Shown here: positions 1-63,496 of the stretch, piece by piece
How the letters are laid out: each line of letters starts with the position of its first letter
Numbering within the stretch: the first letter of the stretch is position 1
Origin: Lactobacillaceae bacterium AF64-9pH9TA
GTDB lineage: Bacteria > Bacillota > Bacilli > Lactobacillales > Lactobacillaceae
Direction: 5' to 3'
DNA length: 63,496 nucleotides
Assembly (NCBI GenBank): GCA_027681045.1
Contig: JAQDCK010000009.1
Location: 1-63,496, forward strand
Notes under the pieces: generated by a model
Database searches by the model: none
Told to the model about the DNA's origin: nothing
Seen by the model: the letters and a program-made list of their open reading frames with translations, nothing else
Program-made: the position numbers and the translations under genes

Positions 1-35
1 TCACTTACTGGATCGGAACAGTGTTCAATTTGATT

Positions 36-296
36 TTACAATTGGCGGTCAATATTCAAATACTTGCGATTTTCCTCCTTTGAAAAATCTGGCTGATCTG
101 ACCAGTACGAACCTAATTGGTCATAAGAGTAAACCTCAACTCCTTTGCCGGCTAAGCCATCCTTGAAATTGTCAAAGTCTTCATGGTTGTCACCAGGCCC
201 GCCGTGCACGCAGAGCAACTTGACCGGTCCTTCATTGACCTTACGAGTAAAAAGGTGATAGCCATTTTCTAAAGTAACGATTCTCGTTTGATCCAT
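36..296 (-). pseudogene. pepI: Proline iminopeptidase (alpha/beta hydrolase), N-terminal fragment
   Basis: An alpha/beta-hydrolase N-terminus with the HGGPG oxyanion motif and a following SYDQLG strand, typical of proline iminopeptidases that release N-terminal proline from peptides. The family is about 300 residues long. This frame stops after about 86 residues, before the GQSWGG nucleophile elbow should appear, so catalytic Ser, Asp and His are missing. The start at 296 is chosen because GAAGGAG lies 9 nt upstream; an in-frame ATG at 317 has no such site. It follows oppA by 32 nt and probably shares its T-box transcript. The sequence beyond about position 40 no longer looks like the family, suggesting an insertion or deletion at the window edge. 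Confidence 0.7.
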
Positions 297-328
297 GATT
301 TTTTCTCCTTCAGTCATAAATTCACTTG

Positions 329-1948
329 TTACTTGAAATATGCTCTCGTGTAGTCAATCATGCCAACCTTGTGCCAAAGTACCCCCTTTAAGTTGGAGTT
401 TACCAGGTGGTCTTCAACCATGGTGTAAAGAGGAAGAACAGGGTAATCTTGGTTCATTTGTTCCTGTGCCTTTAACAGGTGGCTGAAGTAGACTGATCTG
501 GTCGTGGCATTTTTTCTGGCTTGGCTGAGCTCATTGTTGTAGGCAGCACTGGTGTATTTACCGTAGTTGTGGCTGTTAGTCTTTTCCAAGGTCTGCAGTT
601 CGCTGTATGGGTCAGCGTAGTCGTTGAGCCAGAGGGAAAGGTAAAGGTCATATTTGCCATTGGCAACCAAGTTGTAGGCTGACTTGGATGGCAGATTCTT
701 GACAGTCACTTTAAGTCCTGGCAGTTTGCTTTCCAGCTGTGACTGCAGGAATTCACTGACATTCTTGTCGGTAGTCGTATCACTTGCCACCAGGGTCAGT
801 TCAACTTTTGACTTGCCCAGCTGCTTTAAGCCGGCCTGCCAGAGCTTTTTAGCCTTGGCAACATTGTAAGTTTCTTTTGGCTGCGCTGCTGCTGCGAAGT
901 CCTTGCCACTGGCTGGATCCTTTGCAGCATTTGGTGCTGAGAAGGTGTAGGATGGCTTTGAACCATCTGCTAAAACCTTTTTAGACAGCTGAGTACGATT
1001 AACAGCCAAGTAGAGGGCTTGACGGAGTTGTTTGTTGGCCAATACGGCGCCCTTAGCCATATTCAGATTTACGAAGTTATTACCTGACCGGTAGAGGTGG
1101 TAAAGGTTCTTGTTGTTTTGCAGACCTTGTGCCGTCGTGCCTGAAACTACCGCGTCATCTAGGCTGCCTTGCTGGAAGAGCTGGTGGGCAGTGTTTGAGT
1201 CTTTGACGACTTGATAATTAAGCTTTTGCAGCTTGACCGCGTTTTTAGCGTAGTAGTATGGATTCTTGACGGCAGTCCACTTTTCGCTGGTGTTGGTCCA
1301 CTTGGTGACCTTGAAGGCCCCGTCAAAAGCAGTATATTTAGCAGACGTACCATATTTGGCACCATATTTTTTAACAAGGCGGGTGTTTTGCGGGTAAAAG
1401 GCTGGCATAACCATCTTGTCGATGAAGGTCGGTTCTGGATTTTCAAGCTGCACGACCAGTTTATACTTGCCAACGGCTTTGACGCCTAAGCTGCTAACCG
1501 CTTTTTTACCCTGAGAGATCTGATCAGCATTCTTGATGTTGCTGAAGATGTAGTTATAGCCAGACATTGCTTTGGGAGAAACGCCTTTTCGCCAGGCTGT
1601 TACAAAGTCTTGCGCGGTTACAGTATCACCATTTGACCATTTGGCATTGTGCCTCAGATTGAAAGTGTAGGTCTTACCGTCACTGGACTTATGATAGCTA
1701 GTGGCAACCGCGGGAACTGGCTGGTCATTTTTATCTGACCGGTAAAGGCCAGCCATAGTTTGCACCAAAGTGTCCCATTGGGGGATTGAGGCAGTCACTG
1801 AGGTATCGAGGGAACTGACTACATCAGTCTCCATTAAGTTCAAACTGGTCTTGCCACTGGATGCTTGGGAATTGTTATTGCCGCAGGCTGCCAACGTGCA
1901 AGCTGACATGCCAAGTAATGCAACTGTTGCCATTTTTCTAACTTTCAT
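329..1948 (-). CDS. oppA: Oligopeptide ABC transporter substrate-binding lipoprotein
   Basis: A 539-residue SBP_bac_5 (OppA/DppA) family lipoprotein that captures peptides outside the membrane for an ABC importer. Residues 1-22 form a lipoprotein signal ending in the lipobox LAAC, with Cys22 as the lipidated residue, followed by a Ser/Asn-rich linker. The body has typical family blocks: LNLMETDVVSSLDTS near the N-terminus, YTFNLRHNAKWSNGDTVTAQDF around residue 115, and a C-terminal YPVLPLY segment. No permease or ATPase genes are adjacent, so it must work with subunits encoded elsewhere. A T-box leader lies directly upstream, which predicts induction when a particular tRNA is uncharged. The exact ligand cannot be read from sequence. 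Confidence 0.9.
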   Translation of the reverse strand: MKVRKMATVALLGMSACTLAACGNNNSQASSGKTSLNLMETDVVSSLDTSVTASIPQWDTLVQTMAGLYRSDKNDQPVPAVATSYHKSSDGKTYTFNLRHNAKWSNGDTVTAQDFVTAWRKGVSPKAMSGYNYIFSNIKNADQISQGKKAVSSLGVKAVGKYKLVVQLENPEPTFIDKMVMPAFYPQNTRLVKKYGAKYGTSAKYTAFDGAFKVTKWTNTSEKWTAVKNPYYYAKNAVKLQKLNYQVVKDSNTAHQLFQQGSLDDAVVSGTTAQGLQNNKNLYHLYRSGNNFVNLNMAKGAVLANKQLRQALYLAVNRTQLSKKVLADGSKPSYTFSAPNAAKDPASGKDFAAAAQPKETYNVAKAKKLWQAGLKQLGKSKVELTLVASDTTTDKNVSEFLQSQLESKLPGLKVTVKNLPSKSAYNLVANGKYDLYLSLWLNDYADPYSELQTLEKTNSHNYGKYTSAAYNNELSQARKNATTRSVYFSHLLKAQEQMNQDYPVLPLYTMVEDHLVNSNLKGVLWHKVGMIDYTRAYFK

Positions 1949-1975
1949 TTGTGTTCCTCTTTTCAGCTTTCAGGG

Positions 1976-2220
1976 AAAAGAAAAGCGCCCCACTGGATCA
2001 AATCGATCCAATAGGGCGCTGTTAGCGCGGTACCACCTATTTTCGCCGTTAGGCCTTCACGCACAGATAATGCGCTGCCGCTTTAAGGGGCGGACCCCGA
2101 AACCACTAATATCGCAGTTCCCGCTCAAAGGTGATTTTCGCACTTGGTCTGACCGCTTCTTCACACCAACCAGAAGCTCTCTGCAGGTCTCGCCAAAACT
2201 ACTTTTCCTTTTCAAAGCAA
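1976..2220 (-). promoter_or_regulatory. T-box leader controlling oppA, predicted isoleucine specifier
   Basis: Reading the minus strand, Stem I has an AGAGAG-type apical region near 2175 and a specifier segment GAAAATCACC around 2138-2130. This is followed by the invariant T-box antiterminator sequence AGGTGGTACCGCG (2037-2025). A strong terminator with arms AGCGCCC/GGGCGCT and a T-run occupies 1976-2022. The codon at the usual specifier position reads ATC (2135-2133), suggesting tRNA-Ile. The T-box identity is secure from the conserved motif; the amino-acid assignment is inferred from position only. Confidence 0.9.
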
Positions 2221-2244
2221 TGTTGTTTTGATTTCATGTCTTTT

Positions 2245-2272
2245 ATCTTAATCCTAAATCTGAGAAAGTCAA
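2245..2272 (-). promoter_or_regulatory. Promoter of the T-box/oppA transcript
   Basis: On the minus strand TTGACT (2272-2267) and TAAGAT (2250-2245) are separated by 16 nt. Transcription would start about 2238, just before the T-box Stem I. Confidence 0.55.
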
Positions 2273-2372
2273 CAGCAAATGACAAAAAAATAAATTTACG
2301 GTTAGGAAGAATAGTCTTATTTTTATCATTTTGTTAAACTAAAAGTAAAATGTGTTAGGAGGAAAAACAACC

Positions 2373-3122
2373 ATGAACTACCAAGACATCAACGCGGAGA
2401 CGATCGACCGCTGGGTCAAAGAAGGCTGGGAATGGGGCAAGGCGATTAACCACGACACCTTCCAAGCCGCTAAAGAAGGAAAGTGGGAGATCAAGTTGAC
2501 CCCGGTTAAGTATGTCCCGCACAGCTGGTTTGGCGACTTAAAAGGCAAAAAGGTTCTTGGCTTAGCCAGCGGGGGTGGCCAGCAGATGCCAATCTTGACT
2601 GCCTTGGGGGCAGAATGCACAGTCCTGGACTATTCTGACCAGCAGCTGGAAAGCGAGCGCCTGGTTGCTGAAAGAGAAGGCTACGACATCGACATTGTCA
2701 AAGCCGACATGACCCAGCCTTTGCCTTTTGCTGACGAAAGCTTTGACATGATCATCCAGCCAGTTGCCAACTGCTACGTTGAAGAAGTCAAAGCAATCTG
2801 GAAAGAATGCTACCGGGTCTTGAAAAAGGGAGGAGTCCTCTTGTTTGGCCTGGATAACGGGATCAACTACCTGTTTGATAGCGATGAAGAAAAGTATGTC
2901 GTCAACTTTTTGCCTTTTAATCCGCTGAAAAATCCTGACCAGATGCTGCAGCTGGAAAAAGATGATTCTGGCGTCCAATTCTCTCATACCTTGGATGAAC
3001 AGATCGGTGGCCAGCTGGAGGCAGGCTTCACCTTGACCAATCTCTATGAAGATACCAACGGCGAAGGCCGTCTGCACGAATTGAATATCCCGACTTTCAT
3101 CGCGACCAGAAGCGTAAAATAG
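2373..3122 (+). CDS. Class I SAM-dependent methyltransferase
   Basis: A 249-residue Rossmann-fold methyltransferase of the Methyltransf_11 type. The SAM-binding motif I is VLGLASGGGQQMP (about residues 56-68), the acidic strand follows as CTVLDYSDQQL, and motif III-like residues PFADESFDMII lie near 117-127. The start at ATG 2373 is preferred because AGGAGG at 2357-2362 precedes it; an in-frame GTG at 2352 lies upstream of that site. Substrate is unknown; relatives act on small molecules, tRNA or quinones. It is transcribed divergently from the T-box/oppA unit and stands alone. Confidence 0.85.
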   Translation: MNYQDINAETIDRWVKEGWEWGKAINHDTFQAAKEGKWEIKLTPVKYVPHSWFGDLKGKKVLGLASGGGQQMPILTALGAECTVLDYSDQQLESERLVAEREGYDIDIVKADMTQPLPFADESFDMIIQPVANCYVEEVKAIWKECYRVLKKGGVLLFGLDNGINYLFDSDEEKYVVNFLPFNPLKNPDQMLQLEKDDSGVQFSHTLDEQIGGQLEAGFTLTNLYEDTNGEGRLHELNIPTFIATRSVK

Positions 3123-3144
3123 CAAAAGCCACCAAGTTTGTGAA

Positions 3145-3410
3145 GTGCCATAGAAAAGTTAGACATTTTAGGAAATCTTAAATAGTTGCCATTACACGAT
3201 CTCTGTATTTTACAGGGGTCGTGTAATTTAGTTTATTGGACAGTCTGATGTTGTTAAACAATTTTTAAGTTCTTGTTGGACTCCTTCCAAAGAATTCAGT
3301 TTAACTCGATTTAGCTTCTCGCGTTTCATTAAGTTGAATATAGTTTCACCTGGTGCGTTATCGTGACAGTTTCCCTTTCTAGACATGCTTTGAACAAGTT
3401 CCATTACAAC
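3145..3410 (-). mobile_element. Remnant of an IS3-family (IS150-like) transposase 3' end
   Basis: On the minus strand the frame from about 3403 gives the DDE-domain signature MSRKGNCHDNAPGE, followed by FNLMKREKLNRVKLNSLEGV. The frame is then broken and resumes one frame over as FNNIRLSNKLNY and TPVKYRDRV, with a stop at 3178. This order is the C-terminus of IS3-group OrfB transposases. The frameshift and the missing upstream two thirds show an inactive relic. It fills most of the 440-bp gap between the methyltransferase and the lipoprotein gene. Confidence 0.8.
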
Positions 3411-3566
3411 AACATCAATATCAAACGAAAGGCTTGTGCTATGTCTAATGTAATTTCATACTGACATTATGACATGACACTAGTTTACCATCATTCGATA
3501 CAATATTTTGGATGTCACTAATGATACAATTAAGTGTGTAAGTATTTTTTACTGAGGTGTAGAAAA

Positions 3567-4643
3567 ATGGAAATTAAGAAATTTTGGATCGTTATATCTG
3601 CAATTAGTGCAATTGCATTAACTGCTTGCAGCAAGCAACAATCGTCACAAACTAAGGAGAGCTCACAGAGTAAGGTATCAAGCAAAAAAGCAAGTAAGTC
3701 TAAAGAAAAGAAGTCAGCATCATCCAAATCTGCTAGTTCAACTACTAGTAAATCAACTATTCACAGTAAGAAGGCAGAGACGCCATGGAACTCAGCTAAA
3801 GATCAGCAACTTGCTAGCTTTATGTCAAGCTGGGGAGCAACCATGAATCAGAAGTATGTGAAGTATACTCCTAATAATCCTGGGGATGTATATGGAATTA
3901 AAATTCCGAATGATATTTACAATGGTACATGGCATTTAGCAATTTCTGATATTGATAACCAAGTTTCATCTGCTTGGTCAGAGAATGGCCAAGGCGCTAG
4001 TAACACATATTTAATAGTTGCTTGCTACTCAGACGTTACTAATGTGAAGACTACCTTTGGCTACCATGTCTATCTGTTCACCATTTACAATGGTAAGCCT
4101 GTTGTCTTAATTTCTGAACAGAACCAAGGGAATGAAAAGAACAGCTATGTTTTTGGCGAAACTAAGAATAATGAACTAAAGAACGGCTTTACTCAAATTG
4201 TAGGCAATATTAGCAATACTACTTCATCTAGCCAAACAAATTCTAGCTCAGTTACTAATGAGGAACTAGCAATCATGGCGATAATGAAGTTTGATAATAA
4301 TGCCCAAGTTCCTTCAGCACCAACCAGGAGCTCAACTCCAGAAGCTGAAAATGCAGGGATAACCATGAAAGATTATGGTAATGGTCGTTTCTTTGTATGT
4401 ACATCTTCAAATGATACCAACCGCTCCCATATGGCTATGGATAGTAACTATGGAGTAATAATTTCAGGTGATCGAGTTAAAGTATCATTACTTGCTGCTG
4501 CCTTAGCTGCCGTTGAAGTTGATAGCGGGAAGGCTCTTGACTATGCCACTTTATCAAAGACATATACTAAAGCAGAACTGCTTCGAGCTTACCAAGGCCA
4601 ATTGGCTGCGGTTGATCAATGGGTTACAAATTTAAAGCAATAG
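3567..4643 (+). CDS. Exported lipoprotein with DUF4767-like domain
   Basis: A 358-residue predicted lipoprotein. Residues 1-21 are a signal with lipobox LTAC (Cys21), followed by a roughly 50-residue Ser/Lys-rich linker, probably wall-spanning. Then comes a globular part starting near TPWNSAKDQQLASFMSSWG, which resembles the DUF4767 domain of lactobacilli. The C-terminal part is a second region without a recognised family. The start is at ATG 3567, after GAGGTG, rather than the upstream in-frame start. Base composition is clearly more AT-rich than the surrounding genes, and it sits between an IS3 relic and a MITE-like element, which suggests horizontal acquisition. Function is unknown. Confidence 0.75.
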   Translation: MEIKKFWIVISAISAIALTACSKQQSSQTKESSQSKVSSKKASKSKEKKSASSKSASSTTSKSTIHSKKAETPWNSAKDQQLASFMSSWGATMNQKYVKYTPNNPGDVYGIKIPNDIYNGTWHLAISDIDNQVSSAWSENGQGASNTYLIVACYSDVTNVKTTFGYHVYLFTIYNGKPVVLISEQNQGNEKNSYVFGETKNNELKNGFTQIVGNISNTTSSSQTNSSSVTNEELAIMAIMKFDNNAQVPSAPTRSSTPEAENAGITMKDYGNGRFFVCTSSNDTNRSHMAMDSNYGVIISGDRVKVSLLAAALAAVEVDSGKALDYATLSKTYTKAELLRAYQGQLAAVDQWVTNLKQ

Positions 4644-4770
4644 ACTTAATACAATTTGATTTGGGTTTACCTTAGGTTATGCCTTCATTAACAGTGTTTG
4701 GTAGGGATCTATCTATTTATCTTGTATAGATCATATAAGAATAGTCTGGGAAAAAAGACTCTAACGAATT

Positions 4771-4811
4771 AAAAAGGCTTCTAGAAGTGAAAAACTTCTG
4801 GAAGCCTTTTT
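4771..4811. terminator. Bidirectional rho-independent terminator
   Basis: AAAAAGGCTTCTAGAAG pairs with CTTCTGGAAGCCTTTTT around a 7-nt loop, with A and T tracts on both sides. It can end the lipoprotein transcript on the plus strand. Confidence 0.75.
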
Positions 4812-4907
4812 GCTATGCATCTCAAATCACTCATGTTACTAAATACTAGAGCAGAGAGCTGCTAAAGCTCTCTTTTTGTCATATATTGAGAATCTTCCAG
4901 CTAATCA

Positions 4908-4950
4908 AAAAAGGTGAAGCTCGAAATATTACATCGAGTTTCACCTTTTT
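4908..4950. terminator. Bidirectional terminator between lipoprotein and ABC operon
   Basis: AAAAAGGTGAAGCTCGA and TCGAGTTTCACCTTTTT form a 17-bp near-perfect stem. On the minus strand it can end the marR-ABC exporter transcript that stops at 5016. Confidence 0.75.
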
Positions 4951-5015
4951 CATTTATCTAAAGTCTAGTTTTTTCCCAGACTCTTTTAATGTATCCAAAG
5001 TGATTTGCTTTTTTC

Positions 5016-6830
5016 TTATTCTTCGCCATGTTCAAACTGTGATTGGTAAAGGTCGGCGTAAAAGCCCTTCTTTGCCATCAAGCTGTCATGGTTGCCGACT
5101 TCAACGATATCCCCATCCTTCAAGACGATGATACTGTCGGCATCCCTAATCGTTGACAAGCGGTGGGCGATAACAAAAGCCGTCCGCCCCTGCATCAGCC
5201 GGTCCATCCCTTGCTGAATCAAAAGCTCAGTCCGGGTGTCGACTGATGAAGTTGCTTCATCCAGAATCAAGATCTTCGGATCCTTGACAAAAGCCCGGGC
5301 AATCGTCAGCAGTTGCTTTTGCCCGGCAGAGATATTGCTGGACTCTTCGTTAATCATGCTGTCATAGCCCTCTGGCATCTGCTCGATAAAGTGGTCAGCA
5401 TGGGCTTCAACTGCCGCCTGCCGCAATTCCTCATCACTGGCATTAAGATTCCCGTAGCGAAGGTTCTCCTTAATCGTACCGTTGAAGAGCCAGGTATCCT
5501 GCAGGACCATCCCAAACATGGACCGTAAATCTGACCGCTTCATCTTGCTGATATCCTGGCCGCCAATCGTGATCTTCCCGCTGTTTAACTCGTAAAAGCG
5601 CATCAAAAGCTTGACCAGAGTGGTCTTACCGGCCCCAGTAGGTCCGACGATAGCGATTTTTTGCCCGGCAGAAACATCCAGGCTGAAGTCCTTGATGATG
5701 ATCTTGTCTGGATTGTAGCCGAAGCGGACATGGTCAAAAGTCACATCGCTAGGCAGCTTTTCAACTTCTTCAGCAGAAACTTCGACCTCTTCTTCCGGCA
5801 TCTCTTCTGCTTCCAGGAAGTCAAAGACCCGTTCACTAGCTGCAGCTGTAGACTGCAGCATGTTCATGATCTGGGCCATCTGGGTGATTGGCTGGGTAAA
5901 GCTCTTTACATACTGGATAAAGGCTTGAATATCACCAATCGTGACCACGCTGTTTACCGCCAAAAAGCCGCCCATGATACAGATCGCGACATAGCCGATA
6001 TTGCCGACCAAGTTGGAAATTGGCATCATCAAGGAGCCAAAGAATTGGGACTTCCAGCCGGAAGTGTAAAGCTCATCATTGTACTTCTTAAAAGTTGCCA
6101 CTGATGCAGCTTCACCGTTAAAGGCCTGGACGATCTGGTGGGCCCCGTACATTTCTTCGATATGGCCGTCCGCGTCACCTAAGGCCTTTTGCTGGCCGAT
6201 ATAGTATTTTTGCGACCGGCTCATGACCATTCCCAAAATGCCGAAAGTTACTGGCAAAATCGCTAAAGCTATTAGGGTTAATTGCCAGGAAATCGTAAAC
6301 ATCATAATCACGACCCCGACAACGGTGACGGTTGAAGTGATGATCTGGGCCATAGACTGGTTGAGTGACTGGGCAATCGTGTCTACGTCGTTGGTAATCC
6401 GGGACAAGATGTCACCGCTGGCATGCTTGTCAAAAAAGCTGAGCGGGAGGCGGTCAATTTTTTCCGCGATATCTTTTCTAAGAGAGTAGGCAACCTTCTG
6501 GGAAATACCTGAGGTAATCCAGCTTTGCACATAATTGAAAAGCATGGACAGGAGGTAAAGGCCCAAGAGCAGCAGCAGGATCTTATTGATGTAGGTAAAA
6601 TCAATTCCCCCGGCATTCTGGATCTTGGCGCTGATCCCGGCAATCAGCTTGTCAGTTGCCTTAGATAAAATTTTCGGCCCGATAATCGAGAAGACGGTCG
6701 AAGCAATCGCGAAAATGATTACAGCGAGCAAGGACCAGTAATAGGGTTTTAAGTAGCGGAAGAGTCTGGCAAAAGTTCCGGAAAAGTCCTTTGCCTTCTC
6801 AGTTCCTCTTGCGTTGCCATGGTTATGCAT
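5016..6830 (-). CDS. ABC exporter half-transporter with consensus ATPase site (LmrD/BmrD-like)
   Basis: A 604-residue exporter: six membrane helices in residues about 30-330, then a nucleotide-binding domain. Visible motifs are Walker A GPTGAGKTT, signature ISAGQKQ, Walker B with catalytic glutamate ILILDEATSSVD, and the H-loop FVIAHRLSTI. It pairs with the upstream gene, which overlaps it by 8 nt; that partner has degenerate catalytic residues. This is the pattern of heterodimeric multidrug exporters. The start at 6830 follows AGGAGG. Likely substrates are hydrophobic drugs or peptides, which sequence alone cannot settle. Confidence 0.88.
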   Translation of the reverse strand: MHNHGNARGTEKAKDFSGTFARLFRYLKPYYWSLLAVIIFAIASTVFSIIGPKILSKATDKLIAGISAKIQNAGGIDFTYINKILLLLLGLYLLSMLFNYVQSWITSGISQKVAYSLRKDIAEKIDRLPLSFFDKHASGDILSRITNDVDTIAQSLNQSMAQIITSTVTVVGVVIMMFTISWQLTLIALAILPVTFGILGMVMSRSQKYYIGQQKALGDADGHIEEMYGAHQIVQAFNGEAASVATFKKYNDELYTSGWKSQFFGSLMMPISNLVGNIGYVAICIMGGFLAVNSVVTIGDIQAFIQYVKSFTQPITQMAQIMNMLQSTAAASERVFDFLEAEEMPEEEVEVSAEEVEKLPSDVTFDHVRFGYNPDKIIIKDFSLDVSAGQKIAIVGPTGAGKTTLVKLLMRFYELNSGKITIGGQDISKMKRSDLRSMFGMVLQDTWLFNGTIKENLRYGNLNASDEELRQAAVEAHADHFIEQMPEGYDSMINEESSNISAGQKQLLTIARAFVKDPKILILDEATSSVDTRTELLIQQGMDRLMQGRTAFVIAHRLSTIRDADSIIVLKDGDIVEVGNHDSLMAKKGFYADLYQSQFEHGEE

Positions 6831-9177
6831 CGGCTAATTCCTCCTTTGAAAGCTGTGAATAGGCAATTTCCCGGTAGACCTGGCAATTCTTAAGCAGGTC
6901 CTGGTGCTTGCCCTTGCCGACAATCTTGCCTTCATCCAAAACGATGATCTGGTCGGCATCCATGATTGACGCGATCCGCTGGCCAACCAAGAGGACGGTC
7001 TTCTTTTCCTTAGCGGCCATCTTAGTCAGTTCCCGGCGTACCTTGGCGTCAGTCTTAAAGTCCAAAGCACTGAAAGAATCGTCAAAGACCAAAATCTCTG
7101 GATCCTTGGCTAGAGCGCGGGCAATTGCCAACCGCTGTCTTTGCCCGCCGGAAACATTGCTGCCGCCTTGAGCGATCGAGGCCTCCAATTTGCCTGGCAG
7201 ACGGTCAACGAATTCTTCTGATTGTGAGACCCGCAAGGCCTCTTCTAGGTGGGAGTCATCTTTTGCCCCATATAAGACATTAGATTTAACCGTCCCGGTC
7301 AAAAGCTGGCCCTTTTGCGGCACCAATCCGATCCGCTCGCGCAGGTCTTGCAGGTCATAATCCTTAACATCTATTCCGTCAACCGTGACTTTACCGCTCG
7401 TAACGTCATAAAAGCGGGGGATCAGGTTGATCAAGCTAGACTTGCCAGACCCGGTTGAGCCAATGAACGCGGTCGTCTTGCCGGCTGGAGCAGTGAAGCT
7501 GATATGTTCTAAAGCTGCTTCCTGGCTGCCTGGGTAAGTAAAGGTCACGTCGTCAAAAATAACGCCCGTGTTTTCCTTGCCTGACTTACTTGCAGCTGGA
7601 GATTCAATCTCAGCCTCTGTTTCCAGGACTTCTGCCACCCGGCCGGCTGAGATGCTGGCCCGGGGGATGAAGATGGCAATCATGGCGACCATCAAGAAGG
7701 CCATGATGATCATCATCGCGTATTGCACGAAGGCCAGCATTTCACCAATTTGCATCTTACCCAAGTCGATCTGCTTGGCGCCAGCATAAACGATTACCAG
7801 AGCAACCGTGTTCATGATGAACATCATAATCGGCATTAAGGCTGACATGACCCGGTTGGTAAAGAGGTTGACCCTGGTCAAATTGCGGTTTGACTCATCA
7901 AAGCGGTCTTCACTGACTTTTTCATTGCCAAAGGCCCGGATGACCAGCATCCCGGTCAAGTTCTCCCGCATAGAGAGGTTCAGTTTGTCTATCAATTTTT
8001 GAACAATCTTGAACTTCGGCATAGCCAGGCCCATGGTAATCAATAGAATGACTAAAATCAGCAAAACGACCAACCCAATGATCCAAGTCATCGATGGAGA
8101 AGAGTCCAAAGCATGCAGGAGGGCCCCGATGCCAAGAATTGGCGCGTAGGCTACCATCCGGATCATCAAAACAATGACTTGCTGGATCTGGGTAATGTCG
8201 TTGGTTGACCGGGTAATCAAGGAAGCCGTTGAGAAGCGGTCCATTTCTGTATTGGAGAAGGACTCGACTTTTTCAAAAAGGGCCAGCCGCAAGTCCCGGG
8301 CCACGCCAGCCCCAACTCTGGAAGCTAGAAGACCAGCCAGGATCGTTACGACGGAACCAAGAAGGGCAATGCCCAGCATCTTCAGACCCGCGGTTTTAAT
8401 GTAGCTGGTCTGCAGCTTGCTGGTGGAAGCACCCAGGCGCTTGTATTCAAGCTTGACTGCCCGGCCGCCGGCCATGTTCATGGTGCTGGTCCCCATCTTC
8501 TTCATCTGCTTGTCGATAGAATCGTAGATCTTCTGCTTTTGTTTGGCGCTCATCTGCTTGAAGAAGTAGGCCAGGTCCTTTTTCTGGTAGGCCGCTTCCA
8601 TCTTGTCGATCTGCTTTTTTGCCGTATCCAGCTGCGTCTTCATTTTTACAGCTTGGGGACTGGCCGGGGCAACTTTGGCCAGTTGCTGATAAGCTTTTTC
8701 ACCCTTGGCGTATTTGCCTTTAGCAGTCTTGATTCCCTTGGAGATATTCTTGAGGAACTTCTTGCTGGTATCTGAGTTCTTATTGCCGTTAAGGGTGTAG
8801 TAGAGTATCATCCCCCGTAGCATGGCCGTGTTCAACTTGTCCCGGTCAACGTTTTTCTTTAAAACATAGAGATTTTTTCCTTTAGGAAAAGTCTTCTTTA
8901 AGTCACTTGAGACGTCAGCTGCTTTTACATAGCGGTAGCTGGCCTTGATTGTCTGCTGGTGACTCTTAGTTGAGTAAGTCATGACCTGCCGGTAGGTCTG
9001 AGGCGACAGGACATCGGCAACGCTGTCCTTAAAGCCGCCAGCCTGGATCCCGTTGGTGACAATATCGCTCATGTAGTCCGGCAGGGCCAGTTCGGTCTGA
9101 GCCTGCCCGAAGATAAAGGCGATCGCCAGCAGAATCGGGAAGAGATAGGGTAAGAGATATTTTCTAAGCTTGATCAT
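6823..9177 (-). CDS. ABC exporter half-transporter with degenerate ATPase site and long extracytoplasmic insert
   Basis: A 784-residue exporter, about 180 residues longer than usual. The extra length lies between the first membrane helix (about residues 8-28) and the second (about 268-290): a Lys/Gln-rich, partly coiled-coil segment predicted outside the membrane. The nucleotide-binding domain has Walker A GSTGSGKSS and signature VSGGQRQ. Its Walker B reads LVFDDSFSALD (Asp in place of the catalytic Glu) and its H-loop position is Gln (LVGQRIASI). These changes mark the degenerate half of a heterodimer with the downstream partner. It overlaps the MarR regulator gene by 14 nt, so all three are co-transcribed. 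Confidence 0.88.
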   Translation of the reverse strand: MIKLRKYLLPYLFPILLAIAFIFGQAQTELALPDYMSDIVTNGIQAGGFKDSVADVLSPQTYRQVMTYSTKSHQQTIKASYRYVKAADVSSDLKKTFPKGKNLYVLKKNVDRDKLNTAMLRGMILYYTLNGNKNSDTSKKFLKNISKGIKTAKGKYAKGEKAYQQLAKVAPASPQAVKMKTQLDTAKKQIDKMEAAYQKKDLAYFFKQMSAKQKQKIYDSIDKQMKKMGTSTMNMAGGRAVKLEYKRLGASTSKLQTSYIKTAGLKMLGIALLGSVVTILAGLLASRVGAGVARDLRLALFEKVESFSNTEMDRFSTASLITRSTNDITQIQQVIVLMIRMVAYAPILGIGALLHALDSSPSMTWIIGLVVLLILVILLITMGLAMPKFKIVQKLIDKLNLSMRENLTGMLVIRAFGNEKVSEDRFDESNRNLTRVNLFTNRVMSALMPIMMFIMNTVALVIVYAGAKQIDLGKMQIGEMLAFVQYAMMIIMAFLMVAMIAIFIPRASISAGRVAEVLETEAEIESPAASKSGKENTGVIFDDVTFTYPGSQEAALEHISFTAPAGKTTAFIGSTGSGKSSLINLIPRFYDVTSGKVTVDGIDVKDYDLQDLRERIGLVPQKGQLLTGTVKSNVLYGAKDDSHLEEALRVSQSEEFVDRLPGKLEASIAQGGSNVSGGQRQRLAIARALAKDPEILVFDDSFSALDFKTDAKVRRELTKMAAKEKKTVLLVGQRIASIMDADQIIVLDEGKIVGKGKHQDLLKNCQVYREIAYSQLSKEELADA

Positions 9178-9637
9178 CCTCGTCCTCCTTGACCATTGCT
9201 TCCAGATTGTGACTGATCATCTCATAGAAATGTAGGATCTGTTCAAAGTCCTGGTCAGTCACTCCTTGAAAAATTTGCGCGTTACACTTGTTCATTTTGT
9301 CAATGACCTCATCCAGCTCCTGGTTGGCCTTGGCGGTCAATTCCAGCCGGTACTTGCGCCGGTCTTTTGGTTCAGTGACCCGGACCAGGTAGCCATCCCG
9401 CTCCAGGCGCTTGATCCGGCCGGACAGGCTGGCCTGGGTAATGTGAAAAAGCCGGGCCAGCTCAGTTTGGCTGTACTTGGTGGTCTTGATCGCGTAGAGC
9501 AGGCCGCCAGATTCTCTGGTCAGCTGCATGTCCTTAAACTCAGCATGGTAGACCTTGTGCAAAAGCATGGTCATATAGCCCCGCTTTCTGATGACTTTTA
9601 TAATACTTTGCTGTTGGGAATTATCTGATGATTCCAA
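9164..9637 (-). CDS. MarR-family transcriptional regulator
   Basis: A winged-helix protein of about 157 residues. The recognition region reads SQTELARLFHITQASLSGRIKRLERDGYLVR and is followed by the wing EPKDRRKYRLELT, diagnostic for MarR. The TTG start at 9637 is favoured because GAGGTG lies 7 nt upstream; an alternative GTG at 9652 overlaps that ribosome-binding site. It is the first gene of an operon with the two ABC exporter halves and probably represses them until a ligand binds. Repeated CTAAG half-sites overlap its promoter, which suggests autoregulation. Confidence 0.85.
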   Translation of the reverse strand: MESSDNSQQQSIIKVIRKRGYMTMLLHKVYHAEFKDMQLTRESGGLLYAIKTTKYSQTELARLFHITQASLSGRIKRLERDGYLVRVTEPKDRRKYRLELTAKANQELDEVIDKMNKCNAQIFQGVTDQDFEQILHFYEMISHNLEAMVKEDEDDQA

Positions 9638-9698
9638 GTCAATACACCTCACGATTCATTACTTAGGCGGCTAACTGTTATAAGCCTAATTATTAATA

Positions 9699-9735
9699 CA
9701 CTAAGCATTATACTTAATGTGCTAAGTAATTACAA
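9699..9735 (-). promoter_or_regulatory. marR-exporter promoter with overlapping CTAAG operator repeats
   Basis: On the minus strand TTGTAA (9735-9730) and TATAAT (9712-9707) are 17 nt apart. CTAAG/CTTAA half-sites at 9701-9705, 9713-9717 and 9722-9726 lie across the -10 and spacer, as expected for a MarR operator. Confidence 0.5.
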
Positions 9736-9763
9736 GAGAAAATCAAGAAACTTTTTCAAAGAA

Positions 9764-9790
9764 AAAAACGCCAGCAAATGCTGACGTTTA
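9764..9790 (-). terminator. Terminator of carAB
   Basis: Minus-strand hairpin AACGTCAGCATTTGCTGGCGTT followed by a T-run, located 30 nt beyond the carB stop. Confidence 0.8.
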
Positions 9791-9818
9791 AACTATTGAG
9801 TAGAGTGTGATGAGTTTT

Positions 9819-12800
9819 TTAAAGCTTAGTGATGTCAACCAAGGAGATCTTGTTGTCGTGCTTGGCTTCCAGGGCGTGGATCAAGGCACGCGCCGTATCA
9901 AGGGAAGTGTAGATCGGCACGCCGGCTTCTACGGCAAAGCGGCGGATCAGGAAGCCGTCCTTCAAGTTGTTGTTTCTGGTTGGGATGTCGATAACCAGGT
10001 CGACTGTTTCCGTCAAGATCAAGTCAAAGATGGTATTCTCCTTGTCGTTGATCCGGTTGACCAGGCGGGCAGGGATGCCGTGACTTTGCAAGAAGTCGTA
10101 TGTCCCTTGGGTCGCGTAAAGGTCGTAACCGAAGTCATGGTATTCCTTAGCGATTGGCAAAAATTCTTCCTTAGCCGAATCCTTGACTGTACAGATAACC
10201 TTCTTGTGCTTAGGCAGGTCCAGCCCAGTCCCCATAAAGGCCTTATACATGGCTTCTTCAACGTCTTCAGAAATTCCCAGAACTTCACCGGTTGACTTCA
10301 TTTCCGGCCCCAAGGCAATTTCCGCCCCGGTAATCTTTTCAAAGGAGAAGACTGGCATCTTGACGGCAACCGTCTTCTTTTCTGGAGCCAGGCCGTAGTC
10401 ATAACTTTGCTCCTTGATGGACTTGCCAATGATGACATTGGTTGCCACGTCAACCAGCGGAATCCCGGTAACCTTGGAGATATAAGGGATGGTTCTGGAA
10501 GAGCGGGGGTTGACTTCGATCACGTAAACTTCGTTTTCGTAAACGATAAACTGGATGTTCATCAAACCCTTGACCTTCAAGGCCTTGGCCAGGCGCTTGG
10601 AGTATTCGACGATCCGTTCCTTCATCTCCTGGGAGATCTTTTGCGGCGGGTAGATAGAGATTGAGTCACCAGAGTGGACACCAGCTCTTTCTACGTGTTC
10701 CATGATCCCTGGAATCAAGATGCCTTCATCATCGCAGATGGCGTCAACTTCACATTCCTTGCCGGCCAGGTACTTGTCGATCAAGATCGGGTGGTCTTCA
10801 ATGTTGAACTGGGAAGTTATGTGGTCGATAAAGCGCTTGAGATCGCCGTCATTTAAGGCGATTTCCATCCCAGCCCCGCCTAAAACGTAGGAAGGACGGA
10901 CCAAAACCGGGTAACCCAGCTCATTAGCGGCCTTTAAGGCTTCTTCAGCCGTAAAGACGGTTTGCCCCTTTGGCCGGTCGATCTGGCACTTTTCCAAAAT
11001 CTCGTCAAATCTTTCCCGGTCTTCAGCCGCGTCAACGCTGTCGGCAGAGGTACCAAGGATCGGCACGCCCATCTTCATCAAGTCCTGGGAGAGCTTGATT
11101 GCGGTTTGCCCTCCGAATTGGACGATGGCCCCGTCTGGCTGCTCAAGTTCAATGATGCTTTGCACGTCTTCTGCCGTTAAAGGTTCAAAGTAGAGGCGGT
11201 CGGCGATGTCAAAGTCAGTTGAGACAGTTTCCGGGTTGTTGTTGACGATGATGGTTTCGTAGCCAGCTTCCTTCAGGGCCCAGACACTGTGCACGCAGCA
11301 GTAGTCAAACTCAATCCCTTGGCCGATTCTGATTGGACCGGAACCAAAGACAATCACCTTTTTCTTGGACTGGTCTGGCTGGATTTCATGTTCACCGCCG
11401 TAAACACTGTAGAAGTATGGCGTTTCGGAGTCAAATTCAGCTGCGCAGGTGTCGACAGTCTTGAAGGCGGCCGTGATCTTCAAGCCCTTTCTGAGGTAGT
11501 AGACTTCATCAGCCGTCTTGCCGGTCAAGCTAGCGATGACCCGGTCTGGGAATTCGCAGTGCTTGGCCAGTTTCAAAAGGTCTGGCGTCAGTTCTTCGCT
11601 CTTGAGCCGGTCTTCAATTTCAACCAGGTGCTTGATCTTGTCAATGAACCAGACGTCGATCTTGGTAATGGCATGAATTTCCCGGATGGAGACGCCCTTT
11701 CTTAAGGCTTCAGCAATTCTGAAGGCCCGCTTGTCGTCAATCTTGCGGAGGTCTTTACGGAGATCATCAGCTGACAGCTGGGCAATTTCTTCATTATAGA
11801 GGTAGTAGCTGTCTTGTTCCAGGGACCGGAGTGCCTTCATGAAGGCACCTTCGAAGTTGTTGCAGATAGCCATGACTTCCCCGGTTGCCTTCATCTGCGT
11901 GCCCAGCTTGTGGGAGGCGTCGTAGAACTTGTCAAAAGGCCACTTAGGAATCTTGCAGACGATGTAGTCAAGGGTTGGCTCGTAAGAAGCATAGGTCTTG
12001 CCCGTCACGGCATTGACGATTTCATCCAAGGTGTAGCCTAATGCAATCTTGGTAGCGAGTTTGGCGATAGGGTAGCCGGTCGCTTTTGAGGCCAGGGCTG
12101 AAGACCGGGAAACACGAGGGTTGACTTCAATGACGCAGTATTCAAAGGAGTCTGGGTTGAGGGCAAACTGGACATTGCAGCCACCCTTGATGTTCAAGGC
12201 AGTGATGATGTTGAGGGCAGAGGAGCGGAGCATCTGGTAGTCCTTGTCTGACAAGGTTTGAGATGGCGCGACCACGATACTGTCACCGGTGTGGACACCG
12301 ACGGGGTCCATGTTTTCCATGTTGCAGACAGTGATGCAGTTGCCGGCACCATCGCGCATAACTTCGTATTCAACTTCCTTCCAGCCAGCAATTGATTGTT
12401 CAATCAAACATTCAGTAACCCGGGAGAGGCGAAGGCCGTTAGAGCAGATTTCATGCAGTTCTTGTTCATTGTGGGCTATCCCGCCGCCTGTGCCGCCCAA
12501 GGTGTAGGCCGGGCGGACAACTACTGGATAGCCGATTTCCTTGGCAAAAGCGATGGCGTCTTCAACGTAGTTGACGACAACTGACTTGGCAACCGGTTCA
12601 CCGATTCTTTCCATCAAGTTCTTGAATTCCAGCCGGTCTTCAGCCATCTTGATCGTGTCAGTGTCGGTCCCGATGGTCTTGACATGGTGCTTTTCCAAAA
12701 AGCCTTCGTCAGCTAAAGCCATGGCGATGTTTAAGGCGTTTTGCCCGCCCATGGTTGGCAGAAGGGCGTCTGGCTTTTCTTTTTCGATCAATTGCTTGAC

Positions 12801-13019
12801 GACTGGCACAGTCAAAGGTTCGATGTAGACGTGGTCAGCCATGTCACCGTCAGTCATGATCGTGGCCGGGTTGGAGTTGATCAAGACAACTTCGATGCCT
12901 TCTTCTCTGAGGGCCCGGCAGGCCTGGGTGCCAGCATAGTCGAATTCAGCGGCTTGGCCGATGATGATCGGGCCGGAACCAATCACTAAAACTTTTTTGA
13001 TATCGTCGCGCTTAGGCAT
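9819..13019 (-). CDS. carB: Carbamoyl-phosphate synthase large subunit
   Basis: A 1066-residue, full-length CarB. It makes carbamoyl phosphate from bicarbonate, ATP and ammonia channelled from CarA, feeding arginine and pyrimidine synthesis. The two homologous halves are visible from the repeated ATP-grasp starts VLVIGSGPIIIGQAAEFDYAG (residue about 10) and VIVFGSGPIRIGQGIEFDYC (about 555). Conserved blocks such as VRPAYTLGGTGGG and VRPSYVLGGAGME follow. The C-terminal MGS-like allosteric domain (about 930-1066) binds effectors. Its start overlaps the end of carA by 8 nt. No pyrB, pyrR or argininosuccinate gene is adjacent, so the pathway served cannot be decided from context. Confidence 0.97.
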   Translation of the reverse strand: MPKRDDIKKVLVIGSGPIIIGQAAEFDYAGTQACRALREEGIEVVLINSNPATIMTDGDMADHVYIEPLTVPVVKQLIEKEKPDALLPTMGGQNALNIAMALADEGFLEKHHVKTIGTDTDTIKMAEDRLEFKNLMERIGEPVAKSVVVNYVEDAIAFAKEIGYPVVVRPAYTLGGTGGGIAHNEQELHEICSNGLRLSRVTECLIEQSIAGWKEVEYEVMRDGAGNCITVCNMENMDPVGVHTGDSIVVAPSQTLSDKDYQMLRSSALNIITALNIKGGCNVQFALNPDSFEYCVIEVNPRVSRSSALASKATGYPIAKLATKIALGYTLDEIVNAVTGKTYASYEPTLDYIVCKIPKWPFDKFYDASHKLGTQMKATGEVMAICNNFEGAFMKALRSLEQDSYYLYNEEIAQLSADDLRKDLRKIDDKRAFRIAEALRKGVSIREIHAITKIDVWFIDKIKHLVEIEDRLKSEELTPDLLKLAKHCEFPDRVIASLTGKTADEVYYLRKGLKITAAFKTVDTCAAEFDSETPYFYSVYGGEHEIQPDQSKKKVIVFGSGPIRIGQGIEFDYCCVHSVWALKEAGYETIIVNNNPETVSTDFDIADRLYFEPLTAEDVQSIIELEQPDGAIVQFGGQTAIKLSQDLMKMGVPILGTSADSVDAAEDRERFDEILEKCQIDRPKGQTVFTAEEALKAANELGYPVLVRPSYVLGGAGMEIALNDGDLKRFIDHITSQFNIEDHPILIDKYLAGKECEVDAICDDEGILIPGIMEHVERAGVHSGDSISIYPPQKISQEMKERIVEYSKRLAKALKVKGLMNIQFIVYENEVYVIEVNPRSSRTIPYISKVTGIPLVDVATNVIIGKSIKEQSYDYGLAPEKKTVAVKMPVFSFEKITGAEIALGPEMKSTGEVLGISEDVEEAMYKAFMGTGLDLPKHKKVICTVKDSAKEEFLPIAKEYHDFGYDLYATQGTYDFLQSHGIPARLVNRINDKENTIFDLILTETVDLVIDIPTRNNNLKDGFLIRRFAVEAGVPIYTSLDTARALIHALEAKHDNKISLVDITKL

Positions 13020-14088
13020 TCTTGTGTTCTCCCATCATTTCAATAAAGCTGTCAAAGAGGTATTCCGTGTCGTGCGGGCCGCCGCAGGCTTCCGGGTGGA
13101 ACTGGACGGACTTGATGTTTTCATTTAAGTATTCCAGGCCTTCGTTGGTCTTGTCGTTGACGTTCTTGAACCAGACCTTGGCTACTTTTGGATCAATTGT
13201 GTCTTCCTTGATCACGTAGTTGTGGTTTTGAGTGGAGATGTAGACCCGGCCAGTAGTCAGATCCTTGACTGGGTGGTTGCTGCCGTGGTGGCCGTAGACC
13301 ATTTTTTCCGTCTCAAAGCCGTGGGCTAAGGCTAAAAGCTGGTGGCCCAGGCAGATGGCGAAGATCGGAATGCCGGAAGAAGCAAGAATCTTCAGCTGGT
13401 CAATGATTTCCGTGCATTCGCTTGGGTCGCCGGGGCCGTTTGACAGCATGATCCCGTTAAAGTTGTTGTCTAAGACATACTGGGCAGGGGTGTCAGCCGG
13501 TAGGACTGTGACATGGCAGCCTCTTTTAGCTAATTCTGTGGCGATATTGCGCTTGGCACCGAAGTCATAGAGGGCAACTTCATAGTCACCTTGACCGACA
13601 TGGTAGGGTTCAAGGCAGCTACATTTTTCAACGACGCCGTGGATCTTGAAGGCCTTGATCTGGTCAATTACTTCGCTGACTTCGTAATCTTTTGTGGTGA
13701 TCATCCCGTTCATGCAGCCTTCTTTGCGCAGGATCCGGGTAATGGCCCGGGTGTCGACGCCTTGAATGCCGGGGATGTTGTTTTCAATCATATAGTCATT
13801 CAGACTCATGTTCATGCGGAAATTGGACCCCAGCCGCGAAAGCTCGCTTACTACAAAGGCTTCGACAAAGGGGTGAGCGGCTTCCTGGTCATCCAGGGGA
13901 ACACCGTAGTTGCCGATCAGGGGATAGGTCATGACCACGCTTTGACCAGCATATGATGGGTCGGTCAGGACTTCCACATAACCAGTCATCGCCGTGTTGA
14001 AGACGAATTCGCTGATAACATCATGGACCGCGCCGAAGCTTTCGCCTTCAAAAACGTGTCCATCTTCCAGTATTAAACGCGCTTTCAT
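13012..14088 (-). CDS. carA: Carbamoyl-phosphate synthase small (glutaminase) subunit
   Basis: A 358-residue class I glutamine amidotransferase subunit. The N-terminal CPSase domain starts MKARLILEDG. The GATase domain carries catalytic Cys246 in AICLGHQ and the His331/Glu333 pair in QFHPE. It hydrolyses glutamine and passes ammonia to CarB. The start at 14088 is chosen because it matches the family N-terminus and AGGAG lies 10 nt upstream. The longer frame from 14133 would read through the terminator hairpin. That ribosome-binding site overlaps the stop codon of the leader ORF (TAGGAG), which suggests translational coupling as well as attenuation. Confidence 0.96.
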   Translation of the reverse strand: MKARLILEDGHVFEGESFGAVHDVISEFVFNTAMTGYVEVLTDPSYAGQSVVMTYPLIGNYGVPLDDQEAAHPFVEAFVVSELSRLGSNFRMNMSLNDYMIENNIPGIQGVDTRAITRILRKEGCMNGMITTKDYEVSEVIDQIKAFKIHGVVEKCSCLEPYHVGQGDYEVALYDFGAKRNIATELAKRGCHVTVLPADTPAQYVLDNNFNGIMLSNGPGDPSECTEIIDQLKILASSGIPIFAICLGHQLLALAHGFETEKMVYGHHGSNHPVKDLTTGRVYISTQNHNYVIKEDTIDPKVAKVWFKNVNDKTNEGLEYLNENIKSVQFHPEACGGPHDTEYLFDSFIEMMGEHKNA

Positions 14089-14102
14089 TGATTGTTTGAC
14101 TC

Positions 14103-14231
14103 CTATAAAAAAAGACATGTCAGCGAGTGACATGTCTTAAGTGATGAAATATTAATAATTTGAAAAAATGGAAAAGAAACAGCGAATGAAGCTGGGCAGA
14201 TATCTGGATTAATGTTAATAAATGCGGCCAT
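14103..14231 (-). CDS. 42-residue leader peptide ORF spanning the carAB attenuator
   Basis: A complete minus-strand frame of 42 codons: ATG at 14231, stop TAG at 14105-14103. It is preceded by a good ribosome-binding site, AAAGGAAG, at 14247-14240 with 8-nt spacing, and lies about 25 nt after the predicted transcription start. The peptide begins MAAFININ and ends LTCLFL. It is rich in Ile, Phe, Ser and Asn, with no Arg codon. The frame runs through a U-rich stretch, then through both arms of the terminator, and stops just after its T-run inside the carA ribosome-binding site. A translating ribosome close behind RNA polymerase would melt the hairpin. The layout matches the 44-codon pyrBI leader of enterobacteria. 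Expression is not proven. Confidence 0.6.
   Translation of the reverse strand: MAAFININPDICPASFAVSFPFFQIINISSLKTCHSLTCLFL
14107..14138 (-). terminator. carAB transcription attenuator
   Basis: Arms AAGACATGTCA and TGACATGTCTT (14138-14128 and 14122-14112) form a perfect 11-bp stem with a 5-nt loop. A 7-T tract follows, ending 18 nt before the carA start codon. No PyrR-binding loop, T-box motif or other recognisable sensor was found upstream. Confidence 0.85.
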
Positions 14232-14260
14232 TTTTGCTGCTTCCTTTCTATTTTTTCAAT

Positions 14261-14289
14261 AGTATAAAGGATAGATGCAAGACTTGCAA
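14261..14289 (-). promoter_or_regulatory. Promoter of the carAB leader transcript
   Basis: TTGCAA (14289-14284) and TATACT (14266-14261) with a 17-nt spacer on the minus strand. It places the transcript start near 14254, so the leader ORF lies wholly within the RNA. Confidence 0.6.
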
Positions 14290-14465
14290 GTGGCTTTCTT
14301 GATTTTCATTAAGAAAGGCGTATATTTTATATACATTTAGTTCATAATTGTTGATTTATCTAGGCAAAAGCATGATTTGCCTGGATAATCACGAATATTC
14401 GTTTTTCCGGCCATAGATGAGGGCATCTCCCATCATAGGTCGGTGACTTTTTTACCTTAAAAGAT

Positions 14466-14831
14466 TTGGCTGACCGGCAGAAGTATTTAGCCAAGCATCG
14501 GGAAGCAGTCAAAAGAGAGATTGCTGAGCTGGGAAAGATCAAGTCCAGCCTGGAATTTTTTGACCAGCGGATCAGTGACTTGAAACAGACCGGTTTGAAC
14601 AAAGTGGTGGAAGTAGAAGAGGGTAATTACGTCAAAGCGGCTGGGAAGTATGCCTGCTTTTACCAGGAAATAGAGAATGACGATGTTGCTGGCAATGGGA
14701 CGAAGGCATTGGAATTTTTAAGAAGCAAGGCAAAAGTTATCCCGCCTTTTTACCAGGAAGACTTTAGCAGTTCCGTTTTAGGTCATGATGGATCGGTGAT
14801 CATCAAGTATTCTGCCAAGCTGGATTTGTAA
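14466..14831 (+). pseudogene. C-terminal fragment, possibly of a MerR-type regulator
   Basis: A frame of about 121 residues with no convincing start (TTG at 14466, no ribosome-binding site) and open for several codons upstream. The first part, DLADRQKYLAKHREAVKREIAEL and the following helix, resembles the dimerisation coiled coil after the DNA-binding domain of MerR-like regulators. The rest (GLNKVVEVEEGNYVKAAGKYACF) could be an effector-binding part. No helix-turn-helix remains. It ends at a GCATCCC-type hairpin. The MerR assignment is weak; that this is a decayed remnant is more certain. Confidence 0.4.
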
Positions 14832-14837
14832 GCAAAT

Positions 14838-14882
14838 AAGCAGCATCCCTGCAAAATTATTTCGTGAGGGGGATGCTGCTTT
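14838..14882. terminator. GCATCCC-type stem-loop, copy 1
   Basis: AAGCAGCATCCC pairs with GGGATGCTGCTT around a loop of about 20 nt. A nearly identical unit lies at 15206-15252, and related ones at 19122, 38445 and 47882. Confidence 0.7.
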
Positions 14883-15186
14883 GGAATTTGCGGATGTTTT
14901 CAATCGCAAAAGGAACGGAAAAGCGATTGAAAGAATAATCTATCGCGTTTGCAATCACTTTTGCTCAAAAAATCGCTCCAAAGCGAGCGCAAATGCGATT
15001 GAAAAGATAATCTATCGCTTTTTCGATCCAATTGCTATAATTGGAAACGAAACTACAAGCAAGATAAATGGTGTGGTTGGCTTTGGCAGAACCAAAAGCT
15101 TGCGGCTGATAAACTCCTTGGTAAAGAAAGGGTACCTAATCAAAGTCGGTGAAGGCAGAGGCACTAAATATATGCTACCGAAGTAG
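14881..15186 (+). pseudogene. Winged-helix C-terminal fragment of an AlbA_2/AAA_4-type DNA-binding protein
   Basis: A frame of about 100 residues whose last 45 residues (from VVGFGRTKSLRLINSLVKKGYLIKVGEGRGTKYML) resemble the winged-helix end of putative ATP-dependent DNA-binding proteins. No start with a ribosome-binding site is present. The coding DNA holds an in-frame tandem duplication with a 72-bp period: GCGATTGAAAGAATAATCTATCGC at 14923 recurs nearly unchanged at 14995, giving AIERIIYR and AIEKIIYR. It lies between two copies of the same GCATCCC hairpin. Probably a non-functional remnant. Confidence 0.45.
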
Positions 15187-15205
15187 ATAAAATTGAATAG
15201 ATACT

Positions 15206-15252
15206 AAGCAGCATCCCTGCACATTTTTTCGTGTGAGGGGATGCTGCTTTTT
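15206..15252. terminator. GCATCCC-type stem-loop, copy 2
   Basis: AAGCAGCATCCC and GGGGATGCTGCTTTTT arms. Both arms and parts of the loop match the copy at 14838-14882, so the two probably arose by duplication. Confidence 0.75.
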
Positions 15253-15330
15253 AGTTTAAAGTTTGCCTGACATCTTTTTGACCTGATTTGAGAGAAAAAG
15301 GACAAGTAATCATCTCAAAAAATTTGCGTG

Positions 15331-15411
15331 CAAATGAGAGCTTTTCTCAGCATTTTTGGCAAAAAATCAGCTTTTTGCCGAATGCGTATAAATAAGCATT
15401 TTTACGCATTC
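15331..15411. repeat. Cluster of inverted repeats upstream of a tyrosine recombinase
   Basis: Three successive palindromes lie here: TGAGA/TCTCA at about 15331-15346, GGCAAAAA/CTTTTTGCC at 15358-15379, and AATGCGTA/TACGCATT at 15381-15410. ACGCATTC appears again near 15491, just before the recombinase gene. They could be recombinase binding sites or operators. The rest of the 15187-15524 gap is AT-rich and shows no gene. Confidence 0.4.
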
Positions 15412-15524
15412 AAATATTGATTAGTTAGGACGGAATTTTTAACAATTTTTCCGCTTCAATGCACCTTTGTGATAGAATAAATACATAACGACGCATTCGA
15501 TGAGGGGAGGATTTTGCTAGCAAA

Positions 15525-16166
15525 ATGGGCCGAAAAGTTAAAAAAACAGAGAGCAGCAGAAATATCCGGCCGCTGAAAACTGCCAAGGAAATTAACGCCA
15601 TGAAGCGGGCCCTCCAGTTTGGGACCGGGACAGTTACCGGGCAAAACAGAAATGGCCTGCGGAATGCTATGATTTTTGTCTTTGGGATCAATACGGGTCT
15701 CCGGATCTCCGACATCGTCAAGGCCAAGGTCTCAGACATTGAAGACGGGGAATGGTACAACCTGGTCGAAACCAAAACCCACAAGAACCGGCATGCCTAT
15801 ATTGGCAATATCAGCCAGGACTTGGAGAATTACATTGACCAGATGCAGCTGAAACCAAGTGACTGGCTCTTCCCTTCTAGAAAAGGGGATGGTCATATTG
15901 AAGGAAAGTCTTTCTATAAAGATTTGAAGCGGGCCGCCCGGCAGTGCGAGATTGATCCCAATACAGTTGGGACTCACACTCTAAGAAAGACTTTTGGTTA
16001 TCACTACATCAAGAGCGCGACAACGCCAGCAGGTGATCCAGATCCCCGGGCCTTATACAAGCTGCAGAAGATGCTGAACCACAGCAGCCCAACCACTACT
16101 CTGAGATATATCGGCTTGGAAGACGAAAGCATGGAAGAAGATTTGAAGTCTTTCCGTTTGGGGTAA
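15525..16166 (+). CDS. Short tyrosine recombinase (FimB-size)
   Basis: A 213-residue site-specific recombinase made almost only of the catalytic domain. Catalytic residues are visible: Arg60 in GLRISD, His151 and Arg154 in HTLRKTF, His186 in LNHSS, and the nucleophile Tyr195 in LRYIG. It lacks the roughly 100-residue N-terminal core-binding domain of phage integrases and matches the size of FimB/FimE-type invertases. A GGGGAGG site precedes ATG 15525. No phage genes, excisionase or attachment duplication are nearby. It may be a domesticated recombinase or act on the inverted repeats just upstream. Target is unknown. Confidence 0.82.
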   Translation: MGRKVKKTESSRNIRPLKTAKEINAMKRALQFGTGTVTGQNRNGLRNAMIFVFGINTGLRISDIVKAKVSDIEDGEWYNLVETKTHKNRHAYIGNISQDLENYIDQMQLKPSDWLFPSRKGDGHIEGKSFYKDLKRAARQCEIDPNTVGTHTLRKTFGYHYIKSATTPAGDPDPRALYKLQKMLNHSSPTTTLRYIGLEDESMEEDLKSFRLG

Positions 16167-16322
16167 AATATACCTTTTTAAGAAGTGAGTTCTATTGCGC
16201 TTAAATGTGCAGGTGATCAACTTTAACTTTTTAAGAGCAACAGAATCGCTTTATCAGCACTATACATTTTTGATTAAGCATATCTACATAAATTATGTTA
16301 TGTAAAGCAATTTGCTGGAATT

Positions 16323-16355
16323 AAAAACCGGTCTCAGAATTTGAGATCGGTTTTT
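16323..16355. terminator. Bidirectional terminator
   Basis: AAAAACCGGTCTCA and TGAGATCGGTTTTT form a stem shared by the convergent recombinase and GNAT genes. Confidence 0.8.
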
Positions 16356-16357
16356 GC

Positions 16358-16828
16358 TTACAAAATAAATTCCATATTTGTTTCTTTGACCTTCAAGCCA
16401 TTCTTCTTATAGAAGTTTATAGCAGAATCATTCCCCTCCCATACATTAAGTGTCACTTCATAGCATCCGAGTCTTTTGGCTTCAGCTTTGACATAATCAA
16501 GCAGGGCTCGGCCCACGCCTTGCGAGCGTTGTGTACTGTCAACGCAGAGGTCATCGATAAAGAGTGACTTAAACTGAACCATATTGGTTGAAAAGGGCTG
16601 CTCTTGCAGCTGAGTGAATGCATAGCCGAGCACTTGATCATCTTCGTCAACCGCGACAAAAACTGCTTTCTGGTCATCGTTAATGATTGTCGTCAGCTCT
16701 TCCACCGTGTACTTGGTTGTGCCTGGAATAAAAATGTCTGGACGAATCGAAGCGTGAATTTCCAAAACTTGGTTCAGCAGCTTCATAATTGCTGGAATAT
16801 CTTTAACTTGCGCGCGTCTAATTTGCAT
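16358..16828 (-). CDS. GNAT-family N-acetyltransferase
   Basis: A 156-residue GCN5-related acetyltransferase. It starts MQIRRAQVKDI, with acetyl-CoA motif A LCVDSTQRSQGVGRALLDYV (Q/RxxGxG/A pyrophosphate loop) around residues 98-115 and the C-terminal NVWEGNDSAINFYKKNGL block. It probably transfers acetyl from acetyl-CoA to an amine, substrate unknown. Single gene, with a terminator directly downstream. Confidence 0.85.
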   Translation of the reverse strand: MQIRRAQVKDIPAIMKLLNQVLEIHASIRPDIFIPGTTKYTVEELTTIINDDQKAVFVAVDEDDQVLGYAFTQLQEQPFSTNMVQFKSLFIDDLCVDSTQRSQGVGRALLDYVKAEAKRLGCYEVTLNVWEGNDSAINFYKKNGLKVKETNMEFIL

Positions 16829-17088
16829 GATGCCACCTCTAAATAGTATCTAATTACCGTTAATTTTAACATGAAGCATTGAATTTACGGCACTTGAGAC
16901 TTGTATCTCGATCAAATTAACTCACTCAACATCACCTAAAGGGTCACGCCAACCAGCGTATCCTTTTCTTATTCCAGCTTTTTGCAACTTAGCCATCTAT
17001 TTTTGCATCTTACCTAGATTTAACCCAAGAAAATATTAAAAGATGTAGAATTAACTTAGAAAGATAAATAGAAAGGGGTTGCAAAATA

Positions 17089-18003
17089 GTGAAGAATGCT
17101 ATTGAGGTTAGAAACCTATCTAAGTCCTATGGGGACTTGAAAGTCGTCAATGACATCTCCTTTGCAGTCCGCGAAGGCGAGCTATTTGCCTTCCTTGGCC
17201 CAAACGGGGCCGGTAAATCTACAACAGTTGACTGCCTGTCGACTTTGACCAAGTTCGATTCTGGTGAGATTAAGTTAGCCGGGTTTAACATGAAGACACG
17301 GGCACAGGAGATCAAGCAGAGGATCGGGATCGTCTTTCAAGAAGGACTGCTGGATAAGCGCCTTACAGTGCTTGAGAATTTAACTCTTCGTGCTGGCTTT
17401 TATTATCACAGCAAGGCTGAAGTAAAAGCAGCTGTTGCCCGGGCAAGCGAATATACGGAGATTAATGACCTGCTTAAGCGGCAATACGGAAAATTGTCCG
17501 GTGGGCAAAGGAGGCGGGTAGATATCGCCAGAGCGCTCTTAAATACGCCGAAAATCCTTTTCCTAGATGAACCAACGACAGGCCTTGATCCGCAAACCAG
17601 GCAGCATATTTGGGAAACGATCCAGCGCCTGCAAAAAGAGCAGGGGATGACCATCTTCTTGACGACGCACTATATGGCCGAAGCATCCGCAGCGGATTAT
17701 GTGGTAATACTGGACCACGGAAAGATTGTTGCTGAAGGCAGTCCGATCAGCTTGAAAGAGCGCTACAGCTATGATCGGCTGAAGCTGTATCCGAAGGCAG
17801 GAAATAATCTGGATAACATGCTGACTGCTCTTTCGCTCAAGTGGGATAAGGCAGCAGATTACTATGAAATAGAATTAACGAACACCATGGATGCCATTGA
17901 TATCGTAGAAGGAATGCGGGACCAATTGCAAAGTTTTGAAGTCCTGCACGGAACGATGGATGACGTCTTCTTAAATATTACAGGGAGGAGGCTAAGAGAA
18001 TGA
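17089..18003 (+). CDS. ABC-2 type exporter ATP-binding protein (DrrA-like)
   Basis: A 304-residue ATPase with Walker A GPNGAGKSTT (about residues 39-48), signature LSGGQRRRVDIA and Walker B ILFLDEPTTGLD. A C-terminal extension of about 80 residues is typical of DrrA/NodI-type drug or antibiotic exporters. It starts with GTG at 17089 after AAAGGGG. Its stop overlaps the start of the permease gene by 4 nt, so the two form one transport unit. Substrate is unknown. The 260 bp upstream are AT-rich without a clear regulator. Confidence 0.9.
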   Translation: MKNAIEVRNLSKSYGDLKVVNDISFAVREGELFAFLGPNGAGKSTTVDCLSTLTKFDSGEIKLAGFNMKTRAQEIKQRIGIVFQEGLLDKRLTVLENLTLRAGFYYHSKAEVKAAVARASEYTEINDLLKRQYGKLSGGQRRRVDIARALLNTPKILFLDEPTTGLDPQTRQHIWETIQRLQKEQGMTIFLTTHYMAEASAADYVVILDHGKIVAEGSPISLKERYSYDRLKLYPKAGNNLDNMLTALSLKWDKAADYYEIELTNTMDAIDIVEGMRDQLQSFEVLHGTMDDVFLNITGRRLRE

Positions 18004-18860
18004 GCGCGATGGTCAAAAGGAATCTCAAGATTTACTTTAGAGACAAAGCTTTAGTATTCTTTTCAATGCTGAGTGTCATTATCATTTTTGCCCTCTACAT
18101 CTTATTTATTGGTGATTCGGTGACCAGCGGGTTAAAGTTCCTGCCGCATCCCAACCGCTTGATGCGGGCTTGGATGCTAGCGGGGATGCTTGCTACGGCG
18201 TCGATCACTACGAGTTTAGGAGCATATGGGGTAATGATCAGCGACCGGGAGAATAAGGCGATCAAGGACTTTTACTCATCTCCGGTTAGCAGAAGACAGG
18301 TCGCGGGCGGCTATATCGTGACCGGCTTCATCATTAGCATCATCATGTCTATTTTTACTTTAATTTTCGGGGAAATCTACCTGGGTATGGCCGGCGGGGC
18401 AGTACTGGATATCGAGACTTTACTAAAGTTATTTGCTGTAATTGTCTTGTCAGCCTTTGCTTCTTCGGCGATTGCTTCCTTCATAATTTCTTTCCTGAAG
18501 ACCAACAGCTCCTATTCAGCCGCCAGCTCGATTGTCGGAACTCTGATCGGCTTTTTGGTCGGGGCGTATATTCCAATTGGGAGTCTGCCAGACAACGTTA
18601 AATGGCTGGTCAAGTATTTCCCATGTGCTCACTCAGCAGTACTTTACCGGCAGCTTTTGATGAAGCCCGCAATTAAGGCAAATTTCACCAATCAGTCGGC
18701 AAGTGTACTAAAAGAGATCAAGGAAATGTTTGGGATTGTCTTCGTCTATGACGGCCACACCGCGGCAGCCTGGGTATCAGTGATTGTCTTACTGGTTACT
18801 GGGGTAGTCTTCTACTTGCTGGCAGTTTTGGTAATGACCCGGAAACAAAACGAAATATAG
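18000..18860 (+). CDS. ABC-2 type permease (DrrB-like)
   Basis: A 286-residue integral membrane protein with about six hydrophobic helices: near residues 20-40, 57-80, 105-130, 140-165, 172-195 and 255-275. It carries the ABC-2 loop IKDFYSSPVSRRQVAGGY after the second helix. Together with the overlapping upstream ATPase it makes an export system of the DrrAB/YhgE class. Followed by a terminator at 18889-18919. Confidence 0.88.
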   Translation: MSAMVKRNLKIYFRDKALVFFSMLSVIIIFALYILFIGDSVTSGLKFLPHPNRLMRAWMLAGMLATASITTSLGAYGVMISDRENKAIKDFYSSPVSRRQVAGGYIVTGFIISIIMSIFTLIFGEIYLGMAGGAVLDIETLLKLFAVIVLSAFASSAIASFIISFLKTNSSYSAASSIVGTLIGFLVGAYIPIGSLPDNVKWLVKYFPCAHSAVLYRQLLMKPAIKANFTNQSASVLKEIKEMFGIVFVYDGHTAAAWVSVIVLLVTGVVFYLLAVLVMTRKQNEI

Positions 18861-18888
18861 AGACAAGTTGACATAATTTTGGATATGG

Positions 18889-18919
18889 AAAACCGCTTAC
18901 GATTGTATGCGGCTTTTTT
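18889..18919 (+). terminator. Terminator of the ABC-2 operon
   Basis: AACCGCTTAC and GTATGCGGCT arms with a 4-nt loop and TTTTTT. Confidence 0.7.
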
Positions 18920-19121
18920 GAAAAGCCTGTCGTTTACTTGACTCAGCGGCTGATTACACCTGAAACGCCACTCTTGCTGGTCATCTTGATCCGGTGCCCA
19001 GTCACTGTCCGCCTTATGTGTCCAACGATGATCTTGATCGTGACCGCACTCTTCACTTCTGCGGTTCTGCAGTAAGATTCTTGTTTAGAACGATTTTTAG
19101 AAAAGATAACTAAGTTACATT
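18920..19121. other. Stretch without an intact gene; eroded coding remnant suspected
   Basis: One frame reads hydrophobic residues (TPETPLLLVILIRC and on to TALFTSAVLQ) without a start and ends after about 45 codons. It is GC-rich like nearby genes, so it may be a relic, but no family could be assigned. Confidence 0.3.
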
Positions 19122-19162
19122 AGCAGCATTCATCTGTATTTAGTGCGGGGGATGCTGCTTTT
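19122..19162. terminator. GCATCCC-related stem-loop, copy 3
   Basis: AGCAGCAT and ATGCTGCT arms with a mismatched CCC/GGGG segment and a trailing TTTT; a diverged member of the family at 14838 and 15206. Confidence 0.5.
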
Positions 19163-19273
19163 AGTTTATAATAGAGACCAAAGCAACCGGTTACGGTTCG
19201 CTTGGAAAATTTTCCCTTTGTCATTTTTTCCAGTAACCCTGGACTGCTTGAGAAGAAATAATAGGAGAATATC

Positions 19274-19672
19274 ATGACCAAAACGAAAGTAGCCTTTATC
19301 TGCACACATAATTCTTGCCGGAGTCAAATTGCCGAAGCATTAGGCAAAAAGCTGGCCGGGGATACTTTTGAATCCTATTCAGCCGGCACGGACCTCAAAG
19401 ATCAGATTAATCCCGACGCAGTTCGGCTGATCAAAGAGCAGTATGGCGTCGATATGTTGGCCAACGGGCAAAAGCCCAAGACCCTCGCTGACTTGCCGGT
19501 AGTTGATTACGTGATCACCATGGGCTGCGGAGTCCGCTGTCCATATTTGCCTGCAAAAAAGCGGGTAGATTGGGGACTAGAAGATCCAACTGGACAAGAT
19601 GATGAGACCTTTATGCAGGTGATTAAAGAAATCGAGAGCAAAATACTTAAATTGAAGCAGGAACTGCAATAA
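19274..19672 (+). CDS. arsC: Thioredoxin-coupled arsenate reductase / low-molecular-weight phosphatase family
   Basis: A 132-residue ArsC of the low-molecular-weight phosphatase fold. The P-loop is CTHNSCRS (Cys10, Cys15) and the redox pair follows in MGCGVRCP (Cys85, Cys89). A DWGLEDPTGQDDETF block is typical of the thioredoxin-dependent type. It would reduce arsenate to arsenite in the cytosol. AGGAG precedes ATG 19274. No arsR or arsB efflux gene is adjacent, so it stands outside a normal ars operon. Confidence 0.88.
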   Translation: MTKTKVAFICTHNSCRSQIAEALGKKLAGDTFESYSAGTDLKDQINPDAVRLIKEQYGVDMLANGQKPKTLADLPVVDYVITMGCGVRCPYLPAKKRVDWGLEDPTGQDDETFMQVIKEIESKILKLKQELQ

Positions 19673-19688
19673 TTACGCAAGATCCCTT

Positions 19689-19934
19689 TTGATTGAAGAG
19701 GTGGAAGTAGGGCTGCTCTTGTTTCCGCAGCTGAATCCCGCTTACGAGCAGATTACGGTCTGCACCCTGGAAGGGGATGAGCTGGGAAAATTTAATAAGC
19801 AGGACACCGCCCTAGCTATGCGCTGCAACAAGAAACTGCAGATTTTTAACGAGATCTGCCAAATGGACTACCAACATCATATCCGCTGTAAGGTCAGAAT
19901 TTTGCTTATCGATCTGAAAACTCAAGAAAACTAA
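19689..19934 (+). CDS. Hypothetical protein or gene fragment
   Basis: An 81-residue frame beginning with TTG at 19689, without a clear ribosome-binding site, 16 nt after arsC. It contains two CxxN/CK-like cysteine positions (RCNKK, IRCKV) and no recognised domain. The frame is open upstream, so it may be the 3' end of a lost gene. Low confidence that it is translated. Confidence 0.25.
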   Translation: MIEEVEVGLLLFPQLNPAYEQITVCTLEGDELGKFNKQDTALAMRCNKKLQIFNEICQMDYQHHIRCKVRILLIDLKTQEN

Positions 19935-19991
19935 CGATCAGACAGCCACTGGAGCAAGCAATAGATCCATTGGCTTTTTCGTCTAGTACTG

Positions 19992-20037
19992 AAACAGGTG
20001 AAGCTTTTCCACTAAAGGAGGGCTTCGCCTGTTTTTT
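19992..20037 (+). terminator. Rho-independent terminator after arsC
   Basis: AAACAGGTGAAGC and GGCTTCGCCTGTTTTTT arms with a loop of about 16 nt. Confidence 0.75.
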
Positions 20038-20071
20038 GTGACAACTTTTTTACAAATCGCTAAATTTTCTG

Positions 20072-20125
20072 TTGACGATTCTTAAAGACTACAGTATCAT
20101 TTAGTGTATCACAACAGTAATACAC
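20072..20125 (+). promoter_or_regulatory. Promoter and GTGTAT...ATACAC operator of the BceAB-like genes
   Basis: TTGACG (20072-20077) and TATCAT (20095-20100) are 17 nt apart. Immediately after lies an inverted repeat, GTGTAT (20104-20109) with ATACAC (20120-20125). It is similar to operators of short GntR (YtrA-type) repressors, though no such regulator is next to it. Confidence 0.5.
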
Positions 20126-20147
20126 CGATACGATTTAGGGGGTAACT

Positions 20148-20900
20148 ATGGAAAAAGTGATGACTGTCAACAACGTGACAAAGACTTATGGCAAAAAAGG
20201 CGAGAAGCAGTTCCAGGCCTTGAAGGGCGTCTCGCTCAGCGTGGCCAAGGGCGAATTCGTCGCCATTATGGGGACTTCCGGTTCAGGTAAGACGACGCTT
20301 TTGAACATCATGTCGACCTTGGACAAGCCAACTAGCGGCGAGGTTACGATCAACGGCAAAAACATCGCCAAGCTGAAGAAGAATCAGATGGCTGACTTCC
20401 GGGCTAAAGAAATTGGCTTTATCTTCCAGGACTTCAACCTCTTGGACAACCTAACCGCTAGAGAAAACATTGCCCTGCCCTTGTCTTTGCAAGGGGTCAA
20501 AAGCTCAGAAATCGACTCTAAGGTTGATAAGATCGCCGCTAAGCTCAACATCAGCGAAGTCTTGGAAAAGTACCCAGCAGCCATTTCTGGCGGGCAGAAG
20601 CAAAGAGTTGCTGCTGCCAGAGCCTTGGTTCATGAACCGGCAATCTTGATGGCCGATGAACCAACCGGGGCTCTGGATTCCAAGTCTTCCAGAGCCTTGC
20701 TGGACACGATGGAGCTGCTTAATGAGAAAGACCAGGTTTCAATCTTGATGGTCACTCACGACCCGTTCTCAGCATCATTTGCTGACCGGATTCTCTTTAT
20801 TAGGGACGGATTGATTGATGAAGAGATCAAGCGCGGGGACTTGAAGCGGCAGGACTTTTACAAGAAGCTGATCAGTCAGCTCAGCGAAAATGCCGACTAG
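20148..20900 (+). CDS. BceA/MacB-type ABC transporter ATP-binding protein
   Basis: A 250-residue ATPase of the MacB/BceA group with Walker A GTSGSGKTT, Q-loop FIFQDFNLLDNLTARENI, signature ISGGQKQRVAAA and Walker B ILMADEPTGALDS. The family energises large FtsX-like permeases that detoxify antimicrobial peptides such as bacitracin, or release lipids. It lies 22 nt upstream of such a permease. No two-component system accompanies the pair, unlike classic bce modules. Confidence 0.9.
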   Translation: MEKVMTVNNVTKTYGKKGEKQFQALKGVSLSVAKGEFVAIMGTSGSGKTTLLNIMSTLDKPTSGEVTINGKNIAKLKKNQMADFRAKEIGFIFQDFNLLDNLTARENIALPLSLQGVKSSEIDSKVDKIAAKLNISEVLEKYPAAISGGQKQRVAAARALVHEPAILMADEPTGALDSKSSRALLDTMELLNEKDQVSILMVTHDPFSASFADRILFIRDGLIDEEIKRGDLKRQDFYKKLISQLSENAD

Positions 20901-20922
20901 TTGAGTAAAGAAAGGGATTAAC

Positions 20923-22797
20923 ATGATTTTTAAACTGTCAATGACCGGGATGAAAAGCCGGCTAAAAGACTACCTGGTCCTGTTTTCCGGCCTTAGCGCC
21001 GCCAGCATGATCTTCTACATGTTCTTGACTCTGGCCGCTAACCCATCCTTCTTGAAGTCCAGCGTAGCGGGTCAACTGACCATGGCAGCAACCAAGTTTA
21101 TTTTTTCCTTTGGGATCGTCCTTTTGGCCATCTTGACCCTGGTTTACCTGGCATATGCCAACAGCTTCCTCTTAAGCATGAGAAAGCGGGATTATGGCAT
21201 GTACATGATGCTAGGGGCAAAAAGCAGCAAGATCGGCCAACTTATCTTCGCTGAAACCCTGGTAACCGGCCTTCTGGCGACCGGGATCGGGATTGTTTTA
21301 GGCGTAGGTTTAACTGAACTGGTTTCAGCTTTGATGGTTAAGCAGCTGGGGCTGACTCTGGCTCACTTTAACCCACTTTACCTGCCAGCGGTTCTCTGGA
21401 CTTTGCTCTTCTTTATTGCCTTGTTCTTCCTGGCCGCTTCCTGGAACGTGGTTAAGCTGACCAAGACTACGCTGATCAATCTCTTAAAAGAAGACCAGAA
21501 GCCAAGCAAGTTGAAGAGCCGGCCAGTCTTACGGACTATCCAAGCTATCGCTGGTCTTGCCTTACTGGCCACCGGCTACTGGGCAATGTGGCATGTGACT
21601 ACTTTGCAGCTGAAGGCAATTCCGATTTCTTTGATCACTATCGTTTTAGGCAGCTTCTTTATCTTCGACGCCTTCTTCGTGGCCGTGATCGACTTTTTGC
21701 GGAAGAGACACGGCTTCCTCTATAAGGGGATGCGGCCTTACACTCTGGGACAACTCAAGTTCCGCCTGCATGGCTATACCAGAATCCTGTCAGCTATCTC
21801 AATTATGCTGGCCCTGGCCCTTGGCGCTATTACGGTCGGCATTAACTTCAACAACTTGAAGAATGCCATGACTGATGTTATGTACTACGACTTTGTCTTA
21901 GTTGGCAAGCAGAAGAAGCTGGCTGACAAGGTTAAAAGAATCGGTACAGAGGAGAAAGTTACTTACAGCTACAAGGCTGATGAGAAAAATGGCGTCCTCT
22001 ATGTCAAGAAAAGTGAAATTGACCAGACGCCGCTTAAGATCCAAATGTATAACGCGGCATCTTCAGACAAGAAGAAGGCGATTGACAAGGAAGGGCGGAT
22101 CTATCATACGGTCAAGGTTACTTCCAAGACCTTAACTGGCAAGCAGACCACAGCCACGATCAGAAATTCTGCCCAGGCCGCCAGCCTTTTCCCAGAAGAT
22201 TCCAGCAAGGGCTTTGTTGCCTTGTCAGATACAGCTTTTGCCAAAAAGAAGCTGACGACTAAGGTAATTACTTTTTACAAGGTTAAGGATTTTGCCAAGA
22301 ACAATAAGAAATTGCTAAAGCTTACTGACCAAGAAATGAAGCTGTTCAGCAAGGACTCAATGACTTACGGCTACCTGGAATTTACCAAGCCGGTTCTTTA
22401 CCAGCAGATTGCGGCAATGTGCTCAGGCTTTGAATTCATGGGCCTCTTCCTTGGTTTGTCCTTCTTGATGATGCTGGCTTCAACTCTGATGTTTAAGATC
22501 CTGTCAGCCGCAGCCAGTGACAAATTGCGCTACAAGATGCTCTACAAGCTTGGGGCTAGAAACAGCGTCTTGAAAGCAGCGATTAGAAAGGAAATTGCCA
22601 TCTTGTTTGTGGCACCGGCGGTACTTGGCAGCCTGGACGTGCTCTTTGGCTTGAAGTTCTTCACGATTCTGCTGCCAGACCCCTACTTCCGGATTTGGAT
22701 CCCATTCTTAGCCTTCTTCCTCCTGTACCTGGTTTACTACCTGGTAACCCTTAAGCTTTACCAGGGGATTGTTTTAGAAGAGACTAAGCAAGACTAA
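20923..22797 (+). CDS. BceB-like FtsX-family permease
   Basis: A 624-residue permease. Four N-terminal membrane helices include ILTLVYLAYANSFLLSMRKRDYGMYMMLGA, the FtsX signature. After further helices to about residue 310 comes a hydrophilic extracytoplasmic domain (about 325-500), then three C-terminal helices. This is the layout of BceB/VraE transporters that protect against cell-wall-active peptides. Forms a transporter with the ATPase immediately upstream. A bidirectional terminator follows at 22814-22851. Confidence 0.88.
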   Translation: MIFKLSMTGMKSRLKDYLVLFSGLSAASMIFYMFLTLAANPSFLKSSVAGQLTMAATKFIFSFGIVLLAILTLVYLAYANSFLLSMRKRDYGMYMMLGAKSSKIGQLIFAETLVTGLLATGIGIVLGVGLTELVSALMVKQLGLTLAHFNPLYLPAVLWTLLFFIALFFLAASWNVVKLTKTTLINLLKEDQKPSKLKSRPVLRTIQAIAGLALLATGYWAMWHVTTLQLKAIPISLITIVLGSFFIFDAFFVAVIDFLRKRHGFLYKGMRPYTLGQLKFRLHGYTRILSAISIMLALALGAITVGINFNNLKNAMTDVMYYDFVLVGKQKKLADKVKRIGTEEKVTYSYKADEKNGVLYVKKSEIDQTPLKIQMYNAASSDKKKAIDKEGRIYHTVKVTSKTLTGKQTTATIRNSAQAASLFPEDSSKGFVALSDTAFAKKKLTTKVITFYKVKDFAKNNKKLLKLTDQEMKLFSKDSMTYGYLEFTKPVLYQQIAAMCSGFEFMGLFLGLSFLMMLASTLMFKILSAAASDKLRYKMLYKLGARNSVLKAAIRKEIAILFVAPAVLGSLDVLFGLKFFTILLPDPYFRIWIPFLAFFLLYLVYYLVTLKLYQGIVLEETKQD

Positions 22798-22813
22798 GTT
22801 TTTATAGCAAATG

Positions 22814-22851
22814 AAAAGCGATCGAAACATGATACAGTTCGGTCGCTTTTT
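22814..22851. terminator. Bidirectional terminator
   Basis: AAAAGCGATCGAAAC and GTTCGGTCGCTTTTT arms, shared by the convergent permease and PPOX-fold genes. Confidence 0.78.
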
Positions 22852-22859
22852 GCATGGAA

Positions 22860-23324
22860 TTAGAAGGTGAAGGCTTTTTGGAAAATCGGGGTTTGCCGCA
22901 AGTCGTAAACAAATCCGTCAGTAGGGGTGATTTCAAATGGCCGGAGCAGTTCCCGGCGTTCGGAGTCGGTCTTGTTGATCTCCAGCATTTCGGGATGCTG
23001 GTCATAGATCTTGTCAAGGTAGGAGAGCTCGACTTCTTTGACCGTCCCGTTCAAGGTAAAGCCGACGCTAGACATGGTCTCTTCGCCCTTAAGAGCGGTG
23101 ATAGAAACATAGGGCTGGGCGTGCAAGCGTTGGTAGAAGCTCTTTTGATAAGTCGTCGCGAAGTAGAGCTTGCCGTCAAGGCATAGTTCAATATCGGCAA
23201 CGTTAGTATAAGGGCGGCTATTCGCGATCGTGCCAAAGACGACTGATTGGAAGGCGGATGGGATTAAGTCTAAAAATTCTGCTGTAGTTAAGCTATTGTC
23301 CAGCATCGGTACTGCTTTGCGCAT
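22860..23324 (-). CDS. Pyridoxamine 5'-phosphate oxidase-fold protein
   Basis: A 154-residue split-barrel flavin-binding-type protein. Family features are the N-terminal helix, the PYTNVADIELCLDGKLYFATTYQKSFYQRLHAQPYVSI stretch (phosphate-binding loop and second strand) and a GFTLNGTVKEVE strand. Such proteins bind FMN or F420-like cofactors and often have reductase roles, but the exact reaction is not predictable. Start ATG 23324 follows AGGAAG. Single gene. Confidence 0.75.
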   Translation of the reverse strand: MRKAVPMLDNSLTTAEFLDLIPSAFQSVVFGTIANSRPYTNVADIELCLDGKLYFATTYQKSFYQRLHAQPYVSITALKGEETMSSVGFTLNGTVKEVELSYLDKIYDQHPEMLEINKTDSERRELLRPFEITPTDGFVYDLRQTPIFQKAFTF

Positions 23325-23567
23325 GGTAATTTCTTCCTATGAGTGGTGTATTTCTAAGATTTACATGTTTATTATAGCACCTTTCTGGGAGGAAATGATG
23401 GGGAAGAGGGATGCTAGTTGTACTAGCCATAATTTTAGTTATGTAAAGTACAATTACTTTTGCCAAGTGCTTATTTTGTTTTCAGTTTCATGAAATATCG
23501 ATGGTGGACCAAACAAAATGCCGTTAGCCGAGGCAAAAGGAGCATATGCCAAGGCTGAAAAAATCTA

Positions 23568-24416
23568 CTAACTTTTTTGGGCGAGATCAATAAATTCCTG
23601 TACTAATTTGGGGACTGGTTTACGACAGTAGAAGCCATAGCTAGTTGCAAAGGACCAAGAGACCGGTTTAACAATATATGGATGGCACAATTCTGAATAG
23701 GCCTCTGGAATTAGTAACAGATGCTTTGTCAGCTGTGCTTGATTAACCACTGCTTTGTTAAACACGCTATAATAGTGCAGTTTAACTGCCGGGCGAACAT
23801 TTAGAAGTTTGCTTAACATCGCATCCTCAGAACCTGCAATAGATGGAGCTACAATTTCTAAATCCTGTGCTGCCAAGTCTTGTAAAGATAGTTGCTTTTT
23901 CTTGGCTAAGGGATGACTTGCTGGCAAAGCTACTCGAAGAGGTGATGGAACAATGGATATGAAAGAGAATTCGTGTTCACTCAGTGGTTCTTTCGCATAA
24001 ACCATTTCTAAAATGTCTACTTCAGCAGGTATTTGCTGATAATCATTTATCTCTCTGAAAGAAATTTGTGCTTTAGGATTGTTCTTCTGAAATTGTGGAA
24101 TTAGGCGACTACTTAAGCTTTGTCCATTTAAATACCCAGATGCAAAAACAATTTTTTGCTGATATTTTCCTAATTCCTTCTCCGCTTGTTGGCAATCAAA
24201 TATTATCTGTCTGCTCCATTGAATAAATTCAATTCCTGCTGGAGTAAGTGTTACACCATGGGTATTCCTAACAAAAAGCTGGACATTTAACCGTTTTTCC
24301 AAAAGATTCATTTGCTGAACGACAGCTGGTGTAGATATATATAACTTTTTTGCTGCTTTACTAAAACTTCCAGCTTCTGCAACTGCTAGAAATGTATCAA
24401 GTTCAGAATTGTACAT
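23568..24416 (-). CDS. LysR-family transcriptional regulator
   Basis: A 282-residue LysR-type regulator. The helix-turn-helix is AVAEAGSFSKAAKKLYISTPAVVQQMNLLEKRL (about residues 10-42), followed by LFVRNTHGVTLTPAG, then a periplasmic-binding-like effector domain. It is divergent from the flavoprotein gene at 24547 and most likely controls it. Base composition is more AT-rich than the flanking genes, which suggests that the pair moved together. Confidence 0.9.
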   Translation of the reverse strand: MYNSELDTFLAVAEAGSFSKAAKKLYISTPAVVQQMNLLEKRLNVQLFVRNTHGVTLTPAGIEFIQWSRQIIFDCQQAEKELGKYQQKIVFASGYLNGQSLSSRLIPQFQKNNPKAQISFREINDYQQIPAEVDILEMVYAKEPLSEHEFSFISIVPSPLRVALPASHPLAKKKQLSLQDLAAQDLEIVAPSIAGSEDAMLSKLLNVRPAVKLHYYSVFNKAVVNQAQLTKHLLLIPEAYSELCHPYIVKPVSWSFATSYGFYCRKPVPKLVQEFIDLAQKS

Positions 24417-24434
24417 GTTAATCTCCTTTTGATA

Positions 24435-24450
24435 TTAAGTTTAACCTTAA
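24435..24450. promoter_or_regulatory. Candidate LysR-binding palindrome
   Basis: TTAAGTTTAACCTTAA is a near-palindrome placed 18 nt upstream of the LysR start in the 130-bp divergent region, as expected for an autoregulatory T-N11-A-type site. Confidence 0.35.
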
Positions 24451-24546
24451 CACAGTATAATCTCAATAAAGAAAGCGGTATCCTTGCATCGTGTTATGAT
24501 GTAAATATAGTGATTAAGGTAACTAAGCTATTTTAAGGAGAACAAA

Positions 24547-26016
24547 ATGAACTTTGATATCGTAGTAGTAGGAGCTGGTGCTTCTGGCATCAGTGCAGCA
24601 TTAACCGCATCAGAATGCGGAGCAAAAGTAGCACTGTTGGAAAAAGGCGACAAGTTTGGCGGTGCAGGGATGTTTGGTGCCCAAGGACTATTTGCGGTTG
24701 AAAGCAGGGCTCAAAAAGAAGCTGGAGTGAAGTACAGCCTTAAAGATGCCTATGAGGAAATCATCAATTATACTCACCATTCATCTAACGCGTTAATGGT
24801 TAAAGCCATTCTTGAAGAATCAGCAGCCACAATCGATTGGATGGCTGAATCAGGTTTGGAGACTGAATTAGTGACCAACACTCAAGAAGTCCACCAGGAG
24901 CATCCCAGAACCTATCACCAATTTATCGATAAATTTAACGGATTTAAGCGGGTAATGAACAGTTTTTTAGAAAACGGCGGAGTCCTTATGACCGAAACTT
25001 CAGCCGAAAAAATTGTTCAAGAACAGGGTAAAGTAACTGCCGTTAAAGCAAACAGAAAAGGCGAAGAAATCACCTTGGAAACTAAAGCCGTAATCTTGGC
25101 TGATGGAGGATTTGTTGGCAATAAGGACGAAATCAAGCGTACTTTAGCAATTGATCCAGATGACCTGTACTCAATGGGTGAACGGAAAGCTACCGGTGAT
25201 GGCCTGCAGATGCTCAAAGAAGCTGGCGGCGTTAGTGATTACAAGAGAATTTTTGAAAACCATGCGGCAACTGTCTACTCAAAGACGGATCCAAAGTGGC
25301 ACAACGCAAGTCTTTTTGACTTGACCAACATTCCACTCTTATGGGTTAACCGGGAAGGCAAGCGATTTACTAATGAAGACGTAGTATATGATTTCGCCTT
25401 ATGGGGTGATTCCGTCTACCAGATCGGTGGGTACTACTACTTCCTTTTTGACCAAGCAACTGTCGATTATCTCCGTCAGCAAGCTTTGGACTGGACAAGT
25501 TCATTTGAAAGAACCTTCCGCTTACTAGATAAAAAGCCAATGACTTATCAAGTTGGTCCATATCCGCAACTAGATCAAGATTTAAATGAGGGTATCAGCC
25601 AAGGTGCTGTCTTCAAGGCAGATAGCATTCAAGAATTAGCAGAGAAGATTGCAGTTGATCCAGCAAATCTTACTGCAACTGTTAACCGATACAATGAACT
25701 GGTGGTAGAAGGCAAAGACCTGGATCTTTACAAAGATGACCATTTCATGACTTTGCCAGTCAAAGAGGGACCTTTCTATGCAGTTCGTGCTAATTCAACT
25801 ACCCTGGGGACTGTCGGTGGTGCATTAGTCAATGAGCATTTTGAGGCTCTAAATGTGAAGAGACAAGTAATTGATGGTATTTATGCGGTCGGAAATGACG
25901 CATCGGGCCTTTATGACTCATCTTATCCAACAATTGAAGGTTTAAGCAATGCCTTTGCCTGGAATTCAGGTCGAATTGCTGGCCGGTATGCTAGTGCTTA
26001 TGCAGCAATGAATTAA
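24547..26016 (+). CDS. FAD-dependent fumarate-reductase-like flavoprotein
   Basis: A 489-residue member of the FAD_binding_2 (fumarate reductase/succinate dehydrogenase flavoprotein) family. The N-terminal dinucleotide fold is VVVGAGASGISAALTASECGAKVALLEKG. A KATGDGLQM block is followed by the C-terminal FAD-contacting GNDASGLYDSSYPTIEGLSNAFAWNSGRIAG. No FMN-binding, haem or membrane anchor domain is present, so it is a soluble flavin subunit alone. It probably reduces an unsaturated organic acid or similar acceptor. Divergent from a LysR regulator that likely responds to its substrate. ATG 24547 follows AAGGAG. Confidence 0.85.
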   Translation: MNFDIVVVGAGASGISAALTASECGAKVALLEKGDKFGGAGMFGAQGLFAVESRAQKEAGVKYSLKDAYEEIINYTHHSSNALMVKAILEESAATIDWMAESGLETELVTNTQEVHQEHPRTYHQFIDKFNGFKRVMNSFLENGGVLMTETSAEKIVQEQGKVTAVKANRKGEEITLETKAVILADGGFVGNKDEIKRTLAIDPDDLYSMGERKATGDGLQMLKEAGGVSDYKRIFENHAATVYSKTDPKWHNASLFDLTNIPLLWVNREGKRFTNEDVVYDFALWGDSVYQIGGYYYFLFDQATVDYLRQQALDWTSSFERTFRLLDKKPMTYQVGPYPQLDQDLNEGISQGAVFKADSIQELAEKIAVDPANLTATVNRYNELVVEGKDLDLYKDDHFMTLPVKEGPFYAVRANSTTLGTVGGALVNEHFEALNVKRQVIDGIYAVGNDASGLYDSSYPTIEGLSNAFAWNSGRIAGRYASAYAAMN

Positions 26017-26027
26017 AAATAACAATA

Positions 26028-26058
26028 AGAGCTCTACCTAAAGTTTGGGTAGAGCTCT
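26028..26058. terminator. Bidirectional terminator
   Basis: AGAGCTCTACC and GGGTAGAGCTCT arms, between the convergent flavoprotein and antitoxin genes. Confidence 0.75.
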
Positions 26059-26077
26059 CGTTGTCAGTAAAATGCCA

Positions 26078-27001
26078 TTATTCTTCTAAGCCATTACTGA
26101 ATGTATCAAAAATCAATTGATCCTTGATAATCCTGCCGTCATCAGTTAAAGACCATGGGGATCCTGGTTGATGTGTCTTTTGGCTTAATCCAGATGCACT
26201 GTAATTAATGTAGGCTTCATTAACCAATCTCAACAGATGAGAGATATCGCTATCTTTAGAAACCAAGTTGTAATCATCAAATGCTTCTTTACTAGGCTTT
26301 CCAGTATCTAATACCGTAAGTCCCTTAAATTTGCTATGTACTTCTGTAATTACTGGACCGTACTGTAAGTGCACTATTGAAGACGTAAATAATTTGTTGT
26401 GCGTTTTCACCAGATAGCGCCCATATGCGAAATACAGTAGCTTGATTAGCTTCATTTGTGTCAATGGTTCAACGTTTTCATCTAATTCTCGGCCAAAATA
26501 ATTTTCAACTCTTAGCCAATTTGCCAATTGTACAGCAGTGAACTTTGGTTGGAAGTTTTGGTCAATAACAACAATATCTTCTTGCTGAAGATAAGCTTTG
26601 ACCTTAGCAACAAGATCATTTGAGTAATTATTAGTGTCATCCATTATGTATTGACGCAACAATTCATCGTCATTGATCAAGTACTTTAACATTTTATTGT
26701 TTGCCGGTGTAGGAAATGCACCAGCTTCGTACAGAGCAATAGTGTTTGGACTAAGTCCTGTCAGTTCTGCCAAATTGCGTTGAGAAAGACCAACTTTAGC
26801 CCGATATTTTTTGAGCTCTGTTGGCGAGAGGAGACCCATGTCGTCGCGGTACGCTTGTCTAGCCATTTCAGTTGCACGTTCATCGAGTTCAGCATCGTAA
26901 ATTGGCTGATTTGTTTCATCATCAAAGCGAGCTGGCGCTGTAACTTCGTAGTTTCGGTTTCCGATAGTGTAGACTGTCGTAAAATCTTTTACGTATGACA
27001 T
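26078..27001 (-). CDS. Panacea-domain antitoxin with N-terminal helix-turn-helix (PanA/MqsA-like)
   Basis: A protein of about 307 residues. An N-terminal part of about 60 residues is followed by an Xre-type helix-turn-helix, LRAKVGLSQRNLAELTGLSPNTIALYEAG-like, around residues 60-90. The C-terminal half is a SocA/Panacea-type domain: TQMKLIKLLYFAYGRYL, then LQYGPVITEVHSKF and GSPWSLTDDG. Panacea domains neutralise varied toxins. It follows the small MqsR-like gene by 19 nt in the order toxin-antitoxin. Start 27001 is chosen for AAGGAG upstream. It should also repress the operon through the palindrome at 27373-27388. Confidence 0.8.
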   Translation of the reverse strand: MSYVKDFTTVYTIGNRNYEVTAPARFDDETNQPIYDAELDERATEMARQAYRDDMGLLSPTELKKYRAKVGLSQRNLAELTGLSPNTIALYEAGAFPTPANNKMLKYLINDDELLRQYIMDDTNNYSNDLVAKVKAYLQQEDIVVIDQNFQPKFTAVQLANWLRVENYFGRELDENVEPLTQMKLIKLLYFAYGRYLVKTHNKLFTSSIVHLQYGPVITEVHSKFKGLTVLDTGKPSKEAFDDYNLVSKDSDISHLLRLVNEAYINYSASGLSQKTHQPGSPWSLTDDGRIIKDQLIFDTFSNGLEE

Positions 27002-27020
27002 AGAAAACATCTCCTTTTTG

Positions 27021-27314
27021 TTAATTCGAATCAAGGTGAAAACTGATAAAGACTACAAGATGACCATTATCGGCAAAAACAAACTTAATATAGTACGTTT
27101 GATCATACTCAGTTTTAAACACCCAGATAAATTGAGTATAATTATTGCGATTTCGCTCGTGTTTTACAAAGTCTTCTGACGATAATTGCTCAATGATTGT
27201 CTTTGCTAACATGCGAGAAACAGGCACTTTCATTGTGTCCCGTCTTGCAACCAATTTAAATCTATCATGACTGACCAGAAATTTTAGCTTTGCCAGTGCT
27301 TCAGCGACTTCCAT
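27021..27314 (-). CDS. MqsR-like toxin of the toxin-antitoxin pair
   Basis: A protein of about 97 residues starting MEVAEALAKLKFLV, with a basic patch (KLVARRD) and the C-terminal beta strands YTQFIWVFKTEYDQTYYIKFVFADNGHLVVFISFH. These resemble MqsR/RelE-fold ribonucleases. The start at 27314 follows AAGGAG by 12 nt; a longer frame to 27365 would run across the promoter. Assignment rests on size, position before a Panacea antitoxin and the strand pattern. The predicted activity, mRNA cleavage, is inference. Confidence 0.65.
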   Translation of the reverse strand: MEVAEALAKLKFLVSHDRFKLVARRDTMKVPVSRMLAKTIIEQLSSEDFVKHERNRNNYTQFIWVFKTEYDQTYYIKFVFADNGHLVVFISFHLDSN

Positions 27315-27347
27315 AGGCTCCCATATCTCCTTGATTTTTGTACCACT

Positions 27348-27388
27348 ATTATACCATCTCTTCAAAAGTTGCGCTACTAATTAGTAGC
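27348..27388 (-). promoter_or_regulatory. Toxin-antitoxin promoter with perfect 16-bp palindromic operator
   Basis: On the minus strand TATAAT lies at 27353-27348. GCTACTAATTAGTAGC, a perfect palindrome, occupies 27388-27373 just upstream in the -35 region. This is where the helix-turn-helix antitoxin should bind. Confidence 0.6.
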
Positions 27389-27486
27389 ACGGATAAAAAT
27401 CACCTCCAAAAGCGGGGGAGGGAACAGGGGAGGCGATACCTTGCTACCTCCTTTTTGCTACGGCTTCTGTACAAACCGGCAAGATT

Positions 27487-28380
27487 GTGCTTACATTAAA
27501 TTATTGTAATAAGGAAGTCGATATCATTTATGAAGCATTTTTTCTGATCAAGCCAAGTCCGGATCAGTCCAAAAGTAATCCCCTCGTCAAAAATACCGCT
27601 AGGGTGATGGAGGGGAGAGATTACGAGATCTACTTTAGTGAGTACAAGGATCACGTCAAAGAAATCATCAAAAATTACTCGGAAAAGACCCGGTTCTACT
27701 CAGTTGGCGGAGACGGCTTTTTCAACCAAGTCACCCAAAACCTCGTGCATACAGACCACGAAGTTGTTTGCCTGCCATTTGGGACGGACAATGACTTTTC
27801 CCGCGCGATTCATCGCCATATGAGTCCTGAAGCCATCCTCAAAGCGACTTTAGACCGGCCAGCGATTCCAATTGACACGATTTTAGTCAATGATGAGCGC
27901 TCCTGCGTCAACGTTAGCTGCTTTGGACTTGACGTCTTGATTGCCAATACGGTACATGACGTTAAAACGCCTAAAAGCGCAGCATATATGGCTTCAATCC
28001 TGCGAAATATCAGCCGCTATAAGTTTGCCAAAGTGAAAGTTATGGGCCAAAATGGTCTTCTTTTTAATGATCAAGTCACGCTCTGTGCCTTCTGCAATGG
28101 ACGTTTTTACGGCGGGGGCTTCCAAATTTCACTCAAATCAAAGATCAATGACAGTCTGATTGACATGGTAATCCTGCCAAAAGTGAATCGCTTATTCGCG
28201 CCATATTATATCTATAAAATTCTTCGAAAGAACCTAAATAGCTGCAAGGATGTAGTAGTGAAGCAGGTAAAAGAATGCGTAATAACAACGCCTGCAGCAA
28301 TGAATCTTGATGGCGAAAAGAAGGAGGCTGCCATGTATCATCTGGTCGTTCAGCCAAAATCTTTGAACTTGGTCATCTAA
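27487..28380 (+). CDS. Diacylglycerol-kinase-family lipid kinase with apparent 5' frameshift
   Basis: About 285 residues of a DAGK/LCB5-type kinase. The nucleotide loop is SVGGDGFFNQV, then LPFGTDNDFSRA, then FCNGRFYGGGFQIS and the C-terminal NLDGE. It would phosphorylate diacylglycerol or a related lipid at the membrane. The family start MKHFFLIKPS is present as ATG at 27530 after AAGGAAG (27511). However, the T-run at 27538-27543 has six T where seven would keep the frame. Only an upstream GTG (27487), without a good site, is in frame. Either the gene is inactivated, uses slippage, or the base call is wrong. Confidence 0.75.
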   Translation: MLTLNYCNKEVDIIYEAFFLIKPSPDQSKSNPLVKNTARVMEGRDYEIYFSEYKDHVKEIIKNYSEKTRFYSVGGDGFFNQVTQNLVHTDHEVVCLPFGTDNDFSRAIHRHMSPEAILKATLDRPAIPIDTILVNDERSCVNVSCFGLDVLIANTVHDVKTPKSAAYMASILRNISRYKFAKVKVMGQNGLLFNDQVTLCAFCNGRFYGGGFQISLKSKINDSLIDMVILPKVNRLFAPYYIYKILRKNLNSCKDVVVKQVKECVITTPAAMNLDGEKKEAAMYHLVVQPKSLNLVI

Positions 28381-28461
28381 CAAGTCTAAGCTATTGAATC
28401 TGCCGCAAATCACGGTAGATTTTTTGTAGCTTGATAAGACAGAAATCAAAAGCAAAAAAGA

Positions 28462-28529
28462 AAAATAAAAAATGCTCAAAAACTCAGTAAACTTGCTAAA
28501 TAGCAAATCATTGAGCCAAAAGAGCATTT
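28462..28529 (-). terminator. Nested-stem terminator of the RimL-like gene
   Basis: On the minus strand AAATGCTC...GAGCATTT encloses CTCA...TGAG and TGCT...AGCA, a three-tier hairpin, followed by a T-rich tail. Confidence 0.65.
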
Positions 28530-28614
28530 CGAACTTCTGTCATTAAAATTATAGTTTTAAACTAACACACATGAGGAATCAGCACTAAAACTTTGATCTT
28601 CAAGCGAGGGTAAC

Positions 28615-29172
28615 TTAGTACTTTTCCTGCACATTAGGCCATTCTTCAGCAAGCACCGCGTACTCATTACTATCATGATAGCCGTCTCTAAGGATCAGCC
28701 GGCCCTTATGGCAGCCTTCAAACCGCATCCCCAGCCGTTTAGCCACATTATTGCTTGGCAGATTGTCTACAGCGCACTGCAGCATAATTCTGTGCAGGCC
28801 ATATTCCTCAAAGGCGATATTGATGATAGCCCGGGTAGCCATCGTCATAATCCCGCGTCCGCGGAATTCTTTGCCCAAAAAGTAGCCTATATCTGCCTCA
28901 GAGTACCTAGCATCAATTGAATTCAAGCTGACTTTACCAGCTAAACGGCCATGATACCAAATGTGCAGGTCTAAGGCTTTGCCTTCAGCAAACCTGACTA
29001 AAGCATGCCTAATAGCGTCAGTCTCAGCTTGCACGTCATGAACGTGGTCAACCCAAGGCAAGTAGTATGATAAATTGTCCCGGTTTCTGTCAATTAAGTC
29101 ATACAGAGCTTCACCGTCAGTCAATCTTGGCACGGCTAACTCTAATTCATCGTTGATCTTGTAGCTAAACAT
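28615..29172 (-). CDS. RimJ/RimL-type GNAT acetyltransferase
   Basis: A 185-residue acetyltransferase of the ribosomal-protein serine/alanine acetyltransferase group. The N-terminal LSYYLPWVDHVHDV block is characteristic. The acetyl-CoA loop is GYFLGKEFRGRGIMTMATRAIINIAF, followed by LQCAVDNLPSNNVAKRLGMRFEG. It may acetylate N-termini of proteins or a small molecule. Single gene followed by a nested-stem terminator. Confidence 0.85.
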   Translation of the reverse strand: MFSYKINDELELAVPRLTDGEALYDLIDRNRDNLSYYLPWVDHVHDVQAETDAIRHALVRFAEGKALDLHIWYHGRLAGKVSLNSIDARYSEADIGYFLGKEFRGRGIMTMATRAIINIAFEEYGLHRIMLQCAVDNLPSNNVAKRLGMRFEGCHKGRLILRDGYHDSNEYAVLAEEWPNVQEKY

Positions 29173-29367
29173 AAACCCATCTCTAATCCAAAAGCAATTA
29201 CGAAAAAGATTATCTAAATTATATCAGAGCACAGTATCAAATGCTACCGGACAAAATGACCATCTGGGGGCTAATCAGCGTCCTCTCTCGTAGATTTTTA
29301 TACACAACTTTACATAATATGTATTATTCGAACTACTTGATAAAAAAGAAATTGTATCCCCTCCAAA

Positions 29368-29393
29368 CAAAAAAGCACTGCGTTTGCAGTGCT
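29368..29393 (-). terminator. Terminator of the ppiB-SLAP unit
   Basis: AGCACTGC and GCAGTGCT arms with a 4-nt loop and a six-T tail on the minus strand. Confidence 0.8.
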
Positions 29394-29398
29394 CAAGT

Positions 29399-29935
29399 TT
29401 AAGATGTTTGCGGTTCAGTTGTTTGGTTCTGCGTGTTTGGATCACTAGTCACTTCGCCCTTAGGCGTTTCGATATTTCTTGCCTTAACGTACAAGCCAAC
29501 GCCAATTGCCCAGTACTTGCTGCCATTGATCTTTTTCTTGCCGCCATAGACAGTTACCGAGCCATTCTTCAGCAAGACACCGGAATTCTTCATCCGCTTG
29601 CCTTTGCTGGAATAAATGTAGCTGTTATGGTTCAACTGGCAATCCAGGCCAACCACGTTCATATATGCCACGTACTTGTTTTGGCCGATCATGATATATG
29701 ACTTGTCACCAACATAATTAATCATGCTGTAGCAGCCAACGGCTTTACCGGCTAGGATCTTCTTGTCCTTGGTCCGTTTGCCTTTTTCGTCGTATACGTA
29801 TGTGTTGACCATGGCATTCTTGTAAAACGGTTTGTCAGCATCTGAAGCTGCCGTAGTCTTTGCCTTTGGCGCCAAAAAAAAGGCAAAAGCCAATACAAAT
29901 ATTAACTTAACGAGCCGAAGCCGTTTTAACTTCAC
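29399..29935 (-). CDS. Exported SLAP-domain protein
   Basis: A 178-residue secreted protein. Residues 1-29 form a signal peptide (KLKRLRLVKLIFVLAFAFFLA). Two SLAP (Lactobacillus S-layer-associated) repeats follow: one from about residue 37 (NAMVNTYVYDEKGKR) and one from about 102 (HNSYIYSSKGKRMKN). These repeats bind cell-wall polymers, so the protein should be wall-attached. The C-terminus is a Thr/Gln-rich tail. It starts with GTG at 29935, 31 nt after ppiB, and probably shares its transcript. No enzymatic domain is seen. Confidence 0.75.
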   Translation of the reverse strand: MKLKRLRLVKLIFVLAFAFFLAPKAKTTAASDADKPFYKNAMVNTYVYDEKGKRTKDKKILAGKAVGCYSMINYVGDKSYIMIGQNKYVAYMNVVGLDCQLNHNSYIYSSKGKRMKNSGVLLKNGSVTVYGGKKKINGSKYWAIGVGLYVKARNIETPKGEVTSDPNTQNQTTEPQTS

Positions 29936-29966
29936 TCTTGTTCACGCAAACCTTTCTTACTTACTC

Positions 29967-30554
29967 TTAGTCAGCAATTTCGACAGTCGTAATTACCACG
30001 TCTTCAAGCGGCTTGTCGTTACCGTCCTTGGCAACCTTGGCAATTTCGTCAACGACATCCATGCCGTCAGTTACATGGCCAAAAACAGTATGTCTGTGGT
30101 CAAGCCATGGCGTGCCACCTTGCTTGTAAGCCTTGACAACTTCTTCTGGGTATTGGGCATCGCGCAATTGTTGAATGAAGCGCTTTGGCATGTTCTTATT
30201 TTGCACGATAAAGAATTGTGAGCCGTTGGTATTTGGACCAGCGTTGGCCATTGACAAAGCCCCGCGCAAGTTGAAGAGTTCGTTTGAGAATTCGTCTTCA
30301 AAGTTGTGGCCCCAGATGCTTTGACCACCGGCACCAGTACCTTCCGGGTCCCCGCCTTGGATCATGAAGTCGCTGATCACCCGGTGGAAGGTTACGCCGT
30401 CGTAGTAGCCCTTTTGTGCCAGGCGGACGAAGTTTTCAACGGTCATTGGCGCTTCTTCAGGGAAAAGCTGGATGACGATGTCGCCGTGGTTGGTCTTGAT
30501 AGTAGCCTTTTGGCCCTTGGCTTGGTCAAGGTTAAGTTGTGGGTATTCAGACAT
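29967..30554 (-). CDS. ppiB: Peptidyl-prolyl cis-trans isomerase, cyclophilin type
   Basis: A 195-residue cytosolic cyclophilin. Active-site motifs are [21 protein letters not shown] and NTNGSQFFI, followed by [15 protein letters not shown]. It speeds proline isomerisation during folding. No signal peptide. An in-frame stretch [28 protein letters not shown] is the usual insertion of the lactobacillar form. A SLAP-domain protein gene follows closely. Confidence 0.95.
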
Positions 30555-30616
30555 TATTTATGTGCTCCTTGTCATATTAATTCTTTAGATTCTTTCTAAA
30601 TTATATCATTCAGCAT

Positions 30617-30644
30617 AAAAAAAGACAGCGAACTGCTGTCTTAG
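30617..30644 (-). terminator. Terminator of the dap operon
   Basis: AAGACAGCAGTTCGCTGTCTTTTTTT on the minus strand, beginning 9 nt after the patA stop. Confidence 0.82.
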
Positions 30645-30652
30645 AAAAAATA

Positions 30653-31834
30653 TTAGAGCTGAGCTACATATTCACCAAGCCGCTTGACTACTTCTGCCAG
30701 CTTGTCGTCAGCTGCGGCATATGAGAAGCGGACATAGCCAGCTGATCCCTTCCCAAATACGCTGCCTGGAATCAAACCAACTCGAGCCTTTCTAGCCACA
30801 TCTTTGGCAAAAGCAAAGTCATCACTACCGAACTTCTCCGGAATCTTGGCAAAAATGTAAAATGCCCCTTGCGGCACGGCCATTTCAAAGCCTAGCTTGG
30901 TCAGATGCTCAACCATGAAGTCCCGCCGGCGCTGGTAGGCTGCCTTAAATTCCTTAGGATCGTCAAGCCCCTTGGTCAAAGCCTCGATTGCCGCGTCTTG
31001 GGCGATATTGTCCACGCAGGTCACCATGAAACTATGCGCCTTGGCCACATTCGGCAGTAAACTTGCTGGAGCCGCGATATATCCGAGCCGATAGCCAGTC
31101 ATGGCGTGTGACTTTGATAAACCGCTGATCAAGATTACCTGTCCCGACAGTAAAGTAGCCAAAGAGAAATGTTCTTGGTCATAAGTCAGTTCGCTGTAAA
31201 TTTCATCACAGATTGCCAGCAAATGGTGCTTCTTGATCACTTCTGCCAAAGCAGTTAACTCAGCTTTGGAATAAGTCCGTCCTGTTGGGTTGCATGGGTA
31301 GTTGAGCATGATTGCCTTAACCTGGTCACCGGCCGCCTCAATCTCCGCTTCCAAGCGCTCTGGCGTCAAGTTGAAGCCAGTATCTGAGGTATCGATCATC
31401 ACCACTTCCCCGCCTGCCATTTCAATGTTGGTAAAGTAAAGGGAAAAGACTGGAGTTGGTACTAAAACCTTGTCACCTGGATTTAAAAGTCCCAGTAAAG
31501 TTGCCGTAATTGCTTCAGTTGCCCCGTCAGTAACAATAACTTCAGTTTCCGGGTTATAGTCAACCTGTCTGCTTGCCGCCAGATACTTGCTGATAGCTTG
31601 GCGCAGGGCCAGCTTCCCTTTTGATGGCCCGTAGTGGGAGTCATCTGCTTCAATTCCCTTGATAGCGGCTCTTTTAACATGGTCTGGCACCGCAAAGTCT
31701 GGTTCTCCCAAGGTAAGCTTGATAATTCCCGGGATCTGGGAAATTTCCTCGTCAAAAGCCCGGATGGCTGAAGGCGCGATTTTAGCAAGCTTTCTGTTGC
31801 CTAAATCCCGCAAGTTAGGATCTGTTTCTGGCAT
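30653..31834 (-). CDS. patA: N-acetyl-LL-diaminopimelate aminotransferase (PatA-type)
   Basis: A PLP-dependent class I/II aminotransferase of about 393 residues. Signature blocks are NYPCNPTGRTYSKAEL and the PLP lysine in ISGLSKSHAMTGYRLGY, plus FSYAAADDKL at the end. As the last gene of the riboswitch-controlled dap operon it most likely makes N-acetyl-LL-diaminopimelate from the keto acid, as B. subtilis PatA does. The start at 31834 (MPETDPN) is preferred over 31897, which would overlap dapB. Specificity comes from context, not from sequence alone. Confidence 0.88.
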   Translation of the reverse strand: MPETDPNLRDLGNRKLAKIAPSAIRAFDEEISQIPGIIKLTLGEPDFAVPDHVKRAAIKGIEADDSHYGPSKGKLALRQAISKYLAASRQVDYNPETEVIVTDGATEAITATLLGLLNPGDKVLVPTPVFSLYFTNIEMAGGEVVMIDTSDTGFNLTPERLEAEIEAAGDQVKAIMLNYPCNPTGRTYSKAELTALAEVIKKHHLLAICDEIYSELTYDQEHFSLATLLSGQVILISGLSKSHAMTGYRLGYIAAPASLLPNVAKAHSFMVTCVDNIAQDAAIEALTKGLDDPKEFKAAYQRRRDFMVEHLTKLGFEMAVPQGAFYIFAKIPEKFGSDDFAFAKDVARKARVGLIPGSVFGKGSAGYVRFSYAAADDKLAEVVKRLGEYVAQL

Positions 31835-31871
31835 GATGATCGTCTTTCTATTTAAAAACAAAGAATACTTT

Positions 31872-32651
31872 CTACAAAATGTTTTCCAGGCCGACATAAA
31901 GCTGGTCTAAGTCAGCTACCTTCTCCAAGGCAACCTTGACCCCGCTCATGAAGGATGACCGGTCAAAGGAGTCCTGCCGGATGGTTAAGGCTTCCCCCTT
32001 GCCGCCAAAAAGGACCTGTTCATGAGCGATGTAGCCTGGCAAGCGAACCGCGTGCAGTTTGATGCCTTGGTAATCGCCCCCTCTTACACCAGGCAGGCTT
32101 TCTGTCGTGTCTGCTGCAGTTTGGTGGGGCTCGCGGACTTCAGCGATCAGCTTGGCTGTGGCCAAGGCCGTGCCTGATGGAGCATCCTTCTTATCTTCGT
32201 GGTGCATTTCGATGATTTCCACGTCTGGGAAGTATTTAGCTGCTTCTTGGGCAAACTTCATCAATAAAACAGCTGACATGCCAAAGTTAGGAGCAATCAA
32301 GCCGCCAATCCCCTTCTCCTTGGCCAATTGCTTCAGCTCAGCTTCTTGATGGTCAGTCAAGCCGGTCGTCCCCACGATTGGCCGGTAGCCGTTTTCCAAG
32401 GCATAGCGGACGTTTTGGTAGACAGAAGACGGGACAGTAAAGTCAACCCAGATATCCGCGGCGTCTGCCGGAATATCATCCAGGCTGGTGTACAGCTTAG
32501 CGCTTGCTGGCAGGCCATATTCTGTAGGGTCACTGCTCTTTAAACGGTGAGCCAGGCCAGCCGTAATTTCAAAGTCTGGCAGGCTTGCTACTAATTTAAC
32601 GACTTGCTGGCCCATTGAGCCGGCAAAACCGGCCAATAAAATTCTTGGCAT
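31872..32651 (-). CDS. dapB: 4-hydroxy-tetrahydrodipicolinate reductase
   Basis: A 259-residue DapB, reducing the DapA product with NAD(P)H. The N-terminal Rossmann start is [18 protein letters not shown]. The catalytic and substrate motif is [20 protein letters not shown] (about residues 152-171). ATG 32651 is separated from the dapA stop by a single nucleotide, so the genes are translationally linked. Confidence 0.96.
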
Positions 32652-32652
32652 C

Positions 32653-33582
32653 TTATTCTCCTTCTAACATATCACGCGTTAGCTCGCCGGCTAAAGAATC
32701 TTTCGGCAGCTTCAAAGCAGTGGCGAGTTCTTCCTTTTCTTCATCGTTTAAAGCTACAAGCGGCAAGCGTAAGCCGCCAACTTGATAGCCCATGGCTGCT
32801 AAAGCCGCCTTAACTGGTGATGGTGATGGGAACATGAACAGGGCGTTCATCCGCGGAGTCAGCCAGCGCTGCAAGCTGCCGGCCAAGGCAAAGTTGCCCG
32901 CGTAAAGTTCATCGTACATCTCCCGCATTCTTGGGGTATACAGGTGGCTGGCAACTGAGATAACCCCGTCAGCGCCCAATACTCTGGCAGCCAGCGCCTG
33001 GGCATCTTCGCCGGTAAAGACAGCGAAGTTTACTGGCCGGCCGGAAACGATCTCTTCGATTTCTTCCAGGCTGGCGCACTGCTTAATACCGGCAATGTTG
33101 GGATGCTGTGCCAGCTGTAAAATAGTTGACACTTCCATTTTAACCCCAGTCCGGCCAGGGATGTTGTAGATGACTACTGGAATGTGAACCTGGTCGGCAA
33201 CTGCCGTAAAGTGAGCGATCATTGACCGCTGGTTTGGCTTGTTGTATGGCGGAACGACCACTAAAGCATAGTCGATGCCCGGAATCTGGGCAACTTCTTC
33301 AGTAAAAGCAATGGTTTCTGCTGTGTTATTGCTGCCCGTGCCGGCAATAACCGGTACACGCCCATTTACAATCTGACCAAAGCGGGTGTATAAGGCAATC
33401 TTTTCGTCATGGGTCAAAGTTGGCGTCTCACCAGTTGTCCCGCCAATCACAAAGCCGTTGCAGCCCTGGTCAATCAAATTATTGGTTAATTCAGTCAAGC
33501 TGGCAAAGTCGATCTCTCCGTCCTCAGTAAAAGGCGTGATGATTGCTGTCAGTAAGTCCGCGTTTTGTAATTTTTGGTTCAT
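32653..33582 (-). CDS. dapA: 4-hydroxy-tetrahydrodipicolinate synthase
   Basis: A 309-residue DapA TIM-barrel aldolase that condenses pyruvate with aspartate semialdehyde. The [15 protein letters not shown] signature sits near residue 47. The Schiff-base lysine is in [14 protein letters not shown], and the catalytic Tyr is in [13 protein letters not shown]. Third gene of the dap operon, 22 nt after dapL. Lysine feedback at the enzyme level cannot be judged here; transcriptional control is by the upstream riboswitch. Confidence 0.96.
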
Positions 33583-33604
33583 TATCTTTGCCTCTATTGT
33601 ATAT

Positions 33605-34759
33605 TTAGTCTTCCGTCATCCGGTATTCCAAAAAGCCGGTAATTGCCGCGATGCCGCGGCTGATTGAACTTTCCTGGGGGGTTAATGTTGCTGAGTGCAG
33701 GGGTGAATCGTCCTCAATACCCAGCCAGAACATGGTTCCCGGGATCTGAGCCAGGAGGTAGCCGAAATCTTCCCCGGTCATCGCCGGTGCTGTTTCGACA
33801 TATTCAACCCCGTCAGCCTGCTTCATATAATTAATGAAGTTTTCAGTTAATTCCGGGTTATTTTCAACTGGCCAGTAGCCGCCTTGGTTGAGTTCCAGCT
33901 TGACTTTGACGCCGAAGCTTAGCTCAATTCCCTGGCAGACTTCGGCCAGCCTTTTGTCGATCAATTCGATCATGCTTTGGGTCAGTCCCCGGATCGTGCC
34001 TTCAATTTTGGCTGAATCCGCGATCACGTTTCTGATCTTGCCGGCAGTCACCTTGCCCAAGGTGATAACCCCGCTTTGAATTGGATCAATATTTCTGGAA
34101 ATGATGGTCTGGACCTGCATAATCAAGGCCGCTGCCGCGACAACCGCATCATTTGACAATTGCGGGAAGGCAGCGTGCCCGCCCTTGCCTTGAATATCAA
34201 TGTTGACTTCAGTCGTTCCGGCAAACAAGGTGCCGTTTCGGCAGCCAATCGTCCCAGCCGGCAAACTTGGGTTATCATGCAGGCCGTAAAATTCATCAAC
34301 ATGCCACTTGCCAGTAAAAAGTCCCAGCTGGTGGGCCTTCATACCGCCGCTCTCGCTTTCTTCAGCCGGCTGAAAGAAGAACAGGAGGTTGTCAGTTGGC
34401 TGATGCTCGCTAAAGTAGCTGAGAATACCCAAAGCAACCGTCATATGGATGTCGTGCCCGCAGGCATGCATCACGCCTGGGTGCTTGGAAGCATATGGCA
34501 GGCCGGTTGCTTCAGTTACTGGCAAAGCATCGATATCCGCCCGGTAGCCGATGGTCCGTTTGGCCTTTGACCCCTTGACCAGAACTAGGAGGGCGGTTGG
34601 CAATTTTGCTGGCTCCATGATTTCCAGGTAGTCTTGCTTCATCTGCTTGATCACATCCAAGAGATAAGCGTGAGTTTGATATTCTTCTAATGCCAATTCC
34701 GGAATCTGGTGGAGTTGGCGCCGGATTTTAAGCAACTCGGCTTCAGTCAATACTGCCAT
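33605..34759 (-). CDS. dapL: N-acetyldiaminopimelate deacetylase
   Basis: A 384-residue M20-family metallopeptidase-like amidase. Metal-binding motifs are [21 protein letters not shown] and [10 protein letters not shown], with the C-terminal [11 protein letters not shown]. Its closest functional group is B. subtilis DapL (YkuR), which removes acetate from N-acetyl-LL-diaminopimelate. Location between dapD and dapA supports this over a general aminoacylase role. The N-terminal residues start [10 protein letters not shown] at 34759. Confidence 0.9.
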
Positions 34760-34819
34760 TGAAAAACTTCCTTAATATGGACTAACTTATGTCTGCTTAA
34801 TTTACTTTAACTTGACTCT

Positions 34820-35533
34820 TTACAGCTTGCGCAGGTCTTCTTCCAGGCCGGTCTTGCTTTCGGTCTTAGCATCGACTTCCTTGATCACCTTGGCCGGAAC
34901 GCCGGCAACCACCGTGTGCGGAGCCACATCCTTGGTCACAACCGCACCCGCTGCGACAACCGCGCCTTCGCCAATGTGGACACCTTCCAAAACGACCGCG
35001 TTGGCCCCAATCAGAACGCCATCGTCAACGCGGACCGGTAAGGCAGAAGCTGGTTCAACCACCCCGGCTAAGACCGTACCTGCACCGATGTGGCAGTTCT
35101 TACCAACAATCGCCCGGCCACCTAAAATCGCACCCATGTCGATCATTGAACCAGCACCGATTTCCGCGCCAATGTTGATCACTGCTCCCATCATGATGAC
35201 CGCATTATCACCGATCAAGACTTGGGCACGGATAATAGCGCCTGGTTCGATCCGGGCATTGATCTCCTTGAGGTCCAGCAAAGGAACGGCAGAATTGCGG
35301 GCCGTGTTTTCCACGCGGACAGATTCAAAGTCAGCTTCGTGTTCTGCTAAAAAAGGCTTAAGATCTTGCCAGTCACCAAAGACCACGCCGGCTTGTCCGC
35401 TGACAAAAGGATCCGTGCCTTCCGGGAAAGTGACTTGGTCCAGATCTGCTCCTCTCAAGTAAACCTTGACCGGGGTCTTCTTTGGCGCTGAACCAATGTA
35501 ATTGATAATGCTTTGTGCGTCTAATTCTGCCAT
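34820..35533 (-). CDS. dapD: Tetrahydrodipicolinate N-acetyltransferase (DapH type)
   Basis: A 237-residue left-handed beta-helix acyltransferase. A short N-terminal alpha/beta domain (DapH_N, residues 1-85) precedes hexapeptide repeats with the pattern [28 protein letters not shown] and so on to about residue 205. It acetylates tetrahydrodipicolinate from acetyl-CoA, so the pathway here is the acetyl branch. First gene of the operon, 50 nt after the riboswitch terminator. Confidence 0.94.
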
Positions 35534-35583
35534 GGTATCTTTCTCTTTCTAATCTGTATCTGCTTTTGTTACTTTGAAGAGGC

Positions 35584-35825
35584 AAAGAAAAAGCTCCAGA
35601 TTGCCTTAACAATCTGGAGCCCGAAAAATTCAAAATCAAATTCTCACGTCAAATTGCAAGCGCAACGCAGGTACCTTCCCTGCGACAGTCCATGGCCTCT
35701 TAAGTCATAGCCCAGCCAATCCGCCTTGCCAAAACGGACGCTTCGGCAACCTCCCCTTTCTTGCAAGTTCTCCGCCTGGCTGGCTCCCTTGCCTTACTCT
35801 TGTCGGTCGCGCCTCTTCAATTTGT
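35584..35825 (-). promoter_or_regulatory. Lysine riboswitch (L-box) with terminator
   Basis: On the minus strand the aptamer starts CAAATTGAAGAGGCGCGACC and contains the conserved AAGAGTA, GGCGGA, GCCGAAGC and CTGGGCTATGACTTAAGAGG blocks. It closes with CAATTTG (35656-35650) pairing to CAAATTG (35825-35819). A strong terminator, AGCTCCAGATTG/CAATCTGGAGC plus T-run, lies at 35584-35620. Lysine binding should stop transcription of the dap operon. Confidence 0.9.
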
Positions 35826-35829
35826 AATC

Positions 35830-35858
35830 AGTTTATAATATTGGGTTTATCTTGTCAA
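35830..35858 (-). promoter_or_regulatory. Promoter of the riboswitch-dap operon
   Basis: TTGACA at 35858-35853 and a TATAAA/TAAACT -10 about 15-17 nt downstream on the minus strand, just before the aptamer. Confidence 0.55.
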
Positions 35859-36046
35859 CAGCTTTTCAGCTTTTTTATTTGCATATTTTTATTTAAAACT
35901 TCCTCAACCACTGGTATCACAGTGTTTAGAAGACGATTATCATAAATTCTCAGAATCTTTCTTTGCAATTTCCAGAGAAAAATGGTAAAGTCCATTCTGA
36001 TTAAACTTAAATTATGATTAAAGACAAACACGAAAGAGAGTAGCCC

Positions 36047-37420
36047 ATGAAAGTTGTTAAGTTTGGTGGCAGTTCCCTGGCTAGCGGCCCTGCTGTAGAA
36101 AATGCTTTGAAGATTATTACCGCTGAAGCTGAAAGACAAGTTGTCGTTACGTCTGCCCCAGGCAAACGCTTTGACGAAGATATCAAGATCACTGACCTCT
36201 TGATCAAGTACGCCCATGAAATCAACCATGGCAGAAACGGGCTTGAGCTTGCTGACCAGATCTTCCAGCGCTACGTTGAAATCGGCGAATACTTTAGCTT
36301 GCCGCTTGAAGAAATCCTGCCCTTGAAAGAAATCCTGTTGGCTTTGCCAAAGGAGCACTATCCCAACAAGAACTATCTGCAGGCAGCCTTTAAGGCCCAC
36401 GGCGAGTGCCTTAACGCCAAGTTAATCGCCAAGATTCTGCAAAGCCAGGGGGTAAAGGCCCGCTACGTTGACCCTAAAGAAGCCGGGATCATCGTTACTG
36501 GAAGTCCAAATAACGCATCTGTTAATCCGGAAAGCTACCAGCTCTTGGAAAACTTTGCCTATGACGCTGATGAAAAACTGATTTTCCCAGGCTTTTACGG
36601 CTATACTCTGGCTGGCCACATCGCCACCTTCTCAAGAGGTGGTTCAGACATTACCGGGGCGATTTTAGCCAGAGGTTTCCACGCTGATTTATATGAAAAC
36701 TTTACTGATGTCGATGCTATTTTCTCCGCTAACCCGAAGGTCGTTGACAATCCGCAGCCGATTCACACGATGACTTACCGGGAGATGCGGGAGTTGTCCT
36801 ATGCTGGTTTCTCTGTCTTTCACGATGAAGCCTTGATCCCGGCTATTCAAGGACAGATTCCGATCAACGTCAAGAACACTCAGCACCCGGAAAAGCGCGG
36901 GACCATGATCGTACCTGAGAAAGGCTTCAAGCCGGAAACTATCATTACTGGGATCGCCAGCGGTAAGCACTTTGGTGCCCTTTACCTGCATAAGTACCTG
37001 CTCAACAAGGAAGTTGGCTTTACCCTCCGTATTCTGCAGATCTTAAGCAAGCACAAGCTTTCATACGAACACATGCCAACTGGGATCGACGACTTGACGA
37101 TCATCTTTGACAGAGACACTTTAAACGATGAATTGATCGATCAAGTCTGCAACGAAATTCAAACTGAAGTCAATCCAGACCACCTGGAATGGATCAGCGA
37201 CTACGCGATCATCATGCTAGTCGGTGAAGGGATGCGGGACCGGATCGGGGTCATGCGGGACATTGCTGCACCTGTGTCTAGAGAAGGCATTTCCCTCCGG
37301 ATGGTCAACCAAGGGGCTTCTGAAATATCCATCATGCTCGGGACAGCAGCTAAAGATGCCGACCAGGCGGTAGCCGCGATTTACGACTACTTTTTCAAGC
37401 AAGAAACACAAGGAGAATAA
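36047..37420 (+). CDS. lysC: Aspartate kinase
   Basis: A 457-residue monofunctional aspartokinase. It starts with the nucleotide motif KVVKFGGSSLASG. The FSRGGSDITGAILARG substrate-binding block lies around residue 197, and tandem ACT regulatory domains fill roughly 300-457 (for example VGEGMRDRIGVMRDIAAPVSREGISLRM). It phosphorylates aspartate to open the lysine/threonine/methionine pathways. Divergent from the dap operon and 1 nt before dapF. No lysine riboswitch precedes it, so its control differs from the dap genes. Confidence 0.95.
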   Translation: MKVVKFGGSSLASGPAVENALKIITAEAERQVVVTSAPGKRFDEDIKITDLLIKYAHEINHGRNGLELADQIFQRYVEIGEYFSLPLEEILPLKEILLALPKEHYPNKNYLQAAFKAHGECLNAKLIAKILQSQGVKARYVDPKEAGIIVTGSPNNASVNPESYQLLENFAYDADEKLIFPGFYGYTLAGHIATFSRGGSDITGAILARGFHADLYENFTDVDAIFSANPKVVDNPQPIHTMTYREMRELSYAGFSVFHDEALIPAIQGQIPINVKNTQHPEKRGTMIVPEKGFKPETIITGIASGKHFGALYLHKYLLNKEVGFTLRILQILSKHKLSYEHMPTGIDDLTIIFDRDTLNDELIDQVCNEIQTEVNPDHLEWISDYAIIMLVGEGMRDRIGVMRDIAAPVSREGISLRMVNQGASEISIMLGTAAKDADQAVAAIYDYFFKQETQGE

Positions 37421-37421
37421 G

Positions 37422-38408
37422 ATGACTAAATTATTGAAAGTCCACGGGTCACAGAATTCCTTCTTCATTCTGGACCAGACTAAACTGGAAATTCCGCTAA
37501 CTGATAATGAATTGCGACAATTGACCCAGACACTTACCGACCACAAGAACGGCCTTCTCGGCGGGGCTGATGGCATCCTGTCAGTTGAAGCATCAAGCCA
37601 TCCTGGCGTTTTAGGCAAAATGCGGGTTATCAACGCTGACGGCAGTGAAGCTTCAATGTGCGGCAATGGTCTTAGAACGGTTGCCCGCTACCTGCACGAA
37701 AAGACCGGGGAAAGCCGGTTTAAGGTGGAAACCATGTACGCTGACCTGGACGTCCGGCAAGCTGATGACTTTGCAGAAGGAGTGCCGGCTTTCGGGGTAG
37801 AAATCTCCCCCGTGCGCTTTAACAAAGAAGCTCTGCCTTTTGACAATTTAGGCCACGACCGCCTGCTAGATACGCTGGTGCCGGAACTGGTTCCAGGCTG
37901 GCGCTTTAGTGCTCTGGCCGTGCCTAATCCTCACCTTATTGCCTTTATCAAAGAAGAGGATCTGGACAGCCCGGTCTTAGGGGAGCTAGGTGCCTACTTG
38001 AACGACGAAAATCCATACTTCTCAGACGGGGTCAACATCAACTACACCGTTATCCGCGGTGATAGCCAGCTTTTTGTCAGAACCTACGAACGGGGCGTTG
38101 GCTTTACTAACGCCTGCGGGACTGGGATGTCAGCCAGCTCTCTGGCCTTCGCCTTGACTCACCCGGACCTGGGCCACTTTGAAAAAGAGATCTCTGTCTA
38201 CAATCCTGGCGGCATGGTCAAGACCGTCTTACACCAAAAGGACCACGGCTACTGGATCGAACTGATCGGCAACGCGACCGAAACCCATACTATTGAAATT
38301 CCAGAAGACCAGCTGCACAGCGGTCAAGTTAAGCTGAATGAGGTAAAGACTGAAGAAACTGGTGAGCAAGCTGCATACCTGGCTTTCGTTGATCAGCTGA
38401 CCAAGTAG
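37422..38408 (+). CDS. dapF: Diaminopimelate epimerase
   Basis: A 328-residue DapF that converts LL- to meso-diaminopimelate. The catalytic cysteines are Cys80 in ASMCGNGLRT and Cys232 in TNACGTGMSAS. It is somewhat longer than the usual 275-290 residues because of a C-terminal extension after HTIEIPEDQL. Co-transcribed with lysC. Together with the minus-strand operon this completes the route to meso-diaminopimelate apart from aspartate-semialdehyde dehydrogenase. Confidence 0.95.
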   Translation: MTKLLKVHGSQNSFFILDQTKLEIPLTDNELRQLTQTLTDHKNGLLGGADGILSVEASSHPGVLGKMRVINADGSEASMCGNGLRTVARYLHEKTGESRFKVETMYADLDVRQADDFAEGVPAFGVEISPVRFNKEALPFDNLGHDRLLDTLVPELVPGWRFSALAVPNPHLIAFIKEEDLDSPVLGELGAYLNDENPYFSDGVNINYTVIRGDSQLFVRTYERGVGFTNACGTGMSASSLAFALTHPDLGHFEKEISVYNPGGMVKTVLHQKDHGYWIELIGNATETHTIEIPEDQLHSGQVKLNEVKTEETGEQAAYLAFVDQLTK

Positions 38409-38444
38409 CATCCCTCCAAAGAAATAGAATCAGATACGATTACT

Positions 38445-38491
38445 AAGCATCCCTAATCAAGCATTCACCGCTTGACCAGGGATGCTTTTTT
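38445..38491. terminator. GCATCCC-type bidirectional terminator, copy 4
   Basis: AAGCATCCCT and AGGGATGCTTTTTT arms with an inner CAAGC/GCTTG stem. It overlaps the last codons of the convergent gene ending at 38457. Confidence 0.72.
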
Positions 38492-39737
38492 CTACATCCC
38501 CTTCTTCTAAAAGCAGGCGGAGATACTTCTTGGTAAACTTGTTGGTCGTCAGCTGCAGGCGGGTTTTCAAGTATTCTCTTGCCAAGTCATGCTGGTCGAT
38601 AAAGGCTTGATAACTCTGGTCAACGCAAACCAGGGCGGGATGCTGCAGAAGTTCCTGGCTTAATTTAACAACGTTAAAAGCGGAAAGATCAGTCTTATCC
38701 GCAGACTCATTAAGTTCCTTCAGCAGAGCCAGATCTGACCCTTCTGCTGCCTCCGCATTAAGAAATTCCTCAGTCAAATCAGTTGGCACCAATTCATGGT
38801 AATAAACATGATAGTCAGAATAAAAGCGTTCCTCAGCCGTGATCAGTCCGTCTTTTTGCATCGCCTCAATTACCTGCAGAATCTCCTGGTTTGGCAGAAA
38901 GCGAAAACGTCTGTCATAGTCGCTATGGTTGATCGCGTCATAATCTGGATAAGACAGTCCGCGCAAAATTTTCAGACAATTATTTGGCGTAATCCGCGTC
39001 TCATTTCTCAAAGCAAGCTGGGCAATTGCCCGGGCTAACAGGTCCCCCCGCAGGTTGGAAGCAGCAACCTTTTCTTTGATCTTTTTCTTGTAATTCGCCT
39101 CTTTCTTCTTCGAATTGGCAAAAAACTTGTCATACTCCTCGTCCATCACCTTTGGCTCTTTTAAAGCAAAAGCATGCTCGTGATCCTTTCTCCCTGTCAA
39201 AGTCACTTCGAGCTTGGACTGGTTCGTGAAATGCCAATCAACCGACAGGTCAGCATGATTTTCCTTGATATGGTAAAGCAGCTTTTGCCAGGACTGGCAA
39301 TTAGCCAAACTGGTCTTAAAGTGCTGAAGCTGCTGGCGCTTGTTGCTTGGTAAGAGAAGTTTCTTTTTATCGGCTGTCAGTTCCAGGTAAGCCTGCTTGT
39401 CTCCTGGAAACAGGTAGTCGCTGGCCAGATCCCAATCTTCCTTAGGCAAATATTCTTTCAACTCACCAGGCTCCAGGTAAATGCGCTGCTTCTCGTTCTC
39501 ATGGAAAGTCTCTTCCTCAAGCTTGGCTTTCAGCCACTCCATAGTCAGCAATTGGTAAGTCAGGCAAACCTTTAAGCTGCTTGGCCGGAGATACTGCTTA
39601 GCCAGGGTCTGGGCCAACACATCCATGTAATATGGCCGGTCAAAGTAGCTCTCGTAATTCTCAAAGAAGTCGCTGACTAGCTGGTCAGTTTCTTTTTCAG
39701 TTAAGACTTTGCTTTCTTCTTTCATCTTCATCCTCAA
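38457..39737 (-). CDS. Hypothetical protein partner of a CoxE-like VWA gene
   Basis: A 426-residue soluble protein without a recognised domain. It is rich in charged residues and predicted mostly helical, with a Lys-rich segment (NSKKKEANYKKKIKEK) near the middle and no signal or membrane helices. Its start overlaps the end of the VWA gene by 4 nt, so it is translationally coupled to it. In other bacteria CoxE-type VWA proteins work with MoxR-like AAA ATPases; no ATPase is encoded here. The C-terminus overlaps the terminator at 38445. Confidence 0.65.
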   Translation of the reverse strand: MRMKMKEESKVLTEKETDQLVSDFFENYESYFDRPYYMDVLAQTLAKQYLRPSSLKVCLTYQLLTMEWLKAKLEEETFHENEKQRIYLEPGELKEYLPKEDWDLASDYLFPGDKQAYLELTADKKKLLLPSNKRQQLQHFKTSLANCQSWQKLLYHIKENHADLSVDWHFTNQSKLEVTLTGRKDHEHAFALKEPKVMDEEYDKFFANSKKKEANYKKKIKEKVAASNLRGDLLARAIAQLALRNETRITPNNCLKILRGLSYPDYDAINHSDYDRRFRFLPNQEILQVIEAMQKDGLITAEERFYSDYHVYYHELVPTDLTEEFLNAEAAEGSDLALLKELNESADKTDLSAFNVVKLSQELLQHPALVCVDQSYQAFIDQHDLAREYLKTRLQLTTNKFTKKYLRLLLEEGDVEKSIPGQAVNA

Positions 39738-40485
39738 TTCTGTAATTCACACAAAAATTTGATTAAAGAGGCCGTATTGGTAACCTCAGCCAGTTTGCTG
39801 ACATATGGGGTATATCTGCCAATGACTGAGTCTCCGGTATTCCATTTGCTTTTAGCTTCAGGATTAAGCCAGTAGCATTTCTTCACCGGCTTGCACAAAT
39901 CCTTGAAGATCTTTTCCTCACTTGGCAAGTGGTTGTTTCTGGCATCCCCCATCCAGAGCATAATGGTCCTCTTGTTCAGCTGGCCCTGCTTGGCCTTGTA
40001 TTCTCTTAACGGCTTACTATAGTCCGAGTAGACGCCAATGGTTGGCACCTTCCGCAATACTTCTGTAAGTTCGCCATAGGACATCCCCGCCTTTAAGTCA
40101 CTTGAGAGATCCACCATGTGGTCAACAAAGGCGTAGATCTCACAGCCCGCCGGGAAAAGCTCTCTTAAGCAGCAGGCGAATAAGAAGAGCGGTTCTGCCG
40201 CCTTGATACAGGAGCCAGACACATCTAAAAAGATGACCAGCTTGCAGGGGCGCTTTTTAGGGTGCTGGTATTGCAACTTAAGTGGGACACCGCCACTTTT
40301 GCAGACAAGTTTAATGCGGCTGCGAGGTCAATCCGGCCTTTCCTAGGACTGATCAGTCTTTTAGCGACTTGAGCCTTAAACTTATAGGCGTACATATTGA
40401 CATAGTCACTGATCTGCTCACGTTCAAGCTTAGACAGTCTGTCAAAGGGCTTGACTAACAGGCCAGTATTTTCAATGAAGTTCAT
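39734..40485 (-). pseudogene. CoxE-like von Willebrand factor A protein, frameshifted
   Basis: Two frames together encode one VWA protein of about 250 residues. The upstream frame (from MNFIENTGLLV at 40485) gives a helical N-terminus ending KGRIDLAAAL. The downstream frame continues KSGGVPLKLQYQHPKKRPCKLVIFLDVSGSC, with the MIDAS motif DVSGS, and a later LWMGDARNN as in CoxE proteins. Around 40310-40320 the sequence GCATTAAACTTG appears to lack one base relative to the expected reading, shifting the frame. ATG 40276 could in principle start a short form at MQYQHPKK. Whether this is a true mutation or a sequencing error cannot be told. Confidence 0.7.
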
Positions 40486-40699
40486 CCTTCCCTGCTTTGC
40501 TGAATTGAATATGTCATCTCATTCTCCTTTCTGTCATCACATTCATCACTCGACCAAATGTTCGAAGCTTAGCTTTGATTAAAGCAGATTTTTCCTAAAG
40601 GAAAAAGCCGCTGGTCACCCCTGCCAAAGCCCGGTCTGACAAGCTTTTTACAGGAAAATCAATCTGTAAAAGCAGCCAATTTTCAATCCGCGGGCAAAG

Positions 40700-40725
40700 A
40701 AAAAAGCAAAGGATAAACCTTTGCT
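40700..40725 (-). terminator. Terminator of the disulfide reductase gene
   Basis: AGCAAAGGTTTATCCTTTGCTTTTTT on the minus strand. The rest of the 40486-40765 gap shows no gene. Confidence 0.75.
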
Positions 40726-40765
40726 CGAATTCAAAATTTTTCAAATTTTAACTTGTTGTCAGCTT

Positions 40766-42097
40766 CTAGCGGAAGAGAACGTCCAGTTTGTTGGCTAAAG
40801 TCGGGAAGGCGAAGCCTAAATTATTCATGGCAAATTCTGCCGGGTCCTTCTTGCCAATCAGCGGGGCGAAGAGATTGATGTCATCGCCGGCATTGATGCT
40901 GATTTCTGAAGCGCCGACCACTTCGCCATCCTTGTTGAAGATGACCTTTAATTCCGCCTCTTCATCGCCTTTGCCCATGGAGGCAAAAGTCGACCCCAGC
41001 TTCATTTTTCTAATCGTGTCGCCTTCTGCCATTTCACTTTCCCGCTTGCCTACCTGGGCGACTTGCGGGTAGGTAAAAGTGCTGGTAGCTACGGCAGGAT
41101 ACTTAATTCCTTCAGTAAGGCCATTTTCGACAAAATCAAAAATGTGGTAGGAGTCGACCCAGGCAACCGGCGTCAGATTCATCTGACCGTTATCAGCAAC
41201 ATCCCCGGCGGCAAAAATGCTCGGGATATTAGTCTGCAAGTGCTTATTAACTGCCACGCCCTTGACCGGATCAAACTTGATCCCTAATTTTTCCAGGCCC
41301 AGGCCGTCGACGTTAGCCCGCCGGCCAGATGCATCGATTACCAGATCGGTTTCAAACTTTTGCCCATTTTCCACAGTTACTTCATATGCAGCAGATTTTT
41401 TGGCAATTGCCTTAACTGGCGTGTTCAGATGAATCGCAATGCCGCGCTTTTCCATCATTTCCGTCAATTTCTCGACATATTCCTGGTCAAAAGGCCGCAG
41501 CAATCTGTCAGAGTGCTGCAAGACCGTGACTTCACTCCCAGCAGCCTGCAAGATTGTGGCCAATTCCAGGGCGACATAGCCGCCCCCAATGACGACCGCC
41601 TTTTTCGGCAATTCATCCAAGTCAAAAAACTCATCGTTAGTGATGGCATACTCACTGCCGGGCACTTCCAAGTGGTGCGGCAGAAGACCCGTCGCGATGA
41701 CAATATTTGTGCCTTCATATTCCTCTCCAGCCACCGCAACCGTATGCGGTCCAGTGATCACTCCGCTGCCAAAGACAGTATCCACTTGGTCGCTTTCGAT
41801 GCTGGGCCGCTCTTCTGCGCGAAATTCTGCCCAGATCTCTTTCTTGCGCTTGATCAATGTCTTCCAGTCCAGTTTGGCGGCTGCTTTTACCCCCTTGCCG
41901 GTCAGATAATAAGTGTTCAAGACCGGACGGACGGCACCTTCAAGAAAGATCTTGGGCTGGCAGCCGGTATTCGGGCAGGTTCCGCCCCACAAGTTGTTTT
42001 CAATGACCAGGGCGGTCCGGTCAGTTCTGGCTAACTTGAAAAGGAGGTGGTTGGCCGCCGGGCCGCTGCCGATGATAATATAGTCGTATTTTTTCAT
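40766..42097 (-). CDS. Pyridine nucleotide-disulfide oxidoreductase (glutathione-reductase-like)
   Basis: A 443-residue two-dinucleotide-fold flavoprotein. FAD motif IIGSGPAANHLL is near the start. The redox-active pair is GGTCPNTGCQPK (Cys-x4-Cys, about residues 40-46). The NAD(P)H fold is AVVIGGGYVALELATILQAAGSEVTVL, followed by the FAD motif IFAAGDVAD. The C-terminal interface lacks the His-x4-Glu base pair of classic glutathione or dihydrolipoamide reductases: the segment reads LGFAFPTLANKL. It likely reduces a low-molecular-weight disulfide or another acceptor; the exact substrate is open. ATG 42097; terminator at 40700. Confidence 0.82.
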   Translation of the reverse strand: MKKYDYIIIGSGPAANHLLFKLARTDRTALVIENNLWGGTCPNTGCQPKIFLEGAVRPVLNTYYLTGKGVKAAAKLDWKTLIKRKKEIWAEFRAEERPSIESDQVDTVFGSGVITGPHTVAVAGEEYEGTNIVIATGLLPHHLEVPGSEYAITNDEFFDLDELPKKAVVIGGGYVALELATILQAAGSEVTVLQHSDRLLRPFDQEYVEKLTEMMEKRGIAIHLNTPVKAIAKKSAAYEVTVENGQKFETDLVIDASGRRANVDGLGLEKLGIKFDPVKGVAVNKHLQTNIPSIFAAGDVADNGQMNLTPVAWVDSYHIFDFVENGLTEGIKYPAVATSTFTYPQVAQVGKRESEMAEGDTIRKMKLGSTFASMGKGDEEAELKVIFNKDGEVVGASEISINAGDDINLFAPLIGKKDPAEFAMNNLGFAFPTLANKLDVLFR

Positions 42098-42186
42098 TGC
42101 ATTAGCTCACATTTCTATAGATTGAATCTAAAAGATATACAAACGATACTACTTATTTTTTACAAGTTCAACTTTCCTGTTTATAC

Positions 42187-42220
42187 AAAAAAACAAGACT
42201 GGAATTTCTTCCAATCTTGC
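42187..42220 (-). terminator. Terminator of the LytTR-DUF3021 operon
   Basis: CAAGATTGGAAGAAATTCCAGTCTTG followed by a T-run on the minus strand, 8 nt after the DUF3021 stop. Confidence 0.78.
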
Positions 42221-42227
42221 CTGATAG

Positions 42228-42662
42228 CTACTTTTTCAGCTGCTTGATCCGGTCGTTCATCTTCCGGGCCAGCTTCTTTTCCTGCTGGTAAAAAATCAGC
42301 CAGACGATAAAGGCAACGGCGATTTCACCGGCAATAGTCATGAAGGCCGGCCAAAAGCCGGCTTTAACCGGGATCCAGCCAGTCCAAAAGCTGACCAGGG
42401 TCATGACCAGACAGCCAGTTCCCATGTGGATTAAGACCTGGTAGGCTGGTGCCAGCTTGTCATTTTGATAAACGATGCTGGGCAGACCAAAACCGAGTCC
42501 GACTAAGACGATGCCGGCCAGCATCTGAGTGTATTCAGCAACCGTCATGGTCAAGCTGCCGGCTCCTTTTGCTAAAAGCAACAAGCTTTCCAGGCAGGAC
42601 GAGACGGCGGCGATGCCAATTCCGATTAGGGAACTGAACAGGATATTTTTTATGGCAGACAT
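42228..42662 (-). CDS. DUF3021 four-helix membrane protein
   Basis: A 144-residue membrane protein with four hydrophobic segments (about residues 8-28, 42-62, 73-95, 104-125) and a Lys/Arg-rich C-terminal tail (EKKLARKMNDRIKQLKK). Its size, topology and position directly after a LytTR regulator fit the DUF3021 family. In lactic acid bacteria such pairs act as LytTR regulator plus membrane inhibitor. It follows the LytTR gene by 12 nt. Confidence 0.75.
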   Translation of the reverse strand: MSAIKNILFSSLIGIGIAAVSSCLESLLLLAKGAGSLTMTVAEYTQMLAGIVLVGLGFGLPSIVYQNDKLAPAYQVLIHMGTGCLVMTLVSFWTGWIPVKAGFWPAFMTIAGEIAVAFIVWLIFYQQEKKLARKMNDRIKQLKK

Positions 42663-42674
42663 TTTACTTCCCTC

Positions 42675-43115
42675 CTAAAGCCCCAAATACTGCTTAAAAG
42701 CGGGCAGGTATTTGCGGGAAATGTAATCAGACAGGCCATGCTCTAAACGCAGGAACATGGTCCCGTTAAAAGATGCTTCAACGCTTTCCAGGCAGGTCAA
42801 GTTGACGACGGCTTGCTTGGAAATCTGCATGAAGTCCTGGCCCAGCTGCTGGTAGACCTCATACAGACGCTTTCTGGAAAAATACTTGCCTTTTCCGGTG
42901 TAGATGACCGTATCGCCGCCTTCGACCCGGACAAGGATGACGTCACTAGGCTTGATGATGACCAGGCGGTCTTCTTGCTGGGCGATTAACGGGCCAGAGT
43001 TAGCGCTGCTTTCCAGGAAAGCAACTGCCCGCTCAACCTCTTCAGTCATTTTGTCGGTATAGATCACTGCCAGGGGCAAGTCCTGGTCTTTATTCAGCTC
43101 AACTTTAACCTTCAT
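42675..43115 (-). CDS. LytTR-family DNA-binding regulator
   Basis: A 146-residue regulator with an N-terminal part of about 50 residues and a C-terminal LytTR domain. The pattern is DVILVRVEGGDTVIYTGKGKYFSRKRLYEVYQQLGQDFMQISKQAVVNLTCLESVEASFNGTMFLRL and an ending SDYISRKYLPAFKQYLG. It has no receiver domain, so it is not a classic response regulator; the DUF3021 protein downstream probably controls it. The start at 43115 is chosen for spacing from GAAGG. Direct repeats at 43197 and 43218 are likely target sites. Confidence 0.85.
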   Translation of the reverse strand: MKVKVELNKDQDLPLAVIYTDKMTEEVERAVAFLESSANSGPLIAQQEDRLVIIKPSDVILVRVEGGDTVIYTGKGKYFSRKRLYEVYQQLGQDFMQISKQAVVNLTCLESVEASFNGTMFLRLEHGLSDYISRKYLPAFKQYLGL

Positions 43116-43196
43116 GCTGGCCACCTTCTTTCTCTTTGGCTCTTTTGCAATATTATCGTATCGTTTTTTGCCGGTCTTGTCCCAGCTTTTCCGGTA

Positions 43197-43232
43197 AGAT
43201 GCAAAAATTCCTCCCTGAGATGCAAAGATTTT
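43197..43232. promoter_or_regulatory. Direct repeats 21 bp apart, candidate LytTR-binding sites
   Basis: AGATGCAAAAATT at 43197 and AGATGCAAAGATT at 43218, two helical turns apart. They lie in the divergent region between the LytTR operon and a small antitoxin-like gene. LytTR regulators bind paired direct repeats with this spacing. Confidence 0.5.
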
Positions 43233-43302
43233 GTTTGCGTATTACTTGGTGTCAGGACAAAACTAGCATAAAATTAGCATCAATAGAAAGGAGATATTTC
43301 CT

Positions 43303-43479
43303 ATGACTACAACGGATTTGCAAAGAAGTACGGAGAAAAATATAAATACAGCTCAGCCAACATATAAAGCTTCTACTCTTTTAGCAATGGAAGAAGCAAG
43401 GCGAATCTCTTGCGATCCAAGAGTACCAGGTTATGCTTCTCTTTCTGAATTAAAAGTTGCATTACTTGAAGAAGACTAA
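43303..43479 (+). CDS. Small RelB/DinJ-like orphan antitoxin
   Basis: A complete 58-residue gene. AAAGGAG (43287-43293) precedes ATG 43303, and a promoter-like TTGGTG-17-TAAAAT lies upstream. The C-terminal half, AMEEARRISCDPRVPGYASLSELKVAL, matches the toxin-binding tail of RelB/DinJ-type antitoxins (typical pattern ARR-I-DP-GY-S--EL). The first 20 residues (MTTTDLQRSTEKN) do not look like the usual ribbon-helix-helix domain. No toxin gene follows; a terminator and a convergent exonuclease gene do. It may be a solitary antitoxin remnant or an antidote to a toxin encoded elsewhere. Confidence 0.6.
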   Translation: MTTTDLQRSTEKNINTAQPTYKASTLLAMEEARRISCDPRVPGYASLSELKVALLEED

Positions 43480-43510
43480 ATATCACTTTACTGATCCACC
43501 CTAAGATGCA

Positions 43511-43547
43511 AATAGAGTCTCCAGAAAAATTCTGGAAGCTCTATTTT
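43511..43547. terminator. Bidirectional terminator
   Basis: AATAGAGTCTCCAGAA and TTCTGGAAGCTCTATTTT arms; ends both the antitoxin-like gene and the exonuclease operon. Confidence 0.72.
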
Positions 43548-44331
43548 ATTTCTGTAAAAGCAACATTAAGTCCTCATAGTCGATCACTGCCGTCCCTTTT
43601 TCAGCAGCTTTTTTACACTTGCTGGTGACATGATCCAGCTCGCCCTTTAGCAAGTAGTCAGTCACGCCAGACACTGAGCCGGTCACCTTGCCGCCGTGGC
43701 TTTGAATCAAACTGGTCAGCTCATATCTGGTTGCCTGGCGGAACTGGCCGGTAATCACAAAACGCTGGCCAGCCAGGCGGGAGTCAACCTGCTTGGGGGT
43801 AAAATCAATTATTTCCGTGGCTTTCGCTAAATCGCCATCGCGGAGCTTCTGGTAAACGATATTGTTGGTAATACAATCGCTAATGGCAATGTGGGAGTTG
43901 ATATTGATCCCGTAATAATCCTTCAGAGTCGACAGTCTGACGTTAGGGATAGGATCTAGAAATAGTCCCCTTTTTTTGTAACTATTGGCCAAAAGCAGGG
44001 TATCCAGTTTCGGATTAGCCACCGGATAGCCGTTATCGGCCAAAACATTGCAGTCAAAACTAAGTATATTGTGGCCAACCAAGGTATCGTCGCCGACAAA
44101 GTCCAAGAAGTCTGGCATAACTTCCTCAATCAAGGGAGCGGCATCAGTTTGGTAATTGCTGATGCCGGTCAGATGAGAGACGTAATCATTAATTTTCTCC
44201 AAGGGGTTAACATAAGTTGAGAACTTCGCTACGGTTTGGTCGTCTCTGACCTTTAATGCCCCAATTTGGATGATCTTTTTCCCGGTTGTTTCCAAGTCAA
44301 AAACCGTGTAGTCATGCAGTTTAGGATCCAT
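43546..44331 (-). CDS. DnaQ-type 3'-5' exonuclease with BRCT domain
   Basis: A protein of about 261 residues. Residues 8-165 form a DEDD exonuclease: FDLETTG (Exo I), LVGHNILSFDCNVL (Exo II), and a late acidic/His motif AISDCITN. Residues about 185-261 are a BRCT domain starting LAGQRFVITGQF and containing the SHGGKVTGSVSGVTDYLL signature. Such proteins occur as PolC-epsilon-like repair exonucleases in Firmicutes. Start MDPKLHD at 44331 overlaps the preceding gene by 1 codon or so and fits better than a longer frame to 44406. Confidence 0.82.
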   Translation of the reverse strand: MDPKLHDYTVFDLETTGKKIIQIGALKVRDDQTVAKFSTYVNPLEKINDYVSHLTGISNYQTDAAPLIEEVMPDFLDFVGDDTLVGHNILSFDCNVLADNGYPVANPKLDTLLLANSYKKRGLFLDPIPNVRLSTLKDYYGININSHIAISDCITNNIVYQKLRDGDLAKATEIIDFTPKQVDSRLAGQRFVITGQFRQATRYELTSLIQSHGGKVTGSVSGVTDYLLKGELDHVTSKCKKAAEKGTAVIDYEDLMLLLQK

Positions 44332-44335
44332 CTTG

Positions 44336-45004
44336 CTACTTCTTTCTCTCAGTAAAAGCCCGGCTTTCGTCCAGCATGGCCAGAACTTCTTCATCTGGCA
44401 GATCATTATTGAGCAGAACTGACAGCCAGTTTTGCTTATTCATGTGGTAAGCCGGGAAAAAATCTGCCTTTTTCAACAAAGCAGGCAATTTTTCCTCAGC
44501 CAGCTTCAAATTAAGTACCGCGGCTTCCTGCTGGTCTTTCTCATCACCTGTCAACTTGCCTAGAGACACAGCCATCAGCAAGCCATACCATTTCCGGTTC
44601 TGGGGATTACGGAAGACAGCGTAGTCCGGGAATTTCTTAAAAGGGAAATCCGGCTCATCACCGTAGCGGGACTTAATTTCATCCTTGATCCTGTCTGCCT
44701 GGGCTTTGACGAAGCATTTACCGGCAATATCCTGCAAAATCGCCCTGTATTCCGCCTTGACTACGGCGCTGAAGCTGCCTGTGTTACTTTCAACGCGGAG
44801 TAAAAGATATTCCTCCCCAGTATCAAGATCATAGACATTACCGCTGACCTTACCAGCTGAAGAAATTCTAATTTTTGCGAGAAAATTAGCACTTTTCAAG
44901 GGAACTTCAAGATAATAGTCATCACCATTTTTCTTGAAGCCATAGGCGGCCAGCTTATTAAACCTGCACTGTCTTTTAGCAAAAATCTCTTCTTCTACGT
45001 CCAT
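44336..45004 (-). CDS. MmcQ/YjbR-like protein
   Basis: A 222-residue protein whose C-terminal half contains the YjbR/MmcQ (CyaY-like) features: YGDEPDFPFKKFPDYAVFRNPQNRKWYGLLM and the ending YHMNKQNWLSVLLNNDLPDEEVLAMLDESRAF. The N-terminal 110 residues are an extra beta-rich region found in many lactobacillar members. Function is unknown; family members are described as DNA-binding-like. It is first or second in a unit with the exonuclease-BRCT gene. Confidence 0.75.
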   Translation of the reverse strand: MDVEEEIFAKRQCRFNKLAAYGFKKNGDDYYLEVPLKSANFLAKIRISSAGKVSGNVYDLDTGEEYLLLRVESNTGSFSAVVKAEYRAILQDIAGKCFVKAQADRIKDEIKSRYGDEPDFPFKKFPDYAVFRNPQNRKWYGLLMAVSLGKLTGDEKDQQEAAVLNLKLAEEKLPALLKKADFFPAYHMNKQNWLSVLLNNDLPDEEVLAMLDESRAFTERKK

Positions 45005-45017
45005 TTTTCACCTCAAA

Positions 45018-45791
45018 CTAGCTCTTATATGCCGGGTTAGCCTGGCGGACAGAGCCGCCAAATTCCTTAAGCAGGCGGGAAAAAGCCCCTTCAACCGAAA
45101 CTGGCAGGTCCACATGCGCTATGTAGTTCTTCCCGCGCGGCCCATAGCCTTCTTCGTCATCTCTTAAGCGAGGAATCTCGCCCATGAGCAGGCTGATATA
45201 ACGGTCCATTGGCCACATGCCAGGGATTTCCTTATCATAAGCCAGCTGTCCGTCTTTCTCCAAGACATGAACCTGGTAAGCCGCGTAATTAATGATGGTC
45301 AGCTCTGGTCGGTACTTGCGTAACACGGCACTTAAGCGCAGCTGCATGGTCGCGTCCTGGCAGAGGATGACCGATGACAGATCAATATTATGACGGTTAA
45401 GCAGGTCTAACAAGTAAGTGATATTGTTGCCAGAATTGGTCGACTGGCATTCAAGTAAATCGGCAGTAATCTGGTACTTTCTTTGTACATAGGCGGCAAA
45501 AATCTCCGCTTCTGATAAAGAGTCCACTTCCAGATCCGGAAAGGCAGCTTTTGCCTGGGCCCGCAAGCCATCAGTGGTATGGCCATGGCCGCCGACGATG
45601 ATATACTTTTTGGCAATCCCAGCCTTTTTAGCCGCGGCAAAAATATCCCCGCCGGGCAGAATGCTGCCGCCAAATAAAACGAAAGAGTCGGCTTGGGGGA
45701 TGCCATATTTTTCTTCTAAAGCTGTCTGAGTCAAGGCCGGCAAGTCGCGGGGACCTAAGTAGTCAGCCAGGGTATTGATGTCGTTAATCAT
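45018..45791 (-). CDS. YdcF-like DUF218 protein
   Basis: A 257-residue protein of the DUF218/YdcF group. FVLFGGSILPGGDIF near residue 37 and KYIIVGGHGHTTDGLRAQ form the nucleotide-binding-like core, followed by ECQSTNSGNNITYLLDLL and VILCQDATMQLRLSAVL. YdcF-like proteins have an S-adenosylmethionine-binding Rossmann-like fold and unknown biological role. The gene overlaps the stop of a GNAT fragment upstream, so it was probably in an operon with the intact acetyltransferase. Confidence 0.75.
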   Translation of the reverse strand: MINDINTLADYLGPRDLPALTQTALEEKYGIPQADSFVLFGGSILPGGDIFAAAKKAGIAKKYIIVGGHGHTTDGLRAQAKAAFPDLEVDSLSEAEIFAAYVQRKYQITADLLECQSTNSGNNITYLLDLLNRHNIDLSSVILCQDATMQLRLSAVLRKYRPELTIINYAAYQVHVLEKDGQLAYDKEIPGMWPMDRYISLLMGEIPRLRDDEEGYGPRGKNYIAHVDLPVSVEGAFSRLLKEFGGSVRQANPAYKS

Positions 45792-45957
45792 TTTTCATCT
45801 CCGGAAAAGGAATGATCGTTGGTGCAGGCATGGTATGCTCACCCAGCATCTTTTCCATCCAGACCATGTCATACCAGCGGTCGAATTTATAGCCGCACTG
45901 GTGGAAACGGCCGACAAATTTGTAGCCTAAGTGCTCATAGTACCTGCTTGCTAACAG
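45784..45957 (-). pseudogene. GNAT acetyltransferase, C-terminal fragment
   Basis: A frame of about 55 residues reading SRYYEHLGYKFVGRFHQCGYKFDRWYDMVWMEKML, the C-terminus of a phosphinothricin-acetyltransferase-like GNAT. There is no start codon, acetyl-CoA loop or N-terminal two thirds. The homology ends abruptly near 45957, so a deletion removed the 5' part. Its stop overlaps the YdcF-like start. Confidence 0.7.
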
Positions 45958-46108
45958 CTTTATTTTACCATGAAGAAAAAATAAACCGTTTTATTATTTT
46001 CTGCTTATAAAATAAATAACATATGGTATCATAAAGCTTGTAAGCGTAACCAACGCTGCAAGGAAAAAGATAAGCGATATTAGCATTGTGTTTTAAGGAG
46101 AAAAAATA

Positions 46109-47866
46109 ATGACCGAATACAGAGCTAAAGCCCATGGTTTCAACTCGGAGATCACGGCAATCGTTGAAGTCGAAAACGGTGAGATCCTCAAGATCAGCGC
46201 TGAAGGCGAAGTGCCAAACACGATCGGCGCTCTTGGGGTTGACACCTGGCTGGAAGAAGCTAACGCTGAGCATTCAGTCGAGGTAGATGCTATTTCTGGT
46301 GCCTCAGTTTCAACCGGTGCCTTAAGAAAGGCAGCTCAAATGGCTTATGCGGAAGCTACTGGCGGGGATATTGACGCTATCTCTTCTGTTTCTATTCATA
46401 ACCAGCCTAACAACTATCCCCTCCTCAAGGAAAAGTTCTATGAAGGCGACATTGAATTCGACGACGAATATGATGTGATCGTTGTCGGTGCAGGTGGTGC
46501 CGGACTTTCTGCTGCAGCAACGGCTGCGGAAAATGGCGCCAGTGTCTTGGCGATTGAAAAGCAAGGCATTCCTGGCGGGACGACCAGCCTTTCCGGCGGG
46601 GTTATGCAGGCGGCTGGCACTAAGTACCAAAAGGAATTCACTGACTACAAGGACGATACGCCTCAAAAGCACGAAGCTGAATATTTGGCTGCTGGTGAAG
46701 GCCGTTTATATGAACCGCTTGTCCGTGACTTTACCCAGAATGCCGGCAAAAATTTGGAATGGCTGGAAGACAAAGTTGGCGTTAAGTGGACCAGCGTGTA
46801 TGGCCACACTGAAATTCCTTATGCAAAAGATTCCTTTGCAGACAGAATTCACGTCTATGAAGGCGGCGGTGCTGGCGGCAACGGGATTATCGCAACCCGC
46901 AAGCTCTACGAATACGCCTTAAATCAAGGGGCGGAATTCCAATTTGACACAGCTGTTGTTGCTTTGGTCTTAAAGGACGAGACCTCTAGTGAAGTAGCCG
47001 GGGTGATTGCGGAACAAGACGGCGTGCTCTACGCCTTTAAGGCCAACCGTGGGGTAATTCTGTCAGCTGCCTCAATTGACCAAAACGTAGAACTGGCTAA
47101 GGACCTCAGTCCGCAGCATTATGAAGACGTTAAGCGCCACCTCTGCTGGTCTGTTGCTTCTGACAGAGGCGACGGGATCGTGATGGGGATGAACATTGGC
47201 GCGGCTGTCACTGGATTTGGCGGCACGATTGACTTTGATGCCCGGACTGGTAACGGGACTGACGACCGTCTGCCAACTATCCCGTCAATTTTTGTTAACG
47301 GACAGGGATTGCGCTTTGTCAATGAAGACTCGACCTACGCTTATGGCTTCCGGGCAATTTTCAACGAAGAGAAGAAACTGGGCAAGCCAACCTACCAGAT
47401 TTTTGGCAAGGACTCAATTACCGCGTCGGCTTCTCCATGGAATGAAGCAAGCCTGGCCAAGGACGTTGAAAGCGGCTTAGTTAAGACTGCCGACGGTTTG
47501 AAAGAACTGGCGGAAAAGGTTGGCATACCCGCAGAAAACCTAGTCAAAAGCGTGGAAACCTGGAATAAGCACGCGGCTGAAGGCAGAGATCCGGAATATG
47601 AACGGACCATGGGCGTTAAGCCATTTAGCGGACCTTACTATGCCTACACCAACACGCCCGGCAACCTGGGCGCGATTGGCGGCTTGAAGATCAACGCGCA
47701 GTGCAATGTCATCGACAACTTTGGACAACCGATTCCTGGCCTTTACGCTGCCGGGATGAACGCCGGCGGCTGGATCGGATCCTACTACCCAGGCTCAGGT
47801 ACGGCAGTATCTGGAGCCATCCATCAAGGCCGCAGAGCGGCTAAGTCGATTCTTGGCTTGAGTTAA
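46109..47866 (+). CDS. Soluble fumarate/urocanate-reductase-type flavoprotein with FMN-binding domain
   Basis: A 585-residue two-domain enzyme. Residues 1-85 are an FMN_bind domain ending in the flavin-transfer motif DAISGASVSTGALRKAA, where FMN is linked covalently to Ser/Thr. Residues about 115-585 are the FAD_binding_2 catalytic domain: VIVVGAGGAGLSAAATAAENGASVLAIEKQG and, at the end, GLYAAGMNAGGWIGSYYPGSGTAVSGAIHQGRRA. It lacks a haem domain and signal peptide, so the electron donor is cytosolic. Related enzymes reduce fumarate, urocanate or similar enoates. AAGGAG precedes ATG 46109. A GCATCCC hairpin terminates it. Confidence 0.87.
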   Translation: MTEYRAKAHGFNSEITAIVEVENGEILKISAEGEVPNTIGALGVDTWLEEANAEHSVEVDAISGASVSTGALRKAAQMAYAEATGGDIDAISSVSIHNQPNNYPLLKEKFYEGDIEFDDEYDVIVVGAGGAGLSAAATAAENGASVLAIEKQGIPGGTTSLSGGVMQAAGTKYQKEFTDYKDDTPQKHEAEYLAAGEGRLYEPLVRDFTQNAGKNLEWLEDKVGVKWTSVYGHTEIPYAKDSFADRIHVYEGGGAGGNGIIATRKLYEYALNQGAEFQFDTAVVALVLKDETSSEVAGVIAEQDGVLYAFKANRGVILSAASIDQNVELAKDLSPQHYEDVKRHLCWSVASDRGDGIVMGMNIGAAVTGFGGTIDFDARTGNGTDDRLPTIPSIFVNGQGLRFVNEDSTYAYGFRAIFNEEKKLGKPTYQIFGKDSITASASPWNEASLAKDVESGLVKTADGLKELAEKVGIPAENLVKSVETWNKHAAEGRDPEYERTMGVKPFSGPYYAYTNTPGNLGAIGGLKINAQCNVIDNFGQPIPGLYAAGMNAGGWIGSYYPGSGTAVSGAIHQGRRAAKSILGLS

Positions 47867-47881
47867 TAACTTAATAGGCGC

Positions 47882-47927
47882 AAAAATGCATCCCTGGTAT
47901 GAAAGGTCATACTTAGGGATGCATTTT
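47882..47927. terminator. GCATCCC-type bidirectional terminator, copy 5
   Basis: AAAATGCATCCCT and AGGGATGCATTTT arms with inner GGTATGA/TCATACT pairing. Shared by the flavoprotein and the convergent methylase. Confidence 0.72.
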
Positions 47928-47931
47928 CGCT

Positions 47932-48666
47932 TTACTCTTTGTTTGTATCAACTAACTCTTCTTTGTAGACGTCAACAATTTGAGTAGGCTTATATTGGAG
48001 ATAAGAATCCTTTGATTTTACCTCATGGGTATCTGGATCGAAATCAGTAAATAAGTCTAGCTGTGAATATTCTGGAACGACTAAACCACTATCGCTCTGC
48101 TCGCCTTCAACAATCGACTCAAAAGTCTGAGTTGTTCGCTTAACCCAAATCCGTACATCTTGCCTATATGAAGCCCATTCACTGAAAATGATAGGCTGAT
48201 CATAAACGTTCTTATAAGTCAGAGTGTTGCCTTGAACCATGTTGGCATAAATGATAGTTTTAGCACTTTTCAAAACCTTAGGCTTGCCATGTTCTGGTTG
48301 CCCCTTTGCCTTGAGTCCTCTAAGATACTCGACTACAAAAGTTTGGTACATGTTGTGCCGAAGCATTTTATAGTTATCTTCCATCAGTTCAATGCCGTAA
48401 AGAGATGAAAGTCCCAGCAAAATTCTATCTTCATAGTTATCAACTGAAGTACTGCCTTCAAGAGCTACCTGCATCTTACGTGTAAGTAGTTCTGTTAAGA
48501 AAGCTCCCTCACCAGCTGCTGGCTCTAAAAAAGTAGCAGTTATGTCATTTACTTTAACACTAATTTCCGGTTGATCCAGCATCAGATCAACTATGTTCTT
48601 TGGTGTAAATACTTCACCGAAATCCTTGACCCGATCTGCTGATTTGATCAATCGTTCATCAGTCAT
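47932..48666 (-). CDS. N6-adenine DNA methyltransferase subunit of an R-M system
   Basis: A 244-residue protein. RVKDFGEVFTPKNIVDLML opens an Eco57I-like methylase fold, and the SAM motif I is FLEPAAGEGAFLTELL. The NPPY catalytic motif is not present in this polypeptide, so it probably worked together with the larger methylase encoded upstream, whose 3' end overlaps this start (TAATG). The C-terminus (QLDLFTDFD) is typical of the companion-subunit family. With that partner truncated by the tet(W) element, the modification activity is probably lost. Confidence 0.78.
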   Translation of the reverse strand: MTDERLIKSADRVKDFGEVFTPKNIVDLMLDQPEISVKVNDITATFLEPAAGEGAFLTELLTRKMQVALEGSTSVDNYEDRILLGLSSLYGIELMEDNYKMLRHNMYQTFVVEYLRGLKAKGQPEHGKPKVLKSAKTIIYANMVQGNTLTYKNVYDQPIIFSEWASYRQDVRIWVKRTTQTFESIVEGEQSDSGLVVPEYSQLDLFTDFDPDTHEVKSKDSYLQYKPTQIVDVYKEELVDTNKE

Positions 48667-49079
48667 TAATCCATTGCCTGCACTTTCGTTTCAATAAAGT
48701 TGATTTCGTCCTCAGTGAGATTATATTTCTTGTATAGCTGTTGATCAATTTCTGGGATTGACTTTGTCCAGTCAATATAAGAGTTAGGGGTAAAGTCTTG
48801 AAGTGGAACACATCTCCAAGTCGAAGTGGGATTGTGTTGGGTTGTTTTCAAAATTCCCAACATGGTTCTAGCAAATTTTGATTTAATATATTTCAAACAA
48901 GCTTCTGCTTCTTCTTTAGTATTAAATTTTCCAATTCCAATAAATGATTGCGTATAGCCAATAAGTGGCGTGCCAATAAGTGGCGTGCTTAATACTTCAC
49001 CTATTGCACCAGAACCATTAGCCGCTGGAACTAAGACCTTGTACTTGTTAAAGTTCTCACCACTGATATCACTGTTGGT
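48666..49079 (-). pseudogene. C-terminal target-recognition part of an Eco57I-type methylase
   Basis: An open frame enters from about 49079 and ends at 48666, giving about 137 residues. It includes KYKVLVPAANGSGAIGE, TQSFIGIGKFNTKEEAEACLKYIKSKFARTMLG and the ending IPEIDQQLYKKYNLTEDEINFIE, the C-terminal region of Eco57I-like restriction-modification methylases. There is no start or catalytic domain. The homology stops where the tet(W)-carrying element begins. A 15-bp tandem duplication encodes GTPLIGTPLIG. Confidence 0.75.
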
Positions 49080-50280
49080 AGATGGTCAGGGTCTTGGCGG
49101 CCTGTTTCAGATTGTGTATCTTCGCCCATCGTTCATAGCCTTTGCCCTTGCCCTCGGCCATCTTCTGCTCAATGTCCACAAGCCGCTGCACACTGTCCTG
49201 TCTGGGGTCGATTTTCCCTGTCTTTTCGCCCTGTAAGCGGCCTTTCCCGGCGTGTAGGTATTCGGGTATGGCTGCGGTCTGTTCGGCGGCTCTGGCGGCT
49301 TGGTGCTGCGGGGTGTAGCGAACCGTTACGCCCCTCTGGGCGTTCTGCTCCAAAACGGCAAGGACGGCGGTGCGGTCAAAGTCGCCGCCCAGCTTCCGGG
49401 CGGTGATAGGCTTCGTCCTGTCTGGCGTGAGGTAGGACAGCCGCCCCCGGCTCTCCTTGACGGTCACACCCTCCCGCAACAGCAGAGAGGAAAACTCGTC
49501 AAAGCTGGCAGCGGTGGCAAGGGCTTTCCGTAGGGTCTGCCGCAGCTTCTCCTTGTTCGTTTCAAACTTGGTCTGCCGGGGCGTGATACCGCCTGCAATC
49601 ATGGGGGCGTTCTGCTTGTCCAGTGCGGCCTGTCCCTTTTTCTGCGCCCAATATTCCCGGTCTGTGACACGGTTCTTGTTGCCGTTCAAGAGGTCGATTT
49701 GGTAAAGTCCTTCCCGGTGGCACATCTCCATGACCTCGGACTTGAAGTAGCGTAGGGCTGCGTCGGTGCAGCGGTGCTTGCACCCGGCTTTCGTGTCCGC
49801 TTGCCTGTCCATGTAGGGCAGGAACGGCACTTCCTCTATCCGCAGGCTGTTAATGACGATATGCACATGGATGTTGCCGCTGTGGTTATGCCCGTCCGGG
49901 TGGGTGCAGACAAGGGCCTGATGGCCGGGGAAATGCTCTTTACAGAATTGCTCCCCCAACGCCTGCGCCCGGTCTACGGTCAGGCCGTTGTCCGGCCCGT
50001 CCCGTGGGTCAAAGCTGATGATATAGTGGTGGCTTTTCACATCCTCCCGCCGCTGATTTTTCTCATAGCGGAGATTGGAGCGCATACACGCAACGGCAAA
50101 ATCCTCGCCGCCGCAGTTCAGCGTGGACAAGCGATAATCCTCACGGGGGATAAGCCTGCCGTTTTCATCAAGGACGGGCTTCATAGTAAATTCGTCATGC
50201 TCAAAGAGCAGGTATTGTTCGGCGGCTCCGTAGTCGGCGTTCTTAGAGCCTAAATGCTTGAGTGTTGCCAACGGCGTCAC
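49069..50280 (-). CDS. Relaxase/mobilisation protein, C-terminally truncated
   Basis: A 403-residue relaxase N-terminus of the MobA/VirD2 (MOBP-like) type found in Clostridia-associated elements. The metal-binding three-His motif is HNHSGNIHVHIVIN (about residues 131-144). The conserved YEKNQRREDVKSHHYIISFDPRD precedes it. The nicking Tyr is probably the one in NADYGAAEQYL near residue 17. It would nick the transfer origin with MobC. It begins with GTG at 50280 inside the mobC 3' end. The C-terminus ends abruptly at the R-M junction, where its frame runs into host DNA (TIYQQ), so activity may be impaired. Confidence 0.82.
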   Translation of the reverse strand: MTPLATLKHLGSKNADYGAAEQYLLFEHDEFTMKPVLDENGRLIPREDYRLSTLNCGGEDFAVACMRSNLRYEKNQRREDVKSHHYIISFDPRDGPDNGLTVDRAQALGEQFCKEHFPGHQALVCTHPDGHNHSGNIHVHIVINSLRIEEVPFLPYMDRQADTKAGCKHRCTDAALRYFKSEVMEMCHREGLYQIDLLNGNKNRVTDREYWAQKKGQAALDKQNAPMIAGGITPRQTKFETNKEKLRQTLRKALATAASFDEFSSLLLREGVTVKESRGRLSYLTPDRTKPITARKLGGDFDRTAVLAVLEQNAQRGVTVRYTPQHQAARAAEQTAAIPEYLHAGKGRLQGEKTGKIDPRQDSVQRLVDIEQKMAEGKGKGYERWAKIHNLKQAAKTLTIYQQ

Positions 50281-50641
50281 CTACTTTCTTTAGGACTTCA
50301 TACTTGAGGGCGGCAAGGTCGGCGGCCGCTTCCCGCAATTCCTTTGCCATAGCCGGGTAGGGGCTATGCCACTCGTTGAGGGTGCGGGCAATCTGGTTGA
50401 GATTGCCGCCAATCCTGCCGTACTCGGCTGTGAGCTTCCCGACAGCGGAGAGCAGCTCGTCATTGACTGACGACACATGGAGTACGGGGCGTATGGTAGT
50501 GCGCCGGATGGCCTGCCGGAGAAATTCGGACTGACTGATACCATAGGGCGCAAGCCGTTCTGTGAAGTCGGCGTATTCTTCATCGGTCAGCCGGGTTTTC
50601 ACAACATGGCTGCGGTGGGGGGTGTTGTATCGCTTCGGCAT
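50243..50641 (-). CDS. mobC: MobC-like relaxosome accessory protein
   Basis: A protein of about 132 residues starting MPKRYNTPHRSHVVKTRLTDEEYADF (ribbon-helix-helix-like N-terminus). The typical MobC C-terminal motif is GRIGGNLNQIARTLNEW (about residues 82-98). It helps the relaxase bind and melt the transfer origin. AAAGGAGG precedes ATG 50641. Its 3' end overlaps the relaxase start by 38 nt, the usual arrangement. Confidence 0.85.
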   Translation of the reverse strand: MPKRYNTPHRSHVVKTRLTDEEYADFTERLAPYGISQSEFLRQAIRRTTIRPVLHVSSVNDELLSAVGKLTAEYGRIGGNLNQIARTLNEWHSPYPAMAKELREAAADLAALKYEVLKKVGDAVGNTQAFRL

Positions 50642-50689
50642 GGGCTGTAAACCTCCTTTCACTTATCACAAAAAATGGGCTGGTCTGTT

Positions 50690-50900
50690 AGCTATTTTCG
50701 GGGCATTTCCTGTCTGCCGGACAGAAATATTTTTGCGGCGTAAGCCGCATAGCAGGGTTTGGGGAAGGCACTCCCCAACAAGTTTCCCGCGAGGGGCAAA
50801 ACCGCAGAATTGCGGATTTTGGCACCGTGGTAGAAACTTGCTCTAAGTAAGCCGTAGATTTCCCCTTGCACTTACTACTCGTATAGCTGCCGCCTGTTTT
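50690..50900. other. Candidate transfer origin upstream of mobC
   Basis: Directly upstream of mobC lie dense short inverted repeats: GCGGCGTAAGCCGC near 50735, GGGGAAGGCACTCCCC near 50761 and CCGCAGAATTGCGG near 50802. These are followed by an AGTAAGTGCAAGGGG-like segment (minus strand, near 50875) similar to nick regions of mobilisable plasmids. The remaining stretch to 51287 has no gene. Confidence 0.45.
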
Positions 50901-51287
50901 GGCCGGATTTCTGCAAAAATCTTACGGCGTGGGGCGATTTTTACCCGCAGTTCTTTCTTTCCGCTAAAGATACATTTCAAAGGCCGCCAGCTACCCGCTT
51001 GCCGGGAATTTTCTCAAATTTTCCTTTGCCTTAGAAATACAGAAAATGCAGATTTGGCTACCGCCGCAGAAAATTTTTTGTTTCCGGCTTCACCTACCTA
51101 CTACGGATGACTTTGCGATTTTGCCAAACGGATAAAGAAAAAAGCAGCAAATCTTTTTCAGACTTACTGCTTTCGCTGGCCGCCGATGGGCGGTGGATAT
51201 TCAGTTTTGAAAGTTCAGGTCAGGTTGGCCCGATGATGGATAGCACAATAAATTCCTGTTTTCCCTTTAAGGCATTGTGCATTTTTT

Positions 51288-53210
51288 CTATTTCTCTATC
51301 TTCTGAAACATATAGCGCACCTTGTCCAGGCGGCTGTTTGGACGGCGGGGCTGGATGACTGGCTTGCCGACAGCGGCCTGATACCCTTTCAGTTCTGTAA
51401 GGCATACGCTCTGCCCGTTGGTGTAAAAGGCCAGATCAGTACGGTATGCCTGTATACAGCGGGCGGGAATCTCGCCAGTAAAGACAACTTCATCCTTTTT
51501 TACCTGGACCGTTTCGATGGTGGCACAGTATTTCGGTGCATCATGATAAGCCCTGGAAAGATATTCCCGGGGCGCATAGAGTGTGAAGGAGAGATAAGGT
51601 TCCAGCAGTTGCGTCCCTGATTCCTTCAATGCCTGTTCCAATACAATCGGGGCCAATGAGCGGAAGTCCGCCGGCGTGCTGACCGGACTGTAATAAAGCC
51701 CGTATTCAAAGCAAATCTTACAGTCCGTTACGTTCCAGCCGAACAAGCCCTGCTCCAGCCCGTAACGGATACCATCCCTGACAGCGTTTTGAAAACTCTG
51801 GTTCAAGTATCCCAGCGAAACCCGGCTCTCGTATTGTACACCGGAGCCAAGCGGGAGTGGTGTAACAGACAGTCCGATGGATGCCCAAAACGGGTTGGGC
51901 GGCACCTCGATATGGATGGTGTGGCTGGCTGCTTTGAGCGGCCGCTCCATATAAATGACGGTGGGTTCCTTTACCACTGTTTCAAGCTTGTATTTTTCCG
52001 ACAGCAAAGCGGAAACAACCTCCAACTGCACCCGGCCCAAAAAAGAAAGAATGATCTCATGGGTGATGGAATCCACCTCGCAGCGCAAAAGCGGGTCAGT
52101 ATCCGCAAGTTGCGTAAGAGCGTCCAGCAGCCGTTCTCTTTGCGCTGCCGTTTTCGGCGCAATCGACGTCCGCAGCATGGGGAGGGGGTCCTCACGCCAC
52201 CTTTTACGAGGGAGCCGGGTTGGGTCCCCTAATACATCGTTTAACCTCACGCTGTCGCTGGGAAGGATAACAATTTCACCCGGATAAGCGGTGTCTGTCC
52301 GAACAATTTCCCCTTTGGATGGAATACGCATCTCTGTGATTTTCAGCTTTTCTCTCCCGGCCAGGGCCACCGTATCCCGCAGGCGCAGCGTTCCGCTGTA
52401 TAGCCGTAGATAGACACGCCGCTGGCCGCAATCTGTATACTCCACCTTGAAAACGCTGCCGCATAGGGCGGCGCTCCCCTGTTCCCCAATCGGTTGGAAC
52501 AGCCCTGTCACCGCATCCATCAACGGTTGAATGCCAAGGCCCTTTTTGGCGCTGCCATAATAGACCGGGAACAGGGAGGCGTCTTGAACCCGCCGCTGTT
52601 CCTCCCGCACAAGTTTTTCCCGGCTGATTGGTTCTCCTGCGATATACTTTTCCAATAATTTATCGTTATTTTCGATGACCGCATCCCATGCTTCTATGTC
52701 GGTATTTTCCTCCAGGACTATTTCCGGGGACAGCGACACCGTCTGCTTGATGATAATATCGGCGGAGAGCTTATCCCGAACAGACTGAACCACGCTCTGC
52801 AAATCAACGCCAGCCTGGTCGATCTTGTTGATAAAGATAACGGTGGGAATGTTCATTTTCCGCAGGGCATGGAACAGAATACGGGTCTGGGCCTGCACGC
52901 CATCTTTAGCGGAGATCACCAAGATGGCCCCATCTAAAACAGCCAAAGAGCGGTACACCTCCGCCAAAAAATCCATGTGGCCGGGCGTATCCACAATGTT
53001 GACTTTACATCTGTGCCACTGGAAGGAAGTGACTGCCGCTTGAATGGTAATCCCACGCTGCCGCTCCAAAAACATGGTGTCCGTCCTCGTTGTCCCTTTT
53101 TCGACGCTCCCCGGTTCTGAAATGGCTCCGCTGGCATATAGCAGGCTCTCCGTCAAGGTCGTCTTTCCAGCGTCTACATGGGCAAGAATTCCAATATTGA
53201 TTATTTTCAT
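51288..53210 (-). CDS. tet(W): Tetracycline resistance ribosomal protection protein Tet(W)
   Basis: A 640-residue GTPase of the EF-G-like ribosomal protection class, which releases tetracycline from the ribosome. GTPase motifs are AHVDAGKTT (residues 10-18), DTPGH (74-78) and NKID (127-130). Sequence across the whole length, from [12 protein letters not shown] to the end [15 protein letters not shown], agrees with Tet(W) as remembered, with scattered substitutions, and clearly differs from Tet(M) and Tet(O). The gene is intact. AGGGAGG precedes ATG 53210, and a leader peptide and attenuator precede that. GC content is higher than in the flanking genes, showing transfer, probably from gut Bacillota or bifidobacteria. 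Confidence 0.96.
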
Positions 53211-53227
53211 GTGATTGTCCTCCCTTT

Positions 53228-53281
53228 ACTGCCCCGAAGGGCATAAAAATCCCCGGCAGTAAAATACTTTTACCACTGGGG
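53228..53281 (-). terminator. tet(W) attenuator hairpins
   Basis: Between leader and gene the minus strand can form ACTGCCGGGGA...CCCTTCGGGGCAGT, or pair CCCCAGTGGTAAAA with TTTTACTGCCGGGG. Such alternative structures match the attenuation model of ribosomal-protection tet genes. Confidence 0.65.
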
Positions 53282-53314
53282 ATGATAATTTGCGGACATA
53301 CACATATACAGCAT
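53270..53314 (-). CDS. tet(W) 14-residue leader peptide
   Basis: ATG at 53314 to TAA at 53272-53270 encodes 14 residues, starting MLYMCMS and ending HPQW. It is close in form to the leader of tet(M) (MLCMPM start). Its 3' end lies inside the first hairpin arm, so ribosome movement under tetracycline would decide which structure forms. Confidence 0.75.
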   Translation of the reverse strand: MLYMCMSANYHPQW

Positions 53315-53588
53315 ACACCTGTTTGTGAGTGCTGTTTTTGGGGATATGTCAAAATTGATAAGGCAAAAGTATTCTTAAATTGGGTGCAAAAAACTAAGCC
53401 CCTACAAAAGGGACTATCATAATCCTTTGTTCCCACTATTTGATTATAGTTTTATTTAAGAATACCTTGCCGCATATTTTTTACTCCTTTTCTGGAATTG
53501 AATTATTTGCTAATTTCCCATAAATTACTACTCAAAGTGCTCTATCACTTGATATATCAACCTTTTAGAGGATTTCGTTGAGTTTAAG

Positions 53589-53663
53589 TTACAACTCAAA
53601 AAATATTATCTTAAACTTCGAAAAAAGCCGTAATAGTAGGCTTCTTAGACATTGAGTTGTAAA
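53589..53663. repeat. Nested inverted repeats upstream of tet(W)
   Basis: TTACAACTCAA (53589-53599) is exactly inverted at 53652-53662. It encloses GTTTAAG/CTTAAAC and an AAGCC/GGCTT hairpin followed by a T-run on the minus strand. The area 53400-53750 is AT-rich, holds no gene, and contains the probable tet(W) promoter (TTGACA at 53352-53347). Confidence 0.5.
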
Positions 53664-53750
53664 ATCCTGGGAAGTTAGCATTATTATATCACATCAGTTT
53701 TAGGAAAACAAGTATCTAAAAGAAATTTTTCTTCCCCTTATATGTAACAA

Positions 53751-53849
53751 TCATACCGGCTTCCTAACGTTCAGAATGGTTTCTACTGTCTGCTGCGGTG
53801 TTTGGTTGGAATTGTCCAGCCAAAAGCCGATCCGTGGTGTTGTCTGCAT
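53751..53849 (-). pseudogene. C-terminal fragment of a small-molecule kinase-like protein
   Basis: A 32-codon frame, MQTTPRIGFWLDNSNQTPQQ and then TVETILN, ending at TGA 53753-53751. The pattern GFWLDxSxxTPxxTVxxIL occurs at the end of P-loop kinase-like proteins (chloramphenicol phosphotransferase/AAA group). No ATP-binding part is present. Probably a relic carried with the tet(W) segment. Assignment is tentative. Confidence 0.3.
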
Positions 53850-54004
53850 TTTACTAAATACAAATTCAATGTATACAGAAAGAAATATATAAGGAGTGGG
53901 AGGGATTCCGCCGTAGTCGGCATTGTAGGAAAATCCAAAAGTTTAGATTTTCTCAAAATGCTTATCTTTTGGTCTTTGGTTCGGAATAGTGTAGTGCTGG
54001 CGGT

Positions 54005-55861
54005 CTATCTATTGTTTTCGGTTGCTTGCTTCTTTACCGTACATGAGCATTTAAGCAGGTCTTCTAAGGCGTTACATTCCTTAATCCCCGGCAGAATCCA
54101 TAAAGTATGCCGCAGGTTGTTGCGGAAAGCCCGATTGGCAAATGGATAATTGGTCGGTCCTGGAGACGTAATGTTCTTCAAGAACTGCCGAACATATTTC
54201 TCATACACGAATTTACCATTCTCATTCGTCCGGAAGAATTCCTTAAAGTTGAAGGAGTACTTGCTAAAGCCATCTCCCGTGAAGTTGATATCTTTAAAGT
54301 GGTCTCCCATCTCAAAAGTGTACATGGAAACCTTCGGCAGAGATTCATACGGATTGACTTCGTTCGGATGTTCATCGGACCAAGCTAGCTTGGCCTCTTG
54401 CTCCATCGTGTAGTCCCAGGTGAAGATCTGTTCTTCTTCGTAGTCTGAGAGCAGGTTGAATGGAGTGCCTGATAATTCCAAAAGCTTGGTGTTTTTCTTG
54501 TTCTTTAATACCGCGTCAAGGACGTTCTGCGCCAGGTCGGTTTGCGTTCCTTCGTGTGCTTCATCAACAATGACTAAATCCCAAGCAACTGAGAAGACAT
54601 CATGGTTTTTGTCGCTGACCTTGCCCCCAATTTCCGTTGAGCCACGTAAATCCTGGATAGAAGCAAAGTAAACGTATGGCTGACCTAAGTTTTCCAGTTC
54701 AGCAACTGACCGGTGCCCACGGTTTCTTGACCCGTAAAGGTACCCTGCTTTAGTCATCCCAATCTTGTTAAAGTCTTCAAACCAGCCCTCATTGACAACC
54801 GGCCGGTGAGTCATGATTAGAACTTTCTTGTACTTGGCTTCTTTTACTAGGCTTAATGCAGTAATAGTCTTACCAAACCGCATCTTGGCATTCCAAAGCA
54901 TCTGGTTATAGTGCTTGAAAGCTGCCTTGGTTTTGTCAATCGCATCCCTTTGTTCCGGTCTAAGAGTGATCTTAAATTTAATCGGTTTATTTTCCTTGGC
55001 TGGCTTGTTATCCAGTTCAATGGCGGTTTTTCCTTCTTTGACAGCAGTGATTGCCTTTTTAGCCGTCTCTAGGTCAACCGTGTACCATTCGTTTCCTTCC
55101 AGACCTTCCGCATGCTTGATCCCAGATCGCCCTAATACCGCGTGAACAGCCTCATCCCCAAACCAGCTTCTGGTTACTTTAGAAAATCCTAATTCGGCCC
55201 ATTCAACAATATACGGCGCTCCTGCCGTCTTCATGTATTGTTTAATACGGTCATCAGCGCACTTGCGCAGATAATCACTATTGGCCTCTAAATTATGGCT
55301 AAGGTCATCATCGATTGATGCCTTGCCAATTTTTCTAGCCCCGATATAGGCGGACCATTTGCCGCTGGAATTGTCCACAGTCTGGATGTAAACCAGTCTT
55401 CTCTCTGAAGAACTGTAAGTTGTTTCTCTGACCGGTTCCCTAAATTTGGCAGTATTGGTATCAACCGGGATCTCATAGTATTTACCAGCAAAGTCGCCTA
55501 ATAAATACCAAATGTTCTTTAATTCTTTTAAAGCCGTCTCTTTAGTAGCCGTTTCTTCCAACGTGTGTGCTTGAATATTCCCGCTTCGTTTAACCTCGTA
55601 CAAGAGATTAAGCGTCCGATCGGTTACATAGCCGCCGTTTCTAAGACGGGTCAAGTTATCGTTAAACGTTGCCCGGTCCTCAACCACCATGTACTTCAGA
55701 TCCATGATGTCCCTGGTGAGCTGCTCAGCGATTTTTCTGACAGTTACTACCTCTTCTGAATAATACCCATCTGAGTATATCTTTTCAGCATGAACCCCGT
55801 TGGTGTAGTACTTTTTTAAGTCGTTGTCATCGGTCATCAAAAACTCGAAATTACTTTTCAT
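54005..55861 (-). pseudogene. Restriction-modification DEAD-box helicase subunit, truncated by the tet(W) element
   Basis: 618 codons; about 603 are native. The N-terminal 150 residues are helical. Then comes a GIY-YIG-like stretch (RRLVYIQ...AYIGARKIGKA, about 155-260). The superfamily 2 helicase core follows: RFGKT (328-332), DEAH (433-436) and ELSGTPFNLL (about 470). The frame diverges after ALEDLLK into a foreign 14-residue tail ending at 54005, so the second RecA domain is lost. Upstream AGAGGTAAGG precedes ATG 55861. It was most likely the restriction motor or nuclease of the same system as the methylases at 47932-49079. Confidence 0.8.
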
Positions 55862-56000
55862 TTTTCCTTACCTCTAACTAGTTAATTAATATTATAGAGG
55901 AAGTTCTCCCCTTTGGGTATTACCTTAGATAAATGGCCATAACACATTCTTAGCTTCAGTACAGGTCATACCCAAATAACATCCCCCATGAAAAATGATC

Positions 56001-56492
56001 TCAATTTCTTCTCTTTTTATTACCAGACACTCCCAATTTGGTCAAAATTGCATTTGCACATGCCTCAGTTAATGGTTTACCTATGGCTTCTTTGTAATTA
56101 AATCCCAACAATTGCATAGTCTTTAGCGTATCTTTATTAAGTAACTCCACCAACTGGTGCAGTGGCTGTACTTGTTCCTTGCTAAGCACCTGGTATTTTT
56201 CAATGATGGAAATAATTTCTTCTAGAGTATTGTGCAGATACTCAATATCTTCATCATTAATACTTACGCTTTCATAGGCTTCTTTGTATACTTGTGCTGT
56301 TCTAATAACATCTTCTCGTTCAGCAAGCAAGCCACTTACTATTTCATCATACGTATTGCGTATCTTATCTGCATTTTTTTCTTTTTTTATCGATTGAATC
56401 TTGCTGTTTACGGCAATTGCAGTACCTTTTACCGCTAATTCTGCCAAATTTGCACTAGCAATAGCAATAGCTTCTGTCACATTTTGATCCAA
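56001..56492 (-). CDS. Hypothetical protein upstream of the R-M genes
   Basis: A 163-residue, mostly helical, AT-rich gene starting at TTG 56492 after AAAGGAAAG. It has an Ala-rich N-terminal helix (TEAIAIASANLAELAVKG), which could be membrane-associating, then charged helices and a C-terminal basic tail (SGNKKRRN). No recognised family. It lies 139 bp upstream of the helicase on the same strand, so it may belong to the same defence locus, but this is inferred only from position and composition. Confidence 0.55.
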   Translation of the reverse strand: MDQNVTEAIAIASANLAELAVKGTAIAVNSKIQSIKKEKNADKIRNTYDEIVSGLLAEREDVIRTAQVYKEAYESVSINDEDIEYLHNTLEEIISIIEKYQVLSKEQVQPLHQLVELLNKDTLKTMQLLGFNYKEAIGKPLTEACANAILTKLGVSGNKKRRN

Positions 56493-56548
56493 TTTATTCT
56501 TTCCTTTCTCTATCAGCTAATCTCTTCTTGTAGCTGTCCTCGACTTCC

Positions 56549-57009
56549 TCAAGCTTCCCCATGATCAAACCACTTGGCAGCCACTTCCTCATACAAGAAA
56601 TCGTTTAAGGCCTGTTGCTCGCCTGTTTCGTAAAAAGCGGCCAGCTTAGTCAAAAATTCTTTTCTTTGTTCAACCGCAACAGCCAAGACCCCCGTGCCAT
56701 TGTGCACGAGAACATGATTGGCGACCAGCTGCGCTGTCCGCTTGTTGCCGGCATTAAACCTCTGGCCTTTGGTAATTACGCCTAGCAGTTTCAAGGCCCG
56801 CTCTCGCGGATTATCAATCTTCTGTGTTTAATAATCGCCTTAACGCTGACTCCTGCCACTCCCTGCCCGTCACAGATCATGGATGTTTCTGGATAGCTGA
56901 TTCCTTCAGCCAGCTCTGTATTGGCAATTTTCCAAATTGTATCATCTAAGAGTCGCTTGGTTCCATAAATCGCCGTCCGCCGGTCCGCTTATACATACTC
57001 ATATTCCAT
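56549..57009 (-). pseudogene. Fic-domain protein, degraded
   Basis: Across two frames the minus strand encodes a Fic-like protein. One frame (from 57009) has a TAA after MEYEYV, then ADRRTAIYGTKRLLDDTIWKIANTELAEG up to about 56815. A shift then leads to DNPRERALKLLGVITKGQRFNAGNKRTAQLVANH, which contains the Fic core F-x-x-GNKRT(A). The catalytic motif normally begins with His (HPFxxGNGR); here the position is Gln. The in-frame stop and shift indicate a pseudogene of an AMPylase-like or toxin protein. Confidence 0.65.
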
Positions 57010-57065
57010 AATCTCATCACCTGCAGCATTTTCTTCCAGTTTACTCTTTTTCCCTATTCCAAAGC

Positions 57066-57107
57066 AAAAAACAGGACTCCGGTCATTCGCCGGAGCCCTG
57101 TTTTGGC
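57066..57107 (-). terminator. Terminator of the SDR pseudogene
   Basis: AAAACAGGGCTCCGG and CCGGAGTCCTGTTTTTT arms around a 7-nt loop on the minus strand. Confidence 0.8.
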
Positions 57108-57191
57108 AGATATTATCAAAAATCAAACAGATGCAATATAAATTTTTAGATGCAGAAAAAATATTAATTAGATTAGATAGATTAGTTACTC

Positions 57192-57941
57192 TCAGATAGC
57201 CAGAGCACCGTCAACCTTGAAGATTGACTCAGTTACGTAGTCTGCCTGGTCAGAAGCCAGGAAAGCGGCCATATTGGTAATGTCTTACGGCTTGCCCATC
57301 CGCTTGACAGGAATGCCGTCGATAATGCTCTTCATGTGCGCTTCTGATTGCTCCGGCGTCAGTCCCGGCACGTTCCAAATATTGGATTCAACCGCGACTG
57401 GAGCGATCGCGTTCACGCGCACGCCGTCTTCAGCCAGTTCAACAGCCCAAACCTTGGTAAAGTTTTCAATGGCTGCCTTGGCGCCAGTGTACATTGACAG
57501 GTTGATTGACGGGTGGGTAGCACCGATGCTGGACAGGTTGATGATGTTGCCCTTTGATTACAAAAGCAGCGGCAAAGACTGAATGGTCATGTCAACCACT
57601 ACCTTGACATCAAGGTCAAATGCCCGGTTGTAGTCTTCCAGCTTCATTTCCTTGATGTTTTGAACTGGGCACCAGCCAGCGCAGTTTACCAAAATGTCCA
57701 GCCGGCCAAAGTGGTCCTTGGCGTAGGTGACAGTCTTGGCTACGTCATCAGTGTTGGTCATGCCCGCTACAACATAATGAATCTTGTCGCTTGAGGCCGC
57801 AGCTTCCTTCAAAGTTGCTTCATGCCGGCCGGTAATGACGACATCAACTCCTTCAGCCGCAAATCTTTCGGCAATTCCTCTGCCAATGCCGGAGCTGTCC
57901 CCGGTAACAATCGCTGCTTGACCCTTTAATTCATTGTACAT
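57192..57941 (-). pseudogene. Short-chain dehydrogenase/reductase with two nonsense codons
   Basis: A continuous frame of about 249 codons encodes a classic SDR: TGDSSGIGRG cofactor motif, NCAG, LSSIG catalytic Ser, and YTGAK catalytic Tyr/Lys, ending FKVDGALAI. It is interrupted by TAA at 57558-57560 (after SLPLLL) and TAA at about 57285-57287 (after RMGKP). In both places family members usually have Glu, so a single GAA-to-TAA change explains each. Everything else is well conserved, which suggests very recent inactivation, or rarely, readthrough. ATG 57941 is the expected start. Confidence 0.78.
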
Positions 57942-58034
57942 GTTCTTTATTACCTCGAATTCTGCAACGTCAGCAAGGCGCCTTGCTCTAACCTTCTTGT
58001 CAAACATGCATGAGTTTCTTTCTTCCCTTAATAT

Positions 58035-58067
58035 ACAAAAAAGAGACTTCCCACAGAAGTCTCTTTC
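58035..58067 (-). terminator. Terminator of the small membrane protein gene
   Basis: AAAGAGACTTCTGTGGGAAGTCTCTTTTTT on the minus strand, just after the stop at 58076. Confidence 0.78.
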
Positions 58068-58075
58068 TCCGCCCA

Positions 58076-58270
58076 CTAAACTCCAAAACGATGGTTGTGT
58101 TTCAACCAGTCCTTGACCAGTTCCTTAGCTACAGCATAAATGCCGATCAAAAGAACGGTCGCGATCAACAATGCAAACATTTCCTCTGGATAGAGAGAAA
58201 CGACAATTGCAAATACAACGAATGCTACAAAGCATACCAACAAGTCAATAATCTTCTCGCTAAGCATCAT
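58076..58270 (-). CDS. Small two-helix membrane protein
   Basis: About 64 residues from MMLSEKIIDLL, with two hydrophobic segments (LLVCFVAFVVFAIVVSLY and ALLIATVLLIGIYAV) and a basic, His-containing tail. The start near 58270 follows GGGTGA. No family assigned. It sits alone between the SDR pseudogene and the S66 peptidase gene and has its own terminator. Confidence 0.55.
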   Translation of the reverse strand: MMLSEKIIDLLVCFVAFVVFAIVVSLYPEEMFALLIATVLLIGIYAVAKELVKDWLKHNHRFGV

Positions 58271-58316
58271 AATCACCCGATTTCTACGGGGCTTAGCGGG
58301 CGGTTTTATACTTATA

Positions 58317-59162
58317 TTATACGCCAACTTCCCTGAAAGCGCACTCTTTCCCCAGCCTTATTGCCTTAGCATCCGGCCGGTGACCAATAAATTCCGTCTT
58401 GGCGATTGAGACATTTGCCGGCAGCAGGTCTAAGAGAATTTCTTCTGGCAACTGGCTTTCCTTTAACTTGTCCAGCTCACTAAAGGTTCCCAGCAAAACG
58501 CCGCTGATCTGGTTAAAAATCCCGGTCTCCCGGCATTGCTCAAGTAAGCTAGCTACCAGTTCTGGCTTCCCACGGTAGGCTTCTAGCAGCAAGATGCTGC
58601 CAGCAAAACCGGGCCAGTAAGGCGTCCCTGCCAGTTTCAGCAGGCAGCGGAGGTTGCCCCCGTAGACTGGCCCTGTCATTTTTTTGCCCCGGACAAAAGT
58701 CACTTCTAGCTCATCCAGCTCCTTTGCAGCTTCTTTTCCTGCCAGCAGGCGGTCAAAATAGCCGCTCTTCAGCAAATCCTTGTTGACCAGGCAATTGCGC
58801 AGCTGGAAGTTGACCGCCTGGTTGCCGTTTTTGGCCAGGGCCGTCAAGATCGTGGTCAAGTCGCTGTAGCCGTAAAAGACCGCCTGGCTGTCCTTGATCT
58901 GATCCAGATCCAAGTGGCCTAAAACCGTATTGGCCAAGTCCCCGCCAGAGATGTCAAAAATATGCCCCATCTCTGGATCCAGGAAGAAACTTTCCAGTTC
59001 CCTGGCCCGCTTTTCTCCCCGGCCAATTAAAGTATCATCGGTCAAAAATGGACTGACCACGACTTCCAGTCCCCGGTCTTCCAGGATCTTTACCAGCTGG
59101 TCAACAACTGGCCAATATGCTCTTTTTAAGGGATTTGAACACCCAACCAGGGCTGCCTTCAT
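58317..59162 (-). CDS. S66-family LD-carboxypeptidase/microcin-immunity-like peptidase
   Basis: A 281-residue S66 serine peptidase. The nucleophile Ser100 is in FYGYSDLT, Glu194 in LLLEAY and His261 in IGHRPDAKAI form the triad, and GGNLRCL precedes the second domain. LdcA members trim the terminal D-alanine from murein tetrapeptides in the cytosol; MccF members cleave peptide-nucleotide toxins. No signal peptide is visible. Sequence does not decide between these two roles. Confidence 0.85.
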   Translation of the reverse strand: MKAALVGCSNPLKRAYWPVVDQLVKILEDRGLEVVVSPFLTDDTLIGRGEKRARELESFFLDPEMGHIFDISGGDLANTVLGHLDLDQIKDSQAVFYGYSDLTTILTALAKNGNQAVNFQLRNCLVNKDLLKSGYFDRLLAGKEAAKELDELEVTFVRGKKMTGPVYGGNLRCLLKLAGTPYWPGFAGSILLLEAYRGKPELVASLLEQCRETGIFNQISGVLLGTFSELDKLKESQLPEEILLDLLPANVSIAKTEFIGHRPDAKAIRLGKECAFREVGV

Positions 59163-59209
59163 TATCCTGTCTCCTTTTCACATAAGCAAAATTATGTAAA
59201 GCTAGTTTT

Positions 59210-60634
59210 CTATTGCCGCAAGCCCTTAGGATAGTAGTTCTTCAGCTGCCCTCTGCCAGATAACTTCCCAAAGCTGAAAATCATCCCCCGGCAGGAAACC
59301 AAGACAAAGCCCTTCAAGCTGCTATTTACTTGCAGGCTTTCCCCGTGCAGGTAGTGGTCATACTCGTCTTCAGTCAGATCAACTACTCTTTCCTGGTCAA
59401 CTTGACCTAAAACTTCCGCTAGCTGGTGGCTTGGCTCAAAGCGCTTCTTCTTCAAGATCCCCAGTTCCAGACCGTTATTTAAAACCTTGATCCCTTTTAA
59501 TAACTCAGGTTCAAGGGCTGGGACAAAGACGTGATCCTGGCTCTTCAGCATCTGGCTTGGCCAGGAAGCCAGACTTTCCGGCCAGTTAAAGCCGGCAATA
59601 GCTTCACTGATATAGCCGGACTCTTCCTTGCTTGGCCGCTCCAGGCTGCTTCTATTCCCTTTATTCTTGCCTTTGCCCTTTTTCTTCTTGTCCTTGCTTT
59701 TTCTGACCGGAGAAAAAACTTCTCCTGCTTCAGCTGCAAAGCTGTCTTCGCCAGCTGCCTTTTGCAGGCTGGCTACAAACTGCCCTTCACCAACACCGTC
59801 CTGTGGCCAAAAACGGGCACAGTTTGCTAAACTAGCATCCCCGTTGCCCCATTCCGGCCGGCCTGGCGCGGCTTTCTCCGCCGCAATTGGCAAAAGCTTA
59901 AAGCCATATTCATCCAGCAGCCAGCTGACGATCTCCTCGTCTTCTTCTGGTGAAAAGGTGCAGGTCGAATAGAGCAAATACCCGCCCGGCTTCAGCATCT
60001 TGACCGCTTCAGTCAAAATTTCCCTTTGCCGGTCAGCGCAGAGGTCGACATTCTCCTGGCTCCAGTACTTGATGGCGTCCTCGCTCTTTCTGAACATCCC
60101 TTCCCCGCTGCATGGCGCGTCCACTAAGATCGCGTCAAAAAATCCCGGGAAACGGGCGCTCAAGGCAAAAGAGTCGCAGTTGGTAACGATAGCGTTTGCT
60201 ACGCCCCAGCGCTCCAGGTTTTCCCGTAAAATTTTGGCCCGGGAAGGCGAAATTTCATTAGCTACTAGCAGCCCTTGACCTTCTAGCTTCTGGGCTAAAG
60301 CCGTGCTTTTCCCGCCGGGAGCCGCGCACAAGTCCAAGACCTTGTCGCCGGGCTTAACCGGAATCGCATGGGCCGGGAACATGGCTGCCGGGTCTTGCGA
60401 GTAAACCAGGCCAGCCGTCCATTCCGGATCCTTGCCGTAAACTTCACCGTAATAAGCGTTAGGGATGCCGGGCACCGCCTCTTCTTGCGGGTATGCGACT
60501 GCTCCCTTTTTCAAACTGTTGATCCGGTAGGCCTTCTTGCTTGGCTCTTGTAAAGATTCAAGCAGCTTTCCTGCTTCTTCCTGGCCAAGCAGACCCGTAA
60601 ATTTCTCCTTAAACTGGTCTGGGATCTCAATCAT
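59210..60634 (-). CDS. rsmF: 16S rRNA m5C methyltransferase, RsmF/YebU type
   Basis: A 474-residue NOL1/NOP2/Sun-family enzyme. The catalytic domain (about residues 50-290) has motif I LDLCAAPGGKSTALAQ, motif IV VDAPCSGEGMFRK with one catalytic Cys, and motif VI LYSTCTFSPEEDE with the second. A Lys-rich linker (KDKKKKGKGKNKG) separates it from a C-terminal RNA-binding PUA-like domain. It methylates a cytosine in 16S rRNA. The start overlaps the downstream-oriented membrane protein gene by 8 nt. Confidence 0.88.
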   Translation of the reverse strand: MIEIPDQFKEKFTGLLGQEEAGKLLESLQEPSKKAYRINSLKKGAVAYPQEEAVPGIPNAYYGEVYGKDPEWTAGLVYSQDPAAMFPAHAIPVKPGDKVLDLCAAPGGKSTALAQKLEGQGLLVANEISPSRAKILRENLERWGVANAIVTNCDSFALSARFPGFFDAILVDAPCSGEGMFRKSEDAIKYWSQENVDLCADRQREILTEAVKMLKPGGYLLYSTCTFSPEEDEEIVSWLLDEYGFKLLPIAAEKAAPGRPEWGNGDASLANCARFWPQDGVGEGQFVASLQKAAGEDSFAAEAGEVFSPVRKSKDKKKKGKGKNKGNRSSLERPSKEESGYISEAIAGFNWPESLASWPSQMLKSQDHVFVPALEPELLKGIKVLNNGLELGILKKKRFEPSHQLAEVLGQVDQERVVDLTEDEYDHYLHGESLQVNSSLKGFVLVSCRGMIFSFGKLSGRGQLKNYYPKGLRQ

Positions 60635-61601
60635 CCGCCTTATTCCCCTTTCTGTACATATAAACCATCATTCCAACATATACTGCTAGTTCAACCACGA
60701 CTGTCCCCAGCAAAAGCAGGCCTAAAACGCTCTGGTTGCTATAGTAAGCCTTCCACACCAAGAGGAAGTAGGAGGCAAAGGCTTCCAAAACCATAAAGAC
60801 AACAAAACGCCCGCTCCGGTTCAAGATGAGGTTGGACAAAAGGTCTCCTTTGACATTGCTCATATCGGCTTCTTTCCAAGTCAGCCAGGCAATAAGCCCC
60901 ATCAAAAGGACCCCCACGCCCAGCAAGAAGAGGATTAAGAGGACTTCTGGCATGAGAAGCGTCAATCTTCTTTGCCGGCCCCGCTTGACAAAGTCAGGCC
61001 AGTAGGTCTCACTCTTTAAGTGGCTGGCGATCTTACCGATCGTCTGGCTGCTGGCGTCCACGTACAAGGTAAAGTGGTTTATCCGGCTTTGCCCGGTTTC
61101 CTGCTTAACCCCCGTCGTCAAGTAGTAGGCCTTACTGGACTGGTATGGCACAGCTTTAAGGCTGCCGACAACGGAATAATACTGGCCGTTGGCGATCAAG
61201 TAAGTATTGCCCTGGGTCTTGATCTGGGATGCCGCTGAGGATGGGGAAACCGCCGCGATGGTGACCTGCCCCTTAAAATCGTCTTCACTGAAAAAGCGGC
61301 CGCTGGAAACAGGAAAGTAGTTGAGGTCCCGGTTTTGTGACCAGATCAAGACCTGGTTCTTGTCTTCCTTGCTCTTAAACTGCATCTGGATGCTTTCCTT
61401 AGGGAATTGCTGTTTGATCCACTTCAGAAAGGAGGCAACCGTCATGGTCTTTTTCGGCTTGACGATCCGGGCCTCCATGCTCATCCCCTGCGCCTGCAGA
61501 ATTTGGTCAGCCAGCTGGGACTGCATGTTGGAGCAGACGAAGCCGATCATGATGAAGAGGAAAAAGGTGGACAAAATAACAAACAGTTTGTGCCTTTTCA
61601 T
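60627..61601 (-). CDS. Orphan MacB/FtsX-like membrane protein
   Basis: A 324-residue protein. One N-terminal helix (about 8-26) is followed by a roughly 180-residue extracytoplasmic domain (from SNMQSQLADQ to KSETYWPDF). Three membrane helices follow at the C-terminus (about 218-243, 266-285, 292-313). This resembles half of a MacB/FtsX-type permease, but the usual conserved loop between the last helices is short and no ATPase gene is nearby. It overlaps the following gene and is downstream of a methyltransferase-like gene. Function unknown. Confidence 0.65.
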   Translation of the reverse strand: MKRHKLFVILSTFFLFIMIGFVCSNMQSQLADQILQAQGMSMEARIVKPKKTMTVASFLKWIKQQFPKESIQMQFKSKEDKNQVLIWSQNRDLNYFPVSSGRFFSEDDFKGQVTIAAVSPSSAASQIKTQGNTYLIANGQYYSVVGSLKAVPYQSSKAYYLTTGVKQETGQSRINHFTLYVDASSQTIGKIASHLKSETYWPDFVKRGRQRRLTLLMPEVLLILFLLGVGVLLMGLIAWLTWKEADMSNVKGDLLSNLILNRSGRFVVFMVLEAFASYFLLVWKAYYSNQSVLGLLLLGTVVVELAVYVGMMVYMYRKGNKADD

Positions 61602-62341
61602 CAGCTCACCTCAATAAACTTTTCCTTGATAAAGTCGTAGGACTTAAAGCTGCGATTGATCTTTCTCAGTTCGCTTGATTTGGCGAAATGCTTTCTAGTC
61701 CAGAATTCTGGGGAATTGGTCACTCCTTTTTCCCCGATAAAAAAGAGCCGGGCCGCTGGAGCGTAGTGCTGCTTGGCAGCGATCAGTTCTAAATCGGCCT
61801 TGCCGAAATTCGGTGCCCAGGAACAAAGAATCATGTCGCAGGTCGCGTACTTCATGACTGCCTGGTCAGCTGGCAAGTTTTCAACTGGGTAAAAAGGCTT
61901 CTTTCCGGTCTTGGAACTCTTGGACCATTCTAAAGAATCCGTGGCCCAGACTTGGATTCCAGCCTCACTCAAGGCTTTAGACCAGTAGGCATTGCCGGCC
62001 ATAACTTCCAGGGCAGTTTCAACCCCTAGTTCATCTCTGATCAGCTGGGCCGTTTCCATGTTTGGCAAAGACCAGATCCCGTATTCCATGGACAGGTACT
62101 GGCGGACATTGTTCAGCAGGTTGTTTAAAGCCCGCAGGTCCTTGATCTGGCTGTCAGGCAGATCCCAGGTCATCTCGGCAAAACGGTCATCACTGATGCC
62201 TAAAGGGTCTGGCGCAAACAGCAGCATCCGCTGGTTGGATACGCACTCATCAATCATTCTGATCTCTTGCACTTGCCGGTCCAATTCCGGATCAGCAAAT
62301 TCCTTGGCTAAGGCTGAAATTTTTTCAATAAATTGTGTCAT
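61601..62341 (-). CDS. SAM-dependent methyltransferase-like protein
   Basis: About 246 residues. The core has a variant SAM loop ALEVMAGNAYWSKALSEAGIQVWATDSLEW (about 113-142) and an ILCSWAPNFGKADLELI strand, similar to class I methyltransferases. The glycine-rich motif is reduced, so activity is uncertain. The start is at MTQFIEKI (62341) or MHM two codons earlier. The stop overlaps the start of the membrane protein gene at 61601, so the two are translationally coupled. Confidence 0.65.
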   Translation of the reverse strand: MTQFIEKISALAKEFADPELDRQVQEIRMIDECVSNQRMLLFAPDPLGISDDRFAEMTWDLPDSQIKDLRALNNLLNNVRQYLSMEYGIWSLPNMETAQLIRDELGVETALEVMAGNAYWSKALSEAGIQVWATDSLEWSKSSKTGKKPFYPVENLPADQAVMKYATCDMILCSWAPNFGKADLELIAAKQHYAPAARLFFIGEKGVTNSPEFWTRKHFAKSSELRKINRSFKSYDFIKEKFIEVS

Positions 62342-62403
62342 ATGCATTCCTCACCAGTTGATTTTATCATTTACCAGCCTTTTGAGGTAGCCTGGACGAT
62401 TGC

Positions 62404-62434
62404 AAAAAAAGACCCGGCTATTTTGCCAGGTCTA
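62404..62434 (-). terminator. Terminator of the 58-residue peptide gene
   Basis: AGACCTGGCAAAATAGCCGGGTCTTTTTTT on the minus strand. Confidence 0.78.
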
Positions 62435-62449
62435 AACAATTCAATTAAA

Positions 62450-62626
62450 TTACACATCTGCCGCCAGGTCGGCCATTTCTTCGTCGACCCCGTTGGCCAG
62501 CAGCATGTCACGCGTCTCCAGCTTAGCTGTATTTTTCTTTTGCACTGGCTTTGGAACCGCAAGACCAGTTGCCTGCTCGGTCATCTTGTTGCTGACGCCA
62601 TTAGCAATCATGGTGTCTATCAACAT
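62450..62626 (-). CDS. 58-residue peptide with internal duplication
   Basis: ATG 62626 follows GGAGG by 6 nt; an upstream ATG at 62647 has no such site. The peptide contains the motif DTMIANGVSNKM near its start and DMLLANGVDEEM near its end, separated by a Lys/Pro-rich linker (VPKPVQKKNTAK). This looks like an internal duplication of a helix with an ANGV turn. It is acidic at the C-terminus, has no signal or membrane helix, and has its own terminator. No family was recognised. Confidence 0.6.
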   Translation of the reverse strand: MLIDTMIANGVSNKMTEQATGLAVPKPVQKKNTAKLETRDMLLANGVDEEMADLAADV

Positions 62627-62783
62627 AGTTTCCTCCGTGCTTCTCATTTTAACCAGCCTTCTTTCTGTAAAGCGCTTTTTACTTGAGAATATTATAGCAC
62701 TATTTTAAACGCCAAAGTTGTTTTTATGCCGATGGTAGCGATTCCCGTATTTTCCAAATTTTTGCCGGATTTTTCCTAAAAAT

Positions 62784-63404
62784 TTAACTCTTCCTAGTCC
62801 CCTCCGGCAAAAATGCGGCAATTGCCGCGGTTAAACCAGTCACGATTGTTTCCAAAGCCATTGATGGAGTATTTGGCCGCTTGACTACCTGCTCTGGCAA
62901 AAAAGGGATATGAATGAAGCCCGCCTGCATCCCCGGATGTTCTTTTCTCAAGCTCTGCGCGTAATACATGACATGGTTGCAGACAAAGCAGCCGGCCGTG
63001 GTCGACACTTCAGCCGGGATGCCCGCCGCTCTAATAGCTTTCACCATTTTCTTAACCGGCAGCTGGGTAAAGTAAGCCGCCGGCCCCTCTGGATCAATCG
63101 CCTGTCCTTCCCGCTTCTCCCCGCTGTTGTCCGCGACCGGGCAGTCATCATAGTTGATGGCAACCAGTTCTGGAGTCAAGCAGGCCCGTCCTCCGGCCTG
63201 GCCAACATTTAAGACAAAGTCCGGCTCTTCTCTCTCAACAGCTTCTTTCAGCTTCTTCTCGCTTTCCCGGTAGCTGGTTGGCAGCTGTAGCTTGATAATC
63301 TCGCTGCCCGCGATTTCATCCGGCAGCAATTTCACCGCTTCAATGGCCGGGTTGATTTTTTCATGGTTAAAGGGATTAAAACCCGTCACTAATACTTTGG
63401 TCAT
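62784..63404 (-). CDS. pcp: Pyrrolidone-carboxylate peptidase
   Basis: A 206-residue C15 cysteine peptidase that removes N-terminal pyroglutamate. It starts [18 protein letters not shown]. The catalytic residues are Glu79 in [12 protein letters not shown], Cys142 in [12 protein letters not shown], and His165 in [11 protein letters not shown]. It acts in the cytosol in peptide use and fits the peptide-rich diet suggested by oppA and pepI. AAAGGAAAA precedes ATG 63404. Confidence 0.95.
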
Positions 63405-63496
63405 TATTTTTCCTTTCTTAAAAAAAGCCCCGCTTGCGAGTAAACTAGATTCATTAAAATGTAGCGTGCGGAAACCTTCGATTTCAATCGAGGGAG

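Follow-up and report, generated by a model that had tools for sequence, protein, structure and literature searches.

A candidate pyrBI-like, translation-coupled attenuator upstream of the carbamoyl phosphate synthase genes in Bacillota

In Escherichia coli, the pyrimidine-pathway genes pyrBI are preceded by pyrL, a leader open reading frame (ORF) of 44 codons (L274) that extends across an intrinsic terminator, with a U-rich stretch ahead of the hairpin. To our knowledge, pyrimidine control by coupling of polymerase and ribosome is known only from Gram-negative bacteria. Intrinsic terminators also attenuate pyrimidine genes in Bacillota, in a PyrR-dependent manner (RF00515). Translation of a short leader controls transcription attenuation at vmlR and tlrB, where NusG-dependent pausing at TTNTTT motifs buys time (PMC9226507, PMC12288461); vmlR acts through ribosome stalling and an antiterminator (PMC9226507). 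The B. subtilis polymerase is also reported to outrun ribosomes (PMC9226507), so that coupling is not to be assumed in the Bacillota considered here. The locus described below, upstream of carAB, resembles pyrBI by its architecture, with a 42-codon leader ORF reaching an intrinsic terminator, a U-rich stretch before the hairpin, and pyrimidine-pathway genes downstream.

The window, i.e. the whole stretch of DNA analysed, comprises 63,496 nucleotides (positions 1 to 63,496 of contig JAQDCK010000009.1, assembly GCA_027681045.1) from Lactobacillaceae bacterium AF64-9pH9TA. Features of the carAB region are collected in Table 1. Direct reading confirmed every element listed in a first-pass annotation: promoter, leader with its Shine-Dalgarno sequence (SD), U-rich stretch, terminator of 11 bp, and a leader stop codon placed within the SD of carA. 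This TAG lies directly past the T-run, within the AGGAG of the carA SD, an overlap that might allow reinitiation at carA. The terminator sits between the promoter and the pyrimidine-pathway gene carA, as a pyrBI-type attenuator requires, and carB directly follows carA with no leader of its own. Promoters, in the scan of the window taken together, were not above chance (11 found, 12.0 expected), terminator-like sites numbered 16 for 11.1 +/− 3.4 expected, and the U-rich tract of the window was by itself not significant (at most 14 T in 20, p 0.26). A TATACT-like −10 was seen by eye at the equivalent position in many relatives. The fold of the leader RNA reached −46.6 kcal/mol, versus −22.6 +/− 3.4 for shuffled sequences (z −7.1), and consisted of two main parts, the terminator and a helix, called P1 below, in which the leader SD region forms 21 pairs with the U-tract (−26.8 kcal/mol, single mismatch at 14249). 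This helix was absent from the first-pass annotation.

Table 1. Coordinates of the carAB upstream region and genes in the window.
Feature	Position	Strand	Basis or detail
sigma-70-type promoter	14261..14289	−	−35 TTGCAA 14289-14284; −10 TATACT 14266-14261; spacer 17; 9/12 consensus
Helix P1, 5′ arm (probable transcript start and leader SD)	14236..14257	−	pairing, fold; 14257-14236 with 14183-14162
Leader SD AAAGGA	14247-14242	−	read directly
Leader ORF, 42 codons + TAG, MAAFININPDICPASFAVSFPFFQIINISSLKTCHSLTCLFL	14103..14231	−	ATG 14231; TAG 14105-14103; frame kept up to hairpin in relatives
U-rich tract = helix P1, 3′ arm (GCTGTTTCTTTTCCATTTTTTC)	14162..14183	−	pairing, fold, T count; TTNTTT at 14178-14173 and 14168-14163
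Intrinsic terminator	14107..14138	−	11-bp stem 14138-14112, loop 5, T5; T-run to 14107
carA, carbamoyl phosphate synthase small subunit, 358 aa	13012..14088	−	NF009475, TIGR01368; ATG 14088
carB, carbamoyl phosphate synthase large subunit, 1066 aa	9819..13019	−	NF003671, TIGR01369

Elsewhere in the window, on the same strand, are a T-box leader (RF00230, 118 bits, 2009-2224) upstream of a peptide-binding-protein-like ORF (329-1948) and a lysine riboswitch (RF00168, 84.6 bits, 35649-35825) that by eye lies upstream of diaminopimelate/lysine-pathway-like genes (35533-30653). An ORF resembling tetracycline-resistance ribosomal protection proteins (51288-53210, minus strand), near a relaxase-like ORF (49069-50280), was also noted by eye. 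Purine bias, considered as a sign of coupled or uncoupled transcription, was uninformative (0.521 purine in 18 window ORFs).

Relatives of the leader were searched in 43 genomes of the Kandleria family, 41 of which had a carA match at 1e-60 (64-81% identity in 40, 44% in one). A script detected a leader and hairpin before carA in 37 of the 41; L133 has by eye a similar arrangement with an imperfect hairpin, and none was found before carA in L136-L138. The carA genes of G100 and G076 lack the element. Adding the window, L002 and L003 gave a set of 40 leaders, forming 17 clusters at 75% identity, in which start codons were picked manually and with knowledge of the ORF results, mostly between in-frame alternatives. 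Frame 0 was open up to the hairpin in all 40 leaders and all 17 cluster representatives, versus 7 and 3 of the 40 leaders for frames 1 and 2 (2 of 17 representatives each), and 3.4 of 17 expected by chance from shuffled leaders. As judged from these genomes, what is apparently the same switch is present in dozens of gut bacteria.

In 26 of the 40 leaders the first stop codon fell in the hairpin foot (−1), and in 29 it was within −12 to +2. Besides the 26, first stops were 4-8 nt before the foot in 3 leaders and inside the hairpin in 7, and past it in 3 only (window, L002 and L121); in L117 the frame continues into carA. The proposal that the leader translates through its own attenuator thus stands for these last few sequences and falls for L. 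nasalidis and most relatives, whose leaders stop at or in the foot. Reading through the hairpin, as predicted for the window, is an exception and not the conserved arrangement, a point missing from the first-pass annotation. The leaders of the two Sharpea differ by 1 nt at the foot, TAA in one being TAG in the other, and the stop is retained. An E. coli terminator is reported to be nearly fully repressed when a stop codon is close, with full termination beyond ~27-30 nt (PMC4824070); on these data, a stop in the foot is a place from which a ribosome would block the hairpin.

Leader peptides differed among relatives and the U-tract was read in frames 0, 1 and 2, from which we conclude that the nucleotides are kept, not the peptide. 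Of the 10 stem pairs in the consensus of 27 aligned leaders, 4 were changed on both sides. The consensus fold contained the terminator only, because the spacing of P1 is variable. A frame kept to the hairpin while codons vary, the pattern that the first-pass annotation had proposed to look for upstream of carA, supports its suggestion of a pyrBI-like, translation-coupled attenuator outside enterobacteria, and we hold translation-coupled attenuation at the carAB leader to be highly probable.

Outside the Kandleria family, 40 of the 106 carA-matching upstream regions of the order were inspected. In three of these, from other families (L153, L163 and L164), a leader ORF that ends at a terminator differing in sequence was recognised by eye, and pairing of the SD to the preceding 58 nt amounts to −6.5, −11.5 and −15.8 kcal/mol, respectively; most of the others seem to place carA directly 3′ of an upstream gene.

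The stem was then used as a search pattern (ACATATCA-N2-9-TGATATGTYTTTT) over the 43 Kandleria-family genomes, with the reversed pattern as control. It returned 45 sites (46 rows, one being a palindrome) in 36 genomes, the control none. Twenty-nine sites (30 rows) are located at most 80 nt upstream of carA, and the other 16 all precede a gene matching the window CarB with 47-56% identity (tblastn, best segment; in L259 the match begins only at residue 32), so that carA or carB follows at 45 of 45 sites. A leader stands at both genes in 12 genomes, 9 found by pattern and 3 more (L108-L110) in which the carA leader stem is slightly different. In G066, G102, G103, G104 and G106 carB is directly before carA; in the other two-leader genomes it is farther away or on another contig. 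Fourteen carB leaders were analysed closely; all have their first stop between −13 and +9 relative to the foot, and the other frames got that far in 2 of 28 cases. One leader type at both carbamoyl phosphate synthase genes, and by pattern nowhere else, argues that this predicted leader is a dedicated control element of carA and carB. Extension to a wider pyr regulon was rejected, as no such leader was seen by eye upstream of pyrB (30 of 42 genomes with a pyrB match). The Kandleria-family pyrB upstream regions L199, L202, L203 and L206 have in common, by eye, an attenuator-like helix pair, GGGTATAAT...ATTATACC / ACCTCGTTAGAGGT.

Pairing between the leader SD and the U-tract was examined in the 17 representatives by permuting arms between leaders, which preserves the composition of each arm. 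Cognate arms paired at a mean of −15.1 kcal/mol, versus a permutation mean of −12.4; the cognate value was matched by 1 and 3 of 100,000 permutations (two seeds), by 39 of 100,000 without the window, and 322 without the three strongest leaders. With one carB cluster added, the counts were 1 of 100,000 and, without the window, 11; the carB leaders alone, which form 3 independent clusters only, gave z −0.3. Compared with dinucleotide-shuffled tracts, the summed signal was Stouffer z −7.7 over the 17, with only 4 of 17 singly significant (p<0.05), and in L135 the helix was absent. The carA SD pairs with the U-tract at a mean of −8.8 kcal/mol, more weakly than the leader SD in 15 of 17 representatives; in L101 it pairs better. 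When the growing RNA of the 17 representatives was folded at equilibrium, with 12 nt hidden, the leader SD was 48-97% unpaired with the polymerase at +60. In 16 of 17 its unpaired share last fell below half no later than the hairpin foot, the closing point lying within the U-richest 20 nt or shortly after them. We consider it likely that P1 acts as a lock on the leader SD.

An SD open early and closed by the foot is the basis for proposing a race between polymerase and ribosome on the leader, which probably decides whether carAB is read. The leader SD would be free on leaving the RNA polymerase. At low UTP, the polymerase would slow in the U-rich tract, and a ribosome would load and follow it to the stop at the hairpin foot (past it in the window), where it would cover the 5′ arm of the hairpin, and carAB would be transcribed. 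At high UTP, the polymerase would run on and the U-tract would emerge first and pair with the SD; once P1 had closed, no ribosome could load, the terminator would fold and transcription would end. A ribosome on a throw-away ORF would thus prevent folding of an intrinsic terminator, and one U stretch would be brake and lock together. The architecture, the frame, the stop position, the cognate P1 pairing, the repetition at carB and the nesting of the Lactobacillus carA (see below) are seen in the sequences themselves. Taken whole, the reading of this locus as a Bacillota attenuator that is pyrBI-like and translation-coupled, with a U-tract that both brakes the polymerase in response to UTP and locks the leader, seems to us reasonably likely.

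What signal the leader would respond to was approached by elimination. In the window leader, Rfam gave no family at gathering score, and neither PyrR-binding RNA (RF00515) nor a curated T-box or riboswitch family matched; the weak matches (E up to 5) were to snoRNA, miRNA and bacterial sRNA families and to one cis-regulator model (SQ2397), with no PyrR or T-box among them, and all far below gathering scores. These searches, with the codon counts given below, bear out the earlier statement that no PyrR site, T-box or Arg codon run explains the hairpin. Among 10 genomes searched for the PyrR protein, no match over the cut-off was obtained in the 7 named Kandleria-family genomes (best 31-51 bits each), and one was present in 3 of 3 Lactobacillus. 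RF00515 sites at E 0.001 were found in none of 42 of the 43 Kandleria-family genomes (stricter filters, part of the candidates scored). A PyrR-like site of 42.6 bits, below the cut-off, lies just upstream of pyrB in one Kandleria-family genome (L209, G087:C103:97217-97311), and the three Lactobacillus have RF00515 matches below gathering score, just upstream of pyrB in G001 and G069. Given these negative results in the 7 and the 42 genomes, the family is likely to control pyrimidine synthesis by other means, and with no codon signature or known riboswitch either, UTP is the best candidate signal, towards which we lean.

The alternative that survives best is a translation-coupled attenuator reading ribosome supply or initiation rate, not UTP, with a tract that is U-rich only to pair with a purine-rich SD. 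The tract is indeed the 3′ arm of P1, so that its U-richness alone is no proof of UTP sensing. All 40 leaders have 12-16 T per 20 nt in it, and across the 17 representatives it is richer in U than shuffled sequence (Stouffer z 8.5), although SD pairing could cause the same. The number of TTNTTT motifs was not enriched over shuffles (25 versus 21.1, z 0.8), and these motifs were rejected as proof of pausing, which the tract may nevertheless promote. The occurrence of carA or carB behind every hairpin-pattern site points instead to a pyrimidine or arginine signal, and we regard this alternative as unlikely.

A second alternative is that P1 is not an SD lock and serves as a 5′-end stabiliser of the carAB mRNA or as a pause-stabilising duplex. 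In the window, P1 starts at the presumed first base of the transcript, placed by its distance from the −10, and according to a review, pauses last longer when an RNA duplex lies 11-12 nt behind the 3′ end of the RNA (PMC12288461). Against this, the cognate signal survived when the 5′ arm was cut to 20 nt round the SD (1 of 100,000; 5 without the window). We hold this reading to be somewhat less probable still.

The hairpin itself raises a third. Its stem ACATATCA/TGATATGT (14138-14112 and relatives) is kept across carA and carB leaders, before two different genes and well beyond pairing needs, a conservation for which the attenuator model has no need and which would be expected if a protein or small RNA bound the sequence common to both. 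In L126, however, the stem sequence differs and the shape is the same, loop length varies from 3 to 8 nt among kept hairpins, and a hairpin-binding factor leaves the leader frame unexplained; we think such binding improbable. A DNA operator at the hairpin was rejected, since the variation in loop length would break helical phasing.

Amino-acid-sensing attenuation of the trp/his type, for instance by arginine, into which carbamoyl phosphate also feeds, would fit an ORF preceding a terminator and is very improbable, as Arg occurs in 9 of 40 leader peptides and not in the window's (Arg-codon attenuation was rejected on this ground), no run of codons for a regulating amino acid was found kept in relatives, the residues in nearly all leaders besides Met (F 40/40, L 39/40, S 39/40) are those spelled by U-rich codons, and neither the window fold nor the consensus fold showed an antiterminator or other helix competing with the terminator.

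We then considered how the element came to Lactobacillus. The window carA is 97% identical to those of L. delbrueckii DSM 20074 and an uncultured Lactobacillus (L002), 94% to that of L. nasalidis, 71-81% to those of Kandleria, Sharpea, Eggerthia, Massilimicrobiota, Thomasclavelia and Stoquefichus, and 40-45% to the nearest carA of other Lactobacillus genomes having one of that kind. Over 29 carA upstream regions of this last kind, presence of the same leader was rejected: 28 seem continuous with the upstream gene, which by eye we take to be pyrC, and L061 has some other hairpin. In a protein tree of 39 rows (long-branch warnings concern outgroup rows), the four Lactobacillus sequences group together (100/100), are joined by Kandleria and two more Kandleria-family genomes in a group of seven (99/95), and nest with this group inside the rest of the Kandleria family. 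L. delbrueckii has a second carA/carB-like pair, whose small subunit passes NF009475 and fails TIGR01368 and whose neighbours are presumably lspA and rluD, and a pyrB, beside what we read as pyrC, with no carAB adjoining. The nesting, the second pair and the pyrB apart from carAB argue that carAB was acquired, leader included, probably as one unit from a Kandleria-family lineage. The leader is not a feature of Lactobacillus as such, and would have arrived with a carAB of Kandleria-family type. In L. delbrueckii DSM 20074 (L001:1-98) the carAB leader is cut at the 5′ arm of the hairpin by a sequence that is probably the end of an insertion sequence; its terminal 80 bp match 21 places in the genome, many at the first base of a contig.

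Among the open-licence PMC matches listed, none dealt with a leader peptide of carAB in Lactobacillus or Coprobacillaceae. A leader family in about 40 Bacillota genomes makes the question of coupling testable at a defined site, and its frame and stop position make most sense if the ribosome arrives in time. A self-closing UTP sensor, if true, would imply working transcription-translation coupling in a Bacillota lineage; such a sensor would move between families with its gene, and stand separately at carA and carB where each has its own promoter region. We propose tentatively, with slightly less than even confidence, that the carAB leader represents a UTP sensor of a new class in Bacillota, one that would close itself, its U-tract serving as brake and SD seal in a one-shot race.

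As compared with the described systems, the leader shares with vmlR and tlrB the control of attenuation by short leader translation (PMC9226507, PMC12288461), and differs from vmlR in that no antiterminator was seen and the carAB genes are biosynthetic. From the PyrR-dependent attenuators, with which it shares an intrinsic terminator before pyrimidine genes, it is set apart by the lack of an RF00515 match. The SD lock would be an additional step relative to pyrBI, for which the accessible portions of the literature examined make no mention of one. E. coli pyrL too has an 8-bp match between SD and U-tract, but it is no better than shuffles (p 0.85), so that a lock was rejected as a proven part of pyrBI, whereas pairing in the window is far above them (z −6.1). 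Finally, the E. coli leader controls pyrBI and the present one carAB or carB, and the stop, usually in the foot in carAB-type leaders, lies 44 nt past it in pyrL.
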